Below are positions 1 to 64,000 of a DNA stretch of 64,000 bases, piece after piece (the stretch's first letter is position 1; the number at the start of each line of letters is the position of its first letter). The position numbers were made by a program, and so were the translations under genes. The notes under the pieces were generated by a model. It was not told the origin of the DNA and did no database searches. It was given only the letters and a program-made list of their open reading frames with translations. Source of the stretch: Arctopsyche grandis (taxonomy: Eukaryota > Arthropoda > Insecta > Trichoptera > Hydropsychidae); the NCBI RefSeq assembly GCF_051622035.1, contig NC_135360.1, forward strand, positions 33,621,206-33,685,205, read 5' to 3'.

Positions 1-395
1 CTAATAATTGAATTCAAATTTTTAATTATGATAAAATTGAAATTCTACAAGAAAAATTCAAACCGAACTCATTATCAGTATTAATAGTAGAGAACAGCAT
101 ATTTAATACACCATTAAGTTTATTCACTCACGTTTTCTGATATTTTATAGTTAACAAAGTTAAAATGAAAACTGTAAATTTGCATAACGGACAAATAAAC
201 AAGTATATTTATATATTGAGTCAATAAAAAACAGTGAATAAAGTTCCTTGTGTGATAAATATCATTAAATTTTAGCAATATTCTGTTGTATAATGTAATT
301 TTGCACTTTTTAAAACATCTGGTAAGGCTGATAGTCCGTTATATGTATTAATAAACCACATATTTCCCGTTACTAAGATAACACAAAATACTAAC

Positions 396-862
396 CTTTC
401 ACAATGAGCATGAGACAGATACGCCGAAGCTTTGGTAACAGTCCACGACAGTCGTTGCAGGGTATTGGCATCATCCGACGGATATCCAACAATGAGCTGA
501 CCGTGTTCGGGACTACCCAACTCGGCGTGTATCCTCGATCCTTCCAAATTCTTCTCCAAACGTTTGAGTGCGTCAATGGACATCTGTGCAAATCTCAACG
601 ACTCATTAAAATGCTTATCTTTAATAGCAGGCAATTTCTTCAATATAGCGGAGCTCGGAAACGGATAATCGTACGTCGGCGGCGGAAACATCGCACCTAT
701 AATACAAAACGTTGGATACAGTCCAAATATTTCGTTGATTAAAAGTATTTTTAATTTGCTTTAAAGCTTACCAGTCGTTATGAAGTTAATCGAGTACGGC
801 ATGACGACTCCTCCGTAAGTTATTCCGGCCCATAGGACTAAAGTGAGAACTACAACCCTCAT
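396..862 (-). CDS. Secreted haem-peroxidase-like protein, N-terminal two exons (partial)
   Basis: Two minus-strand exons are seen: 772-862 (ATG at 862, 30 codons plus one base, donor ACTG|GTAAGC) and 396-696 (acceptor TTATAG, donor GAAAG|GTTAGT). They join in frame. Exon 1 encodes a signal peptide (MRVVVLTLVLWAGITYG). Exon 2 encodes a propeptide-like region with RLEKNLEGSRI, PEHGQLI and YLSHAHCER. The order of a helix with RLE.N, then a PxHGQ turn, then a Cys before the donor resembles, from memory, the pro-region of insect peroxidase or chorion peroxidase. The haem-binding catalytic domain would lie to the left of the window, so the family call rests on the propeptide only. If correct, the product is exported and acts on extracellular matrix or cuticle by peroxide-dependent cross-linking. 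The 91-base first exon gives a clear start. Confidence 0.55.
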
Positions 863-896
863 CACTTCTTCGACAATCCTAAAACGATACCAAAAT

Positions 897-3130
897 AAAG
901 TAAATAAACAAACTATCGAGCACTTCACAACGATAAAGTCGAATCGCTACTGAAACAAGTACAAAGACAACACATAGATAAATTTGAATATATTCGATTC
1001 ACGCCTCGTTTCAATTCAAAACTTGCATACAAACAAGCCGCTTATCACAATAATTATTATTATAATATAAAATAGAATCAAGGAAGAGATTCTGAGACTG
1101 CATTCAATTTAAATAAATAATAGATATAAAAAAATGTCAAGTTCATTCAAAATGTATTTTTTTTTTGCATACGCCCCAATTCGTATTGACTTTTGGACCT
1201 GTTATCAAAAAATAGTTCAAAAATGTCATTGCTTCAGTTTAAAGTTTATCTATTATCCCTTCAGTTTTATACAAATTATCAAAAGAGTAACTCACTTGAA
1301 TTGGACAAAAAAAAAACTACACAGAGTGTAGGAATCCCGTCGGAGGCTGGTCTCTTTGTGACGAGCCGTTCCAAGATAACCCCGTTTAATATACACCGAT
1401 GATGTTGTTTACTAATTTATAATCGATCGATACGGAGAGAGTAGCACAATACATACAAATTAAAGTTTTCGGTAGACACATTCCAAAGTATACAAATCTG
1501 TTTACGGGAAAACCATCAACTGCATATTTTAATGCAAATATTCACAGACGAACAAAGACTGTTATGCTGTTGTTGGAAGGATGACTCAAATTTAACATGA
1601 TTGCATTCATTCACAATGCAATTCAATAAGTGACATAGCTCATATGCCAACGGTGATCAATTATGCAACAGTCTAAGGACTGCAGTATTGAATTAAACTT
1701 TGAACTGCTATAAATGACGGTGGTAATTGACATTCAATGAAGTGCTAAGTGTATTTTTTTGGCTTCAGTCAGGTATATGAAAGTTACAATATTTTTGAAA
1801 GATATATTACAATGTAATATTATCATTATACAAGGATTTTGAGCAGTTTTGAATGTGAGGTGAGTACATACATACATATGTGTATGTAGCGGTGTCATTC
1901 AATGTCCGTAACAATGGGTTTCCAATAACAAATTCCACCAAATTTGATATACTATCTCAAAGCACACTAACGTAGAACCTCAGTGGGTTTTGGAAGGGCT
2001 CGGAGCTCTGAATCAGAGGACTCCTATACAAAAACAATTAGTGAATATTTGTCCAACGATATAATATGGAATACCTGGCTTTGTATTACAAATTGATCTA
2101 TGGCTATTAGTGCTGTATAGAAATGACTATAGCAAAGTTATTTCGGGGATTATTAATGATCAAATTACTATGTTACAAAGACCCAAGAACACATTACTTT
2201 GTTTTAACTTTTTTTATAATTGATGGCAATTCAAAAATAACATTGAAAGCAATCGAAAGTATATATTTGAAGATATTTAACAATAGTTTTCTGTATAACT
2301 TTCAGTAAGTATTTCCGGAATTACAGAACTGCGTATATATACATAATACATATGATGGTATATCGTAGTTGTTTATCATGATTTTATTAGTAATTGTATG
2401 TATGTATGCTAGTCGTTTGTAATATGAGTATTCAGCAAAACAACAATTGTCCGCGAACAAACATGGTGATAAACATGCCAATTTGCAATTTAACACACGA
2501 TAATAAGCAATGCATTATGTATGTTATAGAATTTTTAAAGACTTGACGTCGTCGTAAGAAATTAATGTTAACAAACAACAACATATTATAAATTATTATT
2601 ATGTGATGTAATTATTACATTTTTAATTAAGTTTGAGAGTTCTTTGAATTCAAACTGATAAACACTAGTAAGAAATATCTGAAAATACATTATATGTGAT
2701 AAGGATACGTAAGTTGTAAATGTTACGAGTAAACAAACATCATGAAATGAGTTTGTATTTTTATGATGCTAATAAAATAATCGAAAAATTTCACAATTGC
2801 AACAACTATAAAGCGGTACAAGAATTGGATAAAATTATAAATAAATGAGATTATCGAAGATAAAGTATCGAATATTAAACAAAAACAATGTAAAAGGTTT
2901 AAATAATATTAAGTAGGTAAATCATTGTCTTGATAAATGTGTTGATAAATTTATCTTATCTTACAAATGTTCATTTACAGAACTTTAAATTGAATTTTAT
3001 TGAGGTTTAAATTGAATTTTACTGAGTTATAAAATAAAAACTTAAATTATGTACATACATATATAATATACTAAAAAAATTGACAGTTAATATTAACGGT
3101 AGTATTCAGTTTAAACGATAATGAAATGCT
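897..3130. other. AT-rich upstream region without a recognisable gene
   Basis: This stretch lies upstream of the peroxidase-like gene. It holds poly-A/T runs, short ACATACATATG microsatellites (near 1865-1890 and 2335-2350) and only chance open frames of about 60 codons. A TATA-like motif at about 1710 has no gene after it. No coding signal, RNA gene or structured repeat was recognised. Confidence 0.5.
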
Positions 3131-3136
3131 TTATTG

Positions 3137-3712
3137 TAGAGGTGGCCATGCGGGTTTTTTTTAACGTAGTTCATTTTTCCAGTGTTATTTTTTTTCTATA
3201 TATGCAGGGGTTTTCAATATGAACTTAAATTAAAATAAATAAACAAGTACTATGTATTGTAATAAAATAAATCAATACCAATGTAAATATTTTCGTTTTA
3301 AATATTTTAGATAAGATCTATCGTTTCCTTTTTCTCTTTGACGGGGAGGTTTATTTAACGACATTTGTCAGTCCATCTGTAGTAAACATTATTTCCTGTT
3401 TTTAACTATTCAGCTCCTTTGAGAGTAATATTTGTCAATAAAATGAACATCTATGTAGGCAGCTAAATAATGTCTTGCTTAGAGAAATAAAAAGTATTTA
3501 GTTAACAGCAATTTCATACAAAAATAGTCTCAATGAATGAGCATAGCAGGTACTAATATACCATAAGTATTCATTGCAGTTATTTCCTTTCGAAAGATGT
3601 CAGAATAATATCAATTTCTTGACTGGTATACGTTCTTTATAAGTTGAAAAAAAAAAGGTTTGCGTCGAAAATTTAAACTACGCCCAAAAAAACCCCCGTG
3701 GCGACTACTGCA
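3137..3712. repeat. Degenerate inverted-repeat element (tentative)
   Basis: The left end (GGTGGCCATGCGGG followed by a T run and AACGTAG) is matched in reverse at 3675-3710 (CTACGCCC, an A run, CCCCCGTGGCGACTACTG). The arms are imperfect, and no clean target duplication was found, although a TTTATTG-like heptamer occurs at both sides. This looks like an old DNA-transposon remnant of hAT type. Confidence 0.35.
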
Positions 3713-3799
3713 TTTTATTGCTTATATAATTTGAACCTAACATTTACCACAAAGGGGGCACAGAAGTATAAAAACATTAAAAAAAAAGAGTTATTTGTT

Positions 3800-3882
3800 G
3801 TTTATTCTGGGGATAAAAGGGCGCCTCATACAAAGTTATATTGACTTTCACCTACCCGAGCAATGCCAGGCAGTTCAGCTAG
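3800..3882 (+). mobile_element. Helitron-type 3' end fragment
   Basis: The stretch CCCGAGCAATGCCAGGCAG followed by TTCAGCTAG|T has the CTAG terminus and following T expected of a Helitron 3' end. Similar GCC-GGG plus CTAG ends occur at 17584-17603 and, reversed, near 25970. The 5' end was not found here. Confidence 0.4.
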
Positions 3883-4214
3883 TTTCCAACATATTGTATG
3901 TATGTATAAAAGGCGACTTATATTATTGTGTTTCAATTTGTTGTAAAGGTATGTGATCACATTTAAGGTAAACTGTATAGGGGGGGTAAGATTTTTTTTG
4001 AAATGGTTATCCACAGCTACAAAAGTTTAGGAATCACTTCTCTAGAACCTTTGAATAAATAATAACGAAGGCATTTCTTTTTTAATTTCCAATGAGATTA
4101 ATAAATTCTTATTGAAATTGTTAAAATGAGATAAAAAAAAAATCAGTACATGGCCATCGTATCAATAGTTACGTTTCATTGGAACTGTCAAAAAGGAAGA
4201 TTGTGTTTGTTTAC

Positions 4215-4515
4215 ACGCATCAGATGGGGGAGGGTGGGGGCTGACCTTAGGTGATCGCAATGCTCGCAGGGGGGGGCTGCGGGGGCCGCGTCGGGGGCGC
4301 AGGCTTTGTGCGAGGGCGGAGGCACTCCTCGCACCGCTTTCTTCAAGGGTTCCCCTCCGGCGAGGACTCGTTTGAACAACATAGTAGCAGAAGCAGCACG
4401 CGCCGCTTGTCGTGATGCAGACGAGTTCGGGGTTGGGGTCGAGGTCGGGGGCGCGCGCTCGACGAATCTCTATGTCTCTGTCTCTGTCTCTCGTCAGGTG
4501 GAGCCCCACCTCGAT
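4215..4515 (-). promoter_or_regulatory. CpG-rich island with a possible first coding exon
   Basis: A 300-bp island of very high GC and CpG content stands out sharply from AT-rich flanks and has no tandem unit, unlike the 16.6-17.4 kb repeat. On the minus strand an ATG at 4382 opens MLFKRVLAGGEPLKKAVRG and reads 45 codons to a donor (CTAAG|GTCAGC, exon 4246-4382). This fits a promoter plus first exon, but no second exon was found to the left before the peroxidase-like gene. Three frames are open here simply because the DNA is GC-rich, so the exon is a guess while the island is real. Confidence 0.4.
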
Positions 4516-4899
4516 CCATGAGTTCGCTGACAGTGAATGACTACCGAGCCGCCGATAACGGCCCTTTTCATTTCTACCTCTATCCGACTGGCCAGGCTAA
4601 ACTAGACCTTATGTTCACTACTCATAAAGATCAATATCGTTTGAATATTTTTTTTAATTGCTCACACGGTACTTTATTGGTGTTCTCTTATCGCGTTGTT
4701 TTTATTATTTTTAAATTAAAATTGCGAATTATTCGCGACCGTAAAATGTATACGTTTGGTCGGCGACTTTATTTACGTTTCTTTTTTGAAATGTCATTGG
4801 GCGCCCTTGAAATATATAGATTACATTTTGTCAGTGTTTAGACTTTGTTTCCATTCGCATTAAATTGTGGTAATTTCAATACATGTACATACATATATG

Positions 4900-5055
4900 T
4901 AGGGCTTTTTTCCATGTAACGCGGTAGAACGGCGTTCCGGCACCTTTTTGTCTCAGCATTTTTTACGAATATTCTATATAATATAATCTTTTCCAATAAA
5001 AAACTTGACAAGAATTGAGTTCCGGCACCTTTTTTTTCAAAAAAAATAAACCCTG
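4900..5055. mobile_element. hAT-like MITE, 156 bp
   Basis: It begins TAGGGCTTTTTT and ends in reverse AAATAAACCCTG, and is flanked by CATATATG (4892-4899) and CATACATG (5056-5063), a 7/8 match expected for an 8-bp hAT duplication. Inside, GTTCCGGCACCTTTTT occurs twice in direct orientation. The flanks are microsatellite-like, which weakens the duplication evidence. Confidence 0.45.
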
Positions 5056-5063
5056 CATACATG

Positions 5064-6948
5064 TATGTATATTGTGTTATAAATTTATAATTATAAATAT
5101 TAATAAAAATATGTAATTCCAAAGGAATCTTATCAGATCATCAATTTTTCGCTTTTATCCAGATTTCAAACATGAATTGATTTTAATCGGTAAAATTTAA
5201 TAATTATAATATATTACTTTTGATCTACAAAGACATTCCTCATGCTTTGGAGAACGTTTGAATGGGTACATATGTACATACATAGTTCAAATTTATTTAC
5301 TAACATAACACGGCATATTTTTTAAACCACCCAGGAAAATATCTTAAATAAAAACAAACATAACTTACAGCTTTACATTATTTACAATCTATGTATACTA
5401 GAGCAAAAAAGCCAGGACACTTGTAAAATTTATTTATATACAACTTCCGTTGTTCTGAGACAAATCAATTCAACCTAAAATGGTTGTATCCATAAAAAGG
5501 AATTCAATCTTTCAACCCCACCACACATATATAGAACCAAACTGAAGCAGTTTGGCCTGAAAGGATGCGTAGACATACACGATGCATTTCCGATCCATCG
5601 CAAAGAGTGAACGCGCATCTGGATAAGTAATAAAAATGAGATATTGTTTAATGCCTCTTTAGCACTGATATATAAGAAAAGAAAACAAAATAGGCTAAAA
5701 AGTATAGACTTGATCAACAGACAAATTATATGTAAACAAGGGTAAGTTTGGTTCGGTGATAATTCCGCACAAAAGTCGTACGCCTCGCATACGTCATTAA
5801 TATCTTGATCACGAAACATCGAAATCGGCATTCGAAAATTCCATTCATCGAGACTTACCCACGTGAACTATCATACTAACGAGAACTCGAGTGCCAGATA
5901 TTCCGTATTCGCGATTTTCGTTTGCCGTTTGCGCGATCGCAATGTGCGAAATAATCCATTTACCATTTGGTACTTCCATATTGAAAAGCGCTTATAAATA
6001 GGTTTTTGAGCATTTTTTTCCTATTATGCTATACATTAGAATAATATAATACCAAGATTACTAACCAAATTAAATTACATTATAAAATAGAAAATGATCA
6101 GTAGATCTATAGTTATTAAAATAGATATTAGATGTATTGTGAACATAATTTCGTAATAATAAAAAGCATTTAAAAATCAAAAAAAAAGCGCTTAGAAAAT
6201 GCGGAAGTTTTACAGCGTTTTAGCATTTGTTTACTCTTAAATTGTTGACTTATCCGAGGATATTCGAAAAAAATAGTAAGTAAGTATATCTTCCCATAAA
6301 AGCTTATAGCTTAACTAACTTACTTTAAGTTAAACGGAATCGTTATTATAATAAGATATACATACAGTTTTCAACTTCAAACATTATTAAATTTACTATT
6401 CGAAGTCAATATCATCGAATATTCATCCTACCCACTTAATAAACATATTTCAAGACAATGGAAAATAAATACGCATAATCACAAAGTAAATTTTTATGGA
6501 AAAATTAATGCGCTCTATATCGATTATATGTGCATTTAAAATGATTGAATCTATTATCTTGTAGGCATAAATAAAGGATATGTTTTTTATGCGCAATTCA
6601 ATTTCGTTTAGTTGCTCTCTTATACAGGTGCTGCAGGTGAAGAGCACGTTGCAATAAAATTGCATTTGTAGGCCGTTGCAGTGTTATGATCACGATACAA
6701 TCACATGGTAAGCTCGTGGCTTGCTCATGTCACTGCCGTGATAATCTGCTAGACATGATGCTTCAGTAATTTGCTTGCTTTTACTAGAATTACTGCACTT
6801 TTTGCCTTGTAGGTACACTTATTTTATTGTAATAGTGACGCATTTAAACAGGACATGGATTCATTTTATAAAAATTTACAAAATAAATTCGAATGGTTAG
6901 ATAAAAGGGAAGAATTTTGGTCAATGAATATAATAGTCTATACGGGTT
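5064..6948. other. Gene-free region with dispersed repeat fragments
   Basis: Positions 5758-5990 share a repeat with 8270-8345 and 10160-10350 (core GCGATCGCAATGTG and TATTCCGTATTCG). Positions 6030-6185 match 23180-23335 (core AGATGTATTGTGAACATAAT), marking a second dispersed family. The remainder is AT-rich with no supported gene. A 118-codon minus-strand open frame at 5475-5831 crosses the first repeat and is not considered coding. Confidence 0.5.
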
Positions 6949-7299
6949 TGGTGCAAACGATCGACAAGCGCCAGACAGACTGAACCACAGATTAACTGGA
7001 TGGCTGCTTTAAACGCAATTCTCGACTTCACGGAAGATAGATTGCACATCAGATGACGAATAACCTTTCGATATGCACAGATGCAATTATTAAAATTGAG
7101 TTGGATCTTTCTGGCGAGTTCAGATAAGGCAAAATTTGGAACTAAAGTATCAGAAGCACAGAACGTATACAGGGTAGGTGTATGTCGGGACTTCGGGTAG
7201 ATTTCGTTTAGTGTAAGTGCGAGCAGTGCGCACGCATAAGGTACACGTGTCGTTAATCTGTGGTTCAGTCTGTCTGGCGCTTGTCGATCGTTTGCACCA
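6949..7299. mobile_element. MITE with about 46-bp near-perfect terminal inverted repeats
   Basis: TGGTGCAAACGATCGACAAG begins a left arm that runs to about 6994. The exact reverse complement closes the element at 7254-7299. The 351-bp unit has no coding capacity. No convincing target duplication was seen, so the superfamily is undetermined. The long, almost identical arms suggest a fairly recent insertion or strong hairpin potential. Confidence 0.7.
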
Positions 7300-7589
7300 C
7301 ATCAAGTCTATACCTATGTCCTACACATACATACAATATGTATGTATATAATTATCAGTCGTCTGTAATTTTATCAAACTTTTTTGTTCAATTTTGAAGC
7401 AAATTTATTTATGTAGAACATACTGGATTGTATACGAGTAATCACGGCTACGGGTAAAATAGTAAAATTTTGTAAAAAAAAAAAACACGACTCATAATGT
7501 TAAATTTTATATTTTCCATTTATTCATGGGCTAGTTTTCGAATATCTTTGGAGTACTAATGCAGATGCCGCATACATACATATATGTCA

Positions 7590-7965
7590 TCTACAGCCAT
7601 TCACCATCCACTGCTGGATGAAGGCCTCTCCAACACGCTTCCACTCGTCTCTGGTTTGCTCCAACTCTCATCCATCTTACCCCACACACTTTCCTAATTT
7701 CATCTACTCATCTTCCTTACGGTCTTCCTTTTACCCTTTTGCAATATCTTGGGTACCATTCCAGCACTTCTTTTGTCCACCTTTCGTCCATTCTTCTAGC
7801 CACGTGGCCCGCCCATTGCCATTTCAATATTTTAACTCTATCCACTATGTCCACTACCTTTGTCATACTTCTCACCCACGTGTTCTGCTTCCTGTCTTTC
7901 GTCGTTATGCCGAGCATACAGCGTTCCATATGTATTTGAGTGTATTGGAGTTTGTGTAGCATCTT
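7590..7965 (-). mobile_element. RTE-like LINE, 3' end of the reverse transcriptase ORF
   Basis: Read on the minus strand, the frame 7962-7717 gives MERCMLGITTKDRKQN, then KILKWQWAGHVARRMDERW and VLEWYPR. After a frame shift, 7680-7590 gives DEWKRVGEAFIQQWMVNGC. This order is the familiar C-terminal tail of RTE-type endonuclease-reverse transcriptase proteins in insects. Only about 375 bp remain; endonuclease and catalytic reverse-transcriptase regions are absent. It is a 5'-truncated, frameshifted dead copy. Confidence 0.75.
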
Positions 7966-8477
7966 AATAGATATATGTACATGTATTGTATAATATATTT
8001 TACATATGTAAATATAAAGTGAGCTGATATACTCACTTTATGTCAACGAATTTTGTAGTTGATTAGTTTCCTACTAATTTTAATAAGTTGAGACCTTAAC
8101 ATTTGAGTGGTATTTTTTTTTCAAAAAGAGGACAGTTTCAGATATTTAGGTTATTTCCATATACATATATTCGTCAACAGTGCGCCTAGTTCGACTGATT
8201 TGCATTTTCCCACTCTTGGAATGTATAAATTCTAGATCTGCTTGATATTAGGGACAAAAAACGGTTGACAAAAAACGGTTTTATGATTATTCCGCAAAAG
8301 GCGATCTCGCGCAAGTCACTAAAATCTCGATCACGGAACATCTATACAAAAAAAAAATATATATGTATATGTACATGTATACCATTTTTGTTGGTGGCCG
8401 GGACCGCATCGACAGTTAAAAAATCGAAAATGTTCGTTTACCATGCATACATATGAAAAACGGTTAGTATATATATC

Positions 8478-8735
<258 letters not shown>

Positions 8736-8972
8736 ATTTCGCTCTAAGTAAGGCTGTACGATAAAAAAAAGAGAGAGAATTTCAAGTTTACCATGCATAC
8801 ATTCTTTTTGATCTTTCGATTTTCGATCTTTGCTTTCCGATATTTGATTTTCGATCTTTCGACTTTCGATGCAGTGAACCAGACCCCATTTTTGTATACA
8901 TGAACTTTTGTAAAAATTTAAAAAATTCAAGTCGGTCAAAAGGAGTAGACCCGTTGGTCAATACACAAATAA

Positions 8973-9782
8973 AGGTCTGTTCATACCTAGTCAGCACGTA
9001 CCGACTTCAGCAGGTATCCGGCCGTACGAAAAGTATTCTTTGGTACATTTTGTATGGGTATATTCATACCAACCGTCACGTTTACGCCACGGCAGGCTTA
9101 CAGCAGTACCCGACATTTCCTGTTCATACCTTACAGCAATATCCATCAACGTATCGTACCCGTTTTTTGGCCATCGTGGAAATATACACGCGAATTACGT
9201 GCCATGAGTCTGCCGCTTTGCTGTTTTGGACCAATTATCGATAGTGACAGTTGACAGCTGTTCAATCTTTCGACATGGTTTTGGCGCAAATATTTAAAAA
9301 AAAAATAAATTTTTTACGGTAATATTTAAAAAAAATTTGTCCATCATCCACAAGCTCCTTATACAGTGTCCAAAACTCTCCTTCGGTCTTTCTATTTTTT
9401 AACATGGGATGCACATCAAAACATTTTTTATTGCCTTCTTGAGCTTCTTCTTCTAACAAAAACGCGATTATACATAATTTTTCGTTCGATAAACGCCGAA
9501 ACATTTTTGCTGACTTGTATTCTGACGCGTAGCTACGAATGCACGTGTATGCATTCATATTGTAAGTACTCGACAATATGAAGTAAGCAATATTGCGCCG
9601 TATCGTCATGGCCTGTAATGTATAAGTAAGCCGATTTTGCCTTGCACTCGGCCAAATTGCTGTAAGCGTGACGTGACCGCGACGTGTAGGTAGATAGGAA
9701 TAGAAATGTAATAAAATGACATATTTGAAACGGAGTCGTGCAGTACTGAAGCCGTGCAGTGCTGTTAAGTATGAACAGACCT
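8973..9782 (-). mobile_element. Non-autonomous PIF/Harbinger element with transposase remnant
   Basis: Terminal inverted repeats AGGTCTGTTCATACCTAG and its counterpart GAACAGACCT bound an 810-bp unit. TAA is present on both sides (8970-8972, 9783-9785), the 3-bp duplication typical of PIF/Harbinger. The minus strand from about 9610 to 9262 encodes an N-terminal piece of a HARBI1-like nuclease: FLLEEEAQEGNKK, then VHPMLKNRKTEGEFWTLYK and ELVDDGQIFFKYYR. The reading degenerates just after this, so the DDE catalytic region is missing. It is an internally deleted copy that would depend on a full-length relative. Confidence 0.75.
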
Positions 9783-9785
9783 TAA

Positions 9786-10555
9786 AACAGGAATTTATTT
9801 TTAATTCTGAATTAGAACTTTTCCCTTTTATAGTAAATGAATATGCCTGTAGTGAGTGTGTAATATGGACCAAATCTATGTTTATGTGTCACGTTGACGT
9901 TTATCCGTTCCTAACCATGCCTCGTCGAGGCGTTTTAGCTAATGGTGAAATATCTATCATTTATTATTTTATTCGTTTCGATATAGTGATTCAAAATAGA
10001 TCCAACTCTCACAAGCCATAATTTGATAATAGCAACTTTGTGATATATATCTTTTGTACAATTTAATAATAGAAGACAATAGTATATTTATATACCGTAT
10101 AATTTTACACTATTATTAAAAATTAGTTCATGATCTGGTTACGCTTCGATGATTATTGGTCACAAAGCGCTCGTCCAAAAGTCACTAAAATCTCTACAAT
10201 GGAACATCTGGCAGCCGAAAAGTCCATCATACTAACGATAACGATAACTCGAATGCCAAATATTCCGTATTCGTGATTTTCATGGCAAAAATTGTCTTGG
10301 GCGATCGCAATGTGACTAATAATCCAATTACCGTTGTTACTGCCTATTATATATAGCGGTTCTTAAACTTTTCGTGGCAAATTAAATGGATCTTCCTATT
10401 CGCTATAGGAAGATATTGAATTCATTGCTTTCTATACGTTTTTCATATGAAAATATTTATTTTTACACGTCTTTCAATAAAATCATTCATGATTATTTTG
10501 CTATAATTTATTTTTAAAGACAGATTAATTGAGAAAAATATTTTATTTATTATAG
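9786..10555. other. Region before the orphan exon, no gene seen
   Basis: AT-rich sequence. Positions 10160-10350 are a copy of the dispersed repeat also at 5758-5990. No signal-peptide exon that could pair with the downstream coding exon was found. ATGs at 10388 and 10447 open only short frames without a matching donor. Confidence 0.5.
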
Positions 10556-11367
10556 CTGGTGTTGAGTCGATCTCTAAGGATGAAAAGAGACCAGTTAAAA
10601 AAGAGAATAAAAGTTCAAATTCGATGTCGTTGGTGCTCACAGAACTAGTTGATTCGAAATTAGCCCCTATTAGAAAATCTCTAAACATATCTGATGCTAA
10701 AATAAGGGAAGTTTACATCATTCCCAAATTGGATGTGAATAAAAACCCAGAAGACCTAGCAATCGATGGAGGTTCCAAATTATCAGTGATGAAGAGCGAG
10801 AAGATGTCATCAAATGCGAAAATAGTAGGTAACACATACACCGTCATATCGAAGAGAGCCAAACCGAGACTGGAATTCGGTAATCCGTTCGCCGCTCAAC
10901 TTAAACCTCTGAGGAGACCGATGATTGAAACTCCCCCTCCGGTAGTACTCCAACCGAATCAAAAAGAAGCCATGGTCAGTGCTACAAAGATTACTGACGC
11001 CAACACCAACTACAACAGACTGCAGTTTTATAAGAACAAGAGCGATTTGTCGTACGTGTGCGAAAAGACCTATCCGAAAACCAAGCCGATTCTGCAACAG
11101 CTGGTGGCACTGTACGCATACACCAAATACATCAAAGGTGATCCGCATCAGATCTCGTTAGACCCAAAGCCAAAGAAGCGAAACGACCGACGCGATCTAC
11201 TAACAACATCCAAAGATGTTCCCCCAACCGTAAAGTGCTCAGCTATGGCTAAAGTCTTAGCAACGTCTTTTTCATACGGAATTCCATCGCCCACAGTTAG
11301 GTTTCATTTATATGAACCGAACAGTTCTTTGAAGGCGTTCAAATTTGACTCTCCGTATCCTTATTAG
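10556..11367 (+). CDS. Last exon of an unrecognised gene (about 270 codons)
   Basis: An acceptor (TTATTTATTATAG) precedes 10556 and the frame is open from the first complete codon at 10558 to TAG at 11365-11367. The internal ATG at 10624 would give 247 aa, but the open frame continues upstream to the acceptor through VESISKDEKRPVKKEN. This implies an upstream exon that I could not locate. The product is basic and rich in Lys, Pro and Ser, with only two Cys (SYVCEK and VKCSAMAK), proline runs (ETPPPVVLQP) and an aromatic tail (FDSPYPY). No known domain was recognised and no membrane segment is evident. Codon use is more GC-rich than the flanks, which supports real coding. Confidence 0.6.
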
Positions 11368-12529
11368 ATTGGAATTTTTCTTCTTTTATTATGAATTAAA
11401 ATTAATGAGAATAGTGATATTCACGTGATTGATACTTTTTTAATGTTTGTTGAGTATTAATTTTTTTAGTCTCGGTTATTATCGCAATTTTGGACCCAAG
11501 ATGGTAACTTGTGGTATTCCATTGATGAGTCACTGAAAGTCGATATTTTTATCTATAGCACTAAAGATTCATATCCACCTTCTCTACTTTACACATTATC
11601 TAAATATATATACGTACATATGATATCAGTTGTTCCGATGAATGTATGTATAGAATATTTGCTATTTTAACTTTTTCACTATGTCGTCTATTTTAGCTAT
11701 GTTTTTACCTTAATATTTAATCTTTTCATTCTACGAAACATATTACGTGTTTGTTCGGCGTTCTAATAGTGCAATGTATCATTATAATAATATCTAAAGT
11801 ATATATTAGGCGAAACTAAATTATATATTAGTCAATTACCCAAAAAATTGGGGTCCAAAATTAGCCATTAAATTATGTATGAATCCTAAAAGCCATCTAA
11901 CTTGGTATTACAATAGTGTATCGATAAAGTTGATTACAATATAAAATAAATACAGAGAAACTACTTACCGAATAAAGTTAAATAGTAATCGATCAATTAT
12001 GTAGTATCGAAGGTATGATTAAAAATTATAAAAAAGTTGGATTAATTTCCCGAACGAAAGGAAATTATATACTTACAATAGTTTTGAAATAATTTACATA
12101 AAAGCACTTGTGATGAAAATGAATTGTATCATAAGTAATGTATGTGATATATTTTCTTTTTATAGCAAATGCAATTTTTTTATTTTTTTATTTTACATTT
12201 GTATTCTTTCGATTGTGTAAGATTTTTATATTGTAAATAAATTTGTATTTGTTTATATACATTTTTTTAATTTTCTATTTATCACAATCATTGACATATC
12301 TTGCATTCGAAATTTTTTCATTATTGATTTTATTCTTTTTCAATTAAAAATATATAATAAAAAAACATTATCTCCATGCTGTATAAAAATTGTCGAACAA
12401 AGTTATAATGGAATTTTCTCCGTTCTAATATAACAATATCTAAATTATGTATATATTTGGTGAAACTAGATTATACATAATTAGTTGTACCAATTTTGTC
12501 CGACATTCAAAAATTGTCAGTGGTCCGTT
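11368..12529. other. AT-rich spacer upstream of the odorant receptor
   Basis: No gene is evident. A degenerate direct duplication is visible: TTCTAATAGTGCAATG and AATATCTAAAGTATATATT near 11762-11815 resemble 12422-12475 just upstream of the receptor start. The second copy may include its promoter, but no clear TATA/initiator pair could be assigned. Confidence 0.4.
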
Positions 12530-14491
12530 ATGTCGTGTCTGGCTAAGTTTCTGAAATGCATACTGAGGAATAAAATCAAAAAACCCGATGAAATAATCTC
12601 AAACAACATTGCTCTTTTGAAAATCATCGGAATATGGTGGGAGAGAGACAAAGATATATTCGGTATAATAAAATTACTATTGATGATAATAGTGACGGCT
12701 TCCGTCATTGTACCGGAGACTATCTACGTGTGGAGTAAATCCGGTGGATTCATAGACAAAACTCGAACTATGGGTCCGATCTTGGGCATCGGTACTTTCA
12801 CTATGAAGTATATGATCTTGTCTACGAAGAGAGTTGAATTTAAACAGTTGATAGACAAACTTCAGGAAGCTTGTAAGTATACTATTATGTTTATTACATT
12901 TACTATATTGTATCTGATGAAGTCAGTATGATAAATTGAAGTATTAAAAATGATCAGTTATTGTTAATACAAGCCAAATAAAGAGATTGAAGTGATTGTA
13001 TAGCGTAAACAGAATGAATGAAAATAAATTACTTTATCTTTAACACATGTTTTAAACATATTTATAACTTGGAACAAGAAAGTAATTTACAAAGCAGTAG
13101 CATATGAATGAACCTAATAATCTGTTATTGCTCACAGAATGCTGAGATTGAAAATAAATGAATTATCAAATTAGTAAAAATACATTTTGACCGTATCATT
13201 ACAGACGTAGAAACTAAACAAAGTAAATATTGGACTTTGATGAAGTCGGCCAATAAAAAGTCTCAAACCATTGTCAAGTGTTATTGTTTATTCTTGTGTC
13301 TAATAACGGTCAATGGCGTTTGGATAGCCATATTTGCCATGGTATATGAAAAGATCACTGGGATACTTCTGACTAGTCCATCACTACCGTTCCAATTTGA
13401 GTAAGTATACGGTTTACTCTCGTTCGTTTCTGCCTGTATTATTATGATTAGTCTTATTTTTCTCCATTTTGCAATCTAAGCTAACCATTTAAATATTAGC
13501 TATGGTCCAGATTTTGAGAATCCACTACCGATCATTTGGTATACGATGCTCATCGTCAAGTTGCTGTGGATTACGGTGGGAGTTTCAGGAATCGATTGCT
13601 CATTCGTATCCCTATCCATACACATAAGGACGCACTTCATAATCTTGAACAATAGAATGCGAAGTGTCGGCTTTAAGAATCAAGGGAATTTCGAAAATGG
13701 TAACTCGAATATCGTGTCCCAGATAATCGGATGAAAGATTTTTGAATTTCTTAATCGATTTCTTACAGTGGTGCGTTGCAATAAATGTCACGTGAAATCT
13801 TCGAAGTATGTCTGCGAACATGATGCGTTGGAGCAGTTGAAAATTTGCATCAAACAACACAACGTGGTGATCAAATACGTCGGTGACTTTGAAAAATTGT
13901 TTAGTTGGCAACTGTTTGTCGATTTCAATTTGAGTGCTGCTAAAATTTGCCTATTTCTCTTTCAAGCTATCGACGTAAGTATTTTTGAATTGAAAAGTGT
14001 TATATATGTACGTGTAAACGGTATGAACAATCTTGATTACAGAACATATCTGAGACAAATCAACTAATAGCTTTCATCGGATTCGCCGTCGGGTCGTGGC
14101 TTCAGCTGTTCATGATTTCTAGATTCGGCCAGCAAATAATAACTGAGGTATATAATAATTCATTATTAGTTGTATTGATGCAGTGTGTATATATAATTGA
14201 AAACAGTCTTCGGACATTGCCGATGCTGCGTTTGGATGCGCTTGGTTCATGTACGGCAAGGAGTTTCGCAAACTGGTGATTTTGATCATACAACGGGCCC
14301 AAAAACCTCTCGGATTGACGGCTGGAAAGTTCTTTTACATATCCATGGAGAGCTTTTCTAAGGTACGGTGAAATCTGAATTTGGACAATTTGCACTGCAG
14401 TCGAAGTATTAATTTTTATTATTTTTGTCTTTAGATCAGCAGTGCTACAACTTCTTATTTTATGTTACTTAGAGCTGTGCGTGAAAATTAA
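12530..14491 (+). CDS. Insect odorant receptor (7tm_6 family), complete
   Basis: Seven exons join in frame: 12530-12872, 13205-13400, 13500-13699, 13769-13974, 14043-14147, 14207-14362 and 14435-14491, with GT-AG at every junction. The total is 1263 nt and 420 aa, a usual length for the family. The start is the ATG opening MSCLAKFLKCILRNK. Diagnostic parts are the N-terminal LLKIIGIWWERD, several hydrophobic helices, and the C-terminal block SSDIADAAFGCAWFMYGKEF followed by LVILIIQRAQKPLGLTAGKF and ISMESFSK, then the short last exon SSATTSYFMLLRAVREN. Ligand-gated cation channels of this family form a complex with the Orco co-receptor in the dendrites of olfactory neurons. The ligand cannot be inferred. 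No frameshift or stop was seen. Confidence 0.9.
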
Positions 14492-15275
14492 TTTTGAAAT
14501 AATACACATTCCCCTCTCCCTATGAACAATCTTTATTGAAATTATACATAACTAAAGAAATTTTACAGTTACGTGAGAAATTCAAATACATATTGATTTT
14601 TGCTTGGATAGCTATAGAAATTCTAAACAGACTGTTCTAGAAATTCATGGAACCTGTAAGCTTTGACTATGATATTAATGATAATTATTCTCTTTTTTGT
14701 ACAATATTGATAGCGTTGTATTGTATATTTTTATATATATGTATGTATGTTTGTCTTTTTATAGTCACATACACTTTGTATTTGCCTCAATTCCTAAGTT
14801 TTTATTCCTTTCTTTTTCATCTGTTTATCTTTATGTATCATCATATTATGCAATTCGTAAAAATCTCTAATTAGGCTCAGATGCTATTTTGTTACATTTA
14901 TTTTTATGCATTTCTACATCTATTGTCTTTTGATTTTTCAATAAATAAATAGCTTTATTTTTTAAGGCATCAAATCATTTGAGACGTTCATATATAAGTT
15001 GTCTTGAGTGACATTCTTCATGTCTCTCAAAGATAAAGATTTTATTTAATATGAAATAATGAAAAATGTATGTAATTCTAGGTGTTCACAAATAAAACAA
15101 TATGAGTAATATATAAGTTATTTTATTTACATAGTTATAAAAAAAATATAAAACAAATTGTTTGAATTACAAAAAAAAAAAAAAAAAAACAAAAGAAATC
15201 CAAAATGGACGCTTAAATTCCTCCATTTCGAGGAAAGGTATGGAAAAATAGAAATGAAATGTTTATGTTTAAGGA
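14492..15275. other. Spacer between the odorant receptor and the RPA3-like gene
   Basis: AT-rich, with a 20-base A run near 15171-15190 and several AATAAA-like sites on both strands. These could serve as polyadenylation signals for the convergent genes ending at 14491 (plus) and 15276 (minus). No other gene is supported. Confidence 0.5.
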
Positions 15276-15698
15276 TTATGAATGGCCGTTGGTAAATTGA
15301 TCTTCTCCGAGGTTCCACGGTTCTTCGACGGTGTTCAAAAGCTTGGTGAGGACCTTGTGCCCGGTCGCGTCCACGTTCGAGCAGGCGTCCACGGGGAAGA
15401 CGATGAGCTCGTCAGCCAGCAGCTGGCCGTTGCGCACGACTCCGATGGCTTCCATCCACTGCGTGGGTTCCGTGGCTGGTGGACGAGTCTTCAGCTGCAC
15501 GGAGATCTCGACCTCGTCGCAGGCCACCAGCGTGATCTTGTCTCCGGAGGAGGCGGCCGGCGATTTGCGAGCCCAGAGGCGCACGCGGCGGCCTTCCACG
15601 GCCCTCGTGCAGATCGCACTTCCGGTCACGTACGGCACCAACTCCTCGCCGTCCGGGAAGCGCCCGTCGTCTCCGTCCTGCTCGTACTGGTCGTCCAT
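15276..15698 (-). CDS. Small OB-fold protein resembling replication protein A 14-kDa subunit
   Basis: A single intronless frame of 140 codons begins at the ATG at 15698 (MDDQYEQDGDDGRFPDG) and ends at TAA near 15276. The GC-rich third positions contrast strongly with the AT-rich flanks, which supports purifying selection. After an acidic tail, the chain LVPYVTGSAICTRAVEGRRV, a strand-rich middle with EVEISVQLK, then MEAIGVVRNGQLLADELIVF and a final helix ending EEPWNLG follow the layout of RPA3, an OB fold closed by a C-terminal helix that packs in the RPA trimer core. RPA binds single-stranded DNA in replication and repair. The match is topological and by short motifs, so TEN1 or another small OB-fold protein remains possible. 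Antisense frames of 158 and 172 codons are shadows. Confidence 0.5.
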   Translation of the reverse strand: MDDQYEQDGDDGRFPDGEELVPYVTGSAICTRAVEGRRVRLWARKSPAASSGDKITLVACDEVEISVQLKTRPPATEPTQWMEAIGVVRNGQLLADELIVFPVDACSNVDATGHKVLTKLLNTVEEPWNLGEDQFTNGHS

Positions 15699-16189
15699 TC
15701 TGATATTCCAAATCTATCAGATCCACCCGCCAGTCGCCACTATGTTGTCCCGACTTGACAGTCGGAATTCGCGCGTTGCTTCACAACAGAACTCAACACC
15801 TCAAAGCACGGCCTTCACAAAATATTTTATTAGTTATAGAAACTACTAAAAAATGCCAACTATCTGCATCTTCGAACGAGTGCTCTGTTTTTTAACCGCT
15901 TTGACTTAATATAATTTTAATTTTTGAATATCTATACATTCTTCCCGGCTTATATTGTTTGCGCGTTTTGAAAGAAAAATTGGCACGTTACAATATTGAA
16001 TTAAACGTTTCTGCTTTAGAGATGAGGCAAAATAAAATACATTGCTTTTTTCTGTTCTTACATTTGACTTGATGAATCAATAATAAAATCTAATATACCC
16101 AATAATAAAATTCTACCCAGTTGCGTATCCAAAGAAGGGGGAAGAGGGGAGAAGATTCTCGATCCACGGAAAATTTGAGAACCGTATAA
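15699..16189. other. Upstream of the RPA3-like gene, no other gene seen
   Basis: The first 100 bp retain moderate GC and probably include the minus-strand promoter and 5' UTR. The rest is AT-rich unique sequence without a recognised feature. Confidence 0.4.
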
Positions 16190-16408
16190 AGGTCTGTTCA
16201 TACCTATCCAGCACGACCCGTATCCTGCAGGTGTCATGCAAGTGCGGATAGTATTCTTTGGTACATTCTATGGACGTATTCATACTCCATTCGCGCATGC
16301 GCATTTACGCATTTATGCGCGTCCATATAGAATGTACCAAATAATACTATCCGCACTTGCATGACACCTGCAGGATACGGTTCGTGCTGGATAGGTATGA
16401 ACAGACCT
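16190..16408. mobile_element. Palindromic PIF/Harbinger-type MITE, 219 bp
   Basis: Nearly the whole element is an inverted repeat: AGGTCTGTTCATACCTATCC at the left is matched at the right end, and the arms pair for about 100 bp around a centre near 16298. TAA flanks both ends (16187-16189 and 16409-16411). The termini match those of the 8973-9782 Harbinger derivative, so the same transposase probably moved both. Confidence 0.8.
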
Positions 16409-16510
16409 TAAATTGTACAAAGTTTATCATGTATGTAGTTAATACGTACATATGTATGTGGCAGTGGCATGCCGTGAAAATCTCTTTGTTTTTATCCACA
16501 GCTTTACTTA

Positions 16511-17603
16511 TCTAATCTATAATTTGGAAAGAGACTTTGTATGTATGTAAGTATCCTTGGTCGTCGTCGTCCGTAGATCGGTGACGTCATCGAACACGTG
16601 ATTCGATTTTTTTTTTTTCGATCCATGGGCGCCGATTTGTTTTTTTCGATTCAATGGATTCACCCCCGCGGGGGCGCAAGGCGAGTAGTTTCATGGGGCC
16701 CCGCCAGGGGCGCTACAAGGGGCGCAGCCCCGTGGGGCCCCGAAGGGGGCCCGGGGGGGCGTAGCCTCATGGGGCGCAGCCCCATGGGGCCCAAAAGGGG
16801 GCGCAGCTTTATGGGGCACAGCCTTATCGGCCGCAGCCTTATGGGGCGCAACCTTATGGGGCGCAGTCTGATGGGGCGCAGCCATATGGGGCGCTGTCTT
16901 ATGGGGCGCAGCCTTAGGGGCGCCGCCTTATGGAGCTTAGCCGCATGGGGCCCCGAAGGGGGCGCAGCCTCATGGGGCGTAGCCTTATGGGGCGCAGTCT
17001 TATGGGGCGCAGTCTTATGGGGCGCAGCCTTATGGGGCGCTGTCTTATGGGGTGCAGCCTTAGGGGCGCAGCCTTATGGGGCGCCGCCTTATGGGGCGCC
17101 GCCTTATGAGGCGCCACCTTATGGGGCGCCGCCTTATGCAGCTTAGCCTTATGGCCCCGAAGGGGGCGCAAGGGGGCGCAGCCTCATGGGGCGCAGCCTC
17201 ATGGGGCGTAGCCTTATGGGGTGCAGTCTTATGGGGCGCAGCCTTATGGGGCGCCGCCTTATGGGGCGCCGCCTTATGGAGCTTAGCCTCGAAGGGGGCG
17301 CATGGGGCCCCGAAGGGGGCGCAGCCTTATGAGGCGAAGCCCTAAACGGCAACTGATCATGGGGGCGAAGCCCTAAACTGCATTTAATCATGGGGGCGCG
17401 GAGGGGCGAAGCCCTAGAAGGCAAAGGCTCAGGGGGGCGCCGAGGGCGAAGCCCTAGAAGGCAAAAAAAAAATTATTTTTTTTTTATTTTTTTTTTTTAT
17501 TTTTTTTTAAATTTTTTTTTTAAATTAAATGTTTACTATTAGCTTAGTCATGTTTAAGCGGTTTATATTATAAATACTGAGCGAAGCCGGGTAATACAGC
17601 TAG
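16511..17603 (+). mobile_element. Non-autonomous Helitron carrying a GC-rich minisatellite
   Basis: The left end is A|TCTAATCTATAATTTGG followed by AAAGAGACTTTGTATG. The right end is GCGAAGCCGGGTAATACAG then CTAG|T. TC at the start, CTAG at the end and insertion between A and T are Helitron hallmarks, and no terminal inverted repeat or duplication is needed. Pieces of the same 5' end occur at about 24149 and, reversed, about 25945. There is no Rep/helicase gene, so it moves, if at all, with an autonomous partner. Confidence 0.7.
16664..17460. repeat. GC-rich minisatellite, 15-17-bp units
   Basis: Many tandem units close to GGGGCGCAGCCTTAT are mixed with variants such as GGGGCGCCGCCTTAT and longer CCCCGAAGGGGGCGC blocks. 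The array is the only strongly GC-rich low-complexity DNA in the window. It produces long chance frames in all directions (repeated MGRSLMGR or IRLRPIRLRP), which are not genes. Confidence 0.9.
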
Positions 17604-17959
17604 TAAGTTATAAGTATGCGCGAGCAGGATACAAGGGGACTCGGTATGACGTCACATTCACATAGTCACCTTGTATCCTACTGTCGCTAGTAAAGCTGTA
17701 ATAAAAACAGAGAGATTTCCACGGCACGTCACTGATATGTACATACATACATATAATGTAAATTGATTTGTATTTTGTATATATTTTATTACTTTACTTA
17801 TAATAAATTTAAAGAAAATATGCCAACATGTGTATTAACAATTTATTAAAATAAATTAAATAAAGTCAGCATTGATTACAACATTTTATTAAGTTTAGTG
17901 ATTATTTTAATTCATAAATATGTGTTTAGTACAAAAACTGATGAATTTACTACGGAAAA

Positions 17960-20900
17960 TCAAATTTTAGAATCATGTTGAATGACGAATGCATTTGCAA
18001 AACTTCTTCCTTTACTGAGATCTTTAGAAGCTTTCCAATCTTTTTTTACTTCGTCGTATTGCCATACATTGCTGAATAAATTTTTGCCATCATATCCTCC
18101 TGAAAATTAAAAAGAATATTTAGCAATTTGCACCGAAAGCTCTAACTGTCGACGACATGCAAAATCAAAGATTTATTGAAAAAACCTCACCCATGCAAAG
18201 TAGTTGGTTTCGGAAAAAGCAGAGACTGATTCCACCTGCGGGTTTTGGTAGTTCGCAGTAATCAGTCCATTCATTCGTATCGGGGTCGTAACTTTCTACA
18301 GTATTCAAAGGAGACGTTGTTTGTTGAGAGTAGCCACCACACACAAAAAGTTTTCCTTTTATTGCTATGCTCTAAAAACATTCAAATTGAAATATGGCTA
18401 ATTTTTATTTCCAGAAATTCCACATATTATGATCAAGGCGCGAAATGGAAATTTTCACGAATGGGAGTATTCGATTACTTTCAAAACATGATTTTGTTTT
18501 TTTTTTATTGTACTTATACATTATATGCATACATATCAGAGCCGGCACTAGACGATTTAGACTATTTTGTCACCCGAGGTAAAAGGAAAAAAAAATCCGG
18601 GACGTCTGAAACAGTGCATACCCACCCATACAACACAGGGCCTAGTACCGGCGCAAACGCGTTGCCGGTGTAATTAATCCTTCTCGTGTAAAGGTGGCTC
18701 CGAAAAATGCCCAGCTTTACACGGAAGGATAGATTAGACCAGCAACGCGGCTGCACCGGGTACAAGGCGCTGTGTTGTATGGGTGGGTATACAATGTTTC
18801 AGACGTCCCGGATGAATCCACTGGTTGTGGATCATCCGGGACGTCTGAAACAGTGCATACCCACCCATACAACACAGGGCCTAGAACCCTGCGCAAACGC
18901 GTTGCCGGTCTAATTCATCCTTCTCGTGTAAAGGTGGGCTAAATAATAAAGAAAATATATTTCTTAATCAGAAATTTATTTCTGATTAAAAATACTTATT
19001 ATAATATTTTTAAGTATTATAATGTTTTGAAATACTTAGCAATATTTTAATATTATCCTTATTCAATACATATGTTCAATTTAAAAAAAAATCATGCATC
19101 GCAGGCGAAAATATTTTTTGAATGTTTGACAAAGCCTGGTGTAGAATATGAGCTTAACTGGCCACTGTTCGAAGAAGAGTATCTTCAAAAGTTTTCATAT
19201 GTAAGTACGTATATACAAACATGATGTGTATTCACAGTCGATTGACATCTTTGTGTGAAATGAGTCAGGATTTCAAATTAATCATTAGTCATTTATTTGA
19301 TACTACGCTAAATTTGAGTTTTCTCATCAGAGGGAGCGGCGTTCCCACGCGCTCCCGTCCACTTCGAGCTCTGATTATGGTACATATCAATGATAAGCCA
19401 TTAAATAATGTAATACATATGTACTATGTATATGTAATATGTAAATATTCACCGAATGCTTTCGTCTTTTCTGCTTCATGACAGCGCCATAGGACCAAGA
19501 ATTTGACTCTACCGAGTACACTTGCACTGTATCTATGGACTCCTTTCCTCCGTCTGTCTTTGTATTTCCACCTGTCACGTAAATGTTTTTGCCGATGATA
19601 GCAGCACTATGCCAATACACGGCCTTTAATAATGGTGCGACTTCCGTATCCCAGCTCTTTGTCCTGCTGCTCCACCTATTCGAAATCAATTAAACGATAA
19701 GTTCAAATACAATACTGCAATGATTGTTTCTCTTATATGAAGATTACCTTTCCACTGATGACAAACACTCCTTATCTGATAAGCCCCCGATGGCGTATAC
19801 ATTACTGGATGAACCACGAACATGTGTCACTGCTGAGAAGAAGAATCGGGCCTGATTTAACGGCTTCATTTGATTCTTTTTGCCGTCTTTCAAATCGATG
19901 TAGTCCACCTGAGAAAAAGAATGATTGAAATCAAAAAAATCGAACGAAATATTTAACAATTTCATCCAAACTTTACGGTAGAGATTATCTTCAATGATGA
20001 ATCGCTCCCACCGATAATAATAATCCAATCGTCGACGAGAGCCGAAACGTAGCCGATTCTGTCGAGTTTGAAATTTTTACTTAAAGACCATGTATCATTC
20101 TTTCCATCGTAAACATCGATGGCAGCTTCAAACTAAAAATATAATTTCTGATGAAATAATCAAATGTATCGTAAAATAAAATGCTTGAAAGATGTATAAA
20201 ACTTGCATCATATTCACTTCCAATGAGTGCTATTTTGCTTAAGTCTCTTTTTTTCCTTTGCCTGACACTAATCTCACTTTTGCAATCCGGAATAATTGAT
20301 TTCATCATTGGAATGCACTCTGGATATGAAGTACAGAAGTCAACGACTTCAGTGACGATAAACTGAAAATACATATAACAATATATTACACTGTTCGACA
20401 AATGACGACTTTTTTTTGGTTCAGAGACGAGATATGACTTTTCTTATACATAGATCTATGCCCAGTTAACACGCATCTGGTAATAAAAAAATGTTGATTG
20501 GCTCGAGATTCGGAGATATATGTGGTTTTTAAATCGCGCGATTTTTCTATATCTTGGTGTTGTTCGGTCTATGTCTCAAAATCTGTCAATTCCCTGTTCA
20601 AAATGAATATTGGAATCTATATTCGGATATTTTATCTTTCATTTGTAGTACTTTTCAGCTTTCAAATCTCTCTACGTAGTCGTCCAGTTCAAATCAAAAG
20701 TCAAAAGTACGTATTTTCACTTGGGATTTTTTCCCACTGTTAATACTAATTTATATCGAGTATTTTCAATTGAAACATGTTTATTGGGATAGTGTTCTGG
20801 CCACACTATTTTTTTGTTTTTTGTTTAAAAGGGTTAATTGGAAGTGTGCTGAATTTTAAAGCGGTAATATTTCGAGCTAAAAACTCGCTACTATTATTTA

Positions 20901-22193
20901 CTCGTATTTACACGAATCTGAATTAAATTAATAGGGATAATATATTAAATCGTCTTTATAAGAGAATTTAATAAAATTTTATTAATTAGAAAAATCATAT
21001 TTCGACTATTCTTGTGGATTAAGAGGGCTGGACAGCAGCGCCTCGTCCATACAAACGTACTATACTTCTCCCTACCTCAATTATGGCACTAGAGAAATTA
21101 TTTTTTAATATGCTATGGATATCCACCATTGGGGTGCATCTATCGTTTTATTTTTTTTGATTAATTATTTTTTATAGGAGCTAGGAGCCGCCAAACATCT
21201 AAAAAATCGCCTCTTTTTTACACCCACGAAAAGAGTCTAGCGTGCTTATTTAACGGTCGATTTAAAAAAAAATACGCCGATAGATGCACAGAAAATATCT
21301 TTCTCATACCGATGATGAAATTTAAACTTATTGTTCACAAATACCTCAATCGAGAGCAACGGCCACTTCACTAAACTAAGCAGCTTCTCCAAATGCTTTT
21401 TACGGTTGTCTTTATCAAAATTTACCCAAAATTTCACGGAATTGAAAACTTCTTCTTCAGAATTCGTGTTTATATTTTCAGAATTCATGATTTCAGTCAG
21501 AGCGGAATCTGGTAGACTGAGAAAGCCATGGGTTTTGTGTAACTGAAACGGAAATGAAATGTTAATAGTTAAAATAATTGTTGTATTATGTATTATTAAT
21601 CGATTAATCGATACATACAGTATCGAAATTATCGCAAGTCACATTTATTGCTGTCGTTACTAACTCTTGATCACGCGACAATTGCAAAACTTCTAAACAA
21701 TTTGTTTTGTCAATTAGTTTTGTTTCGTATTCAGGATCAATAATTTGGACTTGTATTTTTTCGGCTAGCTTCTTAAAGTTTTCATAGTGCTCTTCATCGA
21801 TATCTGAAGTTATTGAAAGTGTTAAACCTAGACAATAAAAATTATTTTTATAAATGGAAGCGACTCTCACCTATTTCTCCGAGGTAGCAATAATTTAACA
21901 TTGCATCGATGACTGGGTATTTGAAGCCAGAAAAAACGTTACTCAAATTGTCTTTGTTTATCTTTAAGTATTCGCTGCATGAAGCCAGCACTATCTTGTG
22001 TGCGAAGAAACTAAGATTTTGAAGAACGGTTGTTAAAACTTACATTTTGCATTAGAAATATTTTTTGGGGTGGAATTAGATACCTTTGTTTGTCAACAAT
22101 GAAAGACACAATTTTCTTATTGTTTTTCTTTTCATTGTACAAGTACTTGAGAAGTTTTGTTGTAAAATCAGGGGCTGCCTTCACTTTTATCAT
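17960..22193 (-). CDS. BTB-BACK-Kelch protein, minus-strand paralogue
   Basis: Ten exons, 5' to 3' on the minus strand: 22193-22084, 22010-21871, 21803-21619, 21542-21345, 20362-20203, 20125-19977, 19908-19748, 19675-19453, 18371-18191 and 18099-17960. They give a 548-aa frame ending QHDSKI. Exons 1-3 form the BTB domain (SFFAHKIVLASCSEYLKIN, LNYCYLGEI), exons 3-5 the BACK region (INTNSEEEVFNSVKFWVN), and exons 5-10 six Kelch repeats with GG pairs and WxxN-type strands. Such proteins usually bring substrates to Cullin-3 ubiquitin ligase. The exon 5-6 join needs the donor GCAA|GTTTTA with a shifted acceptor (GAAG|CTGCC); the plus-strand paralogue uses a simpler join. The start MIKVKAA is uncertain, because the in-frame continuation seen in the paralogue is broken here by a one-base difference. 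No upstream exon was found. Confidence 0.8.
18590..18940. mobile_element. Foldback element in a kelch intron
   Basis: Three arms of about 100 bp alternate in orientation. TCCGGGACGTCTGAAACAG starts arm 1 (18595) and arm 3 (18836), and its reverse complement closes arm 2 (18823). Arms share CATACCCACCCATACAACAC and TTCTCGTGTAAAGGTGG. The unit lies in intron 8 of the minus-strand kelch gene and has no coding capacity. Confidence 0.75.
20398..20870 (+). repeat. Dispersed repeat family A, copy 1
   Basis: A roughly 470-bp unit running from GTTCGACAAATGACGACT to GGAAGTGTGCTGAATTTT. It recurs at 25985-26407 (reverse), 32759-32967 (forward, partial) and 32968-33425 (reverse). Next to the second copy the family abuts a Helitron-type end (GCCGGGTAAAACCACTAG), so it may be Helitron-derived. 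It lies in intron 4 of the minus-strand kelch gene. Confidence 0.75.
21019..21325 (+). repeat. Dispersed repeat family B, truncated copy in a kelch intron
   Basis: It starts TTAAGAGGGCTGGACAGCAG and matches 40355-40660 for about 300 bp, including CTCAATTATGGCACTAGAG and GGAGCTAGGAGCC. It lies in intron 4 of the minus-strand kelch gene, within about 20 bp of the exon 4 donor. The right half of the family, with its inverted terminus, is missing. Confidence 0.7.
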
Positions 22194-23179
22194 CTTCCTT
22201 CTTAGATTTCTAAATAACCTTCTTCTAAAATTATAACTGGATGAATAAAAATAATATTAAACCACGTAAGTACTAATATGATGAATAAAAATAACAAAGC
22301 TAAGAATTTTGTAAAGAAATTAATAGAAAAGACCAAAAATAGTCTCCTGAAAAATTAAATAAATAATAATAAACACGATTGACAAATACTGAATAGAATT
22401 GCGGGCAGAATAAAGTTATCTATAGACAATGTTGTACTAAACTAATGTTGTACCCCCAGGGGTGCCCAAACTACTTTAATATTTATCAATTACAACAAAA
22501 TTTTAAATTAAAATAAAGTTTCCACAATACACAAATAGTGAAAGAATAAAAATCAAAAAAATTCACACATATAATCAAAGCTTTAATAATTTTCATGTAA
22601 ACAGAAAAAAATCACAATTTAAATATAGCAAAAAAATATTAATGCGATTTAAGATGATTGTCGGTTAAAGTAGATTTATACACAGATTTGGTATATTTCA
22701 AGCTAGAAAAAGATTTTTCGCATATGTATGTACATATATACGTACTTCCAAATATATAAATATACCTTGAGCAAATCTATGTAAATTTTCAAATTTTGGA
22801 AGACTTTTATATAAATTTTTCATATTTGTCTTTAAAAACATCATTACAATGCAAAATAATTATTTCCAACATTACAATGCATTCGCAGTTGAATGGATTT
22901 TGAAAAAAAATCATATCGCTTGCTATATCATCAAAATCGGAAAATCTATATTTAAAATTGATTTTAAGCTCGCTCAAAGCTTGAACTGAAAATTTAATGG
23001 GAAATGACGACTGTGTTTGCTAGTTTTTTATTGTGTTTTACTTATGTAAAATCAAAATGAGCGACAAAATTGATTTTTTGAGATTCATAAATAAATAAAA
23101 CCATTTCCATTCTAAATGATTTTATGTGAGTGCACATATCGGGAAGAATCTGGTTTTCTCCCTGCATATGTACATATTA
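22194..23179. other. AT-rich region upstream of the minus-strand kelch gene
   Basis: The first 30 bp upstream of the kelch start resemble the upstream part of exon 1 in the plus-strand paralogue (AAGAAGG after an AG). Beyond this no gene is supported. Promoter elements could not be assigned. Confidence 0.4.
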
Positions 23180-24050
23180 ACATTATAATAATATAATACT
23201 ATGATTACTAACAAAATTAATTTAAAATTGTAAAATACAAAATGATCAGAAGATCAGTAGCTATAAAAAAATATATATAAGATGTATTGTGAACATAATT
23301 TAGTAATAATAAAAAGCATTCAAAAATCAAATCAAAATTCCAATAAAGCACCAGGTGAGAATGGCTTACATACGCTCTATTGATATCACACCAATTAGCC
23401 AAAAAAACCTTGTAAAAATAGCAGAAAAGACTGCCAAAACTCATCTATCCTAGTATATATGTACCTATACATAGGTAATTACGCGGAAATATCCTATAGG
23501 TAAATAACTGTAAACAGGAGTCGATCAATATACCTATCCATAAAAAAGGAAACGGACAAAACTATGAAAACTATCGACCAATTACAATACTACCTACTAT
23601 TGATAAAATAATCGAAGCTTCTATGAAAATACCAAAATTTCAACGGACAAATAATATGGATTTCAACCAAATAAAAGCGCAACTCAACTACTCTCTGATT
23701 TAATTCATGTTATACATAGCCATCTCAATAATAAAACGTTTTGATAATATTTATCGAATATACACTTTGCCATGATTTACTAATAGATAACTTAGAAGAC
23801 TGCTGGCTTAGATGTACTCTATTAGATTTTTATAAAGATTATCTTTATAACAGGTCATATGTATTATATATGTAGGTATGTATGTCAAAGTTGGAAGTGC
23901 TTTAAACGAGGAAATATACATATGTAATCGAAGATTGTGAAATATATCCCATATTATCCATATACTAGTTTGCTGATGAAAAGTTTTTATATTATATAAA
24001 TAAAGTTTCAGATGATAATATTTCCGATACAAGTTTGAGCGATAATGTAG
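23180..24050 (+). mobile_element. Decayed non-LTR reverse transcriptase fragment
   Basis: Broken frames give NSNKAPGENGL (about 23335), PIHKKGNGQNYENYRPITIL (about 23540-23595), HGFQPNKSATQLL-like text (about 23650-23700) and LLDFYKDYLYNRSYV (about 23820). These correspond in order to reverse transcriptase blocks before the catalytic aspartates. Stops and frameshifts are frequent. Positions 23180-23335 repeat the sequence at 6030-6185, which may be part of the same element family. Confidence 0.6.
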
Positions 24051-24410
24051 GGAAACTCACGCAAGACAAAAGTTCTAATTCTAGTTCACTGTATATATGC
24101 ATATACATATGTATGTACACTATATATGTATGTAGATTAAATATATGATTTCGAAAGAGACTTTGTATGTCCGTTAGGTTCGTGGAAAAATACAAATGAT
24201 TATTCAAATAAATTTAAATAAAACAAAACTATAAAGACATTCACACAAGGATTATACTGGTTTATAAAAGGATTATACTACGAATAAAAATAAAATGAGA
24301 GGGTTGAAAGTATTCAGACTTGATAAATGTAAAATGAAACGGCAAGACTTACTTGGTTGACGGAAGCAGTTATTCTGGAAAGTCTTCTAAAAACAAAACA
24401 ACGATGACTA
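24051..24410. other. AT-rich filler with a Helitron 5'-end fragment
   Basis: TTTCGAAAGAGACTTTGTAT at about 24150 matches the 5' end of the Helitron at 16511. ACATATGTATGTA microsatellite runs surround it. No gene was seen. Confidence 0.4.
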
Positions 24411-24415
24411 TGTCT

Positions 24416-24900
24416 TGAAAAGATCCTTCGTCTTCTATCAACCACGCAATTATAATACTTGTTTTTTATTCAATTATTACAACATAAATATATTTTTACT
24501 ATTGTGAAAACATGTTTTTATTCGCGGTAGAATTAACCACATCCCAGCGATAGTTGCATTTTATGAAAAGATAGCGATCGTGAAAAGATCCTTCGTCTTC
24601 TATCAACCACGCAATTATAATACTTGTTTTTTATTCAATTATTACAACATAAATATAATATATTTTTACTATTGTGAAAACATGTTTTTATTCGCGGTAG
24701 AATTAACCACATCCCAGCGATAGTTGCATTTTATGAAAAGATAGCGATCGTGAAAAGATCCTTCGTCTTCTATCAAACCCGCAATATGTAGATAAGAAGA
24801 AAAATAACACGTTACATTGAAATATTATTACGTAAACAGACTTTTATTATAATGAAAACATGTTTTTATTTGCGGTAGAAAATAACAGAATCCACGCAAA
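24416..24900. repeat. Tandem repeat, 165-170-bp unit, nearly three copies
   Basis: AGATCCTTCGTCTTCTATCA marks unit starts at 24421, 24586 and 24756. The first two units are nearly identical; the third diverges after about 25 bp, although CATGTTTTTATTTGCGGTAG returns near its end. Units hold no open frame. Confidence 0.85.
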
Positions 24901-24949
24901 AAAAAAAACATTAATCTATTAACTGCCAACTAACATTTAAGGATGTGGC

Positions 24950-25065
24950 TATTTGTATATACAGTATCGACGAATTATTGACTATTTGTACATACAGTAT
25001 CAACGAATTATTGACTATTTGTACATACAGTATCGACGAATTATTGGCTATTTGTACATAAAAGC
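24950..25065. repeat. Tandem repeat, 33-bp unit, about 3.5 copies
   Basis: Units contain CAGTATCGACGAATTATTG and CTATTTGTACATA. They run directly into the head of the SINE at 25068. There are no unique spacers, so this is not a CRISPR-like array. Confidence 0.85.
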
Positions 25066-25067
25066 CA

Positions 25068-25515
25068 GCAGTTTGGCTTAATGGTAGCGTATATATTTAG
25101 CACCACTACGATCACTAGTTTGATTCGCCAATAAACTGCTGGTTAGATTTGGGGGTTTCGTGACTCCAAATCGATCGTTGTTGAAACGGTTCCTGAAAAT
25201 TGGTAATAGATCATTTCCTATTGTCACAAAAATCTATGTGTATAATTTGTAGAAATTATGCACGGAAATCTGAAATCTATAATTTTGTGTTTATTATGTG
25301 TATATAATTGTAAAAATAATTGTGCACAAAAAATGAACCATACAATGTCTCTATGATTATTATTTCTGTACTTAATTAATTATTGTATTCTATGTATTCT
25401 GATTGTATTCTACATATGTATTATTGTATTCTGACCGTTCTTGTACACTCATCGCATTGGAGCGATCTGTAATGACGAGTGTACATTGATTGATTGTAAT
25501 AAAAAAAAATAAAGT
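25068..25515 (+). mobile_element. tRNA-derived SINE, forward copy
   Basis: The head has an A-box-like TGGCTTAATGGTAGCG and a B-box-like GTTTGATTCGC. It is followed by the family body (CTGGTTAGATTTGGGGGTTT, CAAATCGATCGTT) and an A-rich end near 25500. Three reverse copies occur at 45860, 54965 and 55875. The tRNA-like part has no clean cloverleaf, so it is not a tRNA gene. Confidence 0.7.
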
Positions 25516-25984
25516 ACATGTACTGAGTACTTTATGTAAACTGTCTTTTATGAAAAAAATAAACTTGATTTATCATTGTAATATTTGATTTCTAAATTTA
25601 CTCATGTTTAGGTTAAATTAAGGAGAGGGCCGATGTGTAAAAATATGCAATACATTTTTTGCACACGTACATATGTAGCTGATGGGTAAAAGGTTGAGAT
25701 ACGCTTATCTGTTGCGGTAAACAACACCAAACGAAAGGAACTTGATATGCGACAACAGTCATCGCTGTGATTCTATCGAGCAGGTACATATTTACACATA
25801 TATACATCTCACTATATTATTTTTGTGTTTATTAAAATTATGTATATGTATACGAATTATATGTATACGAATTATATGTATACGTATACCGTTACGATAC
25901 GAAATTATATGAATCCGGCGCTTATGTACATATAAAGTCTCTTTCGAAATTATACATTAGACTAGTGGTTTTACCCGGCTACCG
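25516..25984. other. AT-rich region with reversed Helitron ends
   Basis: At 25938-25985, read on the minus strand, GCCGGGTAAAACCACTAG is followed directly by TCTAATGTATAATTTCG and AAAGAGACTTTATATG. This is the 3' end of one Helitron-type element joined to the 5' end of another. No gene is supported; a 64-codon frame at 25613-25807 is chance. Confidence 0.45.
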
Positions 25985-26407
25985 ATTTAAAATTCAGCAC
26001 ACTTCCAAGTAACCCTTTTAAGCGAAAACAAAAAATAGTGTGGTCAGAACACTATCCCAATTAACATGTTTCAATAGAAAATAGTCAATATAAAATAGTA
26101 TTAACAGTGGAAAAAAATCCCAAATGACAATACGTACTTTTGACTTTTGATTTGAACTGGACGACTACTTAGAGAGATTTCAAAGTTGAAAAGTACTACA
26201 AATGAAAGATAAAATATCCAAATATAGATTCCAATAATCATTTTGAACAGGTAATTGACAGATTTTGAGACATAGACCGAACAATACGAAGATATAGAAA
26301 AATCGAGCGATTTAAACAACACATATATCCATGAATCTCGAGCAAATCAACATTTGTAATTACCAGATTCGTGTTAACTGGGTATAGATTTATAGGAAAA
26401 GTCATAT
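25985..26407 (-). repeat. Dispersed repeat family A, copy 2
   Basis: Reverse-oriented copy of the unit at 20398-20870. Its distal end is cut at about 26407, inside CATATCTCG, where LINE coding sequence begins. The LINE therefore either inserted in, or lost its 5' part against, this repeat. Confidence 0.75.
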
Positions 26408-29400
26408 CTCGTGTTGAACAGTGTAATTATGTCATCATCAACACAAACAATTCCATCGAACAAATATTTATATCAACCAAAATTTTCAATGTAAAGTGCA
26501 TATTCGGTTGTGTTTACATCCCTCCATCCTCTGACATTAGTGTATATAATAATTTTATAAATAATATTGAAACAATCAGATTAAAATATCCTGATTCAAA
26601 ATTCTTAATAACTGGTGATTTTAATCTACCAAATTTGGACTGGCAAAACCTTGAAATGAATGAAAATTCTCCAATTCATCAAGAAATTATAAATTTATCT
26701 TTAAATTTAGGTCTTAAACAATTTAATACTATTTCCAACTTGAATGATCGTGTCTTAGATTTAGTTTTTTCCAATTTCAAAAACACTAACGTTATGAAAT
26801 CTCATGATGTTCTATCTCCAGTGGATGGCCATCATCCACCCCTAGATATTATTATTACTTTAAATAAATCTACTAATCTACCTTTAATTCAGCAAAATAT
26901 TTTTGATTTTCACAGAGCCGATTATAACGAAATCATGAACCAATTAAATGTCACTAATTGGTCGTTCTTAAACGATAACATTAACTTTGAATCAAAAGTC
27001 ATTATGCTGAATGAATTATTAATCTCTTGTATATACAACCATGTTCCTCAATATAAAAATAAGTTGCATTTTTTTCCAAAATGGTTTAGTCCCGAATTAA
27101 AAAACCTAATACATAAAAAAAAGTGTGCACAATTTATTCAAAATTTATAACTCTACACACATATATATTGAATTCAAAAAACTAAGAGCTTTGTGTAAAC
27201 TACATGTATCCAAATGTTTTAAACTTTATATTAAAAAAACAGAATCATTCATTGATTCAAATTCCAAATATTTTTGGTCATTTACTAAAGAATTAAACAA
27301 CAATAAAACATATATACCAGAAAACATTCAACTTAACGGTAAATTTGTTGACAATACTAATGATTCAGTCAATCTTTTTGCTGATTTTTTCAAATCGATC
27401 TATGTCAAAAACAACAACAATAATTCTAATTATAGCATTGTAAATAATAATGTCCTGATTTCACCTTTACTATCTATAAATATATCTGCCTTACAAAATA
27501 AATTCCTTAGATATATCTAAATCTGCGGGTCCTGACAACATACCCCCAATTTTTATCAAGAATTGTGCCAATGTATTAACTTATCCTCTTTTTAATCTCT
27601 TTAATCAATCTATTTCCACTGGTATATTTCCCAATTCTTGGAAGTCTGGCTATTTAATGCCTCTTCATAAAAATGGGGATAAACATACTGTAATGAACTA
27701 TAGACCCTTTTGTCAACTATCAACTATTCCAAAACTTTTTGAAAGTTTAGTATTAGACGAATTTATTCCTTTCATTAATAACATTATTATTCCACAACAA
27801 CATGGTTTTACTTCTGGTAGATCTACCTTATCCAATTTATTATTATATGAAAATTTTATTTCTAGTGCCTTATCTGTTAAATTGCAAGTTGACTCAATTT
27901 ACACTGATTTCAGTAAAGCATTTGACAAAGTTGATATTGAGATTTTATTATATAAACTAAACAGTATCGGAATCAGCGGTGTATTACTAAACTGGTTTCG
28001 GAGCTATTTGTCCAATAGATCATTATTAGTTAAAATCGGCCATTCTAAATCTTACTCCTTTAATCCAACTAGTGGCGTTCCCCAAGGATCTCACATGGGA
28101 CCAGTCCTATTCAATATTTTTATAAATGATATTATAAATATATTTAATGATGTTAAAGTGCTCTTATTTGCAGACGATTTAAAAATATTTAAATGTATAA
28201 AAGACACTAACGATTGTGCTACTTTACAAACTAATTTAAACTCATTAAACGATTGGTGTTCTTTTAATAAATTATATTTAAACATTAAGAAGTGTTCTGT
28301 TGTCAGGTTCAGTAGGTCAAATAACAAAATTATTTATAATTATCATATAAATAATGAATCATTACCATCATCATCGCTAATTAAAGATCTAGGAGTTATT
28401 TTTGACGACAAATTAACTTTTAATTCTCATATAAATTTTATCACAAAAAATGCCATCAAAACACTTGGTTTCTTAATAAGAAATAGTACTCACTTCAAAA
28501 ATGTAAATACGTTTAAAATTTTATGCACCACTCTGGTTAGAAACCAATTAGAGTACAATTCTACCATTTGGTCTCCTTATTTAATGAAACAAATTAATAT
28601 AATAGAGTCAGTGCAAATAAAGTTCATTAGATTCATCAAATTTAAATTTTTTAAAAGTCATAATCATTATGTCAGTTACATTATTATTTATAGGAAACTT
28701 AATTTGCTAAAATTATATGACTGAAATTATAAGACATTAAGACACAGAACTGAATTAACGATATTTCAGTTCTGTGTGGTCTTCTTAATGGCACTATTAA
28801 ATGCTCTGACTTGGTGAGTTTAGTGTGCTTCCATGTGCCGGGTAGATCAATTAGATGTAACCAGTGGCGGACTGGCCATACAAGCTAACATGCCCGATGG
28901 CACGTGGGCCCCACGATCTGTTAGAAAATAGGGGCCCTCAGTAAAGTTAAATAGCTTTTTCACTATTTCATTTTACGTGTGTAAAAATGTACAGGATATT
29001 GCACTTCGGGACCTAAAGTTTGGGTATTTCAACAAAAGAAACTTCTTACGATATACAAAAGCAACTAATACCTGCTTTAATAGCCCAAGGATCGGTTAAC
29101 TTTTTTTATTAGGCTCGAAATGTAAGTTTCAACATTTGTGTGGGCCCTTTTGTCAAGCCCATTTCCAACCTCAAGATTATGTATATACCTATTAACCTAC
29201 ATATGTAACAAATACCTACTGAAATAAAAATGGGAATATACAAATTTCCGTGAATAAAATAAAGTAAATTTCATAAAACAATTTTGATACTCATCATCAA
29301 CCAGCGATTTAAATTTACTTCATACTTTAAAAATAACATTTGATTATACTTCGACAATATAGTAAGATTTAAATACACAATTTTAAATAGTTTCCGAATA

Positions 29401-29997
29401 TAAAATTTATTCCTAATCTTGCCCCCTCCTCAAAAGCCCGAGTTTTGATTAATATTAATCGAAAATATTATGCATTGTTTTCTACCGAAAGTAAAAGCCG
29501 CTTTTGTGCCACATTATTTTATGATGCATTCTATTTACCTAGGACAAGGGTTAAAACGAAATATACAATGTAATTTATAGATCTATTTTGCTTTTGCCAT
29601 TTTTATTGCACCTAAATTGAAAACGAAACTCTTTAAAGCGACTTTTACCCACGATCTTTCGAAAGAAACCAGTTAAAACCGTTGAAAATCTATTCCAAAG
29701 ATCTGTCGGTAACTTTGTACGATTCTCCGGCAAACCTTTTTATTTTATTGGCTAAATACGACTTCGAAAATTTCAATATTATCCTTTTATTTTCTTCGAA
29801 GTGGCATAATCCAAAACATATGTTTTCTTTTTTACACATTTAAAGCAACTTAATATCGTACAATTTACTTTAGTTGTGTTTCGAACTAGTACTATTCAAC
29901 ATCTAGTACAGCAGACAAGGCATAATTACAAAGTGTTTGTGAGAGCGGAAACATTCAGAATTTTATATTATTTTATAAAATTCACATTGATTTAAGG

Positions 29998-32900
29998 TAA
30001 GTGATTTTTTTAATTTTTTCATTGTTTAATTTTGTTTGTTTTGCATAGAAAACCAAATTACGGAATACAATAAAATCTCTCAAGGGTAAAAAAAACTATC
30101 GATAACAATAAAAAAAGGAGTTTGATGTTGGAAATTTAGACAGCTTTAAAAAAAGTACTAAAACTTTAGATATACCTATATTATATAACACATTAACTTG
30201 CTGTGTCGTCGACAGCCACTGAAAAAGTGTTCTTAAATTCGCTCAAGTATGAGTTTTGATCTATTTAATGCGTTGATATTTTAAAATTTAAACAACATTT
30301 TTCGTGTTAATGAATTTCAATTTCTCCCTCGCACTCATACGCGACAACGTTTTAGCGGATGTTTGTTTTAATTCGATTGAAATTCACGTACCGCTCGAAT
30401 TATTACGTTTAGATAAAAAAAATATATTGAGAAAAAAAAACCAATCCCTATAAACGTGTTGAAATAAAAAAAACTGTCCAAATGAACCCATAACAGCACG
30501 GGGAAAAGTTGTGTAAAAATATGTATTTTTGACTTTAGAAATTCGCTAGAAAATTAAGTATTTTAAAGCATAAAAATATTACAATCAATAGAAAAAATAT
30601 CTAGTACAGGGTTTATTATAAGAACTTTTTAATTCTTCGTATTGATAAGGATTTTCGTTCAGTTACAATTATTTTTTTAATTGATGTTAATTATAAATGC
30701 TTTTATATGTAAAATAATCAATGGTACTATACAATATTATGTTTTTGTAGTTAATATATGTATGTTCAATTCATCATCCAAGACGGTTTTATTTTGAATT
30801 ATTGTATCTAGATGTAAATAGAATACAATAAAATCTATGTTCGCAAAGTTTTTCCAATATATATACATATGTAGGTTCAGGATGTGAATGATTCCAAATG
30901 ATAAGCGTGGATGCGGTTAAATACGCTTTATTTTTACATACCTCCTTTACGTTTTTACGTGTATCGTCGAGCGACCCCAAAGGGGAAGTGTTGCACAACC
31001 CACGCTATGCCTCAAATTTTTTTGTGAATATGAAAAATTGTAATGCTTGAATAAATTCTCCGCAGTGGAATCGAATATCGTGGCAAGTGTTGTTAACTGA
31101 CATTTATTTGGTCAACTTACTAGAGAAAAGCAAATTTAATAAAAAAAAACATTGCCTTCACGATAGTAATTTTTAGTAATATTTTATCGATCAATACTTT
31201 AACTTAATTTGAAAAAAATTTAACTGTTATGTTTTCTCTACGATATGCTATTTCAACTGCAAAGTTTAATTATTTATCGATTTTTGGACATAATCTCAAT
31301 TCGATTTCAAAGGCAAATCGTATCCGGTGAAATTGAGCCGGAGATCGAATTTTAATTTTAGTTTTTTTGATAATTCTTTATATTGAAAATTTATTTGCCG
31401 CATTTTTTCGATTTAAGTTTCTATTTAGTTAATGAACTATTTCCTCACGTCACATTTGTAATACATTTTTGCAATATTTTTAGGGAAAAGAAAGGAAATA
31501 TTTATTGTAATATTTATAAACTCAATAAACTGAAAATAGAAAGCGATTAAGTAAGTCTGCTTCTCTTAATATTGGGTATCCTACCCAATACGATTTAATT
31601 TTAAGATTTCACCAAAGCACTATAAAAAATCTCAAAATAATAAAATGAGAAGAAAAATTATATACATACATACATATATACATTTATTTAAAAACTGCAC
31701 TCTCTAAGAATGAATCCAAAAGCGGGCCAGGCTTTAGATGTGTAGTGGGAAGTCCAGTATGTATGTAGATAAGTCGTGAAGTGATAAATCCAAGGACGGC
31801 CAGGTCGTAGTTATTATGTATACGTAGCAGTTGGTTCAATAGTTAGGAGTCGAAAATTAATAAATAAAAAAACAGATCGGATGAAATTTGATCAGATAAT
31901 GGATGAATGTCTCCAACGAAAGTTGAAGTAAGACTAAATGTACTTTACCTATCATATCTCGTAAAAAACGAAATTGTGGTTTTTCCTTTATTTCGAAAAG
32001 GTAGCGAAAAGTCCACTTTTGCTAAAACGTATTTTTACTAATCATTTTTGTCTTCCGGTGCATAAATATGAAACTTGCTAAAATTGTTATTTTGACATGG
32101 GTATTATTGTCAATTGCAAGATCATCTATTCATAACATAAATTTTTCTATAGACATGACAATTAAATAATAATTATAGTTAATTGTTGATTGTTCGCTGC
32201 GTAAAAAAATGTATTACATGATGTTTTCCAGGTATCGAGACACCCTTATTGTGTAAGCAGGTAAATCGATGCAAATGTTGGCCATTTAAAAATAAACTGA
32301 TAGCATCATAGTAGGATCATCCATAATACATTTTGGTATATTCCCTTTTTTTTTAAAGTTTGGTAAAACCCATGGGGAATATAAAATTACATTTAGAGGC
32401 ATTTACAATTAGCATCAGTTAAAAAAATAATTGTAACCATATGAAATCCTTAATCCCGAAAACCAAACAATTAAAGGGATAGGCTCGTTATATTCATTGA
32501 ATTCGTTTCAAATATTGGTAACTTTTGCATATAAAATTATGTAGTTCTTTGATTCAGATACGAGGTGTTCGATTGAACATCATTTATAATCTTCTTACTA
32601 TACCATAATAATTTAAATATTTAAAAGTCAATTGACAACACCTGCCATGGTAGTCGATTTAATTGTGGATTCAATCGTTTTATAATAGTCTTGGATGATG
32701 AATTGAACATATATTAACTACAAAAACATAATATTATATAGTCCCGTTGATTACAATGTTCGACAAATGACGACTTTTTTTTGGTTCAGAGACGAGATAT
32801 GAGTTTTCTTATAGATCTATGCCCAATGAACACGAATCTGGTAATAAAAAATGTTGATTGGCTAGAGATTCGGAGATATATGTGTTTTTTAAATCACGCG

Positions 32901-33601
32901 ATTTTTCTATATCTTGGTGTTGTTCGGTCGATGTCTCAAAATCTGTCAATTTCCTGTTCAAAATGATTTAAAATTCAGCACACTTCCGATTAACCCTTTT
33001 AAACGAAAAAAAAAATAGTGTGGCCAGAACACTATCTCAATAAACATGTTTCAATAGAAAATACTCAATATAAAATAGTATTAACAATGGGAAAAAATCC
33101 CAAATGAAAATACGTACTTTTGACTTTTGATTTGAACTGGACGACTATTTAGAGAGATTTGAAAGCTGAAAAGTACTACAAATGAAAGATAAAATACCCG
33201 ACTATAGATTCCAATATTCATTTTGAACAGTAAATTGACAGATTTTGAGACATCGACCGAACAACACCAAGATATAGAAAAATCGCGCGATTTAAAAAAC
33301 ACATATACATATGTATGTATCTCCGAATCTCGGGCCAACCAACATTTTTTATTACCAGATTCGGGTTAACTGTAAATATATCTATAAGAAAATTCATATC
33401 TGGTCTCTGAACCATTTTTCGTGTAGAGCAGTGTTATTTTACATATAAAGAATTTGTAATTAGCATCGATTAAAAATATAATTATAATTGAATGAAAATC
33501 CTTATTAATACGAAGAATTAAAAAAATCGTATAATAAACCATGTAAAAACAAAAAGAGAAGAAACTGCTTTGCAAAAATATAAATCGGTTTTGATTTTCA
33601 G
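29998..33601 (+). other. Probable 5' UTR intron of the hAT transposase gene
   Basis: A strong donor (GATTTAAG|GTAAGT) and a good acceptor 20 bases before the transposase ATG define a 3.6-kb non-coding interval. It holds only short chance frames, AT-rich sequence, and the family A foldback at 32759-33425. The exon upstream (ending 29997) would be non-coding. Confidence 0.45.
32759..33425. repeat. Two family A repeat copies in inverted orientation
   Basis: A forward partial copy (32759-32967, ending CTGTTCAAAATGA) is followed at once by a nearly full reverse copy (32968-33425). About 190 bp of each can pair to form a stem around a 270-bp loop. Both lie inside the hAT element's presumed 5' UTR intron. 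Confidence 0.75.
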
Positions 33602-33620
33602 ATATATTACCCCTATTAAC

Positions 33621-36455
33621 ATGGAAAAGAGAAGGTATAAATCTGGATCACTAAAACGCAAAGAACGCCAAGAAACAAAAAAACAGAAGTCAGCCAAGTA
33701 TTGCAGATCTATTACAGATTTTATAGTACCACAACCACTTCCCGCATCAATGTCCAGTTGCGCAACAAATAATCAAGAAACAAGAAACAATACTCATGGC
33801 GATGATGTATTGACAAGTGAGTTGCAAGAACAAGAAAGAAATTCTTTGGATATAGAGACAAGAATAAGTGCATCCTATATTAATCAACCCAGGCCCAGTA
33901 CTTCAGGCTTCATTATTCCGGTATCTGTACAGACTATATTTCCTATAGTTGCAACATCCGCGCATATACCTATAGTTTCAACTAGTGACAAGGAATTAGA
34001 TATTACTTCAGACATAAATTCTGAGGCACATGATGTTATTGAACCTACACAAGAAAAAAAATGTACTACTGGAATATTTCAATATCCATCGCGAGACAAT
34101 CTGAAACAATTTTTTGCTGAACATCCATTTCAGCCTGTAAGTGATCTACCATTTGATGCTCGATTATATGAGAGAAACACTATGAATGATTCAGTCCCAA
34201 GAAATTGGCTAACATATAACATAGAAAATAAGTGCTTATATTGTTCATATTGCTTAGCGTTTGAGTGTCCCAAATCGGATTCATCATCATTTGTACATGG
34301 CTTTAGTGACTACAGACGTATTAGCCAGAACTTGGCTGTGCACGAATCGACAACAACCCATGTGCGAAATGTTCATCAATATATCAGTGTGGTTAATAAT
34401 GGAACATTAGATAATTTTTTTGCGTCATCATTAATTCAAAAGAAAGAAAAGGTACTAAAGCAAAGAAGTATTGTCATGAGGATTATAGACATCATAAAGA
34501 TGTTAGGCAAGCAAGCAGTTTCTTTTCGAAGTCACAGAAATGAATCGGCCTATACTCTGGATGATGAAGCTTCGAATCATGGTAATTTTTTGGCTTCAGT
34601 GCAGTTGATGGCAAAATATGACACCATTATAGCAGCTCACGTTTCTGCAGTGCAAAAAAAGTCATATCAAAGAATGAAACGACTTAAGCACCAAGGAAAG
34701 GCGGGAAATAAAGGCCGTGGTGGACTAATTACCTACTTGAGCAAAACAACTGTTAATAGGTTAATCCATATTATGAAAACTATGATTCAAGAAAGAATTA
34801 GTCATGAAGTTTTTGAAGCAAAATATTATTCTATCCAGGTTGATTCAACACAGGATAATACAATCATCGATCAATTTAGCATCATTATTCGGTATGTGCA
34901 TAAAAGCATTGTCTATGAGCGCCTACTTTCAATTGTGCCGTGTAATGATGGTACAGGACAGGGACTTTTTAATTTATTGACTGAAAAGTTGCAACATCTT
35001 AATATTGACCCTAAAAATTGTATATCTGATAGCACCGATGGTGCTGCAAGCTACCATGGAGAGTATAATGGTTTGCAGAGTAAACTTGCTAACATGGCAG
35101 ATCAACATGTTCATATATGGTGTTATGCCCATGTCTTAAATTTGGTAGTAACTGAAACCACAAAATGTTGTGTGTCTGCAGTTTCTTTTTTTAATTTGCT
35201 TCAAAATTTAGCAACTTTTATAAATGGATCATATAAGAGAATGTCTGTGTGGATAGGAGTTGTTGAAAAACAACTGGGGCAAGAAAAGATGAAAAGATTA
35301 AAACTAATTGGTGAAACCAGGTGGTCGGGAAAATCTAATGCAGCAACAACAATATTTGGACATTTTAATGATCCCACTGCTAGTACTTTCGTAAATCTAC
35401 TTACATGCTTATCAATGATACAGGATTCAGACAAGTTTGATGCAAAAACGAAGCACGAAGCCACTTATTTACTCCAGAGTCTTCAAAAGTTTGAAACCAT
35501 ATTGACAGCATTTACTTACTTGTACATATTTGAAACCACAGCCCCCTTGTCTAGTTATTTACAAACAAATTGTTTAGATATGTTTACTGCATGGAGTTTG
35601 GTAGATACAGCAACAACAAAGTTGATGGAACAGAAAAGAACATTCCATAATGTTCACAGTAAGGCTTTCGAATTCGTAACAATATGTAATGATATGATTT
35701 CAATGATTAATATGGATGAAAATCAAACATTGGAAATTGATTCTATAGAAACAGCGTTGCCTGTTAAAAGACAAAGGAAGAAGAAAAGAATGGCAGATGA
35801 AGTAACTAATGATGAAGGAAATTCTTCGGATCCTCTGGCTGATTTTCGAATAACTGTATTTAACCTTATAATGGATCGCATTGTCCAATCGCTACAATCA
35901 CGATTTATACATCACAAGCAGTTGTATAAAGATTTATCTTGGTTGGACCCAGCTAATTTTAAAATTATTGCAGAAAAAGGCCTTGATGATATTGCATTGG
36001 ATGGTGTTGTGAAGTTCTTTCCACTAATCAAAAGAGGCAATGTAAAATTAGAATTGGTTTCATTTGCCTCAAATTTTGATATATTGAAGCTATTACTTCA
36101 AATTAGTGAGAGTGAGGATGACAGCAGCAGCTGTAAAACTTGCAGAACATGTCCATCGTGCGTTTTAAAAATTTTATCGTCGAACAGACTACACGACAAA
36201 GCGTATGATAACCTATATGAATTATACAAAATCGTCTCCACACTCTCAGTTACACAAGTGCAATGTGAGAGGACGTTTTCAAAATTAAAAATAATTAAGA
36301 ACAGACTGAGAAATACGTTGTCTGAAGAAAATTTAGAAAATTTTATGTTCCTTTCTATTGAGAAGCAAATGTTAGATGATTTGGATGCAGAAGAAATTAT
36401 TAACAGATATGCACAAGCGTCGAAAGGACTCAAACGTTTGCTAATATACTCTTAA
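33621..36455 (+). CDS. hAT transposase with TTF-type zinc finger (ZMYM1-like)
   Basis: The 944-aa frame starts at MEKRRYKSGSLKRKERQE, a basic and likely nuclear-targeting N-terminus, with an AG acceptor just upstream. A TTF-type zinc finger lies at about residues 195-250 (NWLTYNIENKCLYCSYCLAF, then HVRNVH). A DUF4371-like RNase-H core follows from about residue 300 to 540: YYSIQVDSTQD with a candidate catalytic Asp, CISDSTDGAASYHG, and the hAT mark CYAHVLNLVV. The C-terminal dimerisation block near 870-930 includes QVQCERTFSKLKIIKNRLRN, the equivalent of the family's A/C-E-R-x-F-S with the catalytic Glu. No stop or frameshift was seen. Proteins of this type are often annotated as zinc finger MYM-type 1 in insect genomes. 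It cuts and pastes the surrounding element. Confidence 0.9.
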   Translation: MEKRRYKSGSLKRKERQETKKQKSAKYCRSITDFIVPQPLPASMSSCATNNQETRNNTHGDDVLTSELQEQERNSLDIETRISASYINQPRPSTSGFIIPVSVQTIFPIVATSAHIPIVSTSDKELDITSDINSEAHDVIEPTQEKKCTTGIFQYPSRDNLKQFFAEHPFQPVSDLPFDARLYERNTMNDSVPRNWLTYNIENKCLYCSYCLAFECPKSDSSSFVHGFSDYRRISQNLAVHESTTTHVRNVHQYISVVNNGTLDNFFASSLIQKKEKVLKQRSIVMRIIDIIKMLGKQAVSFRSHRNESAYTLDDEASNHGNFLASVQLMAKYDTIIAAHVSAVQKKSYQRMKRLKHQGKAGNKGRGGLITYLSKTTVNRLIHIMKTMIQERISHEVFEAKYYSIQVDSTQDNTIIDQFSIIIRYVHKSIVYERLLSIVPCNDGTGQGLFNLLTEKLQHLNIDPKNCISDSTDGAASYHGEYNGLQSKLANMADQHVHIWCYAHVLNLVVTETTKCCVSAVSFFNLLQNLATFINGSYKRMSVWIGVVEKQLGQEKMKRLKLIGETRWSGKSNAATTIFGHFNDPTASTFVNLLTCLSMIQDSDKFDAKTKHEATYLLQSLQKFETILTAFTYLYIFETTAPLSSYLQTNCLDMFTAWSLVDTATTKLMEQKRTFHNVHSKAFEFVTICNDMISMINMDENQTLEIDSIETALPVKRQRKKKRMADEVTNDEGNSSDPLADFRITVFNLIMDRIVQSLQSRFIHHKQLYKDLSWLDPANFKIIAEKGLDDIALDGVVKFFPLIKRGNVKLELVSFASNFDILKLLLQISESEDDSSSCKTCRTCPSCVLKILSSNRLHDKAYDNLYELYKIVSTLSVTQVQCERTFSKLKIIKNRLRNTLSEENLENFMFLSIEKQMLDDLDAEEIINRYAQASKGLKRLLIYS

Positions 36456-37132
36456 TTTTCCAATTTTTCTTTTAGATTTTTTATTATTCTTTTATAATTA
36501 TGTATTTTATGTGTATGTCCTTGTTGAATCTCGGTTCAGTCCTATCTTGTAAATAAAGTTTCCTATATACATTTTGTATTTCTGTTAATTGCCAGTAAGA
36601 CGTGTAGTATGTGTATATTCTAATTAATAAAAATAAAAATAAAAATTGCAAAATATAATTGCAATTTTTATTTTTGATTCGTGCATTTTTGAAAATTTGA
36701 TTTATTTTTTACCCTAGATTTTTAGCGTGATAAAAAAAAAAGATTTTTTTTTTATATATGGGGGGGGGGGGAGGAAAAATTTTTTTTAACCCTGGGGGCC
36801 CCCTTTGACTCCTGGCATGTACTAATTTCAGTCCCAGTCCGCCACTGGATGTAACCATCTTTTTGATATGCCCAGGTTTACCACTAATTACTCATTGAAC
36901 TCAGCTATGTTGAGACTGCACAGAGTTGGAAACGAATTGTCCATGGTCGATTTATTCATTGTTAGTAAATATAACATGAAATCTATTTTATTTAAATATT
37001 TTTTTAATATAATGTAATTTATTTTGTAGTATATGAATGTATGTGTATTTTTCTTTTATATTTCATTTTAATTTTTTTTTCTTTTTCTTTCTCTATTTCC
37101 AACATGTAAAATGGTCAATTTTTTCTTGACCG

Positions 37133-37160
37133 TAAAATAAAATAAAATAAAATAAAAAAT
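37133..37160. repeat. (TAAAA)n 3' tail of the LINE
   Basis: Five or more TAAAA-like units end the LINE, the kind of short 3' repeat used by non-LTR elements lacking poly-A tails. Kelch gene sequence starts about 150 bp later. Confidence 0.75.
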
Positions 37161-37342
37161 AAATTAGACATACATTCTGACCAATATATTATATAAATTC
37201 TAACCAATCTTATATAATTCTGATCACAAACGTATTAAAATCCTGACCCGAAATATGCGAGCCTTTATTAACTATCAGTATATTCAATTTGCAATTAATT
37301 TCATTTTCAGAAGAAGGATTCCGAGAAAAACTAAAAAACAAG

Positions 37343-40300
37343 ATGGTAAAAATCAAGTGGAGATCAGATTTTTCTGCAAAACGATCCAAATATTTTTATG
37401 AGGCTATGATCAAAAAGAAAAAGTATGACGATGTGTCTTTCAAAGTTGGGGACCATAGGTATTTTCATTTGATTTCAACAATAATTTCAACTTCATATTT
37501 AACTTCTAATGATCTCACTTCAAAATTGCAGCTTCTTTGCACATATGATAGTGCTCTCAGCTTGCAGTGAATTCTTTATTGAAAACAAAGACTTGAGTGC
37601 CACTTTTTCTAAATTCGAATTCCCGGTCATCGATGAAATGTTAAAGTTTTGCTGTCTTGGAGAAATTGGTACACGTTGTTTTTATCGAAACGATGTATTT
37701 TTTTTTATTTTCTTTGTGTAATTTTTTAAATATTCTTTCAGATTTAGAAGAAAAGTACCACAAAAAATTTTTAGAACTAGCCAAAGAAATAGAAATTACA
37801 GATAAAATAGCCACTCAATACAATACAATCGATGAAACGAATTGTTTGAAAGTGTTGACATTTTCGGATAATCCAATGTCGATAGACACAGCTTTGGATA
37901 TAACTATAGAAAATTTTAAAACAGTAGGTGTTAATTACATATATAATAAAAAGCATAGCGATTTATTGATATCTTGCATTTTCATATCCGTTTCAGTTGT
38001 ACAAGAACCCAGACTTCCTCGGTCTTCCAGCTTCCTATCTGGTTAAAGTTCTGAAGTCGAATGACATAAATGTAGATTCTGAAGAACAAGTCTTCGACTC
38101 TGTGAAATTGTGGGTGGAACGTGATGTAAAAGAACGTAAAAGTGAATTAGCCGAGCTGTTGGGATCCGTACAGTTTTCGTTACTCTCGATGAAGGTACAT
38201 ATTTCAAAGTTGGTATTTAAAATCTTATATTCCTTGAAATCCATGTGTAATATTATACTTTCAGTTTCTCGTCACGGAAGCCATGAGCGTCTGTTCGTTG
38301 TCTCCAAAGGGTATTGAAATGTTTAAACATCGGATGCGTTCAATTTGCCAAAGTTCAATTAAAAAACAGAGCCTACCCAGGAAAAGTGACAAAATAGTAC
38401 TTATCGGAGGAAATAATGAAAAAGTACACACATACATTCATATTACAGTAATTTGATTGTATGATTTCATCTGATTTCGTTACATGTTGTATTTCAGGAT
38501 GCAAATACCATCGAAATTTACGATGGAAATCAGAAAAATTGGCTCAAGGATGAAAATACACATACTTTCAATAGAACCAACTTTACGTCTCTTCTCGTCG
38601 GAAACTGGATAATGATTATGGGCGGTGTTAAAGAGGAAAATAATATACCAGTCGCTTCCGTAATGGTGCGTACGAACCAAACCAACGAACGGCCTCTGGG
38701 CCAACTTTTTAAACCAGTAGCGTACAAAATTTCTAAATTGAAATTAAATATTAAAATTAAAACTATTATTATTATATTAAAATTAAATTCAAATATCAAA
38801 ATAAAATTATAATCATTATATTAAAATTAAAATAAAACATTGAAAGTTAAAACAGAACATGCACAATTTAAATAAATTTTCGAGATTGACCTAAAATTAG
38901 ATCATCAACAATCACATACAGGTAATCCCCGACTTACGATGTTTTGGCTTACAAAGACACGCACTAAGATCGAAAAAAAATCAAAGAATTATTATTTTTA
39001 CTTCCCCGTAAAGCACAGTTACTGAGAGTATATCATGTATTAGTATGGGTGATCCAACGATCGTCGCTAATTCGGTGTGTTGTCGGTACATCAAACGGAT
39101 TTGTTTATTCTTCAATTGTTTCTCTCGTCGAAATAAATCAAATAAATAAATCAGTTCAGAGGTAAAATTTATCGGATAATGTGTAATTATTAATTTTATT
39201 TCGACGAATGAAAAAAAAACCCTATGACAAATCACTGACATCGTTTTTTTGTCGCATTGATTTCAATCATCGACAGAAGAATACATAGCACGACTTTTAA
39301 GAAATAATAACAAGATTATTTTTCGCTTGTAAGCAGATAAATTATAATATCTCTCTGGTCGTACATGCGTATCGTCGTAATTCAAAACATTGTTGTAATT
39401 CGAAACATCAACGATGATCTTATTTTAGCTCAATCTCGCTCTTTAGCTTAATTTTGATATTTTGATTTCAATTTTTTATTTCGATGTTTTGTATCCTACC
39501 GGTTTAAAAAGTTGGCCCAGAAGCCGTTCGTTGGTTATGTACGTACGCACCATAAGGTTTCAGTGAAGTTGTGGAGTATTTCCAATGATCACATTGATTT
39601 GAATTGAATTTAATTCTTCTCAGGTGAACTATATTGATTTGGAAAATGGTCAGATGAAGTCTTTAGAGCCGTTAAATCATGGTCGTCTGGATTTCTCAGC
39701 AGTGACACTTCCTAATGGTTCGTCCCATGATGTATACGCCATCGGGGGTTTATCAACTTTGGAATATTTGTCATCAGTGGAAAGGCAATCCTAGATATGA
39801 ACATATCATTTCAGTACTGTACTTTGATCGATTGAATTTGAACTTATTGTTAAATTGATTTCGGATAGGTGGAACAGCGAGACAAAGAAGTGGGTCTCGA
39901 TTACTCAATTAATACAGGCTGTGTATTGGCATAGTGCTGCTGTCATCGGCACAGACATTTACGTGACAGGTGGAAAAGAAAAGAAGATAAAGAAAAAGAA
40001 TACATTTAAAACAATCAATGCAGTGCAAAAGTACTCAGTAAAGTCTAATTCTTGGACCAATTGCACTCCTATGAACGAAAACAGAGAAAACCATTCAGTA
40101 AGTGTCTTTTAACCTTTTGAGTGCTGACGTCTTTTCAGTTGAAAGCCCGCCACGCTAGAAATTTCGCCAACATTTCCAACTAGAATTCTTTAGAAATCCA
40201 ATAGAAATCAGGTATAAAAATTGTAGCTAAACCCAGATAGACCCTAGATCACTACCCTAGATATCTATCACCAAGGATTTCGAGTTTTATTAAGGTGGGT

Positions 40301-40765
40301 TTAGACTCTCTAATATATCTTGCAACAATATAAAATGAACAAAAGAAGTCTATTAAGAGGGTTGGACACCAGCGCCTTGTCCATACAAACGTATTACACT
40401 TTGCTTTCCTCAATTATGGCACTAGAGAAATTATTTTTTAATATACTATGGATATCCAGCGCATAGGCATGTTTCTATCTTTTTAATTTTTTGATTAGTT
40501 ATTTTCTATAGGAGCTAGGAGCCACCAAACATCTATAAAATCACCTCGTTTTTACACCCACAAAAAAAATCGAGCGTACTAATTTAACGGTTGATTTTTA
40601 AAAATATACGAAAACACAAACATAGAAAATATCTTTCTTATACCGATGATGCAAGTTTTTTTTAAATTGGTCCAGTTTCAGAGAAGAAAACTGGAGAAAA
40701 CGAAACCTCGATTTTGTCGATTTAAAATAGGTATTATCTGGTCGAGGCGCAACTGTCGCATTCAC

Positions 40766-40842
<77 letters not shown>

Positions 40843-42666
40843 TGATATATATTATCGCATTTACTCAATATATGTATATATCGAAGAAAGGAACGGCAAC
40901 AAAATTTAGGTTTCGGGTATCCAGCCCTCTTGATGTATGTATTTTTCCAAAACTAGTTCCATCTTCTTCATTGTTGTTAAAATGTAATGCTCACAATCTA
41001 AATTCCAAGCCACAATCTAAAATACTCGGCAGCTAGGGATTTCCATCAAGTAATTTTGCTATGGTTATAAATTCAGAAATTCCGGTGTCAACGAGTCTTC
41101 ATAAACGTTGACAAATGAATGACACGGATTACATGACCCACGTTCAATTCATTTTTTTTTCAATGCTACCTATAAAGGCTTAGCAGGTAGTGGTCTTGTT
41201 TACTTTGTACATGCTCAATATACAACGCCTATCGACGTATTGCAACCCTTTTAATGGCGAAAACACACTGAGTCGTATGGGACGTCGTGTGTCCTTGGCT
41301 TCCGGCTGTGCACGTGCAAAATATTCGAATATATGTATTTAGGAAGTCGCACGTGTATGCGTATCCATATGCAAGCAAGGATAAATACAGGATAAAATAT
41401 CACCGAAAGCACTGTGTACCATGAATGTGAAAGGGATCAGTGCCGGTTTTAGGGGGGGGACTGGTTCGGGCGGCGCCCGACGGCACCGAAGGCGCTTTAA
41501 AATTTAAAATTACGGCGCCAAAGACCCTAAAAAATTTTAAATTAGAATGCCAAAGGCGAAACTTAAATTGATTATTTGAAATTTAAACTTATCTCCCGTC
41601 TACAATGTCACAAAATAATTTGTCACAATTTTCTAGGGGCGCTTAGAAAAAATTAGCCGAGGGCACCATAGGGTGTAAGGCCGGCACCGAGTGGGATAGG
41701 GGTTAGTAGTTTGGGAGATAATTGATATTTAATAATTGACTATTAAAATTTTCAGTCCGATTCAGTTAGTGGTTTGGGAGATAATTTAATTCAAAAACTT
41801 AAAAAAAAGGACACCTATAAGGGGAGGTACCATTTCCGGTCATTTTAAAAATTTGAAAAAAAATTACATCGTGTCGATAACAATTTCAGTAACCGATACT
41901 AAGTTTTAGTTCGATAGGACTAACAGTTTTCAAAAATTCCCAAAATACACAGACACACACACACATTTTTTCTAGATCATGAAAACGTGATCAGTGATTG
42001 ATTCCGAGTTCGAATTTTCCCATAATCACAAAACTAAATTAAGTAAAAAAAACACGTACCACGTCCCACTCTGTGTGTTTTCGCTCTAACACTCGGTTAG
42101 TTCGCCGAGCGTGTAGATGCAAATTCCTAGTCGCGACCCATCTACACATTCGAGAGCAGGTAGTTCGCTGCATTTGGGAATACTATCATGATATTTATTA
42201 ATTGCTATTAGCGACTATCATGAAATTGAAACCAACTGTTTTTAGAGCATCACTATCAAGGGGAAGCTTTATGTCGCTGGGGGAAGAAATAACACGCAAA
42301 AATTTTTAGCCAGTGTTGAGTCATATGATCCTGATAAGAATTTGTGGACGCCTTATTGCAACCTGCCGAATCCAGCATATGGATTCAGCCTCTGTTTTTA
42401 TCGAAACAATCTACTTTTCATTGGTGAGTTTTTGTGTTGGACTAAATTTGACTTGGCTCTTAACTATTTCTAATTGTTTGGTGTAATAATCCTCAGGTGG
42501 ACTAGATGAAACTAGTTATCCAATGAACAACGCTTGGCAATACGACGAGATGAATAAAGTTTGGAATGTTTTCCCAAGAACACACAAAAGTAGACGTCAA
42601 ACAGTCGCAATCTTTATACCACATGATTCAATTGTATATCCTAAAAAAGATGTACCGTCAAATTGA
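37343..42666 (+). CDS. BTB-BACK-Kelch protein, plus-strand paralogue
   Basis: Ten exons: 37343-37458, 37532-37668, 37742-37923, 37997-38194, 38265-38423, 38498-38659, 39624-39784, 39869-40097, 42246-42423 and 42497-42666. They give a 563-aa frame with the same exon phases as the minus-strand paralogue. BTB: FFAHMIVLSACSEFFIEN and LKFCCLGEI. BACK: INVDSEEQVFDSVKLWVE. Kelch blades: KIVLIGGNNEK, EIYDGNQKNW, YAIGGLSTLEYLSSVER, DIYVTGGKEKK, KGKLYVAGGRNN and the last blade NNAWQYDEMNKVW. The presumed role is Cullin-3 substrate adaptor. Exon 1 stays open upstream to an acceptor at 37310 (EEGFREKLKNK before the ATG), so an extra 5' exon probably exists and may have been separated by the LINE. Intron 7 has a GC donor. 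Introns 6 and 8 contain MITEs. Confidence 0.85.
38664..39552. mobile_element. PIF/Harbinger-like element in a kelch intron
   Basis: The left end TGGTGCGTACGAACC continues with ACCAACGAACGGCC and CTGGGCCAACTTTTTAAACC. The right end carries the reverse complement (GGTTTAAAAAGTTGGCCCAG down to CGTACGCACCA). TAA is duplicated at both sides (38661-38663, 39553-39555). Its left end lies four bases after the exon 6 donor site. No transposase was recognised. Confidence 0.75.
40355..40932. mobile_element. Dispersed family B element, full copy with inverted ends
   Basis: It begins TTAAGAGGGTTGGACACCAG and ends GTATCCAGCCCTCTTGA, a short inverted terminal match. It includes an (AT)n run at 40769-40837. 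The left 300 bp match 21019-21325 in the other kelch gene. It lies in intron 8 of the plus-strand kelch gene. Confidence 0.65.
40769..40837. repeat. (AT)n microsatellite
   Basis: Pure AT dinucleotide run inside the family B element. Frames reading IYIYIY here are artefacts. Confidence 0.95.
41438..41689. mobile_element. hAT MITE, 252 bp, CAGTGCCGG family
   Basis: Ends CAGTGCCGGTTTTAG and GTAAGGCCGGCACCG form short inverted repeats. Flanks AAAGGGAT and AGTGGGAT match at six of eight positions. The interior repeats GGCGCCAAAG-like words and TTTAAAATTTAAAATTA. It is a relative of the 61087-61268 element and lies in intron 8 of the plus-strand kelch gene. Confidence 0.65.
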
Positions 42667-43043
42667 ATTTAGGTTTAGGTCATGACAATAAAAAATACTG
42701 ATACTTTAATTAGGATTATGTTATATTTCATTTTGTCATGAAATTTTGAATAAATAGAATGTCAATACATTTACATATATATGTATGTAGTTTCATTTCT
42801 TAACAAATTCAAGTCGAACGTTCAATCCACTGTGAAAAAAGCTCCACATTTAATAGTGTTGTACCGGGGACGCGACAATTGATTCAATTCCAAAAGTTTC
42901 AACGACACAATGTACGTTATTCGCTTGAACGTTATTTCCGTGGATATTTTGTCGCATGAACCATTTGTCGCGTGTACATTTTGTCAGTGCACCAATTGTC
43001 GGGTACATTATGTCGTTGAACCTTTTGGAAGTGAACTAATTGT
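42667..43043. other. Downstream of the kelch gene; TTGTCG-rich quasi-repeat
   Basis: An AATAAA-type signal (42751) follows the stop and could end the kelch transcript. From about 42850 to 43045 short words such as ATTTTGTCGCATGAACC, ATTTGTCGCGTG and AATTGTCGGGTAC recur every 15-20 bp, a degenerate tandem pattern. No gene is present. Confidence 0.5.
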
Positions 43044-43200
43044 CGCGTAACCTGTTGTACCCGATGAAACATCATCGCATGGGTGTTGGCATATTAAGTT
43101 ATTAAATAAACAATAATTAAAAGAAATGTGTCGGTCCTGTGATCGAGATCCGCACGCCGTCGAATTTTTTTCAAATATATTTATTTATTTATTTATTTAA
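43044..43200. repeat. Dispersed repeat family C, copy 1 (SINE-like)
   Basis: GTTGTACCCGATGAAACATC, then GGGTGTTGGCATATTAAG and AAAGAAATGTGTCGGTCCTG, match 63841-64000. The word GATCGAGATCC here corresponds to GTTCGATCC in the other copy and may be a decayed B-box, so a tRNA-derived SINE is possible. Confidence 0.6.
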
Positions 43201-43344
43201 GGCGGTAAATGCAAACAGTACATATATACAGAAGTTTTTTTTCTTTTGTTATTAAATTCGTTCGTTTTATTGGCATTGTTTTAGATGTTACGTAAATATG
43301 TATGTCGAATCGAAACGACTATTATAGTACGGCGAGCGTCATCT

Positions 43345-43900
43345 CAGATACACAGAGAGACACACAGAATACCGATACATATATATGACGATGTCAAGCT
43401 GTTTTTCATCAAGCAGAAAAATATGCAATTCTTATTGATCAGCAAAAACATTTCGAACGAATATTTAAACGAATCGATGATTGGTGCCACTTTAGTATGC
43501 GGTCTACCCTCACATATGTATCTAATTTACTATGCGATCTACCTTCACGTTTTTACTTTAATGTGCGGTATCACTGTCTCAATTCTAATCTTAAATGGAT
43601 AGAGTCAACCCTAACTTCACCTAACCTAACCTAACCTTAAATAAATAGATGTTGGCTGCTAAGATAGTTTTTTTTTTGTGAAAATATTAATAAAATAAAA
43701 CTTAAAAAAAGATATCTTAACAGCCAACACCTATTTATTTAAGGGCCAGTTAAGGTTAGGTTAAGTTAGGGTTGGATACACAGACAGACACACAGAATAC
43801 CGATATCATATACATATGTATATACATATGATGATGTCATGCTTTTTTTCAGCAGGCAGAAAAAAAATGCGATTATTATTGATCAGCAAGAGCATTTCTT
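43345..43900. repeat. Palindromic TTAGG-bearing element flanked by direct repeats
   Basis: ACAGAATACCGATA and GATCAGCAA sequences at 43345-43460 recur in the same orientation at 43785-43900. Between them, CCTAACCTAACC, then TAAATAGATGTTGGCTGCTAAGA, is mirrored by TCTTAACAGCCAACACC and AGGTTAGGTT (about 43605-43775). The left unique part (GGTGCCACTTTAGTATGCGG) also begins the element at 47247. Confidence 0.65.
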
Positions 43901-45859
43901 CTCTAGGTTCATAAACAAAGCTGTTCGACCAATCGAAATCGAGATTTAGAGCTAACCTATTGCAAAAACTATTGAAATGAAATAGATCTATTATTAAAAG
44001 CTTCCTCTATCTCATATTTGATTTATAAATTAACAACTATTCATTCACGTGTCTGAACACATGCCTTTCGCAAAAAAAAAAAAACCAAAACAACATTAAG
44101 TGTTCACACAAATACTCATACTTTGCTTATTTTTGCGCACTCATTCGCGAAATGACTCATTCAACATTTCACACAATAATTTTCAGTTTTAGTTTAAAAC
44201 GTTTAGAATTTATTTAGGACGTACGAGCCAATGACGTAGCTCATATTTCAGCGTGAATTATTGCAAATTTCACGGCAAATCAGCGAAACGACAAACTCTA
44301 TTTTGAAGGTTCATTGATATTGTAAACACTTAAATCTACATCATAATGTTTTTATATGCATTTCTCTTGCTGAAATTTCGAATGTTTAAATATAATTTAT
44401 ATTGTGTGTATGTATATGTATACGTAGAAGGAAAAAATCATATTTACATGTCATTAGACACGTTTCAAATACGTTTACACTCGAACTTTCCTTTCCGCGA
44501 ATTATTTCTACTCTTTATATCATATATGATACTCGGAAACTATTTTCACTCACAATTTAGATGAGTTTGTTCGTGGAAATATTTCCATCGTCTCTGACTT
44601 GTTTTTCAAACTTCAGGCACTTTAAAATGCAATATAAAATCTTAACTACATTCATAAGGTCCAAATTTCAGAGTATAGTTTTTGTCGACTTTTTTTCACC
44701 ACGTCACCACGTTTGTTCAAATTTTCAGCTTCCGAATTGTTTCTGTGAGGATATCTAAAAAATCAAGTATATGGATGTTCTCATTGAGCAGTTAAAATAG
44801 AACATTTGTGAAGAAATTCAATCGCCAGAACCTTAAGAAAGAGCTCGATGAGCAATGTTATAAAATGTGCAAACGAAAAAGCCTTACTTTGCGAAGCGGC
44901 AAATATATATCATTCAAAAGATATCATATTTTATGTATACAGAAATAAATCTCCACATATTCAATATTTATTGTATGTAATATCATTGAAATTGGTGTGT
45001 TATTAAAAAAGTTATTGACTTCTCAAACCCTACTTTAATATTTGGCCCACTTTGTACTTGGCTTTATTGCAATGAGCTTTTTGAGCCATGGGACAGGGTC
45101 TTAGCAAATATAATAAAAACGGGGGATAGGATATAGCCAAATTTATTGCAATGTGTTTATTTTTTTATTGTTTATTTATTTAAATTAGTATCTATTGATC
45201 TTGTTGAATATCCCTGACCGAGAAATTTCGTATGACCTACACACGTACAGACCGGTTTCTTGGATTGATTCTCTCGACAGACGCGAATCGCACACAATCG
45301 ACATTTGAAATCAGTCTAATTGCACTTCAGACCCAAATTTGTGATGCAACATGACACATAAGACCGAGTACACACTAGGAACATTTAAATATTCACACAA
45401 AAACATCGATTGTTCAAATGATAATAAAGAAAATCGTTCCACTTTGACGCGGGGCGATTTTAACCGCTAGTTCGTTGACAGTCTGACTTGTTTTTTTTTT
45501 TTTTTTTGTTTGAAAGCTATCTTTGAGGTCGAAGAAATTTATTATAACGAAACAATATATGTTTAAATATATTTAAATTTTCATGGGGTTCTAAAGTTTT
45601 ATTATTATTATATAAAAATTAATCGCAGAGTTGAATGAACAGAGATGAAGTGTATATATATATAATATGTAATATATAGGGAGAGATTTACAACGGTAAA
45701 CGGTACTTGCATGTATGTACATATATGGGTTCTGGTTATATCATAGATATGTATATATGTATCATACATACAATGCAAGCTGCAGTAATACTCATGCGTA
45801 TATCTTCGTTGCAACAATTCTGCAACTTTACATATTTATTTATTTTTACGTACATATAT
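43901..45859. other. AT-rich region without a recognised gene
   Basis: Open frames near 44346-44758 (72 and 65 codons) lack splice partners, family features and non-random codon use, and are left out. A T run at 45490-45508 and ACATACATATG microsatellites occur. No structured repeat was noted. Confidence 0.45.
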
Positions 45860-46287
45860 ACCAGGAAGGCTCGACAGGAAGACCCCAATGCGCCTTCCTG
45901 CACAATTAATTACAAACAATGCAGCATTTTATTATTAAATAAATCACTGCATTTCCAGAAGCTGAAGAACACGCAATAACAATTAATTAATTAATTAATT
46001 ACAGAATTAATCCATTGAGACATCTATGGATTTAGGTTTTGAACATAATTTTTACAAATTATACACACAATAAATACAGAAGATTTGTGACAACTGGAAA
46101 GATGATTATTTTGCTAATTTTGAGGAACCGGTTGAACAATGATCAGATAAGATTGGCAAACTCTGATAAGAAACGATCGATTTGGAGTCACAAATACCCC
46201 CAAATCTAACCAGCAGTGTGGCGGATCGAACCCACTGATCACTTGGTGCTAAACATACACGCTACCATTAAGCCATATTGCTGGCTA
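45860..46287 (-). mobile_element. tRNA-derived SINE, reverse copy
   Basis: Read on the minus strand, the head at about 46287 has an A-box-like TGGCTTAATGGTAGCG and the B-box GGGTTCGATCC. The family body follows (TGGTTAGATTTGGGGGTA, CAAATCGATCGTTTC, CATAGATGTCTC). The distal part carries the inverted words CCAGGAAGG and CCTTCCTGG. Confidence 0.75.
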
Positions 46288-46530
46288 TAGTATATATAAA
46301 AAATCTAATAACAATTAACCTAGTGAAGTATGATATGAATGCGAAACTTAGACATTGTATAAAGTTCAATGCAATCTTATATGTTCGGAATAGCAAGGAA
46401 AGACAGGAAGTGAAACAAATGTGTGGAAGGTATTATTTTTATATATAATTTTATATATTTTTTTAATCAATCATGCACAATCGTCTTATGGATCGCTCCA
46501 ATACGACAAATATAATACATATACAGATTA

Positions 46531-46534
<4 letters not shown>

Positions 46535-46600
<66 letters not shown>
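46535..46600. repeat. (AT)n microsatellite
   Basis: Pure AT dinucleotide run flanked by AT-rich sequence with no supported gene between 46288 and 46960. Confidence 0.95.
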
Positions 46601-46602
<2 letters not shown>

Positions 46603-46968
46603 TAAATAATTATTATATATTTTACATTAAACACGACATCTATGGTCAAATATTGAACAAAGGCATTGTAAGCATTATACGAGGTAAAAACGATCGACAT
46701 CTATGGACAAATTTGCAGTATTTATATAAGTCGGCGAATAATGGAGATGCTAAATAGCTCGAATTTTGTGAAATAAATAGGACAGGGAAGCCAATTTTTA
46801 GGTAAAGCTTCAATGAAAATCGGATAAATTGGTAATCTCTGATCTGATGAAATTAGTTGAAGTTTTTTAGAAATTATCTCAAAATATATTTATTTGCAAC
46901 GATATTATCACTTTGATGTGAAGTGATGCCTCATTTTAAGCCCAACACATCGATGCATTAGTCATGAG

Positions 46969-47112
46969 TAGAGCCCGGAATCTGAAGGGGCTGTTTATTG
47001 TTCAAAGATTGTAAATGCATTGTTAAAGGTTTGCCGAACCTTTTTTACAAAGGATTTACAACAATGGAACAATAGGCGGCACGTTTCCGGCCCCTTCAGA
47101 TTCCGACCTCTA
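46969..47112. mobile_element. hAT MITE, 144 bp
   Basis: TAGAGCCCGGAATCTGAAGG at the left pairs with CCTTCAGATTCCGACCTCTA at the right. The 8-bp target duplication GTCATGAG is exact (46961-46968 and 47113-47120). The interior has the paired words AAAGGTTT and AACCTTTTTT. No coding capacity. Confidence 0.85.
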
Positions 47113-47246
47113 GTCATGAGAAGAAGATGTGCACGTTTATAATAAGTTTCGTCTAGTCTTTTTCAAATTTGACATGGCTTGGTTTATAATTTGAAGTAGA
47201 TATGTATGTAGATGGTAATAATTTCTACATATTTAAACGAATGGAT

Positions 47247-47875
47247 GATTGGTGCCACTTTAGTATGCGGTCTACCTTCACATATCTACTTTAGTACGCG
47301 ATCTACCTTCACGTTTTTACTTTAATATGTGGTATCACTGTCTCAATTCTAATCTTAAATGAATAGAGCCAACCCTAACTTAACCTAACCTAACCTGACC
47401 CTTAAATAAATAGGTGTTGCTGCTAAGATATGTTTTTTTTTATAATAATAAATAAAACTTAAAAAAAATATATCTTAGCAGCCAACACCTATTTATTTAA
47501 GGGTTAGGTTAGGTTAGGTTAGGTTAAGTTAGAGTTGGCCATATAAAAAACAAAAAATTATAATAAACAGGTCATTGCTACTAACCTAACCTAACCTAAC
47601 CTAACCTAACCTAACCTGACCTTTAAATAAATAGGTGTTGCTGCTAAGATATGTTTTTTTTTATAATAATAAATAAAACTTTAAAAAAAATATATCTTAG
47701 CAGCCAACACCTATTTATTTAAGGGTCAGGTTAGGTTAGGTTAGGTTAAGTTAGAGTTGGCCATATAAAAAACAAAAATTATAATAAACAGGTCATTGCT
47801 ACGATACAAATAGAAAAAAAAAATAGTCGACTGCGATCCAAAGGTAGACCCTATACTAAAGTGGCACCAGATGAT
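47247..47875. repeat. TTAGG-bearing foldback element with two tandem palindromes
   Basis: Outer arms: TGGTGCCACTTTAGTATGCG at the left and its counterpart CTATACTAAAGTGGCACCAG at the right. Inside are two roughly 220-bp tandem units. Each has CCTAA repeats, TAAATAGGTGTTGCTGCTAAG, an A/T centre, CTTAGCAGCCAACACCTATT and TTAGG repeats, then GTTGGCCATATAAAAAAC and ACAGGTCATTGCTAC. The longest pure run is about seven CCTAA units near 47583-47617. TTAGG is the canonical insect telomere repeat. Confidence 0.75.
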
Positions 47876-48091
47876 TTTTAAGTTGTTACAAAACACCTCC
47901 GATTTCAAGCAGTTGCGGTTGCGTGACGAAGCGGCTCTTTTACAAGAGATACTTCTGAAGCACCTATGCTAGACACTTCTACTACAATTTTTAAATATTA
48001 ATGAGCGGAAATATTGAGAAGTGCGGCATCGTTGACCGTGTGTACATAAATCACGAGAGGATGCCCCGTTATATGGGCATTTCAGAGAGTC

Positions 48092-48100
48092 GTATAAAAC
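48092..48100 (+). promoter_or_regulatory. TATA box of the amphipathic-repeat protein gene
   Basis: GTATAAAAC lies 64 bases before the ATG at 48163, a normal distance for a TATA-driven start with a short leader. It supports the choice of 48163 rather than the in-frame ATG at 48001, which would lie upstream of transcription. Confidence 0.6.
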
Positions 48101-48162
48101 CAGGTTCGAACCGGTCTCCGCGCCAGTGCTTCCTTTTTCTCTCAGACCGGCACACAACAATC

Positions 48163-49338
48163 ATGAAGTCGTGGAGGACATTTGCATTGACCTTATCCCT
48201 GGTCCACTTGGTGATCTCGGCCAGCCTCCCGAAGGACGACGACCAGAGCACTTTCACATCCGAGCTGGGCGAGGGCTTCGCCGTGACTTTCGCCAAGTCC
48301 AAACCAGCTTCCGTTTTGGAAAACCACGACGCAGACATACAAGCAGTAGAACGCATCAACGACGTTCTAGATTCTAAGCCGAAAGAAGAAGAGGTCAATC
48401 TAAAAACGATAGCAGTGAAAGAGGTTGAACCGGTCGAAGCGGCGCCTACCGTTATCTCGCAAGAAGAGCAGATCAAGCAGGAGTCGAATCCAGACCGACC
48501 GACGACACCTGGATTTATCGAAAGTCTCCAAAATGGATTTCAGAACGTCACGAGCGGTATAGCTTCCATAATCAGTCCATCCACCAACGGAACCAACCTA
48601 TTCCAAAACATCCAGCAAGGCGTTCAGCAAAGCATACAAAACCTGAACGAGTCCTTTCAGAACGTGGTCAATCCTCAATCTGACGAAATCGATGGAACAA
48701 CTGCAGCTCCTTCACTCATCCAAGTGGGATTTCAAGCAATTCAAGACTTCCAGCAAGGGGTTCAACAGAATATTCAAAATTTAACCCAAGGAGTCTTAGG
48801 CACCCCACCTTCTAACGACGAGGCCTCTGTACAACCAGGCTTCATCGAGAATTTGCAGACACAATTTTCAAATACGACCACCTTTTTACAGCAGGGTTGG
48901 TCGAACTTGGTCACGAATATTCAATCAGTTGTCAATCCCAGCAATTCAGACAATCCGAATATAATACAAACCATACAAAATGGCGTGCAGAATGTGACTT
49001 CTGGAATTCAAAACGCATTGAGACCACCGACTAATTCCGATACACCCACCAGTAGCAGTAACCCTAATTTCTTTCAAGCGGTTTCAACTATACTATCAGA
49101 ACAAGCAGATAGGGTGAACTCATTTCTAACGAATTTGTTCAGACCTCCATCTGGGACCAACCCACCAGCCGACTCTAAAGCAACAGCGCCATCAAATAAA
49201 TTTAGTCCACCAGCTGATCAGAACGTTCGAGAGCAGTTTCGAGCTGAGATCCAAGCCTTGAACGAGACACTGAACGAAGGTGTTAAGAATATCACGGAAT
49301 ATCTAATGTCGTCAGAATTACGCTTTGTGAAGCCCTAA
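48163..49338 (+). CDS. Secreted amphipathic-repeat protein, 391 aa
   Basis: The intronless frame starts MKSWRTFALTLSLVHLVISA, a clear signal peptide with cleavage near SA|SLPKDDD. An acidic Lys/Glu linker (to about residue 105) is followed by six or so loose repeats of 30-45 residues. Each has a Phe/Ile-headed amphipathic segment and a Pro/Ser/Thr spacer: GFIESLQNGFQNVTSGI, NLFQNIQQGVQQSIQNLNES, GFQAIQDFQQGVQQNIQNL, GFIENLQTQF, NIIQTIQNGVQNVTSGI and NFFQAVSTILSEQADRVNSF. Several N-x-S/T sites (NVT, NES, NLT, NTT) fit secretion and glycosylation. Gln and Asn are very common. No cysteines are seen after the signal. I do not recognise a family; the pattern suggests a lipid- or surface-associated structural or silk/saliva-type protein, which is inference. 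Confidence 0.8.
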   Translation: MKSWRTFALTLSLVHLVISASLPKDDDQSTFTSELGEGFAVTFAKSKPASVLENHDADIQAVERINDVLDSKPKEEEVNLKTIAVKEVEPVEAAPTVISQEEQIKQESNPDRPTTPGFIESLQNGFQNVTSGIASIISPSTNGTNLFQNIQQGVQQSIQNLNESFQNVVNPQSDEIDGTTAAPSLIQVGFQAIQDFQQGVQQNIQNLTQGVLGTPPSNDEASVQPGFIENLQTQFSNTTTFLQQGWSNLVTNIQSVVNPSNSDNPNIIQTIQNGVQNVTSGIQNALRPPTNSDTPTSSSNPNFFQAVSTILSEQADRVNSFLTNLFRPPSGTNPPADSKATAPSNKFSPPADQNVREQFRAEIQALNETLNEGVKNITEYLMSSELRFVKP

Positions 49339-50515
49339 GATTTGGGTCCTGCTTAAATTCGGCTTTTATGTCAAAAAAAAAAAAAATGAAGGCTCTATCG
49401 CTATTTAGTCGCACATTGCCTTTTTAATATATATTTGTATATAATAATAATTTATTATGTATTTATAACATTTTTTTTTAATAATAAATCCAACCTATTA
49501 AAATTCGTATTTATATTATTCAGTACACTTGTTATTAATGTGTGATGTTTATTTCAGATCGTAAAATACTATCGTAAGGAAAAACAATTTGCAATAAAGG
49601 AGATTAAATTAAATTCAGTGTCGTGTTAAAAATACTTTTTTTTAATGTTTTTTAATAATTTGCCGGCATGCAACGAAAATCCATCAACTTTTATAGAAAA
49701 ATAGTTTGCTGTTGGATAATGAAATATCAATCTTTTTTTTTATTATTGTGTCATAAAATCACTTATTTGTTTTTCCTTATAATGAAATCAGTCAAAACTT
49801 TTGAAATCATTTATAATATTTTAAAGATAATATAATGGTGAGTATTATTGAAAATCAATACATTATCATCGTGAATGTTTTATCATATCTATGCACCTAC
49901 TTTAGAAAATAAAGTACAATATAATGATTTTAATGTCATGTCAAAATTTATACCAAAATTATTTCAGTACATCATCATTTTAAAATAGAATATATGTACA
50001 TATATACATATGTATAAGATTTCTTAAATGATAATTTAAAAAAATGCTATTTTCCGAGTATTATTTACTACCTTTTATACTACTTTTAACAATGATATGT
50101 GCTATCAGCACTATTAAGCTTTCCCACCTTTATTTTGCTTTTTGTCATCATTGATTTCGTCGAAATTTATTCGAAATAAAATTATTTATGTAAAATAATA
50201 TTTAATTGATAGTCACATAATAAATTAACCCCTAAAAAGCACATAAATTCAATCAAATATCATTTCGGCTGACAAAATAACAGATGAAAACAGACATGAA
50301 CCTATGTATATAAATAGATCATTATTCGGTTATTAATAGAATTGAAAGCTTTTAGGTTTGTTAAGTTATTGATATCACATACAAGATTAAAAGGTTTATT
50401 TTTATGAATTCAAATGATTGCACTCACAAATGAGGTGGTTACAGTTAGTTGAAGGAAATTTCAGCTTTTTTTCTTAGTTTTTTAATAAAAAATCTTTCTC
50501 CTCATAGATAAAACT
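49339..50515. other. 3' UTR and intergenic AT-rich sequence
   Basis: AATAAA-type signals occur near 49481 and 49911. No other gene or structured repeat was seen before the promoter box of the next gene. Confidence 0.5.
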
Positions 50516-50558
50516 CGCACGCCAATGAAGTTTTACATATACAGCGTAATTCTATAAA
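50516..50558 (+). promoter_or_regulatory. Shared promoter module, copy 1
   Basis: CGCACGCCAATG, an 18-base gap, then GTAATTCTATAAA. The TATA box lies 78 bases before the ATG at 50630. The same pair of boxes precedes the next two genes with gaps of 10 and 12 bases. Confidence 0.7.
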
Positions 50559-50629
50559 GAGCTGACTCTTTCAATTAATCCATGCTTTATAATTTCAACA
50601 TTAGTCTCGTCAATACTTCCAATGTCGAA

Positions 50630-51199
50630 ATGAAGACTACCAATGTAATACTGCTAGTTTCAATTGTGGACTTGGCGACTGCGGGCATATTCGATTTCCA
50701 AACCTTTAGAAATTTTCTAGGATTGGGAAAGAGTAAAGATCCGCCACTTTTAAATGAAAAATCACTGTTGGAGGTCGAAAAGAAGAACGACACCAAAGAA
50801 GATGGAACGGAAACAAAGTTGATACAGACTACAACATATTCCAAAATTTTACGGAAAATCTCATCGAAACGCTTGAAGCCATCAGACGACAAAGATGATT
50901 TGGTGATACCCAAGAGTGAATTCGAGCCGGAGTTGGAGAAATCTCTCAAAAGTCCATTATTAGCGAGATCGGACAATTTTGTCGACCATAAAGAAAACCG
51001 ATCTGAAACGAAAAGCTCGTTTTGGATTAACATTCGAACGATCCTTATGATCGCAATCAAAGTCGTCAATTATTTGATAGGGATTTGCGAAAATATTTTG
51101 GAGATAGGACCGCAAAACAATACAATGTTCAGAACTTTGAAAAATACTGGAACACTTGTGAAGAATTTCGTATTCAAAGGTGTAAAAAGTATTTTATAG
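50630..51199 (+). CDS. Small secreted protein 1 of the tandem cluster, 189 aa
   Basis: Intronless. The start is set at MKTTNVILLVSIVDLATAG, a signal peptide, because the earlier in-frame ATG at 50582 would fall at the transcription start predicted from the TATA box at 50552. The mature N-terminus, GIFDFQTFRNFLGLGK, resembles that of the next gene (GMLDFTKP). The middle is charged and Lys/Glu-rich; the C-terminal third has two hydrophobic amphipathic segments (FWINIRTILMIAIKVVNYLI and LVKNFVFKGVKSIL). No domain was recognised. Context and layout suggest it belongs to one family with the next two genes and is expressed with them. Confidence 0.75.
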   Translation: MKTTNVILLVSIVDLATAGIFDFQTFRNFLGLGKSKDPPLLNEKSLLEVEKKNDTKEDGTETKLIQTTTYSKILRKISSKRLKPSDDKDDLVIPKSEFEPELEKSLKSPLLARSDNFVDHKENRSETKSSFWINIRTILMIAIKVVNYLIGICENILEIGPQNNTMFRTLKNTGTLVKNFVFKGVKSIL

Positions 51200-51565
51200 T
51201 GTTACGTGCTCCTTGTGTGTAAATTAATATTTGTGTTTCGCTAAATAGTTTTAACCCACTCTTTTTGTGTTTCTTGCTGAGCTAATATCCTGTGTCTTGG
51301 TGATTATAATTAGACATGTTATTAATCAATATCATTTAGATGAATCTTCTTCATGACAAGAGATTGAATTGGATGATATTTCAATCTTATAAATATGCCT
51401 ACTATATTATTATTTATATATAATAAGATTCAACTCTCTGAGAAAAAAAATCTGGTTGAACGATTGTATATCATACGGTTCCTAAACTGTGCAATAAATT
51501 ACCAAAAGAATATTTCGTAAATGAAAAAAATTCTTCATTTATTAATATATAAATATTTCCAAGAA
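51200..51565. other. Intergenic spacer in the secreted-protein cluster
   Basis: AT-rich, no gene or structured repeat seen. AATAAA at 51492 may serve the upstream gene. Confidence 0.5.
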
Positions 51566-51602
51566 ATCGTACGCCTATGTATTTGTATTGTAATTCTATA
51601 AA
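51566..51602 (+). promoter_or_regulatory. Shared promoter module, copy 2
   Basis: CGTACGCCTATG, a 10-base gap, then GTAATTCTATAAA, 82 bases before the ATG from the TATA box. The preceding AAGAAATCGTACGCC is nearly identical to copy 3 (AGAAATCGTACGCC). Confidence 0.75.
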
Positions 51603-51677
51603 TGGCAGACATTATCGACGTCCAACCATTTTCTATAGGTTTGTAATTTTGACTATAGTCGCGTTCGTACTGTCACT

Positions 51678-52247
51678 ATGAAGATAATAAGCGTGTTATT
51701 TCTCATTTTATTCGTGGACTGTGCTATAGCGGGCATGTTGGACTTTACAAAACCAGGATTGAAGGAAATTAAAAATATATTTCTACCAAAAAAACAGGAA
51801 CGAAATTTAGACGAAGATCAAATGCCGAATGAGAATTCCAACGTTGTCGTGGAGATTGAAATTCCAAGTACGGCGATCGATCTCATGCCTAGGCAATTGG
51901 ACAACCCAACAAAGACACTCAGTGCTGATAAAATCGATGGTCCACTATCATTCTTCAAAATAATTGCAGAGATCGTCTTAAAACTATTTTTGGAAATTAT
52001 TGAAACTGCCAAGAAGGCGTTTGAAATCGTATTTAACATGATTAAAAACCTGACAGGGATGAATTCACCACCGAATGGCGCAAAAGCTGAAGGAAGTAAA
52101 AGGAAAAGATCAACGGAAGCCTTGATCCTGTCATTACTTTCAAGTAAGGATTTATGGGCACAGATACAAAGTATTATTCCATCTGTGCTAAACGCGTTAC
52201 AACATTTGCAAACGTATCTCAATCAGTTGCTGTCACTGATTCCGTAA
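51678..52247 (+). CDS. Small secreted protein 2, possible peptide precursor, 189 aa
   Basis: Intronless frame starting MKIISVLFLILFVDCAIAG, a strong signal peptide. An acidic/Pro-rich middle is followed by a hydrophobic amphipathic stretch (FFKIIAEIVLKLFLEIIETA, then KKAFEIVFNMIKNLTG). A tetrabasic site, GSKRKRS, comes next. The final 44 residues after KRKR (STEALILSLLSSKDLWAQIQ to NQLLSLIP) are helix-prone and amphipathic, without cysteines. Furin-like cleavage at KRKR could release this peptide. No family was recognised; function in defence, saliva or silk is speculation. The gene shares its promoter module with its two neighbours. Confidence 0.8.
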   Translation: MKIISVLFLILFVDCAIAGMLDFTKPGLKEIKNIFLPKKQERNLDEDQMPNENSNVVVEIEIPSTAIDLMPRQLDNPTKTLSADKIDGPLSFFKIIAEIVLKLFLEIIETAKKAFEIVFNMIKNLTGMNSPPNGAKAEGSKRKRSTEALILSLLSSKDLWAQIQSIIPSVLNALQHLQTYLNQLLSLIP

Positions 52248-52793
52248 TCCTATATGTAAATTAGTGATCATATTCTTATATTATATACTATTAAACAAAC
52301 AATTATTGTATGTACATATATATATGTTAGTCAATTTCGTCTTGAAAACTGACCCAACAATTTTGATAAAATTATTCTTACCACCCTTTCAGATATAAAA
52401 ATCAACTTAAATTGAACTCGACTCCAATAATTTAGAATGAATTTTAAGTTAAAATGAATAATTTAATCAATTATTCATACAAATTGAAGAAAAAAACGCT
52501 ATTTATAAAGCAGTAATACACAATGAACTTATATTGTAAAAAAGCCACTACCAACCTGACAAATTATCGGAGATAGAATGTTGATGTTGAAAATAAATAA
52601 AAATATAAATTTTTAAAATAGTTTTGTATGTATGTATGTCCTTGTCCTTGGCTCTGTTTATCGATCAAATGTAATGATTGGATTTAAAATACGTTTTTGA
52701 AATTTCTAAATAGAAATGACAATCATAGAAAGTAGAATTTGAAGTTAAACACAAATAAATAATATGAGAAGTTTATTAAATTTATTTTACAGA
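52248..52793. other. Intergenic spacer in the secreted-protein cluster
   Basis: AT-rich, with a short TATG microsatellite near 52626. No gene seen. Confidence 0.5.
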
Positions 52794-52834
52794 AATCGTA
52801 CGCCAATGTTATTATTTGTCGTAATCATATAAAG
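52794..52834 (+). promoter_or_regulatory. Shared promoter module, copy 3
   Basis: ATCGTACGCCAATG, a 12-base gap, then GTAATCATATAAA. The TATA box lies 46 bases before the ATG at 52874. Confidence 0.75.
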
Positions 52835-52873
52835 GTTTGTCAATAAACAATTACTGGTCATTTTCCATTCATC

Positions 52874-53167
52874 ATGAAGATTGTGAGCGTGTTACTTATT
52901 CTTTCATTCGTCGACTTCAGTACTCCAAGTCTGTACGATATCAGACGAAAGGTCATACAATATTTGGATGAAATTTCTCAAAAACCGTTCCAAGACAATT
53001 TGTTAATGGAGGCTACAGATAAGAATACTACAGAGAACAATGGAATGGATAGCACAGTTAAGAATGGATTGAATACCACGAAAATACTGTCTGTCAATAA
53101 CACAGTCCAAAGAGCTTCAAAACAACACATAGTTGCCAGAAGCGTGCGACCTAGATTTTTCTTTTAA
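52874..53167 (+). CDS. Small secreted protein 3 of the tandem cluster, 97 aa
   Basis: Intronless frame starting MKIVSVLLILSFVDFSTPS, a signal peptide close to that of the preceding gene (MKIISVLFLILFVDCAIAG). The mature part begins LYDIRRKVIQYLDEI and is rich in Asn and Thr with several N-x-T sites. It ends ARSVRPRFFF, a basic tail like an amidation-free neuropeptide or simply a truncated member of the family. It is much shorter than the other two and lacks their hydrophobic C-terminal segments. Confidence 0.7.
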   Translation: MKIVSVLLILSFVDFSTPSLYDIRRKVIQYLDEISQKPFQDNLLMEATDKNTTENNGMDSTVKNGLNTTKILSVNNTVQRASKQHIVARSVRPRFFF

Positions 53168-54332
53168 TAGGAATAAATTCATAAATTTTCTTCAAATCTG
53201 TTTGGATGGGACCAGCCATGGTGTGGACATTTTAAAAAAGCTACTTGCATTAGGTTTGGTTGAATAAATAGACTAATTCGTACGAAGGAATCTGATGAAA
53301 TAGAAAATAATAACTATATGGATTATAATAATTAGCAGCTTCAAAACTTAAATGTATACTGATACCATTAGCAATTATAAAAAATCTATGTATTGAATGA
53401 TTTTTTTCAAGGGGAAAAAATATAATGCTTTTATTGTGCGAGTCACGAGTTAAAATAAACTGTCCGATAAAATTAATTCAATAAACAAATAATAAATGGT
53501 TTATTGAATTTATTCGTTTCGAGAATACAGCCGTAAAATTAAAAATAATGTAATGAATTTTAGCCTTCATCATTCCCAAGATTTTCATTTTTACTCAATT
53601 TGGGGTAATTTACTTGAGTTTCACCACCCCCGAACTATACATAAAATGAAGAAGCATATATTTTTAAATTAGATAATTTAGTTTGTGGAAACATATTTTC
53701 CGACAAAATTTTTGTATATATGATATTTTAAATAAACGAAAAAAAGTTTACTAGTTTAATCATTTTTATATTTTCAAATCCTCTTTTTTTATAAGTGACA
53801 CAACAATTCACTGTCTAATATTTTAAACTTAAATCCTTTTTTCCCTTAATGTATATATAAAAATTCATTTGTATCAATTATATCAAGTATAAACAAATGA
53901 TTATCATATTCAAATTTTCCCTTCTTTCCCTAGTTTTCCCTCCATTTCTTAAATCCTGGGTTTTCTACTTTCACACAATGTATATGTAGAATATTAATCT
54001 ACCACCAATTTGGCATTAGTGTATTATTTTTATCCATGTAGCCAACGACTGTAATCATTTTTTAATTTAATTTCCTCTATTTTAAATCGAAATTCAATTT
54101 TGTACGCTGGCAACACCAACTCGAATCGACGTGTTTGTTCGAATGACAGCTTGAGGTTAAGTCTTATTAGATTTTACAAACGTCACGTAGGCTGCTGGCA
54201 GTCTCCATCATCACTTTGGTAACCCATTTTTGACATAATACTCAAACAACACTCGATCCCCAAATCAACGAGCTCCGAAAATCATTTTGACACATCTCCA
54301 ATCCCTAACCTCAAATACAAACATTTACAGTC
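53168..54332. other. Intergenic region leading to the BTB-BACK gene
   Basis: AT-rich to about 54090, then moderate GC (54100-54332), which probably holds the promoter and 5' UTR of the next gene. No other gene was recognised. Confidence 0.45.
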
Positions 54333-57300
54333 ATGGCTGCAGAGAAATGTAATAATATTACATTCCTCTGCATGGCTGCCATTGTATTATCTCTTTTAAA
54401 TTATTTTATTTGCTTTCCAGTGATGTTTAATAGCGACGTGTCACTTTGTGAACGGGTATGTATCGTCACCGTTCAACGCATGAATTCTCATCTGCAAGAC
54501 GGCTTATAGGATGATGATTTTTATTAAATTTATTTGTTTACGATTGTAGTTTTGTCATTTAAACCATTAAAACGCAATCTCTATTGTATGTGATTTATTT
54601 GTAAGACATGTGCGAGCGTTTAAATTTAGCGTGCGAAGCGAATCTATATATGTGCATATATATTACATATACTGTTGTACTGCTTGAGCGTTAATACGAA
54701 TTTTGACATTAAGATTGTATATATTTCATTTCAGATCAACTTCTACCAGATCGACTCTATTCCAATGCTCATCTGCAAATATTGCTCACATTTCTAGTAC
54801 TGATTTTGTGCTTTTATATCATACACTATGGATTTTCTAAAGGTAAAGTTTGGAATGCATTACTATTAGTAGGGGAGAGACGGGCAAAAGCTAACACTTT
54901 TTATGTTCAATGTTAACAATTGAGGTATACATTATGTTCTATTTTATTTTGCATATATATAATACATATACCAGGAAGGCCTAACAGGTGCTTTCCGGGC
55001 CAATTGCAAACATCAATAATAATTTTTATAACGCATCATAGAGACATCTATGGATAAATTATTTTTATACTCGAAATTTGCGAGAAATGGGGGGTAAAGG
55101 TTGCCAATTTGTTGGAATCGTTTCAATTAAAATCATATAAATCGGCAAAGTCTAATAGGAAACGATCGACCTGGGTCACAAACCAAGGTCTGGCCAGCAG
55201 CAACCAGTGGGACTCGAACCCGTGACCGTTCCAAAGCATATATGCTAATCACTAATCCACGTTGCTGGTTATATGTGTAGTAAGCTCCCAATTACCCAAA
55301 AGAGTCAAATTTAAGTCACTTTTAGATTCCTTTCCGAAGTTTCAAGTAATCTCTAAGTATAAAAGGTTCCATGAGATTCTGATTCTGAATTTTTTTGTTG
55401 CTTCATAAATACATAGTTATTATATAATAAAAATTAAGTGCGATTTAACTGTACATTGAGAAAAATACTTTGTATCTTAAAAATAACGTTTGTGCATTAA
55501 AATTTTGCATTATTTTCGGTGCATTAAACAATCTCGTATTGTGCGTCGATTAAAATATTTTGGCATTATAAAGTGACCATTAAAAAATATGAAACGATCA
55601 TTTGAAAAAATAGATTTTTGCATTAAAATAGCTATTGACAACTGTCAACTGTCAAAAGTGTTTACTTTTTTTTACGTATTACGTATGAATATGAATGATG
55701 ATGCCAGGTCGTAGAGTCGAAGCCAAGGTCCTAGGTGTTGAAGGTCGCAAGCCGAAGAGTTAAATAGAAGGAATCCAGTAGAGAGAAGCGTTGGTCGTTG
55801 TCGGTTCGTATTTTGGAATTCGCGACATTGCCGATACAGTCATTTTAATACACATTTATTTATTTTTTTTCTTACATATATACCAGGAAGGCCTTACAGG
55901 TAACCCCAATGCGCCTTCCTGGCGAATTACAAACATTGCAGCATTTTGTTTTATTATTATACAAGTCGTTGAATTACGAGACACTGAAAAACTCGCAAAT
56001 TAACGAGACATTTATGAATTGTACATACATTTTATTGTACATTAATCAATCTCAAATAGTGGTGACATACATAGGTAGGAAGGATATTTAGCCAATTTTA
56101 CCGGGAACCTTTTCAACAATGAAATCAGAGAAAATTGGCAAACTCTGATAGGAAACGATCGATCTGCAGTCACAAATATCCAGGTCTGACCAGCAGCACT
56201 ACAGATATACTCAGAAAAATTCAATCGAGGTCAGCTCTTGGAATCGAACCCGGCACCTCTCGATGCTAAGCAGAAGCAAGTAACAAATATTTATTTCAAT
56301 GATCAAAGCAAAGTCTCTAATGTAATCTGTATCTGTCATTTAAAAATGCACACAAATTTTATGCAATGTACAAACATTTTTTTAAATGCACATCTATATA
56401 TATAAAAATGAATATCTGTGTGTGTCTCGAATAGGCTCCTAAACCACTGAACCGATTACGATGGAACTTTCAGAATTTGTTGTATGCATGTCCGGGAAGA
56501 TTAATATGAAAAAAAAACGAGAATGAGTGTTATTGCAACGCAATAATTTCAAATGTGTTACTGCCTGTGTTTTTCCGACAAATGGGCACAGGAACGATAA
56601 TGAGAACGGGAACGGGAATTGCATGCGTTATTATGGCATTGCAACGCATGCCGGGGTTCAGTTAGTTTCTTTTATAAAATGGACGTTTAAATTGTTCCCA
56701 TAAAAATTTAACTTAATTTGGGTCTATATACTATCCTAACTTACCCTAGTTACTTCTAGACCCGTCCTCCCCTGTAATATTTTTCAAAAATTGTACTTAT
56801 AGTTGAAAATAATTGATTTCAGACAGTCAAAAAGGAGGGCGACAACTCAAAAACGATGACACTATTAGGATGCTCCAGATACGACCGATGGTTGAGCTTG
56901 ATGGAGCACGGTTTGTACTCAGACCTGACATTGGAAGTCACCGATTTCTCGACGAATGCTGTCACGACGTACAAAGTCCACAAGGCTGTGTTGGCCGTCA
57001 TGAGCCCCGTCTGGGAAAGCTCCATCAGATGGACAGGCGACAACGTCTTAAGGATATCTGGCTTCCCCACCGATCTGATCAAATCTTTCGTCCACTACGC
57101 ATACACTAGCACAATGTACATCGGCTCGATCAAATTCTGCCTCGAAGTCATCATGGCCGCCGACTATTACGATGTGGCACCTCTGTTGGATCACTGCGTC
57201 ACTTACATAAAAAAGGCGATATCGTCGGGCACAATCGACTTGGAGGATTTCATCAGCGTTTTCAACACTGCATCGCTGCTAGACATCGTCGACTTGATTG

Positions 57301-58091
57301 AAATTTCGATCGCTTACATTCAAGACATCCCCCGCTCCGTATTCGGCAGCGAAGAGTTTTTAAATCTCAGCCTAAAGTCTATCACATACATAATGCGTAT
57401 CGATCATTACTTGTTGCCGGAATCTCAACTGTTTCAATATGTCTTGCGTTGGTCAAAATCGCAGTGTCCTTCTGATTTGCGGAAGTTTCTCATCGACAAA
57501 CACATATTGAGTTTGATTCGTCTCCGTTCGATACCCCCGTCTCAATTTGCCGATATATTCGACACTTCCTTGTTCACCGAAGATGAAAAATCACATATAT
57601 ACATGTGCGTTGTTGAACACCAACCGTTTCCGTACGACTATTTGAATTCTGATTGCTCTTTGAGAGGTGGCATGAATAAGATAGGATCCTCTGAGATCGT
57701 CGTATCGTCTCCGCCTATTGTGATCTTCGAGGAGTTTTTGTACCAAGGTGAGGATCCGTCTTTGTCGATCGATTCCATTGTGTTGGAGCCGCGTTTGAAT
57801 CTCTTCTTTAGGTCTTTTACCGGTCGGTACGAGCACTCGATCTCGGTGAAGTTCCCCAACGGGTATCGAGTTGACGTCGTCGAAGTAGGAGAGCATTATA
57901 GAGAGAAACCGCTGCTCGCAATGTGTATGATAGACGTGCGGCATAAGAAATTCAAGTTTGAGATCACCTTGAACGCTCCCGGAATATATCCGTTGAACGC
58001 TAACTTCGCCAGCCGATCCAAGAATCTGGTTCGACTGTCGAAAGGAATTATTTGTGGTATTAATCTCATAAATACGGTACTCTGCAGTTAG
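54333..58091 (+). CDS. BTB-BACK protein with predicted N-terminal membrane anchor
   Basis: Main exon 56827-58091 is open and GC-richer than its flanks. From its first ATG (56856) it codes for 411 aa: BTB at about 14-90 (YSDLTLEVTDFSTN, YKVHKAVLAVMSPVWESSIR), BACK at about 105-210 (FLNLSLKSITYIMRID, QLFQYVLRWSKSQCP), and a beta-rich C-terminus I cannot assign. Two upstream exons fit in frame: 54333-54348 (ATG GCT GCA GAG AAA T) and 54735-54842, which adds QLLPDRLYSNAHLQ and the membrane segment ILLTFLVLILCFYIIHYGF. The join requires the second AG of a tandem acceptor (TTCAG|ACAG|TC). The full model is 462 aa. BTB-BACK proteins usually dimerise and bind Cullin-3; Kelch repeats are absent here. 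The BTB part is well supported and the anchor is inference. Confidence 0.75.
54965..55272 (-). mobile_element. tRNA-derived SINE, reverse copy in the BTB gene intron
   Basis: On the minus strand the head at about 55272 has A-box-like TGGATTAGTGATTAGC and a consensus B-box GGGTTCGAGTCCC. The body shares CGATCGTTTCCTATTAG and CATAGATGTCTC with the other copies. It lies in the predicted intron between exons 2 and 3 of the BTB-BACK gene. Confidence 0.75.
55875..56290 (-). mobile_element. tRNA-derived SINE, reverse copy 2 in the BTB gene intron
   Basis: On the minus strand GGGTTCGATTCC (about 56248) is the B-box. The A-box part is decayed. The distal end shows the inverted CCAGGAAGG/CCTTCCTGG pair shared with the copies at 45860 and 54965. 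Confidence 0.7.
56393..56665 (+). mobile_element. Short non-autonomous Helitron
   Basis: The left end A|TCTATATATATAAAAATG continues into GTGTCTCGAATAGGCTCC and AAACCACTGAACCG, the start shared by many insect Helitrons. The right end is GCATGCCGGGGTTCAG then TTAG|T, one base off the CTRR consensus. It is 273 bp with no gene and lies just before the main BTB exon. Confidence 0.6.
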
Positions 58092-61078
58092 ACATTGTCG
58101 AAAGAATTAACGCCGTAGTATTTGTTTGGTTTGTATGTTATTCAACTTTTGGTCAATATTTAAACGGTCAGTGCATATTTATTTGTATATAATGGACAGT
58201 ATTTAAGCTTGTCTTTATCTGAAAGTATGAGCATTTAATGTTTATACTGCTCGTTTCGTAATTATATAAAATATTTGCCATTTAAATCAATAGAAGTCAT
58301 AGTTTAACCCTTTGGCGGCCAATCTACTATATATCACTGTTTATGGTTTGGTCCAAGACTGCTAAGCATATCGTCGATGATCTCATAAATAGGAAAAGAT
58401 TCAATCATTGGGTAGTAAACATCTGTCAAGGTGTTGAAAACACCTTTTGGGAATTATAAATATTTCAAATTCATTATTTAACTAACATTTTGAATATTTG
58501 CTTATTTAAAAGAGGACTAATTTCTAATTAAAAGACAGGGTATATATGCATTGAAATAAATATAAATTATAATTATATAAAATACAAATGGATAAAATAT
58601 GATACTGATTTTGGTAGGTAAATAATAATCAAATACTAATTGAATGAAATACCTATGAAAGTATGCTTAAAAACGTTCGTATGCATTCATTTTGATCGAA
58701 TTATTATATGTAGATACGTTCTGATATTATTTAATAAACCAAAGTTTTCGTCTAACTTTAGTTCAGATTTAATGCAGATAGGGATACTTTAAAAGAAGTA
58801 CATTGATTATATATAGATTTGTCGGAAGATCATGGACAGAGACCTTACCTCGGCCACCAAAGGGTTAGGATTATAATATTATATGATATATATTTTTTTT
58901 AATTTTGATATAACATGCATTGCAATTGGAAGTGTGACTGTCAGCTGAAAAAAAGGCCCGTTCCTAGAGTTGGTAATTTTTAAAGGTCAGTTTATTTCAA
59001 TGAATGGTAAGTAGCTTACGAAACTTTTGTGATATTAGTTTACTAGATCTTATATATAAAGTAAAGACCATTTTTTGTGTGTTTGTAATTCGTTTCTGAT
59101 TGGCTATAATTAAATATTAATTCAAATAAATTCAATAAAAATAAAACAAATGAATGTTACTAATACATTAGCCATGTTTAAGTGGTTTATATTTCAAATA
59201 GCATTAGTATATTTGTATATAAAAATGAATGTATTTTTTGACATACAGACAATCGCCAAACTGTCAATGACCGATAGTATAACTTACTGACCAAATAAAT
59301 ACAGGCTGTTGACGAAAGACATGACGAAATGAACTCATCTGCTATCTGATCGATTGTTGATCATATCGATGTGTGTTGTTTGAGTCCGATTTGCCATGTG
59401 TTTTCATCTGGTATTGGGTCTAAGACACTCCAATAATTATGAATTATCCAATGGATAAGATTGAACTGATCGTTTACCCAATGGGTATTTATAAAAAACG
59501 ATCAGTTGTAAAATAAGAACACTTGGCGGCGGGACTAGTCGATATTTTTGTTCTTATTTTGAAACGACTACGTATATGAGGCTGTAGTCGGCAATGTTTG
59601 TGATATGATTGCCGATCTGACGAGGCTGTTATTTTTGTATGTTATACATATGTATTTTTTAGGTTGACGTGCTATTTTATATCGTTTTCAATAACTTTTT
59701 ATTTTCTAATTGCACGTTTTAGTGTTTAATTTTGCATTTTTCATATTGAAATAATTATCTATTTGAATGCTATTGATGTGTAAATCAAATGTAATGAATC
59801 TCATCAATTTATAATTACCAATTTAATATATAAGAAACACTATGTTGATGTTTTAATCATACTTTTTTTTCTTTATAAGGAAAATCTTTCCAATCTATGA
59901 TTTTTTTTAATACTTGGTATGTTTTAATGAAATAAATTTTAATCAAACTATACATGTTTTAATTTTTAAATTTATTGTAAAATATTTCCAACTTCACATC
60001 CTTTTAATCCTCGGTTGTTTGTTTTTAAAATTAATATTGAATAAAATGGAACACAGTCTCATTTTTTTCATTTTATTTATTTTGTGTAGTTTTTCATTTT
60101 TTATAATAATTGGTGAAGTAGGTACAATAAGATACCTGTTTTTTTTTTATTAATATTTTTGTAAATCATTTTTCCCTTAATAGTAAGGCTATAAATTAAT
60201 TAATAATTGATAAATTTATTAATCATAGCTATACTTATCGTACTACATATTCATATAATTAATTTTACAATTCTACATATTACATTTGATGATAATCGCT
60301 AGTACGAAATAAAATTATAAACATAAATAGTTAAAAAGTACAAAAAAAAGTTCATCTTTTAATATTAAAACAACACAATATGAGTATATAAAATCGATCA
60401 CTTGTAACGGTGATTTTTTTAAATTACTTTTTATGAATATAAAATGCTTAAGCTCGATAGAAAGAAAAAATCTTTCAATTTATATGATGATTATATGAAG
60501 TATTTTCATTGTACAAAATTATTTTTAAATAATGCGTGTCGAAAGTTCATGTATAATACAATGTAATGAATTGTGAGGTTAAAAAAATGCTTTTAATAAT
60601 ATAAATAAATCAAATGATCGCATCGCAGATATAAACAATGAAGTTTTCAACGCATTCAACATTAAAACATATCTAATTATTATAAAAAGATTCTTTGGTG
60701 GAACTAAACAATATTAATAATACAAAAAAGCTAAGAATACATAATTACCTAGAGTATATGTAATGTGGTTTGTCATCGTTTATTTATTAATAGAGATCAA
60801 ATTTTTATAAAAAGTATAACGTATTCCAATCATATATGAAAGATCTTTTACAATTTTAAATGTATAATACATCTGCTGTAGGTTTCGTGCAGTTTAATTT
60901 TGGAGATAACGAGTATTGTGTATGTTTCTAATAATATGTAGTTCTATAAATGCAAAAAAATCCGATGTTTATAGCAATTGTATGTATTATACTACTAAAG
61001 AAGTGAAATTACATCATTGATTTTAGACTGTTGATACTACTGTTAAGGTAAGGTATCAACAGAGGTACTGTAAGGTAT
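58092..61078. other. Gene-poor AT-rich region
   Basis: Follows the BTB-BACK gene; AATAAA-type signals are frequent. A TATATAAAAATGAATG stretch at about 59216 resembles Helitron 5' ends but has no partner. The 79-codon frame at 59914-60153 is AT-driven and hydrophobic by composition. No supported gene or RNA. Confidence 0.5.
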
Positions 61079-61086
61079 CAACAGAG

Positions 61087-61268
61087 CAGTGCCGGTTTTA
61101 AGGGGGGGGGCTGGGTCGGGTGGCGCCCGAGGGCGCCAAATAAGTTAGGGCGCCGAACGATGCGCCAAAGGCGCTTTAAAATTTAAAATTAGAGCGCCAA
61201 AAGTCATTCAAAATTTTAAAGTAGAGCGCCAAAGGGGAAAGTTCTCATCGGGTGTAAGGCCGGCATTG
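61087..61268. mobile_element. hAT MITE, 182 bp, CAGTGCCGG family
   Basis: Ends CAGTGCCGGTTTTAAGG and GTAAGGCCGGCATTG. The exact 8-bp duplication CAACAGAG flanks it (61079-61086, 61269-61276). The interior has repeated GGCGCC words and TTTAAAATTTAAAATTA like the copy at 41438. Nearby, a GGTACTGTAAGGTATCAACA-type stretch is itself duplicated. Confidence 0.85.
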
Positions 61269-61276
61269 CAACAGAG

Positions 61277-63124
61277 GTACTGTAAGGTACTGACAGAGAT
61301 TTGTCAACCTCCAGCTACGAATTAGTAATAGCTAGAGATGCTACAGCATGCTTTACAAGAGAAACAATGACAATTTCGTAAAAGTATTGTTATTAAAATG
61401 TGTGGTTCATTTTTTTATAATATTTTAAGTCCTCCAATGACTTTATTGATTGTATTATGTTTTGAAAAAAGCCTGATCTGTTGACAGACATGTTTGCTGG
61501 TCTGTCTGTGGACCAATCTCTCCGTCAGTGCCCAACTTTATGACAAATGTAATGGATAGTTAGATTTCTTTTGAGCATCATTTATGTACATTTTGATAAT
61601 ACATATAAATATTAAATGTACTTATGAAATCTAACAAAAGTCAATTAAGTCAAGTAGTAAGTACATATATGTAGGTAAATGCTAATGATGTTTTTTTTTA
61701 TTATTAAATATACATAATATTTTGTTCAAATAAATAGAAAAATAGTGGACGGATAAAATCTGAATAAATCCAAAAGTGTAAATACAAATAATATATCTAT
61801 AAATAAGTTGAAATTAGGTAACTACATTTGGAAAGCGTTAAATTATTCATGAGAAGAGTGAGATAAATTATTTAATTCCAATTGCTATTTATACGTAAAT
61901 AAATGCAGTTTAAATAGAAAAGTTTTGCCACGCTAAGCGTATTGTTGCTTTAATTGTTATAAAATATTCACAATTTATAAAGTAAAAAAAATATATATTT
62001 ATATTTGCAAATAATGAAAAATGTTTTCGCCTACAAATCAATTGTAGAGATCATTTTTAATAATTGTCAAACTTTGGTAAATTAAAAAAAAAACGAAAAT
62101 CATATAAAAAAATTACTTATTATAACTTAGCAAATAAAATTAATAATAGTAAATTGTTATAACAAAGCAGAACAGTATATTAAATTTCAATAAAAATAAT
62201 CTCATCATTGTGCATCGACATGTTGTATTGTTAAAAAAAAATTAAAACAAAAACTAGCTTAATCGTTTTCTTTGGTTTATGGCTACAAAAAAATACAACA
62301 GAACATTTTTTTAATTAATTAATTAATAATTTTAAATTGTAGACAAACATAATTTTTTTACATTTAATAAATTTGGTTTGATAATGGTGTGAAAGTTTAC
62401 AAAAAAAAAAAAAAAAACAATTACATATAATAAATTATAATATTTCATTACGCATTATTTACATACAATAATAATAAAATTAGCTTAGTCGATTATTAAT
62501 ATTGTAAATAAAAAGGAATGATAATAATGATGTACTCGTAATAATATACAATAATACATTTCATAATAATATACTATGAGTCAATCGTGTTTTTTTTTCA
62601 GATAAGTTTAAATTAAACCGTTGTTCTGAAACTATAGATACTATTTATATTAAATTAAAATAATAATAAAAACACTTCACATCCTCAATCCAATTGACCT
62701 TTGGTCCCGATTAATAAATACACACATTCCAATTATTATTTATATTTAATTTAAAACACAAAACAAAAGAGGAAATTAATTTAAACAGATGTGAATTAAA
62801 CGTGTGTTTTTATGCAAATATAAAATGTTAAATTTAGTTACTTAAAAATATATTTATTTACAAATCTTTACATAATAATTCTGTCTTTTGAAAAAAAAAA
62901 TAATCAAATAAACGATAATGCTCAAAAGAGGGCAATAATATTATTAAAAACCTTCACATTTCACGAATGTATGTAATGTATATATATGTATATATAATTA
63001 ATAATTCCACGATTTGTGACTTTTAAAAAAAAAAGTTGATATTTTCCTTATTATTACTATTATAGCGTGCACTGAAACTGTACGTTCTTTGAATTTTCAT
63101 TCTTCTTCGTTTTTCATTATTTAT
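61277..63124. other. Very AT-rich region, possible 3' UTR of a minus-strand gene
   Basis: No open frame of note. If the exon at 63125-63237 is real, its 3' UTR would extend leftwards into this region, where many rightward TTTATT signals could end it. Confidence 0.4.
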
Positions 63125-63237
63125 TTATTTTATTACCATCACCATTTTGAACACTTTAACTATGATACGATACCACTTTGGACGATCGGTTTTATCTGGA
63201 CGAGCGACGCAAGATATGGTGACCGTTTCTTTCGTAT
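63125..63237 (-). CDS. Possible last exon of a minus-strand gene (partial)
   Basis: A strong acceptor (TTTTTTTTTCAG on the minus strand) precedes 63237. The frame then reads TKETVTISCVARPDKTDRP and KWYRIIVKVFKMVMVIK to TAA at 63127-63125. GC content is higher than in the flanks. The fragment is too short to name; the rest of the gene would lie to the right of the window. Confidence 0.4.
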
Positions 63238-63840
63238 CTGAAAAAAAAAATACAACCAAATCATTAATCAAAACCGTCAAAATTACAAAATTGCCCCAGT
63301 AAATAAATGATTTATCGAACGAGTCATCCCTCGTTTGGCCGTGAATTAAAACAGCTAGCTACATAGAAAGAAAAAAAAACAGGCAGAACGATAAATCGAG
63401 ACCCTTCTTTTCAATTTGTAGTCTCTGGAGTACCACAGGGAGACTATATTGAAAGAGCGGGTCAGTGGCTGGTAATCCCACAGGAACCATTCGTTTCACA
63501 ACACGGGATAACGGCACAAACTCGCGGAAGCTTTCGTTGAAACTATTCAATGTTCTATTTTATCTTGCAAAAATTGAAACTGTTTCATGGAATGAATGGT
63601 TTGACTAAAGTGATTGGTGATATAAATATGATGGAAAAGCAAATTTATGATATATATGATTTGGAATAGATGACTAATATAAGTCGTGCCGTTTGTAGGA
63701 AGGCCCACCCCCACTACTTGAAAAGAGTGCGTAAAAGCAACTTTCAGTGCGCAGTGCGCGCGTGCGCATCTTTTCTTCGGAGTGGGGGTGAGCCTTCGTA
63801 TATGGAACTTGTATGTACAAGCCTTTACAATTATTAAGTG
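63238..63840. other. Right-edge sequence with a short reverse-transcriptase-like motif
   Basis: In the plus strand at about 63409-63450 the frame reads SFQFVVSGVPQGD, which contains the VSGVPQG block of non-LTR reverse transcriptases but nothing else recognisable. AGTGCGCAGTGCGCGCGTGCGC at about 63747 is a short GC palindrome flanked by CCCACCCCCACTACT and its reverse. Confidence 0.3.
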
Positions 63841-64000
63841 TGTTGTACCCGATGAAATATCATCGAATGGGTGTTGGCATATTAAGTTATTAAATTAAAA
63901 AAAATTAAAAGAAATGTGTCGGTCCTGAGTTCGATCCACACGCTTTCGAATTTTTTTCAAATACCTTTAAATATATTTAATTTAATATTTATATTTAATT
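63841..64000. repeat. Dispersed repeat family C, copy 2
   Basis: Matches 43044-43200 from TTGTACCCGATGAAATATCA onward and carries the B-box-like GAGTTCGATCC. It runs into the window edge. Confidence 0.6.

Follow-up and report, generated by a model that had tools for sequence, protein, structure and literature searches.

Three tandem genes for putative secreted proteins in Arctopsyche grandis share two short promoter boxes

The locus and its gene models

The window analyzed in the current work is the whole stretch of 64,000 nucleotides (64 kb). It contains a hAT transposase open reading frame (ORF), a reverse transcriptase ORF, a BTB/BACK gene and repeats of the CCTAA/TTAGG type, together with three tandem genes that have signal-peptide-like starts (genes 1, 2 and 3; Table 1). 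A neighboring gene of secreted type, which is not a member of this family and is referred to below by its start at 48163, served as a local control.

Several other features of the window can be described briefly. The hAT-type ORF (33621-36455; Dimer_Tnp_hAT, E 2.4e-7) runs uninterrupted for 944 codons, and the element is possibly young. A G+C-rich minisatellite at 16756-17279, consisting of about 35 copies of the 15-base unit GGGGCGCAGCCTTAT, is located amid A+T-rich DNA. At 47374-47802 a unit of 221 bases is tandemly duplicated (1.9 copies), with CCTAA and TTAGG runs in opposite orientations, which recalls telomere-type repeats arranged as a foldback.

Table 1. Coordinates of the three tandem genes, their promoter boxes and the control gene (positions within the window)
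Feature	Position	Strand	Description
Gene 1	50630..51199	+	189 aa; signal-peptide-like start followed by a charged linker and a C-terminal pair of helices predicted with low confidence
Gene 2	51678..52247	+	189 aa; signal-peptide-like start followed by a linker; helices predicted with low confidence at 90-125 and 157-187
Gene 3	52874..53167	+	97-aa ORF; signal-peptide-like start
Neighboring secreted-type gene	48163..49338	+	391 aa; local control, not a family member
Box 1, gene 1	50515..50527	+	TCGCACGCCAATG
Box 1, gene 2	51567..51579	+	TCGTACGCCTATG
Box 1, gene 3	52796..52808	+	TCGTACGCCAATG
Box 2 (extended TATA), gene 1	50546..50558	+	GTAATTCTATAAA
Box 2 (extended TATA), gene 2	51590..51602	+	GTAATTCTATAAA
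Box 2 (extended TATA), gene 3	52821..52833	+	GTAATCATATAAA

The ORF listed for gene 1 begins at an earlier in-frame ATG, at 50582; the start was taken at 50630 because it matches the starts of the other two genes. The G+C content of genes 1-3 is 0.37-0.38, versus 0.24 in sampled surrounding noncoding DNA. All three genes had been described as intronless in the initial annotation. Splice-like sites were scored with approximate donor and acceptor consensus frequencies, taken from general knowledge, and each was given a percentile among the GT and AG sites at positions 40001-63900. On this scale the description is safest for gene 1, in which the highest percentiles, 90.0 for donors and 94.7 for acceptors, stay below 95, and less safe for genes 2 and 3, which contain high-ranking sites. 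In gene 2, a donor-like site at 52144 and an acceptor-like site whose end is at 52392 reach percentiles 99.2 and 99.5, respectively, and would make an alternative spliced 3' end possible. In gene 3, an acceptor-like site of percentile 99.2 ends at 53170, three bases beyond the stop codon, and the donors in the phase that would lead into the other frame are weak (best 76.0). Gene 3 may be spliced, frameshifted or truly short, and its 3' end is uncertain. A second frame is open through and beyond the stop codon of gene 3, between about 53133 and 53264, and its translation looks helix-prone.

The signal peptides of genes 1-3 were judged from hydrophobicity: in the hydrophobic stretch that follows MK, the best 11-residue Kyte-Doolittle means are 2.77, 3.46 and 3.11, respectively. 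When the proteins were compared by BLASTP in a database of four sequences, genes 1 and 3 aligned over residues 1-74 (25.7% identity; E 4e-5 in one direction and 8e-5 in the other), genes 1 and 2 over residues 1-23 (47.8% identity; E 4e-4), and genes 2 and 3 over residues 1-34 (32.4% identity; E 6e-4 and 1e-3). Because of these links, the chains can be regarded as diverged yet not wholly unrelated.

Pfam gave no match at cut-off for the three proteins, only two weak ones (E 0.021 and 0.19), and a three-sequence profile returned 0 matches up to E 1 among PDB sequences. Mean pLDDT values from structure prediction were 47.0 for gene 1 and 44.3 for gene 2, too low for a fold search. In the low-confidence model of gene 1, an unstructured linker is followed by helices 128-159 and 165-188 in the C-terminal half; in that of gene 2, likewise of low confidence, a linker of the same kind precedes the two helices listed in Table 1, between which lie a basic KRKRS stretch and a short helix (145-154). 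Helical-moment scans placed amphipathic segments in the C-terminal helix regions of both, and so far as these models go, the products of genes 1 and 2 could reasonably be guessed to be secreted proteins with amphipathic helices. The product of the 48163 gene has a net charge of -20, no cysteine and repeated amphipathic segments such as IQNGVQNVTSGIQ; its only Pfam match is a sub-threshold one to apolipophorin-III (E 0.14).

A tblastn search of the window for further family members found none that was convincing outside the three genes, where the best E value was 0.024 (gene 2 query, in A+T-rich DNA at 49668). Viral relatives of gene 1, gene 2 and the 48163 gene were not found in viral_contigs, gene 2 had no match in phages, and no RNA family was detected in the window at gathering thresholds.

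Two boxes ahead of each gene

Two boxes separated by 10-18 bases had been noted ahead of all three genes, and this was confirmed: the boxes stand in the same order in each gene, with gaps of 18, 10 and 12 bases in genes 1, 2 and 3. The consensus of box 1 over the three genes is TCG(C/T)ACGCC(A/T)ATG and that of box 2 is GTAAT(T/C)(C/A)TATAAA, and in each box 11 of the 13 columns are identical in all three genes. The spacers between the boxes differ in both length and sequence.

The conservation of box 1 is not random. In a comparison of the 400-base upstream regions, in which the motif was not assumed beforehand, the best ungapped three-way 13-mer was exactly box 1, with a score of 24.7 bits. 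This score was reached by none of 152 simulated third-order Markov triplets (mean 16.8, maximum 20.4 bits) and by none of 120 triplets drawn from real window DNA outside the gene region (mean 16.7, maximum 19.4 bits); Gumbel extrapolation from the window triplets gives about 2e-6. The same procedure yielded 17.3 bits in the DNA after the three stop codons. When box 1 was masked, the best three-way match was another word of 18.8 bits, within the null tail, and when both boxes were masked the best word scored 16.2 bits.

Taken singly, the two motifs differ in weight. The core ACGCCWATG, searched on both strands, matches the window three times, each time in box 1 of one of genes 1-3; in 100 shuffles the mean was 0.50, with at least three matches in 4, and the short core by itself is only moderately unusual. 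Most of box 2 is a TATA box, and its degenerate form has a fourth exact match, without box 1, at 58258; alone, it is not distinctive and is weak evidence. The combined pattern ACGCCWATG N5-30 TATAAA occurs 3 times in the window versus 0.019 expected, an expectation derived from 12 matches in 40 Mb of third-order Markov DNA (about 0.3 per Mb). On the combined strength of the Markov triplets, the window triplets and this two-part expectation, chance was rejected as the origin of box 1. In a scan of both strands of the window with a two-box weight matrix, the three sites scored 38.9-40.7, with 17.1 for the runner-up; as these three sites had also supplied the matrix, the scan shows only the absence of a further good copy in the window.

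A mobile element carrying the boxes is not favored, since the window contains no further strong two-box copy and there is no homology upstream of box 1. The two-box pattern had 0 matches in viral_contigs. Among the literature matches listed for the box word ACGCCAATG, no title concerned a comparable promoter element, which does not amount to absence from print. One more word, TATAGGTTTGTAA / TAAAGGTTTGTCA, is common to genes 2 and 3, at 51634-51646 and 52830-52842; it begins 44 bases ahead of the ATG in both genes, and the gene 3 copy overlaps the TATA box.

The control gene bears on the specificity of box 1. Its product also has a signal-peptide-like start, taken at the second in-frame ATG cluster (the longest ORF begins at 48001), and a TATAAAA was read by eye at 48093-48099. 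The three-way triplet comparison revealed no comparable box 1 upstream of this gene: the three triplets that included its upstream DNA scored 15.7, 16.3 and 17.9 bits, which is the null level, and in two of them the top-scoring word coincided with box 1 of the other genes, its counterpart at the 48163 gene being a poor match no better than the null. A strongly decayed relative of box 1 may be present there.

These results also bear on the idea of box 1 as a proximal promoter element in general use in this genome, such as one of CCAAT or GC-box type, tied neither to secreted-protein genes nor to a tissue. Genes 1 and 3 carry CCAATG within box 1, which resembles a CCAAT box, and the ACGCC of box 1 resembles part of a GC/KLF-type box. 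However, gene 2 has CCTATG, which breaks the CCAAT box, no other exact ACGCCWATG occurs in the 64 kb, and the TATA promoter of the 48163 gene is without a comparable site. A general element is considered improbable.

Where the conservation lies and what may maintain it

Corresponding segments of the three genes were aligned for pairs 1-2, 2-3 and 1-3 (values below in that order), each alignment being compared with 200 letter shuffles. The 200-base stretch upstream of box 1 gave z scores of 0.3, 0.9 and -0.1, and the 201 bases after the stop codon gave 0.3, -0.4 and 1.0. Between these limits, the segment from box 1 to the TATA box (8.0, 7.7, 6.9) and the signal-peptide code (8.4, 8.1, 6.1; 59-65% of aligned bases kept) are conserved, the 5' leader gave 3.8, 0.2 and 1.3, and the remaining coding DNA (2.6, 1.1, 0.6) is barely alignable. 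As judged from these alignments, the homology spans the proximal promoter and the signal peptide, plus the leader between genes 1 and 2.

The initial annotation had regarded the intergenic DNA as unrelated, which holds for the flanks upstream of box 1 and after the stop codon, whereas the leaders of genes 1 and 2 are related. Its picture of conserved signal peptides followed by diverged mature chains also stands in the main (z 6.1-8.4 versus 0.6-2.6), apart from the weak similarity of genes 1 and 3 up to about residue 74. As for its interpretation, a fast-evolving secreted family of one gland under a shared promoter whose first box may bind a tissue-specific factor, part can be retained: the module of two boxes is genuinely shared, and no comparable box 1 precedes the 48163 gene. 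The label "fast-evolving" may equally mean "old", because the noncoding flanks look unrelated too.

The boxes might be leftovers of shared descent, carried by duplicates too young for the promoter and signal peptide to have diverged fully, in which case no special factor would be needed. The genes do share descent, the leaders of genes 1 and 2 can be aligned as well, and the remaining coding DNA of this pair is slightly above chance; yet the flanks look unrelated on both sides and the spacers differ in length, while each box has kept nearly all of its columns identical. Such an origin seems unlikely. Gene conversion, which has been proposed for Hessian fly SSSGP clusters (PMC2955719), could homogenize the promoter and the 5' end, and both the tandem arrangement and the concentration of conservation at the 5' side would suit it. 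Conversion tracts, however, would carry the spacers and leaders too, whose lengths and largely sequences differ, and homogenization is absent from the 3' regions; conversion is very unlikely here. Because the spacers differ and the flanks look unrelated, selection on the boxes would explain the pattern better than recent duplication or conversion, and constraint is the better reading that we infer from three sites at one locus.

Under this reading of constraint, old duplications of one ancestor would have produced three tandem genes for small secreted proteins. Each gene would have kept a compact proximal promoter, in which the TATA box is embedded in GTAATYMTATAAA as its context and a 13-base element of higher G+C content, TCGYACGCCWATG, is placed 10-18 bases upstream of that context. 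The element would bind one sequence-specific activator that cooperates with the TATA-bound machinery, and the binding of this activator would lead to expression of the three genes in the same cells. It is moderately likely that genes 1-3 represent an old tandem family in which the proximal promoter and signal peptide were kept while the mature chain diverged. Similar moderate confidence is given to selection keeping the boxes, to binding of a factor and to co-expression of the three genes, as suggested by the sequence. Shared expression probably follows from the kept promoter.

A further reading, tentative and rather doubtful, is that TCGYACGCCWATG and the extended TATA box may together form a compact promoter code that is specific to a gland and read by an activator not yet described, marking a wider set of lineage-specific secreted-protein genes in this genome. 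If such a code were real, a previously unknown secretome could be listed from DNA alone. More generally, if the module marks co-expressed secreted genes, a motif search of the genome would by itself, with no need of RNA data, list the changing secretome of a gland, and the differing spacers of three natural promoters would reveal which bases matter. Otherwise, the locus simply adds another small cluster of genes for orphan secreted proteins.

Comparison with known secreted-protein clusters

A gene cluster with kept switch sequences is of a familiar kind. Tandem secreted-protein families of this kind combine same-strand paralogues that have related signal peptides with a promoter more conserved than the mature-coding DNA, and both features were found here (z 6.9-8.0 for the promoter versus 0.6-2.6).

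Two partial parallels come from other insects. In the pea aphid KQY cassette effector family, a conserved signal-peptide region is likewise followed by a divergent remainder; the divergent parts of KQY derive from miniature exons (PMC7495047), whereas gene 1 is a single uninterrupted ORF. The AgAcp34A male accessory gland genes of Anopheles gambiae are also three paralogous secreted-protein genes, located in one chromosomal division and studied as products of one gland. The third AgAcp34A paralogue shares 68-78% identity with the other two, and the family is presumably homogenized by conversion and unequal crossing-over (PMC3199272); in contrast, the mature chains of genes 1-3 are hardly alignable.

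The nearest printed case found is the SSSGP-1 cluster of the Hessian fly (Mayetiola destructor), which is cited as a likeness without a claim of membership, the 3' conservation of SSSGP genes being absent here. This cluster contains seven genes; in six of them the mature region is diversified while the promoter, UTRs, signal peptide and intron are conserved; one SSSGP group is without introns (PMC2955719). Both are small tandem clusters of secreted-protein genes with a conserved promoter and signal-peptide code and diversified mature chains. The extent of conservation differs, however: SSSGP group averages for the 5'-UTR and signal-peptide code are between 80 and 97 (PMC2955719), whereas genes 1-3 keep only short promoter boxes and 59-65% of signal-peptide bases, and the 3' DNA, in contrast to the conserved 3'-UTR of SSSGP genes, is at chance level in all three pairs. 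In the same source, SSSGP-1 genes with more similar promoters are generally more similar in expression pattern (PMC2955719). By analogy, this correspondence supports the view that shared promoters in such clusters may mean shared expression.
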